Origin: a virus
Virus record (IMG/VR): IMGVR_UViG_3300020205_002432
Location: 1-36,327 of that record
Length of the DNA: 36,327 nt
Direction: 5' to 3' (one strand)
Shown: piece by piece, positions 1 through 36,327 of the stretch
How positions within the stretch are numbered: position 1 is the first letter of the stretch
Layout: every line of letters begins with the position of its first letter
Program-made: the position numbers and the translations under genes
The notes under the pieces: model-generated
The model's input: the letters and a program-made list of their open reading frames with translations, nothing else
Database searches by the model: none
What the model was told of the DNA's origin: nothing

Positions 1-313
1 AGTCCCCTGATGAAGTATAAGGGAGAAACACTTTAATACTTTTGACCCTGAACCATGGCGGGTCGTTAAAACAATTGAAAAAATGGTCGCTAGCAAATGC
101 GTTAATCTATATGTTAGCCACGGATATCCTTGCATACCCAACACGCTCATCCTATGAGTAGTGTAGAGGTTGACAGGACTGAAACGTGCACAAGCTCCCT
201 TAGACAACATCGCAATGGATTAACCACCAGCGGATAGTGTAGCGACATGCTATAGTTTAGGGTCAGGTGGTCGTGGTGACTTAAAATACCTGAGTGAGTA
301 AAAAAAGATAACC

Positions 314-327
314 GCAAATGCATTTGC
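314..327. repeat. 14-bp perfect palindrome
   Basis: GCAAATGCATTTGC reads the same on both strands and lies about 10 bp before a terminator hairpin. It could be a dimeric operator, but no gene start lies beside it, so the function is unknown. Confidence 0.5.
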
Positions 328-336
328 CAAGCTTTC

Positions 337-372
337 AAAAGCCCCAAGATTCGTTCTGGGGCTTTTGTTTTG
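337..372. terminator. Bidirectional intrinsic terminator
   Basis: A 10-bp stem AAAAGCCCCA / TGGGGCTTTT (337-346 and 357-366) is followed by a T-rich tract. A-rich and T-rich flanks on both sides allow termination in either direction. Confidence 0.85.
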
Positions 373-521
373 CCTGCGCCAGTGCAACGTCTACAATTTT
401 AGAGGTCTGCGCCATTTTACCAGTGCGAACGCAACTTGTCAAGTGTGAATTCTCAGTTCTGACCCTAAACCGTAACAATAAGCGCAATTTGTGGCACCCG
501 CGACCGATTGCGACAAGACGC

Positions 522-557
522 AAAAAAGCCCGATTAACGCAAGTTAAACGGGCTTTT
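522..557. terminator. Bidirectional intrinsic terminator for the minus-strand block
   Basis: The stem AAAAGCCCG...CGGGCTTTT with an inner GATTAAC/GTTAAAC extension has A and T tracts on both sides. It lies just beyond the 3' end of the leftward gene ending at 579, so it probably ends the whole leftward operon. Confidence 0.85.
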
Positions 558-578
558 GTGTTTATAGGGCTGATTTGC

Positions 579-890
579 TCAGTTTAGGGTCGATTCAGTC
601 AATTTAACTTCAATTAACTTAAGCACCTGCTTATTAACCTTTTCCAGCGATTCTAGGAGCTCTTCATCGCACCCTAGCAGCAGAGCAATGTGCTCGATAT
701 GAGCTGACTTCTTGATTGGTACCTCACCACGCTTGTTGACATACTGCTTTTTGGCATACACGCCCAGAGAGCTGAGCTTAGCTATTACACTGCGTTCTGG
801 AACATCTAATGTGCTAGCTAAGGTAGCTACAGGAATACCTGCTTTGTAATCTTCAATTAATTTGTCTGTAATTTCTTTTGTATATTTCAT
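579..890 (-). CDS. Small helix-turn-helix protein
   Basis: This 103-residue protein has an N-terminal HTH-like segment (about residues 8-45: IPVATLASTLDVPERSVIAKL) and a helical C-terminal half rich in Leu, Glu and Lys. It shares this layout, including the phrase 'GVYAKKQ/GVYVKKE' after the HTH and a C-terminal acidic-leucine helix, with the gene at 19230-19589, so the two look like paralogues. The start at 890 overlaps the upstream stop (ATGA), implying translational coupling; an upstream TTG at 902 is a poorer choice. It is last in the leftward operon. The likely role is a phage DNA-binding regulator; the target is unknown. Confidence 0.75.
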   Translation of the reverse strand: MKYTKEITDKLIEDYKAGIPVATLASTLDVPERSVIAKLSSLGVYAKKQYVNKRGEVPIKKSAHIEHIALLLGCDEELLESLEKVNKQVLKLIEVKLTESTLN

Positions 891-1669
891 TTTATTAACC
901 AAGGTAGTTCTTGCGAAGTATCTTTTAATACTAATGTTTCTTTTGACTCTGGCTTTTTAAATACTTCGTACTGTATTAATGGCTTCGGCATGTTATCCCA
1001 ATTTTTTGGGTCTAAAATCATTAGCTCGTGTCTGTGTGTAGGATGTGCTAACCAGTTTTGGCATAACATTGTTTGTGTTAATTTAGGTAGGTGACCAATT
1101 TCAGTATCCTGAATACCACTTAAACTCCAAGTAGTTTCACTAGGCTTTAGTTGACCTGCTTTAGTTCCCGATCTTTGTGTAAGTCCTTGATTTCTAATCT
1201 CCAGCAATCTATCTGACCCTAAATTGTCATAACTGCTATAATCTACCACAATTGCTTCTAAGAGGTCTCTATGAATAACATACTCTAGGTGATCTAAGCC
1301 CTGCCAAGCACTATAAGGTACTCCCTGATAAAGTTTAAACCCCGCTAAAATTAGTGGAGTTAGTATTGAATACTTAGGGTTAGCTATCTGCTTCTTTATC
1401 ATCTTCGATCGTTTAATTCTGCTCAGCTTCCACAATTCTTGCTGTTTAGGGTCACTGCAGTTGTGCTTTATAGTTGCTAAACAATCGATTTGACCACTGC
1501 TAGTAATCAACTCCCACCTGCCAAAGTTTGCAACAAGTTGGGGCAGCATCCAAGATTCGAAGCGATCGAGACGATTATCATCAGCCCACAAATCAAGTTG
1601 AGTTTGTTCCAGTTTAACGATATCTTTAAAGTCATTAGCGTATATATCTTGTTTTTTAATTTCAATCAT
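887..1669 (-). CDS. Conserved-looking phage protein of unknown function
   Basis: This 260-residue soluble protein has no motif I can assign. The C-terminal part (LTQTMLCQNWLAHPTHRHELMILDP spread, about residues 195-225) reads like a conserved core, as does the N-terminal FESWMLPQLVANFGRWEL segment. It has no signal peptide or membrane segment. It is transcribed leftward from a promoter at 1866-1895 across a roughly 200-nt leader containing a long folded element (1719-1838). Its stop overlaps the next gene's ATG. Confidence 0.8.
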   Translation of the reverse strand: MIEIKKQDIYANDFKDIVKLEQTQLDLWADDNRLDRFESWMLPQLVANFGRWELITSSGQIDCLATIKHNCSDPKQQELWKLSRIKRSKMIKKQIANPKYSILTPLILAGFKLYQGVPYSAWQGLDHLEYVIHRDLLEAIVVDYSSYDNLGSDRLLEIRNQGLTQRSGTKAGQLKPSETTWSLSGIQDTEIGHLPKLTQTMLCQNWLAHPTHRHELMILDPKNWDNMPKPLIQYEVFKKPESKETLVLKDTSQELPWLIK

Positions 1670-1718
1670 AATTTTTTAGTAATGGTGTTATTTTTAGATA
1701 CAATTATCCCAACTATTA

Positions 1719-1838
1719 AGTGGAATGTCATTATTGGCTTGACCCTAAATTGTGGAAAATAAGTAAATTATGGGGCCCTCGTTAAATCGTCCCATATTGA
1801 AATATTTCCACATTAGGCTAAGCCAATTGAATTCCACT
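1719..1838 (-). ncRNA. Long nested leader hairpin
   Basis: Four helices nest inside one another: AGTGGAAT 1719-1726 with ATTCCACT 1831-1838; TTGGCTT 1734-1740 with AAGCCAA 1820-1826; CCTAA 1744-1748 with TTAGG 1813-1817, then TGTGGAAA 1751-1758 with TTTCCACA 1805-1812; and ATGGG 1770-1774 with CCCAT 1791-1795. The element lies in the 5' leader between the promoter at 1866-1895 and the gene starting at 1669. One arm contains a GACCCTAAATTG word. It could be a cis-acting RNA or a stable small RNA. Confidence 0.6.
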
Positions 1839-1865
1839 AGTCTTAAACTTCATAAGTTATACTAA

Positions 1866-1895
1866 ATTATATCACATCGAGCAAATGAAGTGCAA
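1866..1895 (-). promoter_or_regulatory. Sigma70-type promoter (leftward)
   Basis: On the minus strand TTGCAC is followed after 18 bp by TATAAT. It drives the leader element and the 887-1669 gene. The -10 is preceded by GTGA, as in other promoters of this window. Confidence 0.8.
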
Positions 1896-1916
1896 GTTAA
1901 TTTTTTAGTGTGGAGA

Positions 1917-2216
1917 TTACTTAAGCAAAACATTTCTCTTTGTGATTATGTTGTTATTAGAAGCGGTCATGTTTATGTAATTTAGGTTCTCAAGCGCACT
2001 TACGATAGCTAGCAGGTCTTCTAGTTCATTAACTAAATCTTGTAAATTAGTAGTGTCTCTATCTGGATGTTTATTGTTGATGCCAAAACGCCTGATTTTG
2101 CTAACTGCCTGAATGCATTCAGCGGACTCTTCTTGCAGTTTGTCTAAGAGATAACTTATATGTTGTTCTTTGGACCTGTAGTTGATTAAGTCTTGCATTG
2201 GAGTGGTGTGCATCAT
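1917..2216 (-). CDS. MazG-like nucleotide pyrophosphohydrolase
   Basis: This 99-residue all-alpha protein carries the metal-binding signature of the MazG/dUTPase-like superfamily: LQEESAECIQAVSKIRRFG (about residues 28-46) followed by LVNELEDLLAIVSAL (about 61-75), giving the paired E-x-x-E and E-x-x-D motifs. The family hydrolyses NTPs or dNTPs to monophosphates with Mg2+. Here it probably adjusts nucleotide pools, alongside ThyX and the dATP/dGTP diphosphohydrolase-like gene at 9002. Two adjacent ATG codons begin the gene, overlapping the stop of the small membrane protein upstream. Confidence 0.8.
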   Translation of the reverse strand: MMHTTPMQDLINYRSKEQHISYLLDKLQEESAECIQAVSKIRRFGINNKHPDRDTTNLQDLVNELEDLLAIVSALENLNYINMTASNNNIITKRNVLLK

Positions 2217-2320
2217 AGTCTATTACCTATAACGACTAGTGCAATACCTAGAAAGACTGCTAAATTAGCTGCAACGGCAAGTGCTATGATAATGGCTAGC
2301 GCTTTTAAGTTTTCAATCAT
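2213..2320 (-). CDS. 35-residue single-span membrane protein
   Basis: This very short gene encodes MIENLKALAIIIALAVAANL and then a further hydrophobic stretch ending in a basic residue, so nearly all of it is one membrane helix. An AAGGA ribosome-binding site precedes the ATG, and the stop overlaps the MazG-like start. It is the first gene after the promoter at 2342-2370. Phage single-span peptides can act in lysis or superinfection exclusion, but nothing here fixes a role. Confidence 0.7.
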   Translation of the reverse strand: MIENLKALAIIIALAVAANLAVFLGIALVVIGNRL

Positions 2321-2341
2321 GTGTGTCCTTGTTAATACTTT

Positions 2342-2370
2342 ATTATAACACAAAAACAAATAGCCAGCAA
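2342..2370 (-). promoter_or_regulatory. Sigma70-type promoter overlapping a terminator
   Basis: On the minus strand TTGCTG is followed after 17 bp by TATAAT. The -35 box lies inside the 3' arm of the terminator stem at 2358-2393, so termination of one unit and initiation of the next share sequence. Confidence 0.75.
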
Positions 2371-2393
2371 GTCAAAAACTGTGCTGGCTATTT
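2351..2393 (-). terminator. Intrinsic terminator (leftward)
   Basis: A 12-bp perfect stem (AAATAGCCAGCA 2358-2369 with TGCTGGCTATTT 2382-2393) is followed on the minus strand by GTTTTTG. It sits right after the gene ending at 2397. Confidence 0.85.
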
Positions 2394-2396
2394 AAT

Positions 2397-2555
2397 TCAT
2401 TTAGGCTTTTTCTTTGGTTTAGGATAAGGCCATGCTTGCTCTTGCGGCAGTTTAGGGTCAAAGGTACCTGGCTTAGGTTTAGGCTGATTGTTAGGCAGCT
2501 TACTAGGTTCATTGATGTGTGTGATAGGTTTATTAGGGTCTGGTAGTTTAGCCAT
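2397..2555 (-). CDS. Small Pro/Lys-rich protein
   Basis: This 52-residue protein is dominated by Pro, Lys and Asn and ends in KPKKKPK, suggesting a disordered basic tail. I chose the ATG at 2555 because it overlaps the upstream stop (TAATG). An upstream in-frame TTG at 2585 would lie inside the preceding gene. No family is recognised. Confidence 0.65.
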   Translation of the reverse strand: MAKLPDPNKPITHINEPSKLPNNQPKPKPGTFDPKLPQEQAWPYPKPKKKPK

Positions 2556-2722
2556 TATGGTTTCTTTGATGTAGGGAATGGCCAAGCTGCTTGAATATCT
2601 TCTTTAGCTTGTGGCTCTGTTGGTTCTTGATAAGGTGCAACAGGCTCAATTTTATACCAGTACACAAATAGTGCAATAAATATTACTATTGCACAGATAA
2701 ATAACACAAGTTCAGTTGTCAT
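2555..2722 (-). CDS. Small membrane-anchored protein
   Basis: This 55-residue protein has an N-terminal membrane helix (about residues 4-22: ELVLFICAIVIFIALFVYW) and a Pro/Glu-rich soluble tail ending in TSKKP. It starts 2 bases after the stop of the 2725-3411 gene and ends coupled to the next gene. No family is recognised. Confidence 0.65.
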   Translation of the reverse strand: MTTELVLFICAIVIFIALFVYWYKIEPVAPYQEPTEPQAKEDIQAAWPFPTSKKP

Positions 2723-2724
2723 AA

Positions 2725-3411
2725 TTAATCCCATAAGTTTTCATAATATCTGCCAAACAGTCTAAAGCCGTTTGAGATACGATTCTGTTCTACCTGCATA
2801 CCTTCATAGTCACATTTATAAGTGTCTTTAGGTCCGCTAATAAGTCGGTGCATAGTAGGCTTGCCATTCTCATCCCAAGCACTAGGCTCACTGCTCCAGT
2901 CATGCTCACCGCTGCTGTACTTATCTTGCCAAGTACCATCACGTTTTGCTGTGAAAGCAAAGATCATTTCGTTAAGAACCCAGTCCCAACGAAGAAAGTG
3001 ATTCTCATCAGTGTCCCACTCTTCCTTTAGTGGCGGAGCACTAGTACTTTTGAGGTTGTCAGGTACATCCGCATCATCAACGTAGGGCGCTCCGTGCTTC
3101 GTGGCTTGAAGCTGAACAAGCATTGGCACAATAATATGTGAAAGAGTATGATCCATTGACCAAGTATCGTACTTGTCGATTACAACATACATCTGACGAC
3201 TGCGTTTAGACTCAATCCAGTTACAAACTTTGTTGAGTGTGCTATCGCTACCATCCTTGTTCTCAGCAAGCCAAGTGCCAAAACGGTGAACAAAGTCAGG
3301 TTTAGACTTCATGCCATACTCATCCTTGGTATCTTTAGCCCAAAAGCAAAGCATTTCAGCAATCTGATAAGGGCCAATCCAGGAATGGTATTTGCCGATT
3401 TTAACTTTCAT
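2725..3411 (-). CDS. Conserved phage protein, unknown function
   Basis: This 228-residue soluble protein has a central segment QMYVVIDKYDTWSMDHTLSH followed by IIVPMLVQLQ, which I associate with an uncharacterised family found in several large phages. The N-terminus (KIGKYHSWIGPYQIAEMLCFW) is aromatic-rich. The ATG at 3411 follows a TTGGAG ribosome-binding site; an upstream ATG at 3423 overlaps more of the neighbour and has no comparable site. The function is unknown. Confidence 0.8.
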   Translation of the reverse strand: MKVKIGKYHSWIGPYQIAEMLCFWAKDTKDEYGMKSKPDFVHRFGTWLAENKDGSDSTLNKVCNWIESKRSRQMYVVIDKYDTWSMDHTLSHIIVPMLVQLQATKHGAPYVDDADVPDNLKSTSAPPLKEEWDTDENHFLRWDWVLNEMIFAFTAKRDGTWQDKYSSGEHDWSSEPSAWDENGKPTMHRLISGPKDTYKCDYEGMQVEQNRISNGFRLFGRYYENLWD

Positions 3412-3724
3412 TAAGTTCTCCAAATAATTGTTTATAGTAGCCGTCTAAATTTAACTCAGCACGATCAAATACTTCTGCAGGACTGGTAAGTTCAGGATCT
3501 AGACCCTCAACCGCACAAGCCCAATCACTAAGAATACAACGAGTTTCATTACTAATGCTACGAGCACCCATTTTATATGCTTGACGCATAAAATTATCTA
3601 ATACGTCTACATCAGTATTAAAACTACGCATAGCAACCATACAACGATTACTACCTTCTTGTGGATAAGGCTCTTCATAGAACCATTTAATAAATTCTCT
3701 GTCAAGATTGTAAGGACGTGTCAT
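3401..3724 (-). CDS. Unknown small protein
   Basis: This 107-residue acidic soluble protein is taken from the ATG at 3724, right after the preceding gene's stop (TAAAATG). A longer frame with a hydrophobic N-terminus is just read-through into the neighbouring gene. No recognised motif. It overlaps the next gene by 11 bp. Confidence 0.7.
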   Translation of the reverse strand: MTRPYNLDREFIKWFYEEPYPQEGSNRCMVAMRSFNTDVDVLDNFMRQAYKMGARSISNETRCILSDWACAVEGLDPELTSPAEVFDRAELNLDGYYKQLFGELNES

Positions 3725-3725
3725 T

Positions 3726-4034
3726 TTATTCAATCGGAGTAATAAATTTAAAAACCTGAGTAGCAATATTGCCATTACGAATACTGCCACGATAGTTTGT
3801 AGCATCGTCTAACTCTACTTCATAAAGTGTAATTATTTTAGCAGTATCATGATAAAATATTTGTACGTCTGTGTGCATTATAAGCTCTTTAAGATTAGCC
3901 TCTAGTGCATTAGGCAACGCAGGAGGATTTAATTTTGATAACTGTGCATCTCTAACATTGATAACTGTACCAGTAAATAGACCTTCAATAGCCTGAATAT
4001 TAACTCTAGTACCTATATTAATAGTTTCTGCCAT
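3726..4034 (-). CDS. Small beta-barrel-like protein, paralogue of its neighbour
   Basis: This 102-residue protein begins with a KOW/SH3-like pattern (IGTRVNIQAIEGLFTGTVINV, about residues 6-26). The adjacent upstream gene 4034-4261 has the same pattern (INTKVIIELPEGEFTGTIIG), pointing to tandem duplication and divergence. The role is unknown; small beta-barrels often bind nucleic acid or protein. Confidence 0.7.
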   Translation of the reverse strand: MAETINIGTRVNIQAIEGLFTGTVINVRDAQLSKLNPPALPNALEANLKELIMHTDVQIFYHDTAKIITLYEVELDDATNYRGSIRNGNIATQVFKFITPIE

Positions 4035-4261
4035 TATATCTCCAATTTACTAACATCAATTTTAACAATACTTTTAGGTACTATAACTGCTTTTGCCCCT
4101 ACTTCTAAATTAGGGTATATGCTAGGGTTGTCTAAAGCTATAAAACATTTCTGTTCTCTAGCTTGAGTACCACTTCCTATAATAGTACCAGTAAACTCCC
4201 CTTCGGGCAATTCAATAATTACCTTGGTATTTATTGGTATATCAAAAACTATTGAGTCCAT
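4034..4261 (-). CDS. Small beta-barrel-like protein
   Basis: This 75-residue, mostly beta-forming protein (VIIELPEGEFTGTIIGSG then FIALDNPS) matches the pattern of the gene at 3726-4034. Its start overlaps the upstream gene's stop by one base. No known family is recognised. Confidence 0.7.
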   Translation of the reverse strand: MDSIVFDIPINTKVIIELPEGEFTGTIIGSGTQAREQKCFIALDNPSIYPNLEVGAKAVIVPKSIVKIDVSKLEI

Positions 4262-4527
4262 TAAGTTACTCCAAACTGTTGTTTTATATCAAAAGTACGA
4301 TAAAGATGATTAGTAATCTTAGCATCGACACAATTTACTACACCTAAATCATGTGTAGTTATTGCACAATGTTGAGCATTAGCAGAACCAATCTCATCTA
4401 TTACATCTTTGATAATTAAATAAGCAAACTTTTCAATAGCTTCTTTTTCATATATACCTAAATGATCCCAACACCCTTGTGCTGTTAGTCCTGCTAAATA
4501 CATACAGTGTTCAATTCGTTTGTTCAT
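4261..4527 (-). CDS. Unknown small protein
   Basis: This 88-residue soluble protein (MNKRIEHCMYLAGLTAQ...) starts at 4527, inside the 3' end of the gene at 4511-4657, after a GGACAAAACAAA leader. A longer frame extending to 4608 would run through that gene in another frame and is less likely. No family is recognised. Confidence 0.65.
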   Translation of the reverse strand: MNKRIEHCMYLAGLTAQGCWDHLGIYEKEAIEKFAYLIIKDVIDEIGSANAQHCAITTHDLGVVNCVDAKITNHLYRTFDIKQQFGVT

Positions 4528-4657
4528 TTTGTTTTGTCCATTTAAATAATTTATAATAGTATTTGAACTGAATCGGGTAGTGTTCAAAGTTGGGTAGTTT
4601 ATCACCATATTCTGCTATCATACTATTGTAAATTTCTAAGGCTTCTTCATCAGTCAT
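4511..4657 (-). CDS. 48-residue unknown protein
   Basis: This short gene (MTDEEALEIYNSMIAEYGDK...) overlaps the end of its upstream neighbour by 8 bp and the start of its downstream neighbour by 17 bp. It fills what would otherwise be a gap in a tightly packed operon. It is rich in Tyr and charged residues, and soluble. Confidence 0.65.
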   Translation of the reverse strand: MTDEEALEIYNSMIAEYGDKLPNFEHYPIQFKYYYKLFKWTKQNEQTN

Positions 4658-4883
4658 CTACTAATCCTAATGTTAGTGGACTATGGTCTAAGTATAGTCC
4701 ATCATAAAAATATGCGTCTTGGTCACAAATAGTAACCTGCAAGTCGCTGTGGTTTAAATCATAGTCTACATACGAAAAGTCTGTACCAGAACTATACACA
4801 CGAAATACAATTTTAGGTGCATTGTCATCAATGAACACAGGAATTAAAATTCCTGTTGTACCGTTTGCTGAAACTGCTTTCAT
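4650..4883 (-). CDS. Unknown small protein
   Basis: This 77-residue acidic protein is probably beta-rich (TTGILIPVFIDDNAPKIVFRV). It overlaps the gene on each side by a few bases. No recognised motif. Confidence 0.7.
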   Translation of the reverse strand: MKAVSANGTTGILIPVFIDDNAPKIVFRVYSSGTDFSYVDYDLNHSDLQVTICDQDAYFYDGLYLDHSPLTLGLVDD

Positions 4884-5071
4884 GAATAAACTCCCGACGC
4901 ATGATGCATTAAATAATCGTATACTTTATTCAAATCTTGTTTAGACATTTGCTCTGGTGTTATATTATCAAACGCTAAGTTAGTGCTTGTCCACCATTTA
5001 CAAGCCATTTGTTTACCTACTAGTGCAACGACTAATACTTGACAACGCTTTAACATTTGGTCATTTGTCAT
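4880..5071 (-). CDS. Unknown small protein
   Basis: This 63-residue helical protein (MTNDQMLKRCQVLVVALVGK..., then ITPEQMSKQDLNKVYDYLMHH) starts at 5071, overlapping the preceding stop (TTAATG). Both ends are coupled by overlap to neighbours. No family is recognised. Confidence 0.7.
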   Translation of the reverse strand: MTNDQMLKRCQVLVVALVGKQMACKWWTSTNLAFDNITPEQMSKQDLNKVYDYLMHHASGVYS

Positions 5072-5274
5072 TAATATGCTCCAGTACTATTATCAATAGC
5101 ATGACAAATTTCAGGCAAAAAGTTTTGTAATACTTTGTCCAAATCACCATCACCATGCTTTTGCGTATTACGCACAGCTTGATAAATATCATCCAGTAAT
5201 GCAAGATATTGTTCTGCATTAAGATAAATACGTGCTTGTTCAGCACTTTCACATTTAATTGTAATATCAAACAT
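5071..5274 (-). CDS. Unknown small protein
   Basis: This 67-residue protein (MFDITIKCESAEQARIYLNA...) is taken from the ATG at 5274, preceded by GGCGGAG. The in-frame upstream extension is a hydrophobic read-through of the 5267-5473 gene in another frame and is not credible. An overlapping frame at 5061-5270 is also a shadow. Confidence 0.7.
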   Translation of the reverse strand: MFDITIKCESAEQARIYLNAEQYLALLDDIYQAVRNTQKHGDGDLDKVLQNFLPEICHAIDNSTGAY

Positions 5275-5473
5275 ATTTAACATCTCCGCCTTTAGAATTA
5301 ATACCAACCAGATCACGCATATTATAAATAGGCACATAATTAGATTTGTGCATAGGTACGACAGTATGTTTGTGAGCACGAGCACGCAGCTCGCCACACT
5401 CCATACAAAAATGAATACCTAAAGCCCAACGACCTTTAGCAACAGATTGTCCACAACTAACGCAATTATACAT
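5267..5473 (-). CDS. Small zinc-ribbon-like protein
   Basis: This 68-residue protein has two CxxC pairs in the N-terminal half (YNCVSCGQ and HFCMECGE, about residues 4-28), which should form a zinc ribbon. The rest is basic and aromatic. Nucleic-acid binding is plausible but unproven. An AAGGTTCTCC-complement site (GGAGAACC) precedes the ATG. Confidence 0.75.
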   Translation of the reverse strand: MYNCVSCGQSVAKGRWALGIHFCMECGELRARAHKHTVVPMHKSNYVPIYNMRDLVGINSKGGDVKYV

Positions 5474-5490
5474 AAGGTTCTCCAGTTAAA

Positions 5491-5506
5491 TTATAATATA
5501 TTATAA
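5491..5506. repeat. 16-bp AT palindrome with -10-like boxes
   Basis: TTATAATATATTATAA is a perfect palindrome just upstream of the gene starting at 5473. It contains TATAAT-like sequence on both strands, so it may include a -10 box, although no good -35 is at the right distance. A GACCCTAAACCG word (5514) follows 8 bases to the right. Confidence 0.45.
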
Positions 5507-5530
5507 CTGAAAAGACCCTAAACCGCAATA

Positions 5531-5902
5531 TTAAGATTGTCGACCTAATTTAATTAACTGTTCAGTAAGAAAATGAATTCGTTTCTTATAATGATTAACT
5601 GCTTGGCGTTGACCTGGAAGCCACTCTGGACTTAATACAAGCGCTAACTCTTCGTGTGGCGTAACTAATATAGTTTTTAGTGTATCGTCACGCCATCGTA
5701 ATTTTTCACAGAATATAGTAACTATCTCAGGTTTAAAAGTGTCTAGATTAATTTCGTCTATATCTTCTAAGTGCAGTTCTTCAGGAGGCATGTATACTGC
5801 TACACGAGCACCACCTTGTTTCTCCATTTGGTCTAGTAACCATTGTGGTAGATCTAAAATAGTTATCGGCTCAAAGTCCGTTGTGTAAAGTACTACTTGC
5901 AT
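5531..5902 (-). CDS. Conserved phage protein, unknown function
   Basis: This 123-residue soluble protein begins MQVVLYTTDFEPITILDLPQ and continues WLLDQMEKQGGARVAV, a pattern I have seen in uncharacterised proteins of other phages. The C-terminal half is Leu-rich and amphipathic. It overlaps the AbrB-like gene upstream by 32 bp. Confidence 0.7.
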   Translation of the reverse strand: MQVVLYTTDFEPITILDLPQWLLDQMEKQGGARVAVYMPPEELHLEDIDEINLDTFKPEIVTIFCEKLRWRDDTLKTILVTPHEELALVLSPEWLPGQRQAVNHYKKRIHFLTEQLIKLGRQS

Positions 5903-6053
5903 CTTTTTTCCTTAAAGTGTACGAACCATCTTTATTATCCGTCCAGTCGATAGTATCGTCAATTTCCCAGCCTAATTCATCCCACAACTCGTCAGGAATC
6001 CTAAAGTACATTTCACCACTAGGATCCATCTCAATCGTTGTTTGGTACATCAT
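5871..6053 (-). CDS. AbrB/MazE-like protein
   Basis: This 60-residue protein has the swapped-hairpin pattern of the AbrB superfamily: FRIPDELWDELGWEIDDTID (about residues 17-36) followed by GSYTLRKK. Such proteins dimerise and bind DNA as transition regulators or antitoxins. No toxin gene is recognisable next to it; its neighbours are ThyX and an unknown gene. The start overlaps the thyX end by 23 bp. Confidence 0.65.
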   Translation of the reverse strand: MMYQTTIEMDPSGEMYFRIPDELWDELGWEIDDTIDWTDNKDGSYTLRKKDASSTLHNGL

Positions 6054-6705
6054 TAAAAAATGCTTTCATGGTTACGGGAGCAATTATACGTAAGTCTTCT
6101 AAAATTTTACAAGCAATGTCTCTATGTTCACGTTGCGTACTTGGGTCTAGTCGTTGCTTTAAGTAAAATATCCAGCTACGCATACTACCATTCATGTACA
6201 TTCTGCTCATGGTTAAACCTTCAGGCAAAATGGCACGGGCTTGCTCTTTAGCAATACCTAAACTAAGTGCATAATCATAGTTTTCTTGAGCTTTTTTCAT
6301 AATGCCAGATTGTAACTGTTCCCACTGATAAGCAATACGCCTATCATCATCACTATCATGAAGGTTTAATTGCACGCTGTTTTGACGATTTTTAGGGTCT
6401 TGCAAACGTGCTTCTCTATGCACGAATTCGCCTAATTCGGTTACATCAGCATATCGCTGTGAAAATTCTTGAAAACTAAATGATCTATGGCGTAAAATTT
6501 GACGACCAATGTCACGTGTAGTATTAATCTCTACACATACATTAGCCATTTCAAAAGGACTAGTATGTCCTTCACGCATCATATACTGTAGTAATCCCGC
6601 AATTTTTTCATTAGTTTGATTGTCAGGATTACTTACTCTAGCCATATAAGCTATTTGTTTATCAATATCGGGCGTTGCCCATACTATTTTTACACTTTGT
6701 GTCAT
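6031..6705 (-). CDS. thyX: Flavin-dependent thymidylate synthase ThyX
   Basis: This 224-residue protein makes dTMP from dUMP with methylene-tetrahydrofolate, using FAD and NADPH. The diagnostic RHR-x7-S motif is present (R72-H-R74 ... S82 in RHRSFSFQEFSQRY). The length fits the family, which forms FAD-binding tetramers. It is coupled to the upstream metallophosphatase by an ATGA overlap. With the MazG-like and dNTP diphosphohydrolase-like proteins it suggests active remodelling of deoxynucleotide pools during infection. Confidence 0.95.
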   Translation of the reverse strand: MTQSVKIVWATPDIDKQIAYMARVSNPDNQTNEKIAGLLQYMMREGHTSPFEMANVCVEINTTRDIGRQILRHRSFSFQEFSQRYADVTELGEFVHREARLQDPKNRQNSVQLNLHDSDDDRRIAYQWEQLQSGIMKKAQENYDYALSLGIAKEQARAILPEGLTMSRMYMNGSMRSWIFYLKQRLDPSTQREHRDIACKILEDLRIIAPVTMKAFFNDVPNND

Positions 6706-7478
6706 ATTGTAATTTGTAAATGTGGATTAAATTGGTCACGGGTTTCGTAACCATAGTAGCCATGTGGATTGCAAACCAATCTAGTATCACCAATTATCAT
6801 GTCCATGGGATCATGTGTATGACCAAACAGCCAAGTAGTATTTTGCAAACCTTGAATGTACTCACCAAGATCATTAGCAAAATAACTATTCAACAAGTCT
6901 GGACCACGATATCTAGGATGAATGCACTCTACAGCGGGAAGAAAGTGTGTAACAATAACCTTTTTGTATTCAGGAAACTCGTTGTAAGCAAACTGAATAC
7001 CTTCTAAATCGTTATAAAATCGTTTAGCAGCTTCATTAGTACTAAAGTCTTTAATAACTTTAAAGTCACTAATTCTGCTTTGACAAGCCATATGTGCAAT
7101 ACGATCATCACGAAAGTTAGTCCATAATGTACCACCACAAAATAATACTCCCTCTAAGATAACCATGTTATCATTAGAATTCGTAAAAGCGTATACACGA
7201 TCCCAGTACTTGGCATCACTAAGTATGTCATCTAGCTCAGCATTAAACTCTTTAATAGTACTGCCATAAAATTCATGGTTACCAGGAACGTAAACAATTT
7301 TAGGAAAACCAGCTTCTAAAAATTTGTCAATAGTATGTGCTACATTATTAGCACCCACGGCAATATCTCCAGCCAAAACCAACACATCTTCGCCTTTATA
7401 CTCCATAAAGGTTTCTGTATACATTGATTTTGAACGAAAAAACTCGTGGTGCAAATCACTAAGTAATCTGATTTTCAT
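6702..7478 (-). CDS. Calcineurin-like metallophosphoesterase
   Basis: This 258-residue protein carries the dinuclear-metal motifs in order: LLSDLHHE (D-x-H, residues 5-12), LAGDIAVG (G-D), VPGNHEFYG (G-N-H-E, about 65-73), VTHFLPA (H) and FGHTHDP (G-H-x-H, about 219-225). The substrate (protein, nucleotide or RNA) cannot be told from sequence. A promoter at 7510-7538 makes this the first gene of a unit with thyX. Confidence 0.9.
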   Translation of the reverse strand: MKIRLLSDLHHEFFRSKSMYTETFMEYKGEDVLVLAGDIAVGANNVAHTIDKFLEAGFPKIVYVPGNHEFYGSTIKEFNAELDDILSDAKYWDRVYAFTNSNDNMVILEGVLFCGGTLWTNFRDDRIAHMACQSRISDFKVIKDFSTNEAAKRFYNDLEGIQFAYNEFPEYKKVIVTHFLPAVECIHPRYRGPDLLNSYFANDLGEYIQGLQNTTWLFGHTHDPMDMIIGDTRLVCNPHGYYGYETRDQFNPHLQITI

Positions 7479-7509
7479 TTTGGTTCTCTGTTAATTGTTT
7501 CAAGCCTTT

Positions 7510-7538
7510 ATTATATCATAATAAGCTTTCTATAGCAA
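7510..7538 (-). promoter_or_regulatory. Sigma70-type promoter (leftward)
   Basis: On the minus strand TTGCTA is followed after 17 bp by TATAAT. It drives the metallophosphoesterase-thyX unit. Confidence 0.8.
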
Positions 7539-7561
7539 GTGTAAAATTATTTAGTTTTTGA

Positions 7562-8041
7562 TTAATTATAGAAAATATGATTTCCTATAACTGCTACTAT
7601 AGTTTTAGTTTTTGCCCATTTAGGGCTTACTTGTTTAGTGTGAAAATAAAGTGCGTCAATATTAGGTATTAGTATATGTCCATATAGTATACCCTTAGCT
7701 AAAGCTTGGGCTTCTTTCCAAGCAGTGCCTTCTCTAACTTTATAATCTGTGTGTGTCCAGCTAAACTGTTTATGAGCATAAACCACTTTACAAATGGTTT
7801 TATCAAAAAGAGTTCCGTGATTTGCACGATTTAAGGTTACCTTAGCAACTGCAAGTTTACCACTCATAGGTTCTCCACGAGATTCAAAGTAAATGTTCTT
7901 AGCTAAGCATACAATATCTTGTTGAGTATAGTTTTTGTTTGTATAGTATTGATACCCCTCAATGCGAGGTATAGTAATTGTAGATGTTATAAATGCGGTA
8001 CTCAATATTGTGATACTTGCTAACTGTTTAAAAGTTAGCAT
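7562..8041 (-). CDS. SleB-type cell-wall hydrolase
   Basis: This 159-residue protein has an N-terminal hydrophobic segment (about residues 8-24) and then a cell-wall hydrolase 2 (SleB-like) domain: DIVCLAKNIYFESRGEP, the conserved AKVTLNR, and the C-terminal ALYFHTKQVSPKW region. In this family the Glu of the Y-F-E-(A/S)-R-G-E motif is catalytic for peptidoglycan glycan strands. The signal or anchor implies export, so it may act as an endolysin or wall-remodelling enzyme. A promoter lies at 8101-8129, with a hairpin in the leader. Confidence 0.85.
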   Translation of the reverse strand: MLTFKQLASITILSTAFITSTITIPRIEGYQYYTNKNYTQQDIVCLAKNIYFESRGEPMSGKLAVAKVTLNRANHGTLFDKTICKVVYAHKQFSWTHTDYKVREGTAWKEAQALAKGILYGHILIPNIDALYFHTKQVSPKWAKTKTIVAVIGNHIFYN

Positions 8042-8061
8042 ATAAGATCCTTTCTATATTT

Positions 8062-8080
8062 TTTAAGGTTTTTCCTTAAA
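8062..8080 (-). promoter_or_regulatory. Leader hairpin of the hydrolase gene
   Basis: A 7-bp stem TTTAAGG/CCTTAAA with a 5-nt loop sits between the leftward promoter and the GAAAGGA ribosome-binding site of the hydrolase. It could shield or stabilise the leader; it is too weak to be a clear terminator. Confidence 0.4.
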
Positions 8081-8100
8081 CTGTAATAAAACGAAATTTC

Positions 8101-8129
8101 ATTATATCACTTAACCACACAATTGGCAA
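8101..8129 (-). promoter_or_regulatory. Sigma70-type promoter (leftward)
   Basis: On the minus strand TTGCCA is followed after 17 bp by TATAAT, for the cell-wall hydrolase. Its -10 context AAGTGATATAATG is identical to the divergent promoter at 8172-8200. Confidence 0.85.
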
Positions 8130-8171
8130 GTTAATTTTTTATTTATGTAATAACCTTTAGCACAAATTTAC

Positions 8172-8200
8172 TTGAAAATTATTATCCTAAGTGATATAAT
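8172..8200 (+). promoter_or_regulatory. Sigma70-type promoter (rightward, divergent)
   Basis: TTGAAA is followed after 17 bp by TATAAT in the context AAGTGATATAATG. It starts the rightward block. Confidence 0.85.
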
Positions 8201-8223
8201 GTAAAGAATCACAGGATTTATTT

Positions 8224-8415
8224 ATGGCTCAATCAAATTACACAGAAGAATTAGAACGTATAGTAGTACAAGTATTGCTACCTGTTTTTGAGAAACACGT
8301 TAAAGAACGCGGGTATCCAATTATGCAAACAGAAATCCCCCCAGCTTACTTAACTAAGTTTAAAACTAAGAAAGTTTTGCCTAGGCTTTTTATGCCTAAA
8401 GAAAAACAAACTTGA
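8224..8415 (+). CDS. Unknown small basic protein
   Basis: This 63-residue protein (MAQSNYTEELERIVVQVLLP...) is amphipathic-helical at the N-terminus and Lys-rich at the C-terminus. AGGA lies about 9 nt before the ATG, 24 bp downstream of a strong promoter. The next promoter's -35 overlaps its stop codon. No family is recognised. Confidence 0.7.
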   Translation: MAQSNYTEELERIVVQVLLPVFEKHVKERGYPIMQTEIPPAYLTKFKTKKVLPRLFMPKEKQT

Positions 8416-8440
8416 ATTAATAATTAAATTGCTGTATAAT
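8412..8440 (+). promoter_or_regulatory. Sigma70-type promoter
   Basis: TTGAAT, overlapping the previous stop, is followed after 17 bp by TATAAT. It drives transcription towards hsp20; the terminator hairpins at 8461-8509 stand in between. Confidence 0.75.
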
Positions 8441-8460
8441 AACATATAAACTGATACTTT

Positions 8461-8509
8461 AAGCCACCAAGATGGTGGCTTTTATCAAGAGTGCCCGTCA
8501 GGGGCTCTT
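8461..8509 (+). terminator. Two tandem hairpins, the first a terminator
   Basis: AAGCCACC/GGTGGCTTTT (8461-8482) is a typical intrinsic terminator. It is followed by AAGAG..CCC/GGG..CTCTT (about 8488-8509) and then TATTTTCTT. Both lie in the leader between the 8412 promoter and hsp20, so they may act as an attenuator or as successive terminators. Confidence 0.7.
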
Positions 8510-8541
8510 ATTTTCTTAATCTCGCTTAACAAGGAGAAAAA

Positions 8542-8958
8542 ATGACAAATCTTAGCATTGGTCGTATAGACTTTGCACCTCTCAATCGTGCTTTAATTGG
8601 TTTTGATAGAATGTTTCAAGAAGCAGAACATCTATCAAGTAGTAACTATCCGCCACATAATATAATTAAATTAGATGATTATAATTATGAAATAGAGTTA
8701 GCTGTTGCTGGTTTTAAACGTGATGAACTCACAGTAGAACTAGACGAAAACGAATTAAAAATTACTGGAGATAAAACTGATAAGAATGAAACAACGTATT
8801 TATACAGAGGCCTAGCTTTCCGTAGTTTCGTAAAATGTTTGCATCTTGCTGATCACATTGAAGTTAATGATGTAGAACTAAACGAAGGTATTCTTACAAT
8901 TAAATTGGAGAGAGTCATTCCTGAAGAACTTAAACCCCGAAAATTAAAAATTAATTAA
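8542..8958 (+). CDS. Small heat-shock protein (Hsp20/IbpA-like)
   Basis: This 138-residue alpha-crystallin-domain protein resembles IbpA: FDRMFQ near the N-terminus, YPPHNI, then the crystallin core EIELAVAGFKRDELTVELDE, TTYLYRGLAFRSF and the C-terminal GILTIKLERVIPEE. A basic I-x-I/V-like tail (RKLKIN) ends it. It would be an ATP-independent holdase protecting unfolding proteins. An AAGGAG site precedes the ATG, and hairpins upstream could add thermo- or attenuation control. A strong terminator follows. Confidence 0.93.
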   Translation: MTNLSIGRIDFAPLNRALIGFDRMFQEAEHLSSSNYPPHNIIKLDDYNYEIELAVAGFKRDELTVELDENELKITGDKTDKNETTYLYRGLAFRSFVKCLHLADHIEVNDVELNEGILTIKLERVIPEELKPRKLKIN

Positions 8959-8960
8959 AC

Positions 8961-8986
8961 AAAGGGCAGGGAAACCTGCCCTTTTC
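8961..8986 (+). terminator. Intrinsic terminator after hsp20
   Basis: AAAGGGCAGG / CCTGCCCTTTT with a GAAA tetraloop. Confidence 0.9.
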
Positions 8987-9001
8987 TATCTGTAAATTAT
9001 T

Positions 9002-9421
9002 ATGCCTAAACACGACGAAACCCTATCTTTTACTAATCCTGATACAGGAGATACAATGTACGTATCTGCCAAAGAACAGATTGAACTAAAAACAATTGTA
9101 GGTGAAATGCCTAAAGGTACAGCACTAAAGTTTGATAGTGATAAACTACCATTACATTTATTGAGTACAGAAGCAATGAACCAAACCGCAGCAGTGCTTG
9201 CATTTGGTGCAGAAAAGTATGCAGAACACAATTGGCGCAAAGGCTTTGTGTGGAGCCGACCCTTAAGCGCAGCAATGCGACATATTACTGCGTTCAACGC
9301 AGGTGAAGACAAAGACCCTGAGTCAGGACTATCGCACTTAGCTCACGCAGCTTGTTGCATTATGTTCTTGCTCGAATTTGAGAAAACTCGTCAAGAGCTA
9401 GATGACCGATATAAACCTTAA
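9002..9421 (+). CDS. dATP/dGTP diphosphohydrolase-like protein
   Basis: This 139-residue protein matches the phage dGTP diphosphohydrolase N-terminal family (MazZ-like, DUF5664): KFDSDKLPLHLL, VLAFGAEKYAEHNWRKGFVW, then RHITAFNAGEDKDPESG and LSHLAHAACCIMFLLEF. Family members hydrolyse purine dNTPs to the monophosphate. In phages that use 2-aminoadenine this supports base replacement, but no PurZ is visible here, so pool control is the safer reading. It starts 17 bp beyond a terminator without an obvious Shine-Dalgarno sequence. Confidence 0.8.
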   Translation: MPKHDETLSFTNPDTGDTMYVSAKEQIELKTIVGEMPKGTALKFDSDKLPLHLLSTEAMNQTAAVLAFGAEKYAEHNWRKGFVWSRPLSAAMRHITAFNAGEDKDPESGLSHLAHAACCIMFLLEFEKTRQELDDRYKP

Positions 9422-9635
9422 TTACAAAAGACTTGCTAAAGTATTAAATAAAACACGCAAGTCTTTAACCCAAACTTGTTATGATTTGGGAATAGATATA
9501 GATGAAGTAGAAGACTACATACTAGTAAGCATTATAGATCAATGCTCACACTGTAGTATATGGTCGCAACAACTAATAAAAGATTTAGACGATAACCCTG
9601 TATGTCCTGTTTGTGTAAGGCTAACAGGACTTTAG
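9402..9635 (+). CDS. Small zinc-binding protein
   Basis: This 77-residue protein has an N-terminal helical, HTH-like part (RLAKVLNKTRKSLTQTCYDLG) and a C-terminal zinc-ribbon pair (CSHC near residue 48 and CPVC near residue 69). It overlaps the preceding gene by 20 bp. It could be a compact DNA-binding regulator; the family is not recognised. Confidence 0.7.
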   Translation: MTDINLNYKRLAKVLNKTRKSLTQTCYDLGIDIDEVEDYILVSIIDQCSHCSIWSQQLIKDLDDNPVCPVCVRLTGL

Positions 9636-9645
9636 TGAGAATATA

Positions 9646-10086
9646 ATGTATAAAGAAAATAGTAGTATAATGTTCCAACAAGGCACTAAAAATGCTGCAA
9701 TCTTTAAAACTAATGCTCCTTACGCTAATGAGTATCAGGGGCAAGGTCCCCGTTGGCTATTTGTATGTAGTGCAGGATTACTTCGTAGTCCAACAGGTGC
9801 AGCTATGGCAATTAAACGCGGCATTAATGCTCGTAGTTGCGGTAGTAATTTTAATTTTGCATTGATTCCTTGTAGTGCCAACTTAATTAATTGGGCAGAA
9901 AAAATTATATTTGTTAATGGCGAAAACTTATGGCAATTAGAAGATAATTTTTTAGGGCATAAAGACTTGTTAGAACAAATTGAGCAAAAACAAATTGTTC
10001 TTAATATTCCTGATAACTTTGAGTATATGGATACTGAACTGCAAAGTTTCTTTGAGAACGAATTATTCTTGTTACAAGGCATATAA
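9646..10086 (+). CDS. Protein-tyrosine-phosphatase-like protein
   Basis: This 146-residue protein contains FVCSAGLLRSPTGAAMA with the C-x5-R signature (C41, R47) and a following S-P-T, as in low-molecular-weight phosphatase-fold proteins. The downstream part holds ALIPCSANLINWAEKIIFVN and a C-terminal acidic helix. The usual catalytic DP Asp is not obvious, so it may be a divergent phosphatase or a non-catalytic relative. The start may instead be the second ATG at 9670. Confidence 0.75.
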   Translation: MYKENSSIMFQQGTKNAAIFKTNAPYANEYQGQGPRWLFVCSAGLLRSPTGAAMAIKRGINARSCGSNFNFALIPCSANLINWAEKIIFVNGENLWQLEDNFLGHKDLLEQIEQKQIVLNIPDNFEYMDTELQSFFENELFLLQGI

Positions 10087-10090
10087 AATA

Positions 10091-10165
10091 CCGGCCTTAG
10101 TATAATGGATAATACAGCAGTCTTCTACACTGTGAATATGGGTTCGATTCCTGTAGGCCGGACCA
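10091..10165 (+). tRNA. tRNA-Arg (TCT)
   Basis: Acceptor stem CCGGCCT/AGGCCGG, D stem GTAT/ATAC, anticodon loop CTTCTAC giving TCT, T loop TTCGATT and encoded ACCA. It reads AGA, a codon favoured by A+T-rich phages. Confidence 0.95.
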
Positions 10166-10177
10166 ATAAATTCTGTC

Positions 10178-10206
10178 TTGACGCTGTAGTTAAACAATAG
10201 TATAAT
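10178..10206 (+). promoter_or_regulatory. Sigma70-type promoter
   Basis: TTGACG is followed after 17 bp by TATAAT, driving the gene cluster that starts at 10228. Confidence 0.9.
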
Positions 10207-10227
10207 ATATACTTATTGGAGAAAACT

Positions 10228-10425
10228 ATGACAGGATATACCAAAGAATTTTTGATAGCCGCTTTTGTTAGTAGGTACGAGTCACTAGGATTAGATGCTA
10301 TTGAACAACAACAAAGATTAGCTGAGGCGTGTTGGGATATGTATCCTAAAGAAAAATTTAGACAATACTGCAGCTTAGATGCAGATGCAATTAAACAATA
10401 CAAACAAAAACTGGAACAACAATGA
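10228..10425 (+). CDS. Unknown small protein
   Basis: This 65-residue helical protein (MTGYTKEFLIAAFVSRYESL..., ending KQYKQKLEQQ) is taken from the ATG at 10228, which follows TTGGAG at the right distance. An upstream TTG at 10216 is part of that site. It couples to the next gene by an ATGA overlap. No family is recognised. Confidence 0.75.
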   Translation: MTGYTKEFLIAAFVSRYESLGLDAIEQQQRLAEACWDMYPKEKFRQYCSLDADAIKQYKQKLEQQ

Positions 10426-10742
10426 GCATTTATACACCAGATCGTTGGCAAGTAGTATTACTAAAAAGTAAGAATGATTCAATTAAAAAAGTATTTGCTG
10501 GTTGGTATGGCGGATATGCTAATGGTGATAGTTGGAAACTTAGTAGTGGAATTATTGGCACTAAAGAATTTGAAGATCGTTATGAGTTTTTAAATTATAG
10601 CGGCAGCCTTTATGTATGCTATAAAACTAATCAGGGTATGAGTGGATATATGGGTAGTATTATGCATGGCTGGGTTGAATCTTCAAAAGAAGACCCTAGC
10701 GTAAGTATTCGACTTGTAGACTTAGAAACGGAAACAATATGA
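10422..10742 (+). CDS. Unknown protein
   Basis: This 106-residue soluble protein is rich in Gly, Tyr and Trp (FAGWYGGYANGDSWKLSSGI), with a beta-rich pattern. It is coupled on both sides by ATGA overlaps. No family is recognised. Confidence 0.75.
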   Translation: MSIYTPDRWQVVLLKSKNDSIKKVFAGWYGGYANGDSWKLSSGIIGTKEFEDRYEFLNYSGSLYVCYKTNQGMSGYMGSIMHGWVESSKEDPSVSIRLVDLETETI

Positions 10743-11116
10743 CACAAAAAATAGCAATTAATAAAGATTTTGGTGGGTTTGCAATTAGCGACCAAGCATT
10801 TGAAATGTTTTTATCATTAAAAAATATTGAGTTTGAAGCTACTGAAACTAGTAGTGCTTTTATTGGTAAAAACTATTGGGCAAAAGGTCACGCTGAAGAT
10901 GAAGAATATTATTTAAATCAATATGAATTATGTAAAGAACGTGACGATATTCATCTTATCGCAGTAATTGAAACACTTGGTGAGTTAGCTAATAGTAATT
11001 TTGCTGATATTGCAATTGTAGAAATTCCTGATGATGTCAAATGGCATATTCATGAGTATGATGGTATAGAGTACGTTGCTGAAAATCATAGGACATGGCG
11101 TGCCCCACACATTTAA
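10739..11116 (+). CDS. Conserved phage protein, unknown function
   Basis: This 125-residue protein ends in FADIAIVEIPDDVKWHIHEYD then GIEYVAENHRTW, a C-terminal signature I associate with a widespread uncharacterised phage family. The N-terminus starts with a beta-type KDFGGFAISDQAFEMF. It overlaps the start of the UvdE gene. Confidence 0.75.
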   Translation: MTQKIAINKDFGGFAISDQAFEMFLSLKNIEFEATETSSAFIGKNYWAKGHAEDEEYYLNQYELCKERDDIHLIAVIETLGELANSNFADIAIVEIPDDVKWHIHEYDGIEYVAENHRTWRAPHI

Positions 11117-12107
11117 TCAAAATATTAATCGTATAGGCTTTGCTTGTAAAATTCAAGATACTACAGGTAAAGCCGACCCTAAACTGAACACAAAGACCAC
11201 TACACTAACTTGGCTTAACAGTCAAACACGCGATAAGAGTGTGCAAAAGCTAGAATTAATCATGCAGAATAACTGTATGGCATTAAAACAGCAAATGCAT
11301 TGGCTAGCGAAACAGCCACCCAATCAGCGTATGTTTCGTATTAGTAGTGATCTTTTTCCTGCGTACACTCATGACGATTGGGCATGGTGGTACTACGAAC
11401 CAAACCAAACAAATTATTTAGAAAAACACTTAGCAGAAGTTGGCGAGTTAGCTAGACAGAATGATATCAGACTGTCTTTCCACCCTGGTCAATTCTGCGT
11501 ATTAGCTTCGGAACATGATGGAATTGTTGATAATAGTATCAGGGAGTTTGAATATCATACTGACGTCGCCCGTTATATGGGTTACGGCAGATCTTTTCAA
11601 GACTTTAAATGTAATGTACACATCGGTGGTAAGCGGGGACCTGCTGGAATTCAGGCTGCTCTAAAAAAACTTAGTACTGAAGCTAGAAATATTATTACAA
11701 TCGAAAACGCAGAGTATACTTGGGGTCTAGACGCAAGTTTAGAACTTATGCTTGACTGTGCATTAGTGCTTGATATTCATCACCATTGGATTGCAACAGG
11801 CGAGTATATTGAACCAACAGATGACCGCTTTCAAGCTGTAGTAGAGTCTTGGCGGGGTGTACGTCCTGCTGTGCATTATAGCGTGAGTCGTGAAGATATT
11901 ATCATAGACCATGATCCTAATACTAAACCAAACTTAGTTGAGCTAAAATCTCAAGGTTTTACTTCAACTAAATTACGAGCGCACAGTGAATACTACTGGA
12001 ATAAGGCAAGTAATAATTGGGCCTTGACATTTTTGCCTTATGCTGATATAATGTGTGAGTCAAAACAAAAAAATTTAGCGAGCCAACAACTAGCAGATAT
12101 GTTATGA
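11100..12107 (+). CDS. UV-damage endonuclease (UvdE family)
   Basis: This TIM-barrel, metal-dependent repair endonuclease of about 335 residues nicks DNA 5' to UV photoproducts and some other lesions. Matching blocks are NRIGFACK at the N-terminus, FRISSDLFPAYTH, LSFHPGQFCVLAS, CNVHIGGKRG, IENAEYTW, LDIHHHWI and VHYSVSRE, which hold the metal-binding His, Glu and Asp residues. I place the start at GTG 11100, preceded by AGGA, inside the end of the previous gene; TTG 11076 is the longer alternative. It gives the phage its own photoproduct repair. Confidence 0.9.
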   Translation: MPHTFNQNINRIGFACKIQDTTGKADPKLNTKTTTLTWLNSQTRDKSVQKLELIMQNNCMALKQQMHWLAKQPPNQRMFRISSDLFPAYTHDDWAWWYYEPNQTNYLEKHLAEVGELARQNDIRLSFHPGQFCVLASEHDGIVDNSIREFEYHTDVARYMGYGRSFQDFKCNVHIGGKRGPAGIQAALKKLSTEARNIITIENAEYTWGLDASLELMLDCALVLDIHHHWIATGEYIEPTDDRFQAVVESWRGVRPAVHYSVSREDIIIDHDPNTKPNLVELKSQGFTSTKLRAHSEYYWNKASNNWALTFLPYADIMCESKQKNLASQQLADML

Positions 12108-12382
12108 GATATGACCCTAAGCAAAGCTATCAAGACTGGGCTAGTCGTGTAAGACTATTCGAACAAGGAGCTGCTATGCAAAGAATAGCCTTAGGGGACG
12201 ATATAGACAAAGTAATGCAAGACATGGCAAAAAAGATTACAGATAAGATGTTGCATCCTATACTAAAAGCAATACATGAAGATTCTAGTAAAATTGATTT
12301 AGAAAAGTTTGAGCGTGATAAATTAAATTATTACGTAACAATGGAACAGGTGGGTCTTAAATCTGATCATGTTTTAAGTTAG
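12104..12382 (+). CDS. Conserved phage protein, unknown function
   Basis: This 92-residue protein (MRYDPKQSYQDWASRVRLFEQG then AAMQRIALGDD, TDKMLHPILKAI) is helical and charged, a type seen in several phages without known function. The start overlaps the uvdE stop by ATGA. A large-loop terminator begins at its stop codon. Confidence 0.75.
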   Translation: MRYDPKQSYQDWASRVRLFEQGAAMQRIALGDDIDKVMQDMAKKITDKMLHPILKAIHEDSSKIDLEKFERDKLNYYVTMEQVGLKSDHVLS

Positions 12383-12450
12383 CTCAGCACTTCACTGATA
12401 AAGAAGACTGGTCAGCTGTATTCAACTGGCTAGTGCTTTGCTAACTTTTT
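12377..12450 (+). terminator. Terminator with large structured loop
   Basis: AGTTAGC (12377-12383) and AGCACT (12386-12391) pair with AGTGCT (12432-12437) and GCTAACT (12440-12446), followed by TTTTT. The 40-nt loop can fold further. The stem starts in the stop codon of the previous gene and ends 4 nt before tRNA-Pro. Confidence 0.7.
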
Positions 12451-12454
12451 CAGT

Positions 12455-12531
12455 CCGTGTGTAGCGCAGTCTGGCAGCGCTCCTCGTTTGGGACGAGGCG
12501 GTCGGAGGTTCAAATCCTTCTACACGGACCA
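12455..12531 (+). tRNA. tRNA-Pro (TGG)
   Basis: Acceptor CCGTGTG/TACACGG with the C1-G72 pair typical of tRNA-Pro, D stem GCGC/GCGC, anticodon loop TTTGGGA giving TGG, T loop TTCAAAT and encoded ACCA. Confidence 0.95.
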
Positions 12532-12710
12532 TTTTAGTTTGTATACTGCTCGATTCCGATTCAGTTGCGGAGCTTTGGGAACAAAACTGTGTATGTTTTC
12601 TAGATACACATATACTATAGTTCTGAGTCTATATAGGATAGCGTAATTAACTATATAAAGTAGACCTTGCCCCTTAGCGGGGGTTGCAGTAAACAGTATA
12701 CAATCTAAAA
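12532..12710 (+). ncRNA. Structured leader RNA closed by a 17-bp stem
   Basis: TTTTAGTTTGTATACTG (12532-12548) is complementary to CAGTATACAATCTAAAA (12694-12710) at 16 of 17 positions. Inside are hairpins TTCCG/CGGAG, GTGTAT/ATACAC, TATAGTT/AACTATA and CCCC/GGGG, suggesting a multi-branched RNA. It begins right after the CCA of tRNA-Pro and ends directly before the GGAG of the 12721 gene, so it could gate translation of that gene or be released as a small RNA by tRNA processing. Confidence 0.65.
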
Positions 12711-12720
12711 TGGAGATATT

Positions 12721-12897
12721 ATGAAACCTAAAAAGAAACCCCCACTTTCGGCTATTAAACCTGAACCAGGACCACATGGTCCAATTCCAGAAGGAAAAAA
12801 TATGCAGCCTATTTCTCCCGTACAACCAACTAATCCGTACCACTGTGCTACTTGTCAATGTGCAATGTGCAAAGGTATGTACCCTAACTATAAGTAA
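12721..12897 (+). CDS. Small Pro-rich zinc-knuckle-like protein
   Basis: This 58-residue protein has a Pro/Lys-rich N-terminal part and a Cys cluster CATCQCAMC (about residues 43-51: C-x2-C-x-C-x2-C) likely to bind metal. A GGAG site lies 6-7 nt before the ATG, immediately after the closing stem of the leader RNA. No family is recognised. Confidence 0.65.
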   Translation: MKPKKKPPLSAIKPEPGPHGPIPEGKNMQPISPVQPTNPYHCATCQCAMCKGMYPNYK

Positions 12898-12905
12898 GGA
12901 ATATT

Positions 12906-13112
12906 ATGAAAATTAAATCAATGGAAGCAATTCCAACAGCTATTGGTGTGCCTTATGATGAAGGCTATGCTGAGATGAAAGACCCTAAAACTGGTGCAGA
13001 TATTGGTGATTTAGCCCCTGGAAGTATTGAGTTAATGCCAATTATTATTGCTAATCGTGATGCTGGCACTACGCATACGGGCGACATGGGCCGACTAGGT
13101 AAGTCAGAATAA
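12906..13112 (+). CDS. Unknown small acidic protein
   Basis: This 68-residue soluble protein (MKIKSMEAIPTAIGVPYDEG...) contains a DPK encoded by a GACCCTAAA word. AGGAATATT precedes the start. No family is recognised. Confidence 0.7.
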   Translation: MKIKSMEAIPTAIGVPYDEGYAEMKDPKTGADIGDLAPGSIELMPIIIANRDAGTTHTGDMGRLGKSE

Positions 13113-13126
13113 TTTTAGCCCCCATA

Positions 13127-13159
13127 GTCGTGTTAAGGCTCAAAAAGACGCGACCTTTT
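13127..13159 (+). terminator. Weak hairpin with T tract
   Basis: GTCGTG (13127-13132) pairs with CGCGAC (13149-13154), followed by CTTTTA. It may be a terminator between the 12906 and 13186 genes; the T tract is short. Confidence 0.4.
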
Positions 13160-13185
13160 ATTCACACACAACACAGGAAAACATT

Positions 13186-13404
13186 ATGTTTACACCAGAA
13201 TTTTATATTGATTTATTTCAATCTTCAAAGCGTCAATTAACTAATCAAGTTTATAAAGACGATACCCTCAACAAAGCCTGTAACGCATTTATTGACGCTC
13301 AAACAGCGTTTGCTAAAATGATGGCTAAAAATTACATTGATTTGTCTGCACATTCTGCCGATGCAATGACGAAAGTATTTTTTCCTCAAAAGGACTCAAA
13401 ATGA
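13186..13404 (+). CDS. Unknown small helical protein
   Basis: This 72-residue protein (FYIDLFQSSKRQLTNQVYKD...) is predicted all-alpha and amphipathic and loosely recalls phasin-like or scaffold-like helices. CAGGAAAA precedes the ATG, and it is coupled to the next gene by ATGA. Confidence 0.7.
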   Translation: MFTPEFYIDLFQSSKRQLTNQVYKDDTLNKACNAFIDAQTAFAKMMAKNYIDLSAHSADAMTKVFFPQKDSK

Positions 13405-13628
13405 ATCCGTTTGAAATTCGTGCAGAAATGCTTAAAATGGCTCAAGAATACTTAACTAAACAGCAAGAGATGAATTTAGATTTTGCTGGTCGTACTTTTG
13501 AACAACTTGTAAAAGAAGGTAAGAAAGTAGCAGAAGATTGGCAAACTTATGCTCCTAAAATGCATACACTAGAAGATGTAGTTAAAGAAGCTCAAAAATT
13601 ATATGGATTTGTTAAAGATGTTAAGTAA
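13401..13628 (+). CDS. Unknown small helical protein
   Basis: This 75-residue, strongly helical and charged protein (MNPFEIRAEMLKMAQEYLTK..., ending YGFVKDVK) is of a type seen in other large phages. It overlaps neighbours at both ends. Confidence 0.7.
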   Translation: MNPFEIRAEMLKMAQEYLTKQQEMNLDFAGRTFEQLVKEGKKVAEDWQTYAPKMHTLEDVVKEAQKLYGFVKDVK

Positions 13629-13779
13629 TTTAATGCAACGTCTACAAGACATATTAAAGCCTTACACATTAGATGACTTCATTGCTGATGGTAATCCTCA
13701 AGATCATAAAGATGTAGAACGATTAGAAAAAATTTGGCACGATTATCAAAACAAACGCTTTTTTAACACTTGTTACTAA
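13618..13779 (+). CDS. 53-residue unknown protein
   Basis: This short gene (MLSNLMQRLQDILKPYTLDD...) overlaps the previous gene by 11 bp and ends 5 bp before the initiator-like tRNA. It is soluble with amphipathic helices. A second in-frame ATG lies five codons in. No family is recognised. Confidence 0.6.
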   Translation: MLSNLMQRLQDILKPYTLDDFIADGNPQDHKDVERLEKIWHDYQNKRFFNTCY

Positions 13780-13784
13780 AATAT

Positions 13785-13860
13785 CGCGGGGTAGGTCTGG
13801 TCACTAGCGAGGTCTCATAAGCCTTTGCCATCCTTGGTTCGAATCCAAGTCCCGCAACCA
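13785..13860 (+). tRNA. Initiator-like tRNA-Met (CAT)
   Basis: The acceptor CGCGGGG/TCCCGCA leaves the first pair as a C1-A72 mismatch, the hallmark of bacterial initiator tRNA. The anticodon loop CTCATAA gives CAT, with T arm TTGG-TTCGAAT-CCAA and encoded ACCA. The anticodon stem has G29-C41 and G30-C40 but U31-G39 in place of the third G-C pair of true initiators. The D arm is irregular. Confidence 0.88.
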
Positions 13861-14051
13861 AACATGGGCTGAAATAACGCCCCGTGCAGGTGAAATGCCT
13901 GTCCTAAACTAAGGTTTAGGTTTGCCTATATTATATTTTGACCCTAAGTCAAAGCAGATGAAGAAACCAAGTGTGTGCACACGCAAAAGTTTCAGGACTT
14001 GATCCCATCTATGCCTGCCAGACAAAGTGTTTTATAGGTAAACCTAAACCT
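13861..14051 (+). ncRNA. Switch-like leader RNA with competing helices
   Basis: Directly after the tRNA come three small hairpins: GGGC/GCCC (13866-13882), CAGG/CCTG (13887-13901) and CCTAAAC/GTTTAGG (13903-13920). The last arm also belongs to a 17-bp helix, AGGTTTAGGTTTGCCTA (13912-13928) with TAGGTAAACCTAAACCT (14035-14051), fully paired with one G-U. The hairpin and the long helix cannot form together. The long helix ends 9 nt before the GGAG of the 14073 gene. The region also holds a GACCCTAAG word and a GTGTGCACAC palindrome (about 13971-13982). Confidence 0.65.
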
Positions 14052-14072
14052 TTATTTTATGGAGAAAGAAAA

Positions 14073-14282
14073 ATGAGTGATGGTGGTAAAGGATCAAGCC
14101 CAAGACCTATTAGTGTAACTAATGAAGAGTACGCTAATCGTTGGGATGCTATTTTTGGTAGAGATCAAATAACTGAAAAAGCCAAGCAAGAACGTGCACT
14201 AGACGAAATGGTACGTATTAGTCAAGAAATGGGATTGTATGATGACATTTATGAGTTTGATAGTTTTACTAAAATTTCATAA
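14073..14282 (+). CDS. Conserved small phage protein, unknown function
   Basis: This 69-residue protein begins MSDGGKGSSPRPISVTNEEY and continues ANRWDAIFGRD, a signature shared by small proteins of many unrelated phages. I start at 14073, where TGGAGAAAGAAAA gives a clear ribosome-binding site; an upstream in-frame start at 13971 lies in the leader RNA. Function unknown. Confidence 0.85.
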   Translation: MSDGGKGSSPRPISVTNEEYANRWDAIFGRDQITEKAKQERALDEMVRISQEMGLYDDIYEFDSFTKIS

Positions 14283-14284
14283 AT

Positions 14285-14626
14285 ATGCTAAGTAATAAAC
14301 TTAAAGAAATTTATTTTGATTATACAGTTGAAGTATATCAGTTTTTATGTTTGTTTTTTGCAGTTACAGTATTAATACTATTAGGTATACTAGAATTTAA
14401 AAGTGGCGTTATGGAAGGTTATAAACACTCACTAGTTTTACTAAAAACTCGTAGTGACCAACAAGTTAGAGAAATTACAATTCTTCAAGAACAGTATAAA
14501 CTTCAACAACAAGAAGTTGCTCAATTAAAAGCTAGAGTTGTCTCTGCTGATAATAATATTCGTAAAGATATAGAAGATTTGAAGACAAAAGTAAATCCGC
14601 CTATTAAACAACTTAAACGTCAATAG
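14285..14626 (+). CDS. Membrane-anchored coiled-coil protein
   Basis: This 113-residue protein has a short N-terminal tail, one membrane helix (about residues 18-38: VYQFLCLFFAVTVLILLGIL) and a long charged coiled coil (about 50-105). This topology fits an inner-membrane spanin (Rz-like), but no outer-membrane lipoprotein partner is visible nearby, so the call stays structural. Confidence 0.75.
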   Translation: MLSNKLKEIYFDYTVEVYQFLCLFFAVTVLILLGILEFKSGVMEGYKHSLVLLKTRSDQQVREITILQEQYKLQQQEVAQLKARVVSADNNIRKDIEDLKTKVNPPIKQLKRQ

Positions 14627-14643
14627 GCTATAAAAATTTTCAT

Positions 14644-14672
14644 TTGAACTCTTAATCAAATTTCTGTATAAT
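14644..14672 (+). promoter_or_regulatory. Sigma70-type promoter for the tRNA cluster
   Basis: TTGAAC is followed after 17 bp by TATAAT, 14 bp before tRNA-Tyr. It probably drives Tyr-Leu-Asp-His-Glu and what follows. Confidence 0.85.
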
Positions 14673-14685
14673 TGATACATAAACT

Positions 14686-14773
14686 GGATGAGTAGACCCG
14701 TAATGGTATCGGGGGCAGACTGTAAATCTGCTGTCTTATGACCTTGTTTGTTCGAATCAATCGTCATCCACCA
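14686..14773 (+). tRNA. tRNA-Tyr (GTA)
   Basis: Class II tRNA with a long variable arm. Acceptor GGATGA/TCATCC (pair 7 is a G-G mismatch), anticodon stem GCAGA/TCTGC, loop CTGTAAA giving GTA, T loop TTCGAAT, encoded ACCA. Confidence 0.93.
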
Positions 14774-14778
14774 GTTAT

Positions 14779-14862
14779 GCGAGTATGGGGGAATTGGTAG
14801 ACCCAGGAGACTTAAAATCTCCCGCTTGTAGCGTATCGGTTCGACTCCGATTACTCGTACCA
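14779..14862 (+). tRNA. tRNA-Leu (TAA)
   Basis: Acceptor GCGAGTA/TACTCGT, anticodon stem GGAGA/TCTCC, loop CTTAAAA giving TAA, class II variable arm, T loop TTCGACT, encoded ACCA. It lies 5 nt after tRNA-Tyr. Confidence 0.93.
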
Positions 14863-14913
14863 TTAGTTCCCTTGATTGACGGGCGGCGGAATAAATAGTC
14901 AATCACCAAATTA

Positions 14914-14988
14914 GGTCTTAAAGTGTTCATGGACGCACACAACACTGTCACTGTTGAAGAAGGGGATCGTTACCCCTTGAGACCGCCA
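14914..14988 (+). tRNA. Divergent tRNA-Asp (GTC)
   Basis: Acceptor GGTCTTA/TGAGACC, D stem GTG/CAC, anticodon stem CAACA/TGTTG with loop CTGTCAC giving GTC, T stem AGGGG/CCCCT, discriminator G and encoded CCA, all as in tRNA-Asp. The T loop is ATCGTTA instead of TTCRANN, so standard finders could score it low or miss it. An 8-bp inverted repeat TGATTGAC/GTCAATCA lies just upstream (about 14873-14905). Confidence 0.82.
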
Positions 14989-15002
14989 AAATTTTCTTTG
15001 GT

Positions 15003-15076
15003 GTGACTATATTGTAATGGTAGCAACACAGATTGTGATTCTGTTAGTGTGAGTTCAATTCTCACTAGTCACCCCA
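15003..15076 (+). tRNA. tRNA-His (GTG)
   Basis: Acceptor GTGACTA/TAGTCAC, anticodon stem ACAGA/TCTGT, loop TTGTGAT giving GTG, C73 discriminator and encoded CCA. The base before position 1 is T, so the G-1 usual for tRNA-His is not encoded. Confidence 0.92.
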
Positions 15077-15092
15077 AAGAAAATTTAATAAT

Positions 15093-15168
15093 GTCCCGTT
15101 CATCTAGCGGCCTAGGATAGTGCCCTTTCACGGCATTCACACCAGTTCGAATCTGGTACGGGACGCCA
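15093..15168 (+). tRNA. tRNA-Glu (TTC)
   Basis: Acceptor GTCCCGT/ACGGGAC, anticodon loop CTTTCAC giving TTC, T arm CCAG-TTCGAAT-CTGG, G73 and encoded CCA. Confidence 0.95.
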
Positions 15169-15181
15169 CTTATAAGTATAT

Positions 15182-15328
15182 ATGTCAAAAATTTCAATAC
15201 AAATACCTGAAGAATTACGAATAAAATTAAAAGTAATAGCCTTAGAGCAAAATATTACATTAAATGAAGTAATAGTACGCGCAATTAAACTTAAATTAAA
15301 GGAATTAAAAAATGACGGATCGTTTTGA
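15182..15328 (+). CDS. Ribbon-helix-helix (Arc/CopG-like) protein
   Basis: This 48-residue protein starts with a beta-strand pattern (SKISIQIPEELRIKLKVIAL) followed by the second helix after a turn (EQNITLNEVIVRAIKLKLKE). This is the classic dimeric RHH DNA-binding fold of Arc, CopG and small antitoxins. It lies among tRNA genes and overlaps the next gene by 17 bp. It could repress its own tRNA-cluster transcript; no toxin partner is recognisable. Confidence 0.75.
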   Translation: MSKISIQIPEELRIKLKVIALEQNITLNEVIVRAIKLKLKELKNDGSF

Positions 15329-15536
15329 CTTAGAACAACAAATTATGAATTGCTGGAATATCATTGAAGATATTAAATTGCTCAATACTTATGTATTGGA
15401 AGGTAAAATTGATGGTGGTGAAATGACTCAAGATGATATTTCAAACTACCTATTAGGATTAGAAACAATTTATGGTTTAAAATTTGACCAGATGTTTAAT
15501 ACATTTAGTACATTGGTTAATAATAAAAAAATGTAA
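15312..15536 (+). CDS. Conserved small phage protein
   Basis: This 74-residue protein begins MTDRFDLEQQIMNCWNIIED then IKLLNTYVLEG, a pattern recurring in small proteins of T4-like and other large phages with no known role. GGAATTAAAA precedes the ATG within the previous gene. It ends just before tRNA-Cys. Confidence 0.75.
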   Translation: MTDRFDLEQQIMNCWNIIEDIKLLNTYVLEGKIDGGEMTQDDISNYLLGLETIYGLKFDQMFNTFSTLVNNKKM

Positions 15537-15537
15537 T

Positions 15538-15613
15538 GTCGGTGTGACCCGAAAGGCTAGGGCGCGGATTGCAAATCCGTACTATGCAGGTTCGAGTCCT
15601 GCCACCGATTCCA
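15538..15613 (+). tRNA. tRNA-Cys (GCA)
   Basis: Acceptor GTCGGTG/CACCGAT, anticodon stem CGGA/TCCG with loop TTGCAAA giving GCA, T arm GCAGG-TTCGAGT-CCTGC, T73 and encoded CCA. It begins one base after the preceding stop codon. Confidence 0.94.
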
Positions 15614-15620
15614 TAACAAA

Positions 15621-15717
15621 GCACACTACTTGCCACTTAATTAATATATGTGGAGTCGTCTCGAGCACACCTTCCACGGGTAACTGGGAGCACCCAGCAT
15701 AGGTAGTGTGTTTTTTT
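15621..15717 (+). ncRNA. Branched RNA with terminator stem
   Basis: CACACTAC (15622-15629) pairs with GTAGTGTG (15703-15710), followed by seven T residues. Inside are CCAC/GTGG (about 15633-15653), GTGGA/TCCAC (about 15650-15676) and CTGGG/CCCAG (about 15684-15697), the second sharing sequence with the first. It ends immediately before the tmRNA acceptor piece. It may be a terminator for the tRNA transcript or a small RNA; it is not a tRNA. Confidence 0.55.
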
Positions 15718-15791
15718 ATGGTTGTATGAAATAGATAGAAAAGCGTTGTGGACGGGGGTGCGAATCCCCCCACCTCCACCTAATTGTTTTT

Positions 15792-15865
15792 GGGCATATC
15801 GTCCAAGTAGGACAGATAAACTCCGAATTTATCAAATGCGAGCGCGCATCTCGCTATGTCCACCA
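15792..15865 (+). tRNA. tRNA-like element (CCG anticodon) inside the permuted tmRNA
   Basis: Within the intervening segment is a 74-nt cloverleaf: acceptor GGGCATA/TATGTCC, D stem GTCC/GGAC, anticodon stem GATAAA/TTTATC with loop CTCCGAA giving CCG (Arg, codon CGG), T stem GCGAG/CTCGC and encoded ACCA. The D loop is short and lacks GG, and the T loop CGCGCAT lacks TTC, so the tertiary contacts of a normal tRNA are missing. It may be a divergent tRNA, a processing signal for RNase P and 3' nucleases, or a decayed tRNA. Confidence 0.65.
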
Positions 15866-16054
15866 ATATTTGTGGAATATCGAGAACAATTAGTTGGGGG
15901 TGTATAGTTTCGACATGGCGATAAGTACAAAAGTGGACAACTCGGAAAAGTGGAATCCGTTAGGACTGGGGGTATCTCGGTCGCAGAACACATCAAAAGT
16001 AAACGCAAACGACTCACAGTTCGCATTGGCAGCCTAAACGCTGACTAGGGTTTT

Positions 16055-16087
16055 GTCAAGTTTTCCTCGTAACAGAATAAACTTGAC
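16055..16087 (+). terminator. 9-bp hairpin at the 3' end of the tmRNA
   Basis: GTCAAGTTT (16055-16063) pairs perfectly with AAACTTGAC (16079-16087). It marks the probable 3' boundary of the mRNA piece; the T tract is missing, so it may be a processing or stabilising stem rather than a terminator. A GACCCTAAA word overlaps the 3' arm. Confidence 0.5.
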
Positions 16088-16110
16088 CCTAAATTTTATA
16101 AGGTAAAACA

Positions 16111-16695
16111 ATGCTAGAAGACATTATTAAACTCCCAGAAACATCCAGTGAATTTTTTACTAAAAATACTGGCAATCAATATGAATTTTACCTTAGCGGA
16201 GAAATTAAATCGCCAGATAATTATACAGCATGGTTTGATGTAATCAGAAATGCTAGAGAAATGGATACTATTAAAATTTATATTAATAGTTCTGGCGGAG
16301 ATTTATATACTGCACTTCAATTTTTACGTGTAATGGGTGAGTGCGAAGGTCATTTAGTTACTAGTGTAGAAGGTTCTTGTATGAGTGCTGCTACTATGAT
16401 TTTTTTAAGTGGTCATGAGTATCAAGTAACACCCCATAGTCTATTTATGTTTCACAATTATAGTGGAGGCGTATTTGGTAAAGGTGGAGAACAGTATGAT
16501 CAAATTCAGTATGAGCGTTCTTGGAGCGAGAAGTTCATGAATGAAGTCTATAAAGATTTCTTAACCACAGAAGAAATTCAATCTATGTTAAATAACAAAG
16601 ATATTTGGATGACTTCAGAACAAGTATTAGAGCGTATCGAAAAGGTAATGAAAAAATTACATGAAGAACAACAAGCATTGGAGACTAATAGCTAA
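16111..16695 (+). CDS. ClpP-like serine protease
   Basis: This 194-residue protein has the ClpP fold and triad: INSSGGDLYTALQF (about 59-72), GSCMSAATMIFLSG with Ser92, PHSLFMFHNYSGG with His115, and NNKDIWMTSEQVLE with Asp164. ClpP forms a two-ring tetradecamer degrading proteins fed by ClpX or ClpA. The phage supplies no unfoldase here, so it would need the host's. AAGGTAAAAC precedes the ATG. It follows the tmRNA directly, linking tag and protease. Confidence 0.9.
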   Translation: MLEDIIKLPETSSEFFTKNTGNQYEFYLSGEIKSPDNYTAWFDVIRNAREMDTIKIYINSSGGDLYTALQFLRVMGECEGHLVTSVEGSCMSAATMIFLSGHEYQVTPHSLFMFHNYSGGVFGKGGEQYDQIQYERSWSEKFMNEVYKDFLTTEEIQSMLNNKDIWMTSEQVLERIEKVMKKLHEEQQALETNS

Positions 16696-16825
16696 AGCGC
16701 TAGGAAATAAAGCTGGCGCTAGCGATTCAGAAAGTGATAAAATTGCTTTAATTAGATTAGCTATTGTTTTAGTATACGTTATAACAAATTTATTTATAAT
16801 TGCTAGTGTAATGCATCACTGGTAG
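16661..16825 (+). CDS. 54-residue single-span membrane protein
   Basis: This short gene (MKNNKHWRLIAKALGNKAGA..., then a hydrophobic span IRLAIVLVYVITNLFIIASV, about residues 30-50) starts inside the end of the ClpP-like gene and stops one base before tRNA-Gly. The basic N-terminus suggests N-in topology. No family is recognised; a membrane partner of the protease is only speculation from position. Confidence 0.6.
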   Translation: MKNNKHWRLIAKALGNKAGASDSESDKIALIRLAIVLVYVITNLFIIASVMHHW

Positions 16826-16826
16826 T

Positions 16827-16900
16827 GCGGGATTGGTATAGGGGTTGTGCCCTAGTCTTCCAAACTAGAGAGATCAGTTCGAGCCTGATATCCCGCTCCA
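16827..16900 (+). tRNA. tRNA-Gly (TCC)
   Basis: Acceptor GCGGGAT/ATCCCGC, anticodon stem CTAGT/ACTAG with loop CTTCCAA giving TCC, T arm ATCAG-TTCGAGC-CTGAT, T73 and encoded CCA. Confidence 0.95.
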
Positions 16901-16912
16901 CAAGGAAACAGA

Positions 16913-17488
16913 ATGTCTAATATATTTTTTGCAAGTGACCATCACTTTCATCATGCTAATATTTTAAAATTTAAACGAGACGATGGAACACCATTGCGTG
17001 TATTTGATGATGTTAGTCACATGAATGAATATATGGTTATGCAACATAACCGAACAGTACAGCCTAATGATAAAGTTTACTTCTTAGGTGACATTACTAT
17101 GCCTAAAACAGCAGACGCATTAAAAATCTTAGGCAGAATGAATGGCGAAAAGATTTTAATTAAAGGCAATCACGATGGTTGCAAAGTATCTCAGTATATG
17201 GAATACTTTAAAGATATTCGTGGTGTATACCATATTGAAGGGTTTGTAATGAGTCATGTACCATTACATCCAGATTCATTAGATCGCTGGGGAATTAACT
17301 TACACGGACACTTACATCAAAGACAGGTATTACTGGATAATAAACATCCTGATACTAGATACTTTAGTGTATGTATGGAACGATTAGATGATTATCAACC
17401 AATTTCGTTAGAAGAAATCAAAAAACAATGCTTAGTGCGAGAACAACACTCACAATACTTTTTTGAATTTGATAAAAATAAGGGCTGA
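16913..17488 (+). CDS. Calcineurin-like phosphoesterase
   Basis: This 191-residue protein has metal-binding motifs ASDHHFHHANI (D9, H11), FLGDIT, LIKGNHDG (G-N-H-D, about 84-91), MSHVPLHP and NLHGHLHQ. It belongs to the short phage/bacterial metallophosphatase group; the substrate is unknown. CAAGGAAACAG precedes the ATG, 12 nt after tRNA-Gly, and its last codons overlap tRNA-Met. Confidence 0.9.
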   Translation: MSNIFFASDHHFHHANILKFKRDDGTPLRVFDDVSHMNEYMVMQHNRTVQPNDKVYFLGDITMPKTADALKILGRMNGEKILIKGNHDGCKVSQYMEYFKDIRGVYHIEGFVMSHVPLHPDSLDRWGINLHGHLHQRQVLLDNKHPDTRYFSVCMERLDDYQPISLEEIKKQCLVREQHSQYFFEFDKNKG

Positions 17489-17556
17489 TAGCTTAATGGT
17501 AAAGCGTCCGACTCATAATCGGTTGAGTCTTGGTTCAATTCCAAGTCAGCCCACCA
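17482..17556 (+). tRNA. tRNA-Met (CAT), overlapping a CDS end
   Basis: Acceptor GGGCTGA/TCAGCCC, anticodon stem CCGA/TCGG with loop CTCATAA giving CAT, T arm CTTGG-TTCAATT-CCAAG, A73 and encoded CCA. The first seven bases are also the last codons and stop of the preceding phosphoesterase gene. It could be elongator Met, or Ile if the C is converted to lysidine. Confidence 0.93.
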
Positions 17557-17583
17557 AACCCAGCTTTAAGCTGGGTTTTTTGT
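17557..17583 (+). terminator. Intrinsic terminator ending the tRNA region
   Basis: AAACCCAGC/GCTGGGTTTTTTG with a 5-6 nt loop, directly after the tRNA-Met CCA. Confidence 0.92.
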
Positions 17584-17598
17584 TGCAAAAATATTTAT

Positions 17599-17627
17599 TT
17601 GATTTTGATAGTTATTTTTGATATAAT
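17599..17627 (+). promoter_or_regulatory. Sigma70-type promoter
   Basis: TTGATT is followed after 17 bp by TATAAT, restarting transcription after the terminator for the genes from 17664. Confidence 0.75.
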
Positions 17628-17663
17628 ATAGTCTCTGAAACAATTTTAAACAGGAAATATAAA

Positions 17664-18017
17664 ATGAAAATTTACGTTGGTTACATTGATAGCAGTGAAG
17701 TAGATGAGTTTGGCGAAGATGGTCTTATTGGCCCAACTACTGATGGTAACTACTATGGGCAGTATGTAGAATTTGGAACAAACGCTGGCGGCTTAGATGA
17801 AGTTGCTATTGGTGATGGTTGTAATCGCATGGTTCCAATTAATGTTGAAGCTCTTCCAGACCTTATTGCTGCATTGCAGGAAGTACAAAACAATGTTGAA
17901 AAAATTGCTGAAGCTAAGCGTTTGAAAAAACAAATGAAGGGTGATGGAGTAGCATATGTGGAAGATGAAGAAGTCCTCTGGGACTGGCAACAATCCTTTC
18001 AAGGTTCTGGTTGGTAA
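17664..18017 (+). CDS. Unknown acidic protein
   Basis: This 117-residue protein has a beta-rich N-terminal half (MKIYVGYIDSSEVDEFGEDG...) and a helical middle (PDLIAALQEVQNNVEKIAEA). It ends DWQQSFQGSGW. CAGGAAATA precedes the start. No family is recognised. Confidence 0.75.
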   Translation: MKIYVGYIDSSEVDEFGEDGLIGPTTDGNYYGQYVEFGTNAGGLDEVAIGDGCNRMVPINVEALPDLIAALQEVQNNVEKIAEAKRLKKQMKGDGVAYVEDEEVLWDWQQSFQGSGW

Positions 18018-18222
18018 TTTAACAACCGAGTGGAGACCAGTATCGTTAGAATATTTAAAAGAAATACACGATACTATCAACGCAGAATCAGACATAATTA
18101 AAACTTATGGCGACGCTTTTGATATACTAGAGTATTTAGCTAATGCTAAAGTAGTAGATCTAGAAATGATCGATGGCAATGAAAGTATTTATAAAATAAG
18201 AAAGGTAGATTATAGTGGCTAA
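17956..18222 (+). CDS. Unknown small protein
   Basis: This 88-residue protein (MWKMKKSSGTGNNPFKVLVG...) overlaps the previous gene by 62 bp, with GGAG placed for the ATG at 17956; ATG 17965 is an alternative. The long overlap argues for a real dual-frame stretch or the later start. Soluble; no family is recognised. Confidence 0.65.
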   Translation: MWKMKKSSGTGNNPFKVLVGNLTTEWRPVSLEYLKEIHDTINAESDIIKTYGDAFDILEYLANAKVVDLEMIDGNESIYKIRKVDYSG

Positions 18223-18610
18223 ATCTGGAAGCAAATCGCAGGATGGTTATTATAGTAGTTATAAAGCAACAAGTAAGTGGTTAAGTAATCGTAAGCGTAG
18301 GCTTGAAAAATTACTTAAGACCCAGCCTAATAACGAACAAATTAAAGAAGCTTTAAAAAATCTAAAGTATCGTAGAAAAATACCAGTAGGTAAATCTATT
18401 TGGTCAAAACGAAATATTGAAATAGCTAAATTATTTAAATTATTTAATGGCTTTGCTAGTCATGATTTATTTAGTAGTAATCCTCAAGTACAAAGTTCCG
18501 CTTTGATGGCGCGTAGAGGTAATTCAAATCATAAAGTTCCCGAAGGCAAAGTTAACTTTAGTTTAGGTGCTAGAGCGCACGACTCTAAAGGTAACTCAAT
18601 ATGGGGTTAA
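18215..18610 (+). CDS. Unknown very basic protein
   Basis: This 131-residue protein starts with GTG after AAAGGTAGA. It is rich in Lys, Arg, Ser and Asn (KWLSNRKRRLEKLLKTQ), suggesting nucleic-acid binding. No family is recognised. It overlaps the previous gene by 8 bp and the next by 10 bp. Confidence 0.7.
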   Translation: MAKSGSKSQDGYYSSYKATSKWLSNRKRRLEKLLKTQPNNEQIKEALKNLKYRRKIPVGKSIWSKRNIEIAKLFKLFNGFASHDLFSSNPQVQSSALMARRGNSNHKVPEGKVNFSLGARAHDSKGNSIWG

Positions 18611-18864
18611 TTGAATATTATATTATCTTTGCGTTAACAACTGGATTAACTAGTTGTTATTTATTTCTAGTACCTGCAATTAAAAAAGCAAAAGAACAAA
18701 AAATTATAAATAGTTTTACTGTGAATACTAATTTAAGTTACTTAATTTATATTCTTAGTACTGCTGCTTTTGCTCCATTAACTATTTTTCCTATTATATT
18801 TGATACAAGTGGTATTAAATTTATGACAGGAATTGAAAAGGTAGTACTAGAACCAAACGAATAA
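18601..18864 (+). CDS. Two-span membrane protein
   Basis: This 87-residue protein has two hydrophobic helices (about residues 4-26 and 47-67) separated by a Lys-rich loop (KKAKEQK), so the loop is likely cytoplasmic. Two-span small proteins can be holins or exclusion proteins, but no lysis gene stands beside it. Confidence 0.7.
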   Translation: MGLIEYYIIFALTTGLTSCYLFLVPAIKKAKEQKIINSFTVNTNLSYLIYILSTAAFAPLTIFPIIFDTSGIKFMTGIEKVVLEPNE

Positions 18865-18874
18865 AAATTTACAT

Positions 18875-18903
18875 TTGACGCTATATCTCAAACATTATAT
18901 AAT
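18875..18903 (+). promoter_or_regulatory. Sigma70-type promoter
   Basis: TTGACG is followed after 17 bp by TATAAT, in front of the gene at 18936. Confidence 0.9.
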
Positions 18904-18935
18904 ATATACTTAATCGAAATCAATAAAGGCAAACC

Positions 18936-19208
18936 ATGAAATTTGTAGAATTTAAATATACTAAAACTGACGGCTCAGTCTCCGACCGAGCAATTATTGA
19001 GTTAGTAACTCCTACTAAATATATTGAAGGTATTGACGTAAGTCAAATGCCTGAAAATGAATTTGCAGATTTTTGCCGTGAGTTCTCAGCATTAAAAGCT
19101 GTTCAGCATGAAGAAACTATGGCAATGCTTAATCAATTTGATTTAAAACACAACTATCGCAAATTTATTCCAGAACAAATGACTAATGTTGTTTCGGAAT
19201 TCGTATAA
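18936..19208 (+). CDS. Conserved phage protein, unknown function
   Basis: This 90-residue protein (MKFVEFKYTKTDGSVSDRAI..., ending HNYRKFIPEQMTNVV) resembles small uncharacterised proteins of other phages with an N-terminal F-x-Y-T-K-x-D-G-S start. AAAGGCAAACC precedes the ATG. It is the first gene after a strong promoter. Confidence 0.75.
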   Translation: MKFVEFKYTKTDGSVSDRAIIELVTPTKYIEGIDVSQMPENEFADFCREFSALKAVQHEETMAMLNQFDLKHNYRKFIPEQMTNVVSEFV

Positions 19209-19229
19209 ACATAACTAAGGAAACTTAAA

Positions 19230-19589
19230 ATGGCAACTTGGACAGAAGAACTCAAAGCAAAAGTTATTGAAATGTATGAGACAGCAGGTCCTACACCTGA
19301 ATCGTCTACAGAAATCATTAAAGATATTGCAGAAGAAATTGAAATGTCGCCTAATGGCGTTCGTATGGTACTAGTGCAAGCTGGTGTATACGTTAAAAAA
19401 GAAGCAAGCGCATCACCTAGTAAAACAAAAACTACTAGCGGCGAAGGCACAAAGCGTGTTAGCAAAGAGTCTAGCATTGCTGAATTGACTGCCGCTATTG
19501 AAGCAGCAGGTAAACCTGTTGACGAAGACATTCTCAGCAAATTGACTGGTAAAGCAGCAGTATACTTTTTGAGTGTACTGAAGGCGTAA
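19230..19589 (+). CDS. HTH DNA-binding protein
   Basis: This 119-residue protein has an N-terminal HTH (DIAEEIEMSPNGVRMVLVQAG, about residues 31-51), a Ser/Thr/Lys linker (about 55-78) and a C-terminal helical domain (SIAELTAAIEAAGKPVDEDI then LSKLTGKAAVYF). The order and key phrases match the minus-strand gene 579-890. AAGGAAACTT precedes the ATG. Probably an abundant regulator or DNA-organising protein. Confidence 0.75.
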   Translation: MATWTEELKAKVIEMYETAGPTPESSTEIIKDIAEEIEMSPNGVRMVLVQAGVYVKKEASASPSKTKTTSGEGTKRVSKESSIAELTAAIEAAGKPVDEDILSKLTGKAAVYFLSVLKA

Positions 19590-19594
19590 TTCAG

Positions 19595-19617
19595 GGCGGC
19601 TTTATGCCGCCTTTTTT
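19595..19617 (+). terminator. Intrinsic terminator
   Basis: GGCGGC/GCCGCC with a TTTAT loop, followed by TTTTTT, just after the HTH gene. Confidence 0.93.
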
Positions 19618-19634
19618 ATTTGAAAGGAATTGAC

Positions 19635-20252
19635 ATGGCACGTAAACGTAGTGAACTTGAAGAAGAGCTAATGACTGAAGCGAATATTATTCGAGTCATT
19701 AAGTTGTTAGAACCAACTGATGGTAAAGCTATTACTAAAAAAGATGCTTGTCAAATCCTTGGTATGGCTTATAATACCACTCGTCTATCTACTATTATTG
19801 AAGATTTTAAAAAGCGACAAGAGCGCACAGCTCAACGTAAAGCAGAATTACGTGGTAAGCCCGCTACACAAGACGAGATTATTTATATCATTAGTGATTA
19901 CATTAATGGTGAGACAGTAGATGCAATTTCTAAAGCTACTTTTCGTGGTCCAGCATTTGTCAAAGCAATATTAGAAAATAATAATGTACCTATTCGACAA
20001 ACTTCACACGATTATTTTAATCCAGAACTTATCCCTGAAGGAGCTATTCGTGAACGATTTCAAGTTGGAGAAATAGTTTATAGTGCAAGGTACGACTCTA
20101 TTGCTAGAATTGATAGTGAGCAAAAAGATTCAAGATATGGGTGGATCTATAGAGTGTGGTTGCTTGCAGAAAAATGGAAACAGTCAGCGTACCAAGAAGC
20201 ATATGAATTAGCTAGTTTAGAACACTTGCGTAAAATTGGAGTACGAATCTAA
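19635..20252 (+). CDS. Probable HTH regulatory protein
   Basis: This 205-residue protein (MARKRSELEEELMTEANIIR...) has a Lys/Arg-rich N-terminal region with HTH-like pieces (ITKKDACQILGMAYNTTRL, and later DEIIYIISDYINGETVDAIS then KATFRGPAFVKAIL) and a C-terminal beta-rich, SH3-like part (FQVGEIVYSARYDSIARID). I start at 19635, where AAGGA is well placed. It may be a phage transcription factor; the exact family is not recognised. Confidence 0.75.
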   Translation: MARKRSELEEELMTEANIIRVIKLLEPTDGKAITKKDACQILGMAYNTTRLSTIIEDFKKRQERTAQRKAELRGKPATQDEIIYIISDYINGETVDAISKATFRGPAFVKAILENNNVPIRQTSHDYFNPELIPEGAIRERFQVGEIVYSARYDSIARIDSEQKDSRYGWIYRVWLLAEKWKQSAYQEAYELASLEHLRKIGVRI

Positions 20253-20545
20253 TGGATGATAATATTCACTATAACAAACTAATTGAAGAAAACATGGAAA
20301 AAGGTTTTCAAGTCAGATTAGTAGTAAATGAATTTAGAGATATACAGTATATTCAACTACGTAAGTATTTTTTAACCTATGAAGGTGACTGGCAAGCTAG
20401 CCGAGAAGGTGTAAGTATTCCTGCTAGTATTGAAAATATTTATGCACTATTAGACGGATTACTAGACGTATGTGCTCGTGCAGAAGGCGAAGATATTATA
20501 CGACATTATGCAGCTAAGATATTGCAAGAAGAAACTTTGACTTGA
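20252..20545 (+). CDS. PC4-like (p15) single-strand DNA-binding protein
   Basis: This 97-residue protein's middle (IQYIQLRKYFLTYEGDWQAS then REGVSIPASIENIYALLDGL, about residues 28-68) matches the PC4 core: a strand with R-K-Y/W, a D/E-G-x-W-x-x-(S/T)-x-x-G turn and a final helix. PC4 domains dimerise and hold single-stranded DNA, and phage versions exist. It is coupled by TAATG to the preceding regulator. A role in transcription or replication initiation is likely. Confidence 0.75.
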   Translation: MDDNIHYNKLIEENMEKGFQVRLVVNEFRDIQYIQLRKYFLTYEGDWQASREGVSIPASIENIYALLDGLLDVCARAEGEDIIRHYAAKILQEETLT

Positions 20546-20570
20546 TTTTCTTACCCTAAACTGGTATAAT
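20542..20570 (+). promoter_or_regulatory. Sigma70-type promoter with a motif-bearing spacer
   Basis: TTGATT is followed after 17 bp by TATAAT. The spacer contains TACCCTAAACTGG, a near copy of the recurrent GACCCTAAACTG word. Confidence 0.8.
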
Positions 20571-20594
20571 TATTCTTTAAAGAAAATATTAATC

Positions 20595-21245
20595 ATGAAA
20601 CCAACAATTGCAATTTTTATTCACAACCCACAATGTGAAACCGAATGTGCTTTAGGCATGATTGAAGGTTTAGTTAATGACTTCAATATTAGAACTTTTG
20701 GTATTGATGAACTCAATATTGACTTCTTAAAAACAGTAGATGCAGTTGCATTTCCTGGAGGTATGGGTGACGCTGATGACTTCTATGATATTTTTACAGA
20801 AGATCACATTGACGCTATTCACACATTTATTGGCGTGTATAACGGCAAGTACTTAGGTATTTGTATGGGTGCTTACTGGGCTGGATCAGATTACTTTGAT
20901 GTAGCAGTTAACCTAACCATTGGTCAATATATTGAACGACCTACTAGTGACATTGATTATGAAGGACCTACTGTTGCTAATATTACATGGAATGGTAGTT
21001 CAGAAACAATGTACTTTTATGATGGTTGTGCAATAGTTGGCGATAATATGGATGTAGTTGCTAAATATGCTAATGGAGATGCTATGGCAGTTATTCAAGG
21101 CAATATAGCTATTATTGGTTGTCATCCTGAAGCACAACAATGGTGGTATGATGGTATAGAAGATAATTATAAACATAATTATTACAGATATCATCACAAA
21201 GACTTAATGGCTGACTTAGCAAAAGAACTATTAGACAATGAATAA
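20595..21245 (+). CDS. Class I glutamine-amidotransferase-like protein (BPL_N type)
   Basis: This 216-residue protein has the GATase1-like fold: FPGGMGDADDF (oxyanion region, about 53-63), nucleophile elbow LGICMGAYWAG with Cys90, and CHPEAQQWW with His177 and Glu179. The pattern is close to the domain at the N-terminus of some biotin-protein ligases. It could deliver ammonia or hydrolyse an amide; no synthetase partner is seen, so the substrate is unknown. Its end overlaps ligase subunit A. Confidence 0.8.
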   Translation: MKPTIAIFIHNPQCETECALGMIEGLVNDFNIRTFGIDELNIDFLKTVDAVAFPGGMGDADDFYDIFTEDHIDAIHTFIGVYNGKYLGICMGAYWAGSDYFDVAVNLTIGQYIERPTSDIDYEGPTVANITWNGSSETMYFYDGCAIVGDNMDVVAKYANGDAMAVIQGNIAIIGCHPEAQQWWYDGIEDNYKHNYYRYHHKDLMADLAKELLDNE

Positions 21246-22191
21246 ACTCGAACAATATTTAAATTTAGCAAGCCGAATGTATTACTCTGGTACTCCTATT
21301 ATTTCGGATGACCAGTTTGATCGTTTGGCTGAATCTGTTGGATATAATGCCGTTGGTTCTAAACAGCATGGCAATGTGGAACGTCACGTATACCAAATGT
21401 ATAGTCTTCAAAAACATTACGAAGATGAGGGCAAGCGTCCACTAGAAGGTATCAAAGATGTTTGTTATACTGCCAAACTAGACGGAGCTGCAATTAGTTT
21501 GCTTTATGTAGACGGAATACTAGTGCGTGCATTAACTCGTGGTGATGGTATTGAAGGTCAAATTATTACTGATAAAATATTAGCACATACAGGTTTAGTT
21601 CCACATCAAATCCCTACTAAAGGTGTTGTTCAGATAACTGGTGAAATTGTTGCTCCAAGTCATATTGAAAATGCTCGTAATTATGCAGCAGGTTCATTAA
21701 ACTTGAAAGATAGTAGTGAGTTTAGTACTCGTGCAGTAAGTTTCTTTGCTTATGGTGTTCAACCATATATTCGTGATAACTTTATGCAAGACTTAGACGA
21801 ATTAAAGCGTTTCGGTTTTAGTGTAATTAGTGAACAAGAGTTAGATAAAATCTATCCTTGTGACGGAGTTGTATTTCGTGTAAATAATAATGCACAATTT
21901 TACGAGATGGGATACACTGCAAAACATCCTCGTGGTGCATACGCAAGAAAAGAGCGACAAGCTCATGTTGAAACAAAACTTATTGATGTTGAGTGGCAGG
22001 TTGGTAAGAGTGGTAAGGTAACTCCAGTTGCAATTTTAGAGCCTGTTTATATTGGCGATGCTCTTGTTAGTCGTGCTACTCTTAACAATCCTGGTTTTAT
22101 TGAAATGCTCGATCTCCAAATTGGAGATACCGTAGCAATAATTAGGAGTGGTGAAATTATCCCTTGCATATTACACAAAGTAGATGCATAA
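21238..22191 (+). CDS. ligA: NAD-dependent DNA ligase, subunit A (adenylation and OB)
   Basis: This 317-residue protein contains the Ia NAD-binding segment (YYSGTPIISDDQFDRL, about 15-30), the AMP-accepting lysine in AKLDGAAISLLY (Lys80), motifs TGEIV, CDGVVFRV and the later KHPRGAYARK, and an OB-type segment TPVAILEPVYIGDALVSRAT. It lacks the zinc finger, HhH and BRCT domains, which are encoded separately at 22278. T5 has a similar two-subunit ligase. It seals nicks using NAD+. Confidence 0.93.
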   Translation: MNKLEQYLNLASRMYYSGTPIISDDQFDRLAESVGYNAVGSKQHGNVERHVYQMYSLQKHYEDEGKRPLEGIKDVCYTAKLDGAAISLLYVDGILVRALTRGDGIEGQIITDKILAHTGLVPHQIPTKGVVQITGEIVAPSHIENARNYAAGSLNLKDSSEFSTRAVSFFAYGVQPYIRDNFMQDLDELKRFGFSVISEQELDKIYPCDGVVFRVNNNAQFYEMGYTAKHPRGAYARKERQAHVETKLIDVEWQVGKSGKVTPVAILEPVYIGDALVSRATLNNPGFIEMLDLQIGDTVAIIRSGEIIPCILHKVDA

Positions 22192-22223
22192 GATTTTTAG
22201 CCAAGGGCATTTGAAATTTTCAC

Positions 22224-22252
22224 TTGCCACAACCTGCTTAATCAGGTATAAT
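22224..22252 (+). promoter_or_regulatory. Sigma70-type promoter between the ligase subunits
   Basis: TTGCCA is followed after 17 bp by TATAAT in the context TCAGGTATAATAT, the same -10 context as the promoter at 35663. Confidence 0.88.
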
Positions 22253-22277
22253 ATACTTATAAATTGATAAAGAAACT

Positions 22278-23036
22278 ATGAGAATCCAAATACCGACAGA
22301 ATGTCCCTGCTGTAATTATAAATTGGAACTGGTCAATGATCAGCTCTTTTGTAGAAACACAGCTTGTGATGCTCAGTTAAATAAAAAGCTCGAACATTTT
22401 TGTAAGACGCTTGGTGTTAAAGGTATGGGTTCACGCACAGTAGAAAAACTTGGTTTGGCTGATATTACGGAAGTGTTTTATCTTGAACCAGAACAAGTTG
22501 TTGAAGCCTTGGGTAGTGAAAAAGTTGCATTAAAATTATTGGATGAGATTGAGCGCAGTAAAATGGCTGATCTTGCAACAGTAATTGCTAGTTTTTCTAT
22601 CCCATTGGTTGGTTCAACTGCAAGTAAAAAACTATGTGAAGTAGTCACATCTGTAGACGAGATCAGTTATGAAACTTGCAAGCAGGCTGGATTAGGGGAT
22701 AAGGTAACTCAAAATCTTTTAAGCTGGCTTGAAACTGATTTCCAAGAGATGAGAGAGTTTTTGCCTTTCTCGTTCAAATCTCAAAAGAATTCCAATACAA
22801 GTAGTGGATCAACTATTTGTATTACAGGAAAATTATCTTCTTACAAAACTAAAGCAGAAGCCTACAAAGCATTAGAAGAGGCAGGCTACACACCAGTAGA
22901 ATCTGTAACGAAAGCTACAAATTATTTAGTAGATGAAGAAGATAAAGGTAGTTCAAAACGCAAAAAAGCCGAGTCTCTCGGTATTACAATAATCACAAAC
23001 TTAAATACTTTCTTGAAAGAAAATAAAAATGACTGA
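22278..23036 (+). CDS. ligB: NAD-dependent DNA ligase, subunit B (Zn, HhH, BRCT)
   Basis: This 252-residue protein starts with a four-Cys zinc finger (CPCC ... FCRNTAC, about residues 8-33), followed by helix-hairpin-helix repeats (GVKGMGSRTVEKLGL; FSIPLVGSTASKKL) and a C-terminal BRCT domain (GSTICITGKLSSYKTKAEAY ... NYLVDEEDKGSSKRKKAESL). These are the C-terminal modules of bacterial LigA, so subunits A and B should reassemble. It has its own promoter 26 bp upstream. Confidence 0.93.
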   Translation: MRIQIPTECPCCNYKLELVNDQLFCRNTACDAQLNKKLEHFCKTLGVKGMGSRTVEKLGLADITEVFYLEPEQVVEALGSEKVALKLLDEIERSKMADLATVIASFSIPLVGSTASKKLCEVVTSVDEISYETCKQAGLGDKVTQNLLSWLETDFQEMREFLPFSFKSQKNSNTSSGSTICITGKLSSYKTKAEAYKALEEAGYTPVESVTKATNYLVDEEDKGSSKRKKAESLGITIITNLNTFLKENKND

Positions 23037-23775
23037 AAAAACCAAAAAATGGTCTGACGAAGCAGTTGCACAATTGACCAATATGGTCGGCAACCAATCC
23101 CCAGTTAGCGTTGACACTGTTGAGCACGCTGCAGAAACCCTTGGTTTCACAACCCGTTCAGTAGCATCTAAATTGCGTCAACTTGATTTTGACGTAGCTT
23201 CTATGGCTAAAGAAAAAATCAGCGCATTTACTGCTGATGAAGGCGTGGAACTCGCTGAATTTGTACAGAATAATTCTGGAACATTTACTTACAAAGAAAT
23301 TGCTGAGCAATTTGTTGGTGGTAAGTTCTCTGCAAAACAAATCCAAGGTAAACTCTTGGCACTGGAATTGACAGGATCTGTTAAGCCAGCTGAAAAAGTT
23401 GAAGTTGCTCGCACATATAGCGATGCCGAAGAAGCCAAGTTTATTGCTATGGCTGAGTCTGGTAGCTTCATCGAAGACATTGCTACAGCTCTGAACAAGT
23501 CTGTTGCCAGTGTTCGTGGTAAGGCTTTGAGCCTGACACGTAAGGGTCAAATTGCTAAGATTCCTGCACAGCGTGTTTCTCATGCTAAGGAAACTGTTGA
23601 TCCAGTTACTGCTTTGGGTTCTGCTATCGCTAGCATGACTGTTACTGATATTGCTAAAGCTGTTGACAAGACAGAACGCGGTCTCCGTACTTTGCTTACA
23701 CGTCGCGGCATTAAAGTTGCTGACTATGATGGTGCAGCTAAGAAAGCTAAAGCAGAAGCTAAAGCTGCTGCTTAA
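23029..23775 (+). CDS. Multi-HTH DNA-binding protein
   Basis: This 248-residue protein appears to hold four related HTH units, each with an S/T-x-x-(S/G)-(V/L)-(A/R) recognition-helix start: TTRSVASKLRQL (about 43-54), SAKQIQGKLLAL (about 103-114), SVASVRGKALSL (about 158-169) and TERGLRTLLTRRG (about 222-234). It ends in a Lys/Ala-rich tail (AAKKAKAEAKAAA). The coding sequence is more G+C-rich than its neighbours, suggesting high expression. A nucleoid-like or transcription role is likely. A strong terminator follows. Confidence 0.75.
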   Translation: MTEKTKKWSDEAVAQLTNMVGNQSPVSVDTVEHAAETLGFTTRSVASKLRQLDFDVASMAKEKISAFTADEGVELAEFVQNNSGTFTYKEIAEQFVGGKFSAKQIQGKLLALELTGSVKPAEKVEVARTYSDAEEAKFIAMAESGSFIEDIATALNKSVASVRGKALSLTRKGQIAKIPAQRVSHAKETVDPVTALGSAIASMTVTDIAKAVDKTERGLRTLLTRRGIKVADYDGAAKKAKAEAKAAA

Positions 23776-23795
23776 TTAGTTTTTAATTAAACAGT

Positions 23796-23832
23796 AGGTC
23801 GGGAGTTCATTTAGGCTCCCGACCTTTTTTAC
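23796..23832 (+). terminator. Intrinsic terminator
   Basis: AGGTCGGGAG/CTCCCGACCT, a 10-bp perfect stem followed by TTTTTT. Confidence 0.95.
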
Positions 23833-23848
23833 TTTGTAGAGTCTGGAA

Positions 23849-24148
23849 ATGAAAGTAACAATTACATATCACGACAACGACTCCTTTACAGTAGAAGAAG
23901 TCGTTAAACAAGCCACACATAACTATGGCAAAGCTGCTCAAGTAAATATTATGCCTGAAAGTACAATGGCATATGATCATATTTATTTTGGATTACAGCA
24001 ATTAATTACGCATGAGCAGTTAAGTTTACTTTTTGATAAAGATACTGCTTATCAACAAGATATTAAAAAATTAAGAGAATCTGTACTCTATAAAGTTACA
24101 GAAATTATTGACCAAGTTATCATTGATAATGAATCGAAAGTAGGATAA
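23849..24148 (+). CDS. Unknown small protein upstream of the helicase
   Basis: This 99-residue protein has a beta-type start (MKVTITYHDNDSFTVEEVVK) and a long helical C-terminus. It ends 2 bp before the helicase start. A helicase-loader role is possible from position only; no motif supports it. Confidence 0.7.
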   Translation: MKVTITYHDNDSFTVEEVVKQATHNYGKAAQVNIMPESTMAYDHIYFGLQQLITHEQLSLLFDKDTAYQQDIKKLRESVLYKVTEIIDQVIIDNESKVG

Positions 24149-24150
24149 TT

Positions 24151-25548
24151 TTGGATACATCCGCAGTAGTCCTAAATAAATTATTAAGTGAAAAGAACTT
24201 AGATATTTGGGCTCGTCTTAAATTAGTATTTTTAGATGCTGCGTACTCTTCCCTTTACGGCTCAATTAATAAATACTATGAAAAATATAGTGCCGTGCCA
24301 TCGTTTGATGATCTTGAGATAACCTTAAGGGAGGGTCCAGCGTCAAAAACGTTAGCTACTCTCAGGTTAACTGAAGTACCCGATGTTTCTGCCGAAGTAG
24401 CGCTAGATGCGCTAATTGACCAATACACACAAAATGAAACCGTAAAATTATTAGATAAATTCGTAGATAAATTACCGCTTTATGACTCGAACGAGATAAA
24501 GGATAATTTAGCTAATATCGCACTAACAATAGAAGAAAAAACTCACACTAGTGAGAAAGTATTCACAATGGCGGACATGATGATGTTTCGCCACCCTGAT
24601 GAGTTGGAAAAAGAACGTGTATATCTTGGGCTTAATAATACTTTTGATGCCGTGCTTGGCGGTGTGGCTCGCCAAGAACTCATTCTCATTGGGGGTAAAC
24701 GAGGATCTGGAAAATCTATTACTAGTAGCAATATATTCGTTAATCAGTACGAGTCTGGTAATAGCAGTATTTACTTCTCTATTGAGATGACCGCACAAGA
24801 AACAATGGAAAGAAATCTAGCGATTTTAGCCAATGTTAACTTACAAAATCTAAAACAACATAAACTTACAGATGATGAAGTACTTAAAGTAGTAAAAGCT
24901 AGAGCAGGTATGTTTCAGGATGCTGATGAAACTATTGCAAATTTCATGAGACATAGGGATAGATTTAAGTTTGAAGAACATTTAGTAAGAAATCACATAC
25001 TAAAACAAGATAATCAAATGATTATTGTTGATGATAGAGACCTGACCCTAAGTAGTATTGATCTGCATATCGGTAAAGCCAAAGCAAAGTTTGGTGATAA
25101 ACTAAAAGTTGTAGTAGTTGATTATATAAATCAAATTGTCCTAGAAGGCACAGATCAATATGACTGGAAACCGCAAATTGAAATATCCAAAAAACTTAAA
25201 AACCTTGCTCGCAAATACGAAATCGTCATGGTATCTCCATACCAAATTGATGCAACGGGAGAAGCGCGTTTTGCAAAGGGTATTCTCGATGCGGCAGATA
25301 TTGCGCTTACAATGGAAGCTCATGATAAAGAAACAAATGCAATCTCCTTTGAAACTACGAAAATTCGTGGGGGCAAGGAAATGGCATTCACGTGTCCGAT
25401 CGATTGGGATACCTTACGCATTAGCCCACAATCTGTGGACAAACCTGCTGCAAAAGAGCCGATTAAAAAAGCAGGCAATAAAAAACAAAAAGATCAACCA
25501 GATTTAAAACAAGATGATGCATCTTCTGACTTACCTTGGAACGCATAA
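24151..25548 (+). CDS. DnaB-type replicative helicase
   Basis: This 465-residue RecA-fold helicase has Walker A GGKRGSGKS (about 181-189), YFSIEMTAQETMERN, Walker B LKVVVVDYINQI, MVSPYQIDATGEAR and a final ETTKIRGGKEM segment. The N-terminal 130 residues are a helical domain as in DnaB-like proteins. It starts at TTG with AGGA upstream. The C-terminal tail is Lys-rich then ends DASSDLPWNA, an acidic-aromatic tip like protein-docking tails. It unwinds DNA at the fork with the primase downstream. Confidence 0.9.
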   Translation: MDTSAVVLNKLLSEKNLDIWARLKLVFLDAAYSSLYGSINKYYEKYSAVPSFDDLEITLREGPASKTLATLRLTEVPDVSAEVALDALIDQYTQNETVKLLDKFVDKLPLYDSNEIKDNLANIALTIEEKTHTSEKVFTMADMMMFRHPDELEKERVYLGLNNTFDAVLGGVARQELILIGGKRGSGKSITSSNIFVNQYESGNSSIYFSIEMTAQETMERNLAILANVNLQNLKQHKLTDDEVLKVVKARAGMFQDADETIANFMRHRDRFKFEEHLVRNHILKQDNQMIIVDDRDLTLSSIDLHIGKAKAKFGDKLKVVVVDYINQIVLEGTDQYDWKPQIEISKKLKNLARKYEIVMVSPYQIDATGEARFAKGILDAADIALTMEAHDKETNAISFETTKIRGGKEMAFTCPIDWDTLRISPQSVDKPAAKEPIKKAGNKKQKDQPDLKQDDASSDLPWNA

Positions 25549-25757
25549 TGATAAAAAATTATAAAAATAATACCAACTCAGAATATATAGTTGGAGATAA
25601 AGTATATCATGCCAGTGCTAGAAAGCATGGCATAGTAGTAGAACAAGTACTCAATGATGATAATTTAATAGTGTGGGGTAATGTTATTGTTGTTTACGAT
25701 AATGATACTCTAGAAACACTAGTGCCCTGCTGGCAACTTAGCAGAGTTGTACTATGA
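25548..25757 (+). CDS. Small SH3/KOW-like protein
   Basis: This 69-residue protein holds a compact beta-barrel pattern, YIVGDKVYHASARKHGIVVE (about residues 14-33), followed by further strands. The ATG at 25548 overlaps the helicase stop (TAATG). It sits between helicase and primase, so a replisome accessory role is plausible, by position only. Confidence 0.65.
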   Translation: MIKNYKNNTNSEYIVGDKVYHASARKHGIVVEQVLNDDNLIVWGNVIVVYDNDTLETLVPCWQLSRVVL

Positions 25758-26608
25758 GTGATCCAGTACTAGACCTTATTTATAAAAATAATCTAGCTTT
25801 TACAGTTAGTGGTAGAGATTATTTAATTAAATGTTTAAATCCAGATCACGAAGACAGTAACCCTAGTTTTAGAGTTGATAAAGTTAACGGGGTAGCACAT
25901 TGTTTTAGTTGTGGATTTAAAACTAATTTATTCAAATATTATGGGGTTTTTACAAACCCTATACCAATTAAAATTGCAGCACTAAAAGAAAAACTGCAAC
26001 TATTAAAAATGGGTAATAATGGTTTAGAACTGCCTGTAGGACATACCCCATATATAAAGAGCTTTAGAAGTGTTAGCCCTAAAACATTAAAATATTTTGG
26101 GGCATTCTACACAAATCAAGTAGAAAAATTGCAAGATAGAATTGTGTTTCCAATCAAAGATATTACTAATAAAATAGTAGTATTTGTTGGCAGGCATACT
26201 CTGTCAAACGGGAATCCAAGGTATATAAACTATCCTAGCGGTGTTAAAATGCCTGTATTCCCTACACATTTACCTAGTGGCTATCAGTCTATGGTTCTTG
26301 TGGAAGGTATTTTTGATATGTTAAACCTTTATGATAAAGGTTTAGAAAATGTAGTTTGTACTTTTGGTACAAATACTTTACAAAACGATATTGGTACAAA
26401 ACTATTACCATTTAAAGCACAAGGCATTACACACATTTATATTTTATTTGATGGAGACGATGCGGGTGCTCAAGCAGCAAAAACTTTAAAACCAGTAATT
26501 GAACAAGAAGGTTTTATAGTAGAAATTATAACATTACCTGATAATACAGATCCAGGTGAATTAGATCAGTTTGATGTAAAGAGTATTGCTGAGTATATTA
26601 CAAAATAG
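25754..26608 (+). CDS. DnaG-type DNA primase
   Basis: This 284-residue protein has an N-terminal CHC2 zinc domain (CLNPDHEDSNPSF ... HCFSCGFKTN, about 27-57) and a TOPRIM catalytic domain (VLVEGIFDMLNLY, then ILFDGDDAGAQAAK, about 175-240). It lacks the helicase-binding C-terminal domain of cellular DnaG. It makes RNA primers for lagging-strand synthesis with the helicase upstream. Confidence 0.92.
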   Translation: MSDPVLDLIYKNNLAFTVSGRDYLIKCLNPDHEDSNPSFRVDKVNGVAHCFSCGFKTNLFKYYGVFTNPIPIKIAALKEKLQLLKMGNNGLELPVGHTPYIKSFRSVSPKTLKYFGAFYTNQVEKLQDRIVFPIKDITNKIVVFVGRHTLSNGNPRYINYPSGVKMPVFPTHLPSGYQSMVLVEGIFDMLNLYDKGLENVVCTFGTNTLQNDIGTKLLPFKAQGITHIYILFDGDDAGAQAAKTLKPVIEQEGFIVEIITLPDNTDPGELDQFDVKSIAEYITK

Positions 26609-26610
26609 AC

Positions 26611-26639
26611 TTGACAAATTAGCTTAAATACGCTATAAT
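26611..26639 (+). promoter_or_regulatory. Perfect-consensus sigma70 promoter for DNA polymerase
   Basis: TTGACA, 17 bp, TATAAT: both boxes match the consensus exactly, 22 bp before the polymerase start. Confidence 0.95.
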
Positions 26640-26660
26640 AAAGTATTGAATAGGAAAATT

Positions 26661-28952
26661 ATGAAAAAAATTGCATTAATTGACAAAGCCCCAAATCGTA
26701 CTCGCTATAATGATTATTTTCAATTTGAATTTGATCACTATCATATGAGTTCAGTTCCAATTACTAAATTATTGAAAAAAGATGTTGATCTTGAAGTAGA
26801 TTTAGCACCATATGATTTGGTAATTTTAGTAGGTGCTGAAGCAGCTAAAGAATATGCAAAAGTTACTAGTGTAACTAATTATGCAGGTCAACTTATTGCA
26901 GATAAATTTGTTCCTATAAGCAATCCTGCTATGCTTGCATTTAAACCTGAAGGTAAACCAGACTTTCAAAGAGCAGTAGATAAACTACATAAATATGTAG
27001 ATGGTACTGTAAAGAAAATGGCAGAAGGTGATTTTAAAGGTATTAATAGTACTGATGAAGCACGCGAATTTTTACAAGAAGTTATTGACAATGCTCAAGG
27101 TTACGTTGCACTAGACACAGAAACCACTGGACTTTATCCTCGTGATGGGTATGTTTTAGGCGTTTCCGTTAGTTATAAATCTAAACATGGTAGATACATC
27201 TTATGTGATGCTATGGATGAGGAATGTGTAGAGTTATTACAGAAAATTTGTAGTACTTTTACTATTGTGTTTCATAACATGAAGTTTGACTATAAAATGT
27301 TAGCCTATCATCTAGGATTGACATTTAATCGTAGCAAAGTGCATGACACTATGGTTATGCACTATGTGTTAGATGAAACTGATAGTCATGGTTTAAAACA
27401 ACTTGCACTAAAATATACAGATTATGGTGACTATGATAGCGAACTAGATGAGTTTAAAAAATCATACTGCTCACAAAATGGCATACTCCAAGATGATTTT
27501 ACTTATGATTTAATTCCATTTGAGACTATTAGTCGTTATGCTAGTATTGATACTGCTGTAACGTATGACCTATTCATGAAGTTCTGGCCCATTGTACAAG
27601 CTAACGACAAACTTCGTTTTGTATATGAAACAATTCTTGTTCCTGGTACACTATTTTTAATGGATATGGAAGAAGTAGGTATTCCTATTTCACAAGATCG
27701 TATGGCAGCTGCCAATCTTTATCTTGATGAAGAAATTGCTAAAGCAAAGGAAGTAGTGTATGGATTCGAAGCTGTTAAAAAGTTTGAAACAGATACTGGT
27801 AAAATTTTTAATCCTAATAGCGTTATGCAGTTACGCATTGTTCTTTTTGACTATCTTGGACTTAATCCCACTGGAAAAAAGACCGCTACTGGAGCAATCT
27901 CAACCGATGCTGAAGTCTTAGAGCAGCTTAGTGAAGAGCACGCCCTTCCTGCAGCTATTTTAAAGGTACGTCAACTTGGCAAAATCCAAAACACCTATAT
28001 TTCAAAGATTTTACCAGAACTTGATCGTGATGGTCGCATACGTACAAATTTTAATCTTATATTTACTACTAGCGGTAGGCTTAGTAGTTCTGGCAAGTTC
28101 AACGCTCAGCAAATACCTCGCGACAATCCTATTATCAAAGGTTGCATCAAAGCTCCAGCAGGTTTTAAGATCGTTTCGCAAGATTTAACCACAGCCGAAA
28201 TGTATTATGCAGCTGTATTATCTGGAGATAAGAATCTACAAGAAGTATTTTCTAGTGGCGGTGATTTTCACTCAACTATTGCTAAAATGGTGTTTAACTT
28301 ATCCTGCAATGTAGAAGATGTAAAAAAATTATATCCTGCTATGCGTCAATCGGCAAAAGCTATTTCTTTTGGTATTTTGTATGGAAGTGGTGCTAATAAA
28401 GTATCTCAGACTGTGTCAAAAGCTACAGGAGAAAGTTATCCAGTAGAACAGGCTCGCGATGATATTAAACAATACTTTACAAAATTTAAGAAACTTAAAA
28501 ATTGGTTGGAAACACGTAAAGCATTCATTGAACAGAATGGTTATACTTATAGCTTTTTTGGTCGTAAGCGTCGTTTACCTAACGTATTTAGTAGTGATAA
28601 AGGTATTGCAGCTCACGAAGTTCGTAGTGGTATTAATGCTGAAGTTCAGTCTCTTGCTAGTGATGTTAACTTGCTTGGTGCAATGGGTACTGCTAATGAA
28701 GTTATTGCAGCTGGTATTGATGCTAAAATCTTTATGCTTGTACATGATTCGATTGTTGCCTTGGTTAAAGAAGAGCAAGTAGACCAGTATTGCGAAATTT
28801 TAAAACGTAATACACAACATGACTGGGGTTGTAGTATTGCTAATCATCCAATTGGTGTTGACCAAGATATTGGTGATGACTATAGTTTTGGTGATTGGGA
28901 AGACTATTATGAGGTTGCAGGAGATCGTATTTCCCGTATTCAGGTTGGGTGA
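26661..28952 (+). CDS. Family A DNA polymerase with 3'-5' exonuclease
   Basis: This 763-residue protein has proofreading motifs VALDTETTGLYP (D-x-E), FHNMKFDYKML and YASIDTAVTYDL, then polymerase motifs A (VSQDLTTAEMYYAAVLSG), B (RQSAKAISFGILYGSG) and C (MLVHDSIVAL). Motif A is atypical, with D-L-T-T-A-E instead of D-Y-S-Q-I-E, and motif C is HDS rather than HDE. No 5' nuclease domain is fused; that activity is encoded at 35717. I start at 26661 after TAGGAAAA; TTG 26646 is weaker. Confidence 0.93.
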   Translation: MKKIALIDKAPNRTRYNDYFQFEFDHYHMSSVPITKLLKKDVDLEVDLAPYDLVILVGAEAAKEYAKVTSVTNYAGQLIADKFVPISNPAMLAFKPEGKPDFQRAVDKLHKYVDGTVKKMAEGDFKGINSTDEAREFLQEVIDNAQGYVALDTETTGLYPRDGYVLGVSVSYKSKHGRYILCDAMDEECVELLQKICSTFTIVFHNMKFDYKMLAYHLGLTFNRSKVHDTMVMHYVLDETDSHGLKQLALKYTDYGDYDSELDEFKKSYCSQNGILQDDFTYDLIPFETISRYASIDTAVTYDLFMKFWPIVQANDKLRFVYETILVPGTLFLMDMEEVGIPISQDRMAAANLYLDEEIAKAKEVVYGFEAVKKFETDTGKIFNPNSVMQLRIVLFDYLGLNPTGKKTATGAISTDAEVLEQLSEEHALPAAILKVRQLGKIQNTYISKILPELDRDGRIRTNFNLIFTTSGRLSSSGKFNAQQIPRDNPIIKGCIKAPAGFKIVSQDLTTAEMYYAAVLSGDKNLQEVFSSGGDFHSTIAKMVFNLSCNVEDVKKLYPAMRQSAKAISFGILYGSGANKVSQTVSKATGESYPVEQARDDIKQYFTKFKKLKNWLETRKAFIEQNGYTYSFFGRKRRLPNVFSSDKGIAAHEVRSGINAEVQSLASDVNLLGAMGTANEVIAAGIDAKIFMLVHDSIVALVKEEQVDQYCEILKRNTQHDWGCSIANHPIGVDQDIGDDYSFGDWEDYYEVAGDRISRIQVG

Positions 28953-29439
28953 AAAAGAACCTTTAGAGCAAGATACTTGGCTTTACTATAAAGCTGAGTA
29001 TAGTGACAAAGATACTGCAAAACACACTACTAACTTTCGTTTAGTAGACGATAAGTCTATTGATAAGCCTACGCTTGGTTTACGTAGGCTTATCCTTTTA
29101 CAAAAATACAATATGTTCCCTATTGGAACCGCTATATATTTTTTAATAGATATTATAAAATTAGCAAAATCAACTACATGGTTTATTGATAGTCATGGAA
29201 AAGTTTTTCAACATAAAAAAACTAAGCGCGCCAAGCTGACAACAAAAAAGATTAAACAAGTTTTACCTGCCGATGGTATAGGGTGTGTATTAGAACTCGA
29301 AGGCATTGCAAGCAGATTTAAAACTATGAAACAACCCGAAACTTACGAAAAATATGCTGGAGTATTACATATGGATAATAGTTATTTACTATATGGGTAT
29401 TTTGAATCTTCGCAAAAAGATAGTTGGAGATTAGTATAA
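28909..29439 (+). CDS. Unknown protein overlapping the polymerase end
   Basis: This 176-residue soluble protein (MRLQEIVFPVFRLGEKEPLE...) is taken from ATG 28909, overlapping the polymerase gene by 44 bp; the longer frame to 28819 is a polymerase shadow. It contains a Lys-rich region (HKKTKRAKLTTKKIKQ). Its layout (N-terminal beta, central Leu-rich segment) loosely resembles the gene at 30793. A 12-bp hairpin lies within it. No family is recognised. Confidence 0.7.
   Translation: MRLQEIVFPVFRLGEKEPLEQDTWLYYKAEYSDKDTAKHTTNFRLVDDKSIDKPTLGLRRLILLQKYNMFPIGTAIYFLIDIIKLAKSTTWFIDSHGKVFQHKKTKRAKLTTKKIKQVLPADGIGCVLELEGIASRFKTMKQPETYEKYAGVLHMDNSYLLYGYFESSQKDSWRLV
29062..29098 (+). terminator. Intragenic terminator-like hairpin
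   Basis: GATAAGCCTACG (29062-29073) pairs with CGTAGGCTTATC (29083-29094), a 12-bp perfect stem followed by CTTTTA, inside the coding sequence of the 28909 gene. Confidence 0.6.
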
Positions 29440-30734
29440 TGCCAAAAGCAGTAATTAGTAATAGAATTTATATGGATAATCCAGGAGTAGAGCATACTAA
29501 AGAAGTAATACGTACTCTTACCTATAAGATTCATAAAGACACAGGTTCCAAAAAGTTTCAGAGTGTAGAAACTATTAAAAATTATTCTACACTAATTAAT
29601 GGTATTTTATCAATACCGCAAGGTAGACAGGATTTAATACCTGAACACTATGATTTAGTAGATAAAAGAGTACTAGTGCCTGTCCCTTTCCCAAAAGCAA
29701 AATTTGACTTAAGGGAAGACCAATTAGTAGTATACAATCAAGCTAATGATACTTGCTTTATTAATGCCTTAGTAGGTTGGGGTAAAACATTTACTGCATT
29801 ACATATTGCTAAAAAGTTTGGGCAAAAAACTCTTGTTATTACTCATACTACTGCATTAAGAGACCAATGGGTAGAAGAAATTGAAACACTATTTGATATG
29901 ACACCTGGTATAATTGGTAGTGGACAATTTGATATAGAAGATCATGCTATTGTAGTAGGAAATATACAAACAATAGTAAAAAATCTAGGTAAACTAGCAA
30001 AAGAATTCGGAACAATTATCTTAGATGAAGCACATCACTGCCCAGCCACTACTTTTGCAGGAACAGTAGACACATTTCACGCTAGATATAGAATAGCGTT
30101 AAGTGGAACAATGATTCGCAAAGATGGAAAACACATACTATTTGACGACTATTTTGGGCACACAGTATATAGACCACCACAATCTAATACTTTACCTCCC
30201 ACGGTACATTTAGTAAAAAGTAATATTACTTTGAAGCCTGGGGTTACTTGGGTAGAAAAGATTAACGATCTAACACAGCGCGATAATTATAGAAAATTTA
30301 TTAGTCATATTGCTAAACTGCATATTGATAATGGTCATACTGTACTAATTATTGCAGACAGAGTTGAGTTTTTAGAAAAAGTCAAGGAGTATATTGGTGA
30401 TACGTGTCTGTTGGTTACTGGAGAAACAAGTTTTGAGCAGCGTCAAAAAGCAAAAGAACAACTACTCAATAAAGAAAAGTTGTGCGTTGCTGGTAGTAGG
30501 CAAATATTCTCTGAAGGAATCTCAATAAATATATTAAGTTGTGTAATTTTAGCAGTACCAATGTCAAACGATAGTTTACTAGAACAAATTGTAGGTCGTA
30601 TAATGCGACCACATGAAGGTAAACAAAGTCCTTTAGTAGTAGATATTCAATTTGCTGGTTGGGCCGATAAAAAACAGAACAACGATAGGTTGGGACTTTA
30701 TTTACGCAAAGGTTGGGAAGTTGAATCGGTATAA
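29439..30734 (+). CDS. SF2 DEAD/DEAH-box DNA helicase
   Basis: This 431-residue helicase has a Q-like REDQLVVYNQ, Walker A ALVGWGKTFTALH (about 110-122), LVITHTTALRDQWVEEI, DEAH box ILDEAHHC (about 194-201), motif III LSGTMIRKDG, and motif VI EQIVGRIMRPHEGK. It matches phage UvsW/T5 D10-type helicases that remodel forks and recombination intermediates. TAATG overlap couples it to the upstream gene. Confidence 0.92.
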   Translation: MPKAVISNRIYMDNPGVEHTKEVIRTLTYKIHKDTGSKKFQSVETIKNYSTLINGILSIPQGRQDLIPEHYDLVDKRVLVPVPFPKAKFDLREDQLVVYNQANDTCFINALVGWGKTFTALHIAKKFGQKTLVITHTTALRDQWVEEIETLFDMTPGIIGSGQFDIEDHAIVVGNIQTIVKNLGKLAKEFGTIILDEAHHCPATTFAGTVDTFHARYRIALSGTMIRKDGKHILFDDYFGHTVYRPPQSNTLPPTVHLVKSNITLKPGVTWVEKINDLTQRDNYRKFISHIAKLHIDNGHTVLIIADRVEFLEKVKEYIGDTCLLVTGETSFEQRQKAKEQLLNKEKLCVAGSRQIFSEGISINILSCVILAVPMSNDSLLEQIVGRIMRPHEGKQSPLVVDIQFAGWADKKQNNDRLGLYLRKGWEVESV

Positions 30735-30744
30735 AAAATTCAAC

Positions 30745-30773
30745 TTGCCAAGCCCTATCCAAAATGATATAAT
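30745..30773 (+). promoter_or_regulatory. Sigma70-type promoter
   Basis: TTGCCA is followed after 17 bp by TATAAT in a TGATATAATAT context, before the gene at 30793 and the probable SSB. Confidence 0.9.
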
Positions 30774-30792
30774 ATATATTAAGTTTCAGTAT

Positions 30793-31176
30793 ATGACACT
30801 TTTCTTCAATCTTACCTTATTAGAAAACAACACCCAGTGTGATCCAATAAAGTTAGTTGAACAATTAAGATTACACTTTATTAGAAAATCTATCCCTAAA
30901 AACCAATATACCAAAATCAAACCGATTTTAAATTTAACGGGTAATAGTTTTCTAATAAAGCCTTCTTTATTTTTTGCTGATAAAAATACTGATATAGTAT
31001 ACAAAGCACAATATATTCGGCTAGCGGGGCGTAGAGATTACGCCATATACAAACATTACGGTTATACATATCTAGACCTATCTTATTATTCAGATATTGA
31101 CCTAAACGCAATAAAAACAAATCCGCTAATAACAATCAAAGAAAACAAAATTTATTTCAAATACGAGGAAAATTAA
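30793..31176 (+). CDS. Unknown protein upstream of the SSB gene
   Basis: This 127-residue protein (MTLFFNLTLLENNTQCDPIK...) starts at ATG 30793, 20 bp after the -10 box, with only a weak ribosome-binding site. The longer frame to 30652 crosses the promoter and the helicase end. It is Ile/Tyr/Lys-rich, and its general shape resembles 28909-29439. No family is recognised. Confidence 0.65.
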   Translation: MTLFFNLTLLENNTQCDPIKLVEQLRLHFIRKSIPKNQYTKIKPILNLTGNSFLIKPSLFFADKNTDIVYKAQYIRLAGRRDYAIYKHYGYTYLDLSYYSDIDLNAIKTNPLITIKENKIYFKYEEN

Positions 31177-31178
31177 AA

Positions 31179-31820
31179 ATGGCACTAAGTTTTAAAAACA
31201 CAAAAGGCAAAGCTCAATCTAATAAAGTTGAGTCATACGAGTACAAAGACGGAGAAAATACAGTTCGTCTAATTGGTGGAGTTCTTCCACGATATATTTA
31301 TTGGCTAAAAGGTACTAATAACAAGGATATCCCTGTTGAATGTTTAGCTTTTAGTCGTGAAAAAGAAAAGTTTGATAATGTGGAAAAAGACCACGTTAAT
31401 GAGTATTTTCCCGATGCAAAATGTAGCTGGAGTTATTCAGTTAATTGTATCGACCCTAAACAGAATAAAGTTGTAGCCCTTAATCTGAAAAAGAAGTTGT
31501 TTGAGCAAATTGTGTCAGCAGCGGATGATTTGGGTGATCCTACAGATTTTGATACAGGTTGGGATGTAGTGTTTAAGCGTCAGAAAACAGGCCCTCTACC
31601 TTTTAATGTGGAATATACTTTGCAAGTTTTACGTTGTAAAGTCCGCCCATTAACAGATGAAGAGCGTGCAATGGCTGAATCCGCTAAACCTATTGACGAA
31701 AAGTTTGTTCGTCCTAACGAAGCAGAAGTAAAAGCCTTGTTAGAGAAAATCACAAGCAATACTGATGATGAAGAAAGTACAGATAGTGCTGCTTCTGAAG
31801 CTGTCAAAGAGCTAGGTTAA
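31179..31820 (+). CDS. Probable phage single-strand DNA-binding protein
   Basis: This 213-residue protein has the hallmarks of gp32-like/T5-type SSBs: a basic N-terminus, a core with CLAFSREKEKFD, a CSWSYSVNCIDPKQ segment, DFDTGWDVVFKRQKTGPLPF and VEYTLQVL, and a strongly acidic C-terminal tail (NTDDEESTDSAASEAVKELG). GAGGAAAATT precedes the ATG. It would coat single-stranded DNA for the adjacent helicase and recombination nucleases. A terminator follows. Confidence 0.75.
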   Translation: MALSFKNTKGKAQSNKVESYEYKDGENTVRLIGGVLPRYIYWLKGTNNKDIPVECLAFSREKEKFDNVEKDHVNEYFPDAKCSWSYSVNCIDPKQNKVVALNLKKKLFEQIVSAADDLGDPTDFDTGWDVVFKRQKTGPLPFNVEYTLQVLRCKVRPLTDEERAMAESAKPIDEKFVRPNEAEVKALLEKITSNTDDEESTDSAASEAVKELG

Positions 31821-31829
31821 TCAACAAAT

Positions 31830-31865
31830 AAAGCCCGCTAAACTTATAGCTTAGCGGGCTTTTCT
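31830..31865 (+). terminator. Intrinsic terminator
   Basis: AAAGCCCGCTAA/TTAGCGGGCTTTT, a 12-bp stem with a 9-nt loop. Confidence 0.95.
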
Positions 31866-31881
31866 GTCTTATAAAGGTCGT

Positions 31882-32838
31882 ATGAAAGTACTATTTACAG
31901 CTGACGTACATATAAAGTTAGGTCAGAAAAATGTACCTATTGATTGGGCTAAAAATAGGTATAATATGCTTTGGAATCAGTTTCAAGCTATTCAAAGCGA
32001 ATGTGATTTATTTGTTATAGGTGGTGATGTTTTTGATAAGCTTCCTAATATGGAAGAACTAGAAACATACTTTGACTTAGTAAATAGTTGTACTATAGAT
32101 ACAATTATTTATGCAGGTAATCACGAAGCCGTTAAAAAAGATACAACATTTCTTAGTAATTTAAAGCAAGTTACTAATAGATTAAATCCATTAGTTACAG
32201 TAATTGATGATTATTGTAAAGTGGAAAATATGGATTTTATCCCATACAATAAACTAAAACAGTTTGAGAAAGATCCTTTCCAAATTTTAGGTGATATTTG
32301 TTTTACACACGTTCGTGGAGAGATTCCACCACACGTTAAACCTGAAATAGACCTATCTATATTTGATAGGTGGAAGCTAGTATTAGCTGGAGACTTACAT
32401 AGTTATGAAAATTGCCAAAGAAATATACTCTATCCTGGGAGTCCTGTTACTACTAGTTTTCATCGTAATAATGTGGATACTGGTGTTATTATATTGGATT
32501 CCAATAACTTAGAGCATGAATGGCGTAAACTACAACTACCTCAATTAATTAGAAAAACTGTTAATGTAGAAGATCCAAAGCCCGCTACAGACTATGATCA
32601 TACTATTTATCAAGTTGAAGGCGATATGCAAGAACTTGGTGAGCTAGAAGATAGCGAACTAATTGATCGCAAAGTAATTAAACGAGATACAGATTCTGCA
32701 TTAATTCTAGACCCAGAAATGTCTATGGCAGAAGAAGTTAAAGAGTACTTAACTTATATATTAGAATTACCAGAAGATACTATTGAAAACGTACTAAAGG
32801 AGTTTCAGAATTATGCCGACAAGATTAAATCAGAATAA
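31882..32838 (+). CDS. sbcD: SbcD/gp47-like nuclease subunit
   Basis: This 318-residue metallophosphatase-fold nuclease has FTADVHIKLGQ (D-x-H, residues 5-15), VIGGDVFDKLP (G-D), IYAGNHEAVKK (G-N-H-E), FTHVRGE and LAGDLHSYE, then a C-terminal capping domain. With SbcC it trims DNA ends for recombination and repair, as T4 gp46/47 and T5 D12/D13. Its last 26 bp overlap the glutaredoxin gene. Confidence 0.92.
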   Translation: MKVLFTADVHIKLGQKNVPIDWAKNRYNMLWNQFQAIQSECDLFVIGGDVFDKLPNMEELETYFDLVNSCTIDTIIYAGNHEAVKKDTTFLSNLKQVTNRLNPLVTVIDDYCKVENMDFIPYNKLKQFEKDPFQILGDICFTHVRGEIPPHVKPEIDLSIFDRWKLVLAGDLHSYENCQRNILYPGSPVTTSFHRNNVDTGVIILDSNNLEHEWRKLQLPQLIRKTVNVEDPKPATDYDHTIYQVEGDMQELGELEDSELIDRKVIKRDTDSALILDPEMSMAEEVKEYLTYILELPEDTIENVLKEFQNYADKIKSE

Positions 32839-33091
32839 AGCAGAGGTTTGGTCACAAACTAACTGTCCCGCCTGCCAAGAAGCTAAAAGACTATTAACTT
32901 CATATGCTATTGAGTATGATGAATGTATGATTGATGCTGGTACATATACTAAAAAAGATTTGATTGAAAAAGTGCCTAACGCCAGAAGCGTGCCACAAAT
33001 TTTTATTGGTGATGAGTATATAGGTGGATTAGCAGAACTAAAAAAGAGACTACTAATAAATGATAACTATAAAACAACTACGATGGACTAA
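32813..33091 (+). CDS. Glutaredoxin
   Basis: This 92-residue thioredoxin-fold protein has the active site WSQTNCPACQEA (Cys18, Cys21) and the cis-Pro region ARSVPQIFIGDEYIGGLAEL. It would reduce disulfides, typically those of ribonucleotide reductase. It is wedged between sbcD and sbcC and overlaps both (26 and 32 bp). No reductase is visible in this window. Confidence 0.92.
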   Translation: MPTRLNQNKAEVWSQTNCPACQEAKRLLTSYAIEYDECMIDAGTYTKKDLIEKVPNARSVPQIFIGDEYIGGLAELKKRLLINDNYKTTTMD

Positions 33092-34856
33092 TGCTTTTAG
33101 TTACGGGAAAGACAATAAGATTGATTTTATTGAAGCTCCACTTACTCAATTAGTAGGTAAAAATGGACATGGAAAAAGTTCAATTGCACTAATATTGGAA
33201 GAAGTATTATTTAATAAAAATTCCAAAGGTATTAAGAAATCTGATATTCTTAACCGATACGTAAAAGATAAAACTTATAGTATTGAGCTAGACTTTAATA
33301 GAGACGGTATTGACTATACTATTAAAAGTACTAGAGGTACTGCACAATTAGTAAAACTGTTTAAAAATGGTAACGATATAAGTGCACATACGGCTACTGC
33401 AACTTATAAAATGATTGAAGAGATATTAGGTTTTGATCATAAAAGTTTTGCACAAATTGTTTATCAATCAAATGCTAGTAGTTTAGAGTTTTTAACTGCT
33501 CCTGATACAGCGCGTAAAAAGTTTTTAATTGAAATTCTAAATTTAGGCAAATATACCCGTGCTGCTGAAGTTTTCAAAGAAGTAACTACAGAGTTATCAA
33601 AAGACATTGCTACAGCAAATTCTAAAGTTAATACTGTTAATAGTTGGCTAAATAAATATGAGTCTACAGACTTAAATATTAAGCCTGCTGTTGAAGTTCC
33701 AGAAATGGATTCACAGTTATATAGCGAAAGCTTAACACTGTCTCAACAACTATCTAATTTAGAATCTACTAATAAAAAGATTCAACAAAATAATACTTAT
33801 AAACAGTTACAAGCTAAAATAAATTTATTACCTATTCCTGATAAACCTGAGGATGGTATTGAAAATTATCAGGCAGAAGTTGCAAAATTAAATAAAACAG
33901 TTACAGATGCACAATCTTTTGTTATAAAGATGAAAGCATTACATGGTACTTGTCCTACTTGCTTATCCGAAATTGATGAAGAAAAAGTTTCAGAATTAAT
34001 TGAAGAAAAAACAGGTGAAGCTGAAATAGCTGCAATTGAAACTATGAGTTATACTCAAAAAATACTTCAAATTAAGCAACAAAAAGCACTTTGGGAACAA
34101 TCACAAAAAGCACAAGAAGATTGGGAGAAGTATCATAGATTAGTTGATACTGAACTGCAGACTGACCTATTAGATAAACAACAAATAGAAAAAAATCTAA
34201 CTGAGCTAGAAAATAATCTTCAGGATTTACGTAAACGTATTACTGCTGCTGAGAATAAAAATAAAGAAATTTTAGCGCATAATACAAAAGTAGATTTAGT
34301 AAGTAAACAACTAGTAGAAATGCGAGAAGAATTAGAAACTTATAGTACTAATCTTCATGAACTTAGTGAACGAATGAGTATACTAAACGTATTAACTAAA
34401 ACTTTTAGTACTACAGGTTTAGTTGCTTATAAGATCGAATGTTTAGTAAAAGATTTGGAAGAAATTACTAATAAATACTTAGTAGATTTAAGTGATGGTA
34501 GATTTCAAATTAGTTTCAAAATTAATGCTAGTGATAAACTAAATGTTGTTATTACAGATAATGGTAAAGATATTGAAATTCTTGCCTTAAGTGGTGGCGA
34601 GAAAGCAAGAGTTAATGTTGCTACACTTTTAGCAATCAGAAAACTTATGCAAACTTTATCTAGTTCAAGAATTAATCTATTGATATTAGATGAAACTGTA
34701 GAAACACTTGATACTGATGGTAAAGAAAAATTAGTAGAAGTGTTACTAAGAGAAGAACACTTAAATACTTTCCTTGTTTCACACGGTTTTACACACCCAT
34801 TACTGGAAAAAGTAAATGTAGTGAAACGTAATAACATCTCACAAATAGAGGTATAA
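33060..34856 (+). CDS. sbcC: SbcC/gp46-like ATPase subunit
   Basis: This 598-residue SMC-like ABC ATPase has Walker A VGKNGHGKSS (about 32-41), long coiled coils around a zinc hook (GTCPTC, near residue 302), signature ALSGGEKARVNV, Walker B LLILDETVETLD and H-loop FLVSHGFTH. It is shorter than bacterial SbcC, as phage gp46 proteins are. It partners SbcD. Its start lies inside the glutaredoxin gene. Confidence 0.93.
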   Translation: MITIKQLRWTNAFSYGKDNKIDFIEAPLTQLVGKNGHGKSSIALILEEVLFNKNSKGIKKSDILNRYVKDKTYSIELDFNRDGIDYTIKSTRGTAQLVKLFKNGNDISAHTATATYKMIEEILGFDHKSFAQIVYQSNASSLEFLTAPDTARKKFLIEILNLGKYTRAAEVFKEVTTELSKDIATANSKVNTVNSWLNKYESTDLNIKPAVEVPEMDSQLYSESLTLSQQLSNLESTNKKIQQNNTYKQLQAKINLLPIPDKPEDGIENYQAEVAKLNKTVTDAQSFVIKMKALHGTCPTCLSEIDEEKVSELIEEKTGEAEIAAIETMSYTQKILQIKQQKALWEQSQKAQEDWEKYHRLVDTELQTDLLDKQQIEKNLTELENNLQDLRKRITAAENKNKEILAHNTKVDLVSKQLVEMREELETYSTNLHELSERMSILNVLTKTFSTTGLVAYKIECLVKDLEEITNKYLVDLSDGRFQISFKINASDKLNVVITDNGKDIEILALSGGEKARVNVATLLAIRKLMQTLSSSRINLLILDETVETLDTDGKEKLVEVLLREEHLNTFLVSHGFTHPLLEKVNVVKRNNISQIEV

Positions 34857-34857
34857 T

Positions 34858-35208
34858 ATGATTTTAGAAGAAATTATTGGCGAAGCCAAATTTAATATTA
34901 CTAGAAATGGTAAGTCTATTGCATTAAATGCTGGCGATTCTTTTACTGATGAAGAATATGCTACTCGTGCAATTTATGGTACTAATGGTAAAGTAGTAAT
35001 TAGAGTGGATGCAAACTGTACAGTAGAACTTGGAGTTCAGTCCAATGCTGCAGCTACTCCTGCAGCTACTCCTGCAGCTACTCCTGCAGCTACTCCTGCA
35101 GCTACTCCTGCAGCTACTCCTGCAGCTACTCCTACTCCTGCACCTAAAACAGTAGTAAAATCAACACCAAAACCAGCTATGGATGAAACACCTACCAAAG
35201 AAGCGTAA
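34858..35208 (+). CDS. Unknown protein with an AATP repeat tail
   Basis: This 116-residue protein has an N-terminal beta-type domain (about residues 1-60: FNITRNGKSIALNAGDSFTD..., KVVIRVDANCTVELG) and a low-complexity tail, (AATP)7 then Pro/Lys-rich TPAPKTVVKSTPKP. The tail is probably a flexible linker, and its length could vary by slippage. AGAGGTATA precedes the ATG. It lies between sbcC and the resolvase. Confidence 0.75.
   Translation: MILEEIIGEAKFNITRNGKSIALNAGDSFTDEEYATRAIYGTNGKVVIRVDANCTVELGVQSNAAATPAATPAATPAATPAATPAATPAATPTPAPKTVVKSTPKPAMDETPTKEA
35050..35133 (+). repeat. Seven 12-bp tandem repeats
   Basis: GCAGCTACTCCT is repeated seven times without change, encoding AATP each time and keeping frame. 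Identical copies suggest recent expansion or ongoing length variation. Confidence 0.97.
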
Positions 35209-35666
35209 TGGTAGTAGATTCTAGAGCTAAAGGCGCACGTACTGAAACAACAGTACGTGATCTACTGAAAAAGCATACTGGTTTAGCTTGGGAAAGAGTA
35301 CCTGGATCAGGTGCTCTTGACCCTAAACATCAGCTTAAAGGCGATTTATATGTGCCTGGAAGAACTAATCTTTGGTGCGTAGAGGTAAAAGGCTATGCGG
35401 AAGATCATGTTACTTCACATTTATTGACTAGCAAGACTCCACAATTAGTACAGTTTTGGGAGCAGACAGTTCGTCAAGGTATACAAGTTAGCAAAAAACC
35501 ACTTTTAATATTTAAATTTGATAGATCAAAAGTATTTGTAGCTTTTGATGAGTTACCTAATAGCCAAAACTATAGATGCCTTTACTATAATCATGAATCA
35601 CATGAGTTTTATGTAGCGCTCTTAGAAGACTGGCTAAAGTGGGAGCAACCACAATTTGTAACTTGA
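35208..35666 (+). CDS. Hjc-like Holliday-junction resolvase
   Basis: This 152-residue nuclease-fold protein has SRAKGARTETTVRDLLKK (with the early Glu), PGSGALD, LKGDLYVPG (Asp) and WCVEVKGYAE (E-x-K), the PD-(D/E)xK arrangement of archaeal Hjc and phage resolvases. The position before the flap nuclease matches D14 in T5. It would cleave branched DNA after recombination. Its GTAATGG start overlaps the preceding stop. Confidence 0.8.
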   Translation: MVVDSRAKGARTETTVRDLLKKHTGLAWERVPGSGALDPKHQLKGDLYVPGRTNLWCVEVKGYAEDHVTSHLLTSKTPQLVQFWEQTVRQGIQVSKKPLLIFKFDRSKVFVAFDELPNSQNYRCLYYNHESHEFYVALLEDWLKWEQPQFVT

Positions 35667-35691
35667 CTATTTAGGTTAGATCAGGTATAAT
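35663..35691 (+). promoter_or_regulatory. Sigma70-type promoter for the flap exonuclease
   Basis: TTGACT, overlapping the previous stop, is followed after 17 bp by TATAAT in the context TCAGGTATAATAT. Confidence 0.92.
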
Positions 35692-35716
35692 ATTACATTA
35701 AACAACAGAAATAACC

Positions 35717-36327
35717 ATGTCTAAAACATTTACAAAACTCACAGAACAAGAAAATACTCTGCTAGTAGTAGACTCACTTAATCTTGCATTTCGCTATAAA
35801 CATAGTGGTGCTACTGATTTTGCTGAAGATTATTTACGCACAGTTCAAAGCCTTAAAAAATCATATAAAGCTTCTCATGTAATTATTGCTGGCGATATGG
35901 GCTCAAGCAGCTATCGCAAAGCTATTTATCCTGAATACAAGCAGAATCGTAAAGACAAGTTCGAACTTCAAACAGACGCTGAAAAAGCAGCTTTTGAATT
36001 ATTCTTCGAAGACTTTACAAAAACATTAGAGCATATTGCTGACAATACCGATTTTCCAATCTTACGTTTTCAAGGCGTAGAAGCTGACGATATTGCAGCA
36101 TATATTGTATCAAAAAAATCAAAACTTCCCGTTGACGATATTTGGCTAGTAAGCTCGGATAAAGATTGGGACTTATTAGTTCAACTTAACGTATCAAGGT
36201 TTTCTTATGTTACTCGTAAAGAAGTTACAGTTGATAATTGGAATGACCATTATGACTTTAATCCAGAAGACTACATTAGTATTAAATGTCTTACAGGCGA
36301 TAGTGGTGATAATGTTGCTGGGGTGCC
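35717..36327 (+). CDS. 5'-3' flap exonuclease (partial, cut by window end)
   Basis: At least 203 residues are present; the gene runs off the right edge. Motifs fit the PIN/FEN family as in T5 D15: LLVVDSLNLAFRY (metal Asp), IIAGDMGSSSYRKAIYPEYK then QNRKDK (arch region), FQGVEADDIAAYI (two Asp), WLVSSDKDWDLL and CLTGDSGDNVAGVP (helix-hairpin-helix metal site). It removes 5' flaps and RNA primers, supplying the activity missing from the family A polymerase. Confidence 0.95.
   Translation, partial: MSKTFTKLTEQENTLLVVDSLNLAFRYKHSGATDFAEDYLRTVQSLKKSYKASHVIIAGDMGSSSYRKAIYPEYKQNRKDKFELQTDAEKAAFELFFEDFTKTLEHIADNTDFPILRFQGVEADDIAAYIVSKKSKLPVDDIWLVSSDKDWDLLVQLNVSRFSYVTRKEVTVDNWNDHYDFNPEDYISIKCLTGDSGDNVAGV

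Follow-up and report, generated by a model that had tools for sequence, protein, structure and literature searches.

The window, by which we mean the whole stretch of 36,327 nucleotides that was analysed (IMG/VR record IMGVR_UViG_3300020205_002432), carries at positions 15718-16091 a circularly permuted tmRNA gene, recognized by both Rfam and ARAGORN (Table 1). The Rfam model tmRNA_permuted (RF04321) matched 15720-16037 over its full length with 110.2 bits (cut-off 47, E 7e-21), and ARAGORN called a permuted tmRNA at 15689-16128 with the tag ANDSQFALAA. The piece with the acceptor strand and the T-arm lies 5' of the piece with the tag, and the two are joined by a 7-bp acceptor stem in which 7/7 pairs form. 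A preliminary description of this DNA had proposed the same arrangement, with the same acceptor stem (GGGGGTG/CACCTCC), and the covariance search with the Rfam permuted model that it recommended returned a match instead of the missing hit that would have spoken against it. It had also named a separate one-piece tmRNA as contrary evidence; the permuted gene was the sole tmRNA called in the window record, which is linear, 36 kb long and may be a fragment. The tag frame was present with its resume codon and stop, and the stop lies in a hairpin loop, as had been expected. The additional helices that had been drawn fared less evenly. In the Rfam alignment the outer helix (GGTTG/CAACT side) is present, as are the P2 pairs adjoining the acceptor stem, whereas the proposed P2 includes G-T pairs, and the middle 4-bp helix of RF04321 consists mostly of non-standard pairs in the window. 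The acceptor piece ends in ACCT instead of ACCA, the final A of CCA being unencoded. The ALAA end of the tag is presumably a degron of the ClpXP type.

Judged by its gene order, the window gene is a two-piece tmRNA. The betaproteobacterial model beta_tmRNA (RF01850) matched it end to end with 74.1 bits, below the cut-off of 84, so the threshold of that subtype was not reached, and several relatives passed it. Of the older Rfam models the betaproteobacterial one came nearest, which makes it plausible that the gene descends from a host possessing a two-piece tmRNA.

Table 1. Features of the permuted tmRNA gene and its neighbour in the window.
Feature	Position	Strand	Basis or remark
Acceptor (3') piece of the permuted tmRNA	15718..15780	+	RF04321 alignment, ARAGORN; 5' end approximate
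P2-side strand			in the acceptor piece
T-arm	15754-15770		loop TGCGAAT
Acceptor 3' strand	15771-15777		CACCTCC, then ACC; pairs with 15896-15902
Intervening sequence (IVS, spacer), 115 nt	15781..15895	+	permuted-core finder, alignment with L698
Terminal stem of the IVS	15781-15791 with 15882-15892
tRNA-Arg(CCG)-like cloverleaf with encoded CCA	15792..15865	+	ARAGORN at 95%, strict geometry scan, L698 homologue
Hairpin ATATT/AATAT, 5 bp, between tRNA-like element and terminal stem	15866..15880	+	direct reading; possible element
mRNA (5') piece	15896..16091	+	RF04321 and sequence; 3' end approximate
Acceptor 5' strand	15896-15902		GGGGGTG, then GTTTCGAC core and tag region
Tag frame ANDSQFALAA-stop	16005..16037	+	ARAGORN, Rfam alignment, sequence
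Hairpin CAGC/GCTG, 4 bp	16030-16043		tag stop in the loop
3' hairpin TAGGG..CCCTA of the mRNA piece	16046-16091
ClpP-type protease, 194 aa, directly downstream of the tmRNA	16111..16695	+	Pfam PF00574, phrog_1827

Two features had gone unnoticed in the preliminary description, namely a tRNA-like cloverleaf in the spacer and a ClpP-type protease gene as the next gene downstream. The protease was identified by Pfam (PF00574 CLP_protease, 45 bits against a cut-off of 20.2) and by phrog_1827, an ATP-dependent protease (223 bits). Among 80 ClpP relatives, a tmRNA lay at most 250 nt upstream of the ClpP gene in 11 and elsewhere in the examined stretch in 13, and ARAGORN called no tmRNA near ClpP in the other 56 (three of which had less than 600 nt upstream). 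The permuted-core finder detected a tmRNA in two of these 56 (L044 and L049). A fixed pair of tmRNA and ClpP is therefore weakly supported, with the two at most 250 nt apart in 11/80, and we regard the adjacency as suggestive and not as a rule. The phage ClpP is a possible partner of the tmRNA system. The closest ClpP relative, L002, has similar tRNA neighbours and no called tmRNA; at about 3689-3787, between tRNA-Glu and tRNA-Asp, it carries a unit bounded by the perfect inverted repeat CCATTTTTTAGTAGCG/CGCTACTAAAAAATGG. In the window, the stretch 15613-15716, which separates tRNA-Cys from the tmRNA, is a structured element whose long closing stem leads into a run of T. Its fold z was -3.5 on the + strand, it had no Rfam match at the gathering threshold, and by eye it resembles the spacer units described below (AAAGCACACTACT..GGTAGTGTGTTTT). 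The tRNA-rich region also contains a UvdE-type UV endonuclease gene (11076-12107, PF03851, 138 bits).

The tRNA-like element nested in the spacer has stems of 7-4-6-5 bp and an anticodon loop of 7 with the anticodon CCG; all four stems and the CCA are present. Its elbow is non-canonical: the D-loop AAGTA has no GG, and the T-loop CGCGCAT has no TTC (TTCRANN). ARAGORN called the element at a threshold of 95% and missed it at default; at 90%, a tRNA was called in one of 2000 shuffled window IVSs. A strict geometry scan, which required 7-4-5-5 pairs, correct spacing and CCA and did not demand loop motifs, found seven places in the window, namely the nested element and six of the ten other tRNAs that ARAGORN called there, and 0 places in 6.03 million positions of reversed sequence. 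RF00005 gave no match for the element at gathering score, nor was it listed when the best of overlapping clan members was kept.

The phage contig L698 has the same element in the corresponding position of its own, diverged tmRNA; there the D-loop is AAGTA and the T-loop TGCGATT. When the structure drawn from the window itself was applied to the alignment of the two, 65/66 pair cells were standard and four pairs had changed on both sides, in the terminal, acceptor, anticodon and T stems. When the partners were slid by 1-3 columns, there were no two-sided changes and at most 45.5% of the cells were paired. In a shuffle control for covariation, weak because it involves two sequences, 39/500 rounds reached the observed value. 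One anticodon-stem pair is broken in L698, an exact-pattern scan found no further homologues, and the isolated window IVS is predicted to prefer an alternative fold (-33.0 vs -25.0 kcal/mol for the cloverleaf fold).

Because the elbow motifs are absent, the nested element may not be an active tRNA. Decoding of CGG was considered as a role and set aside: CGG made up 2 of the 7808 codons in 32 hand-chosen ORFs of the window, and with this codon almost absent from the phage, decoding is probably not what the element is for. On this evidence it is more likely to be a handle for processing, or a tRNA that acts as decoy or replacement. As a decoy or replacement, the tRNA-Arg(CCG) would protect the phage from host anticodon nucleases that attack tRNA-Arg. 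The retention of the CCG anticodon in both the window and L698 while CGG is nearly absent from the window agrees with this, as do the ten other tRNAs on the phage; against it, the element has a single homologue, and we hold this explanation to be rather improbable.

We collected further permuted tmRNAs from viral contigs (IMG/VR) by a search guided by ClpP and by four scans for acceptor-arm patterns, and obtained at least 308 distinct phage genes with a 7/7 acceptor stem. The finder demands this stem and a TTCGAC-like core and misses other genes. Exact duplicates were removed and related contigs kept, so the counts given here are non-independent and describe a pattern-selected sample, almost all of it from metagenomic contigs. 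Of the 342 unique genes listed, 308 had a readable tag frame, the panel requiring the 7/7 stem and some genes being cut by contig ends, and tmRNA_permuted was found in 19/19 and 14/14 panel loci scanned. The cultured phages Samunavirus, Menderavirus, BUCT-ZZ01 and Rb1 also contain permuted cores, with IVSs of 57-113 nt. Permuted tmRNAs were seen in phages of Pseudomonas, Stenotrophomonas and Xanthomonas (L449, L450, L452, L453), host groups that are themselves one-piece tmRNA bacteria. One candidate, L309, which looked like an intact tRNA-Ile inside a permuted tmRNA, was a false positive of the finder and was dropped, since the order there is tRNA-Ala, tRNA-Ile and then an apparent one-piece tmRNA; L233 was filtered out in the same way although it appears genuine, and it is pattern-selected and outside the 308.

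The panel contradicts the statement of the preliminary description that phage tmRNAs are one-piece, and so does published work. According to Buchholz et al. (2022, PMC9004378), 53 of 133 unique phage tmRNA structures were two-piece by ARAGORN, 50 of these from marine or aquatic phages, and a two-piece tmRNA was described in the cultured Methylophilales phage Melnitz. A claim to the first two-piece tmRNA of a phage is therefore precluded by PMC9004378. Melnitz resembles the window in having a permuted tmRNA on a phage. Its tmRNA is of the alpha type with a glutamine riboswitch, whereas the window spacer holds a tRNA-like element instead; the riboswitch was considered as IVS cargo and rejected, being located downstream of the tag and outside the IVS.

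Among the 308 listed genes, the spacers were 5-343 nt long with a median of 76.5. In an earlier panel of 106, a terminal stem of at least 7 bp closed 95 of the 105 spacers of at least 20 nt (after shuffling, 7.25 on average and 14 at most). The window agrees in piece order, acceptor stem, T-arm and tag frame with the two-piece tmRNAs of alphaproteobacteria, betaproteobacteria and cyanobacteria (RF04321, RF01849-RF01851), and in betaproteobacterial genes (e.g., L381 and L384) the terminal IVS stem is styled as in the window. For comparison, 72 of 88 bacterial loci were parsed, 68 of them distinct. They were drawn from the bacterial class to which a Microvirga genome belongs and from the order that contains a Herbaspirillum genome, supplemented by nine scan hits; the set has no cyanobacteria, and 16 alphaproteobacterial genes in it were picked for being the longest among 150 listed. 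Permuted matches exceeded the cut-off in 263/289 genomes of the Microvirga class and in 17/300 of the Herbaspirillum order. Bacterial spacers reached 75 nt in 3/68 cases and 100 nt in 2/68. Pattern scans of genome contigs gave 0 matches with a spacer of 100-130 nt and 9 with 40-70 nt, too few to weigh much. The sampled bacterial IVSs are thus short and without an ORF, whereas those of phages extend to 343 nt and bear genes.

T-arm hairpins were present in 5 of the 308 listed IVSs and, in the earlier panel, in 4/106 against a shuffled mean of 0.43. Their recurrence is compatible with the idea that the tRNA-like element of the window is not cargo and serves as a processing handle, its stack of acceptor and T-arm recruiting RNase P and 3' enzymes to cut a long spacer. 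Such a role would also agree with cloverleaf stems and a CCA that are retained while the elbow is lost, and with the scarcity of CGG codons. However, most IVSs, the longer ones included, have no tRNA-like element (ARAGORN at 90% called a tRNA in 5/340 listed spacers), and we consider this role possible, though on balance unlikely.

T-arm hairpins without a full canonical tRNA were observed in the spacers of L317, L320, L341, L343 and L351, of L028 and L340, of L051, L331, L332 and L336, and of L329; most of these were chosen by a T-arm pattern, and they look as if assembled from tRNA pieces. The spacer of L321 contains two units in tandem with GGTGGTGCTCCACCA between them, possibly the footprint of a cassette insertion. 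No known RNA family was found as cargo of structured IVSs at the gathering threshold in 19 loci, and no group I intron family in the window and the panel loci scanned.

Some spacers appear to encode small proteins. We counted an ORF when an SD-like sequence and ATG or GTG stood near the 5' end and the frame stayed open over at least 75% of the spacer, in spacers of at least 75 nt. Among the 308 listed genes, an ORF with a ribosome-binding site was found by this rule in 49 of 162 such spacers, compared with a mean of 5.3 and a maximum of 13 in 100 rounds of shuffling and with 3 in the reverse complement. The stop codon fell exactly 1 base before the spacer end in 32 of the 49, and in 10 the frame stayed open into the mRNA piece with no stop within the IVS. 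None of the three bacterial spacers of at least 75 nt had an ORF by the same rule; since just 3/68 were long enough for it, the contrast between phages and bacteria is mainly one of length.

The coding test was performed on a looser set of 93 candidate ORFs from 340 genes, including two pattern-selected groups, and 67 of the candidates grouped into 21 families. The pooled pN/pS was 0.35 in the proposed frame and 0.89 and 1.86 in the other two. Four of the 21 families had values from 0.7 to 1.8, so some candidates are probably false. For a few products, Pfam gave a domain. The spacer ORF of L527 encodes an 84-aa thioredoxin-family protein with a WCGPC motif (75.4 bits), which matches profile positions 22-102 of 103 and is without the usual N-terminal part, and that of L145 matches CxxCxxCC (29.4 bits; tblastn of the product against phages gave no match). 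Two matches lie outside the 49: an Oxidored-like domain in L151 (45.6 bits), where no start codon was seen, and PGDYG in L288 (27.8 bits, cut-off 27), from the pattern-selected set. Most other spacer products tested had no Pfam match above cut-off. By eye, many are 21-40 aa long and membrane-spanning in appearance. The 216-nt spacer of L507, also by eye, holds two short ORFs in succession (36 and 25 aa), which make up a mini-operon within the tmRNA gene.

The Shine-Dalgarno sequence lies within the 5' arm of the terminal stem in 47 of the 49 ORF spacers. Its predicted unpaired probability had a median of 0.56 as long as the 3' arm is missing and 0.00 once the precursor is complete, and the complete precursor gave the lower value in 49/49. 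This modelling suggests that spacer ORFs are translated on nascent RNA only.

Melnitz itself has a candidate ORF in its IVS, with a GGAG site (MZ577097, 46096-46218; MFKWLSKTRLVV... / MFKWLSKTRLVVITRDYFRERNRKADAKIPKYLSGTRSVYD, read by eye). It is identical in the four deposited Melnitz records and represents a single sequence, as no match was found in other records of the phage collection at E 0.01. No CDS is annotated there, the site being inside the SsrA feature, and the portion of PMC9004378 available to us makes no mention of it. In open-access literature searched by title and abstract, with subscription journals mostly outside, we found no description of ORFs in tmRNA spacers.

Nested genes in tmRNA genes have precedents. 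The nominally archaeal GCA-2688965 has a permuted tmRNA with an intact tRNA-Ala in its intervening sequence (PMC11915505). As in the window, a tRNA gene is nested in the IVS; the tRNA is a different one, the genome is not a phage, and no exchange pattern is described in the part of that paper at hand. The same paper reports group I introns within some tmRNA genes, and some of these introns carry homing endonuclease genes. There, as in the phage spacers, a removable part of a tmRNA gene harbours other genes, but removal of the phage spacer would be tRNA-type processing at the permutation point and not splicing.

Comparison among loci indicated that spacers are exchanged. Among the loci listed, 124 pairs had tmRNA bodies of 95% identity or more, and in 94 of these the spacers fell below 60% identity; conversely, at least 74 pairs combined different acceptor stems with spacers of 75% identity or more that had at least 15 8-mers in common. 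For example, L035 and L584 have 76/77 spacer bases in common (99%) in bodies that are 58% identical. In L120/L124 and L034/L035 the flanks are 95-97% identical and the spacers differ, and the flanks of L113/L317 and L028/L133 had no match at all. Because similar bodies carry unlike spacers and like spacers sit in unlike tmRNAs, the spacer, as read from these alignments, is a segment that moves independently of the surrounding tmRNA; the tmRNAs move too. It might be objected that cargo exchange and nested genes are artefacts of chimeric assembly, as IMG/VR contigs are mostly metagenome-assembled. We give this very little credence: the same boundaries recur in at least 308 distinct loci, an IVS ORF is also present in cultured Melnitz and identical across its four records, and the two pairs with nearly identical flanks differ at the IVS.

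We believe it quite probable that the gene of the window is a permuted tmRNA gene whose spacer serves as a cargo slot. The anatomy, conservation and exchange of this slot are drawn from sequence comparison, and its contents are dissimilar and exchangeable structured RNAs, tRNA-like elements and small protein genes set between stems. It could be argued instead that this is an ordinary phage permuted tmRNA with neutral filler in its spacer, the tRNA-like element and the ORFs being functionless debris of recombination. The wild variation in spacer contents is what such filler would produce, insertions would be cheap in a segment that is removed from the mature tmRNA, the tRNA-like element lacks elbow motifs in a phage that hardly uses CGG, and 4/21 ORF families show no clear purifying selection. 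Filler would not, however, be expected to show pooled in-frame purifying selection over the ORF families, curated Pfam domains, compensatory changes in the nested tRNA, or ribosome-binding sites and stops whose positions fit the IVS ends. We therefore regard neutral filler as a poor account of these spacers.

For the cargo slot, we propose the following course of events. A single precursor would be transcribed from the permuted gene. Known precursors of this kind are cut by tRNA processing enzymes (PMC11915505). In line with established tmRNA processing, RNase P would free the mRNA piece at G15896, and 3' processing with CCA addition would mature the acceptor piece. The IVS would thereby be excised and could act separately as a tRNA-like RNA, a structured RNA or a short mRNA; that IVSs longer than those of the sampled bacteria are excised as well is an assumption. 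The IVS is absent from the mature tmRNA of the permuted type. Because it is removed, its content would be neutral for tmRNA function and could be swapped, by recombination through the conserved flanks. Because the Shine-Dalgarno sequence sits in the terminal stem, translation of coding IVSs would probably be possible mainly while the transcript is still growing and lacks the 3' arm. Together with host SmpB, the mature tmRNA would act in the rescue of stalled ribosomes, and the tagged products would go to ClpXP and possibly also to the phage ClpP.

We lean slightly towards a broader proposal, in which the permuted tmRNA genes of phages would generally serve as docking sites for mobile cassettes of mini-genes that are released by the host, each phage carrying an interchangeable accessory gene. 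The conserved flanks would permit exchange between very different tmRNAs, the host tRNA-processing machinery would release the cassette, and the terminal stem would shield the RNA and close the ribosome-binding site. The accessory gene would be a tRNA, a regulatory RNA, a membrane peptide or a thioredoxin. When the ORF has no stop in the IVS (10/49), excision would give a non-stop mRNA, and the tmRNA from which it was cut would tag its product, closing a loop that limits itself in a manner similar to ArfA.

If phages indeed have such an exchangeable gene slot, permuting an RNA gene circularly opens a site where insertions are neutral, which would give a reason why permuted forms suit phages. 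The hypothesis is testable in a cultured phage, Melnitz. The spacers would then conceal a stock of small phage proteins and RNAs that annotation can skip, as in the record of Melnitz, because of the overlap with an RNA gene.
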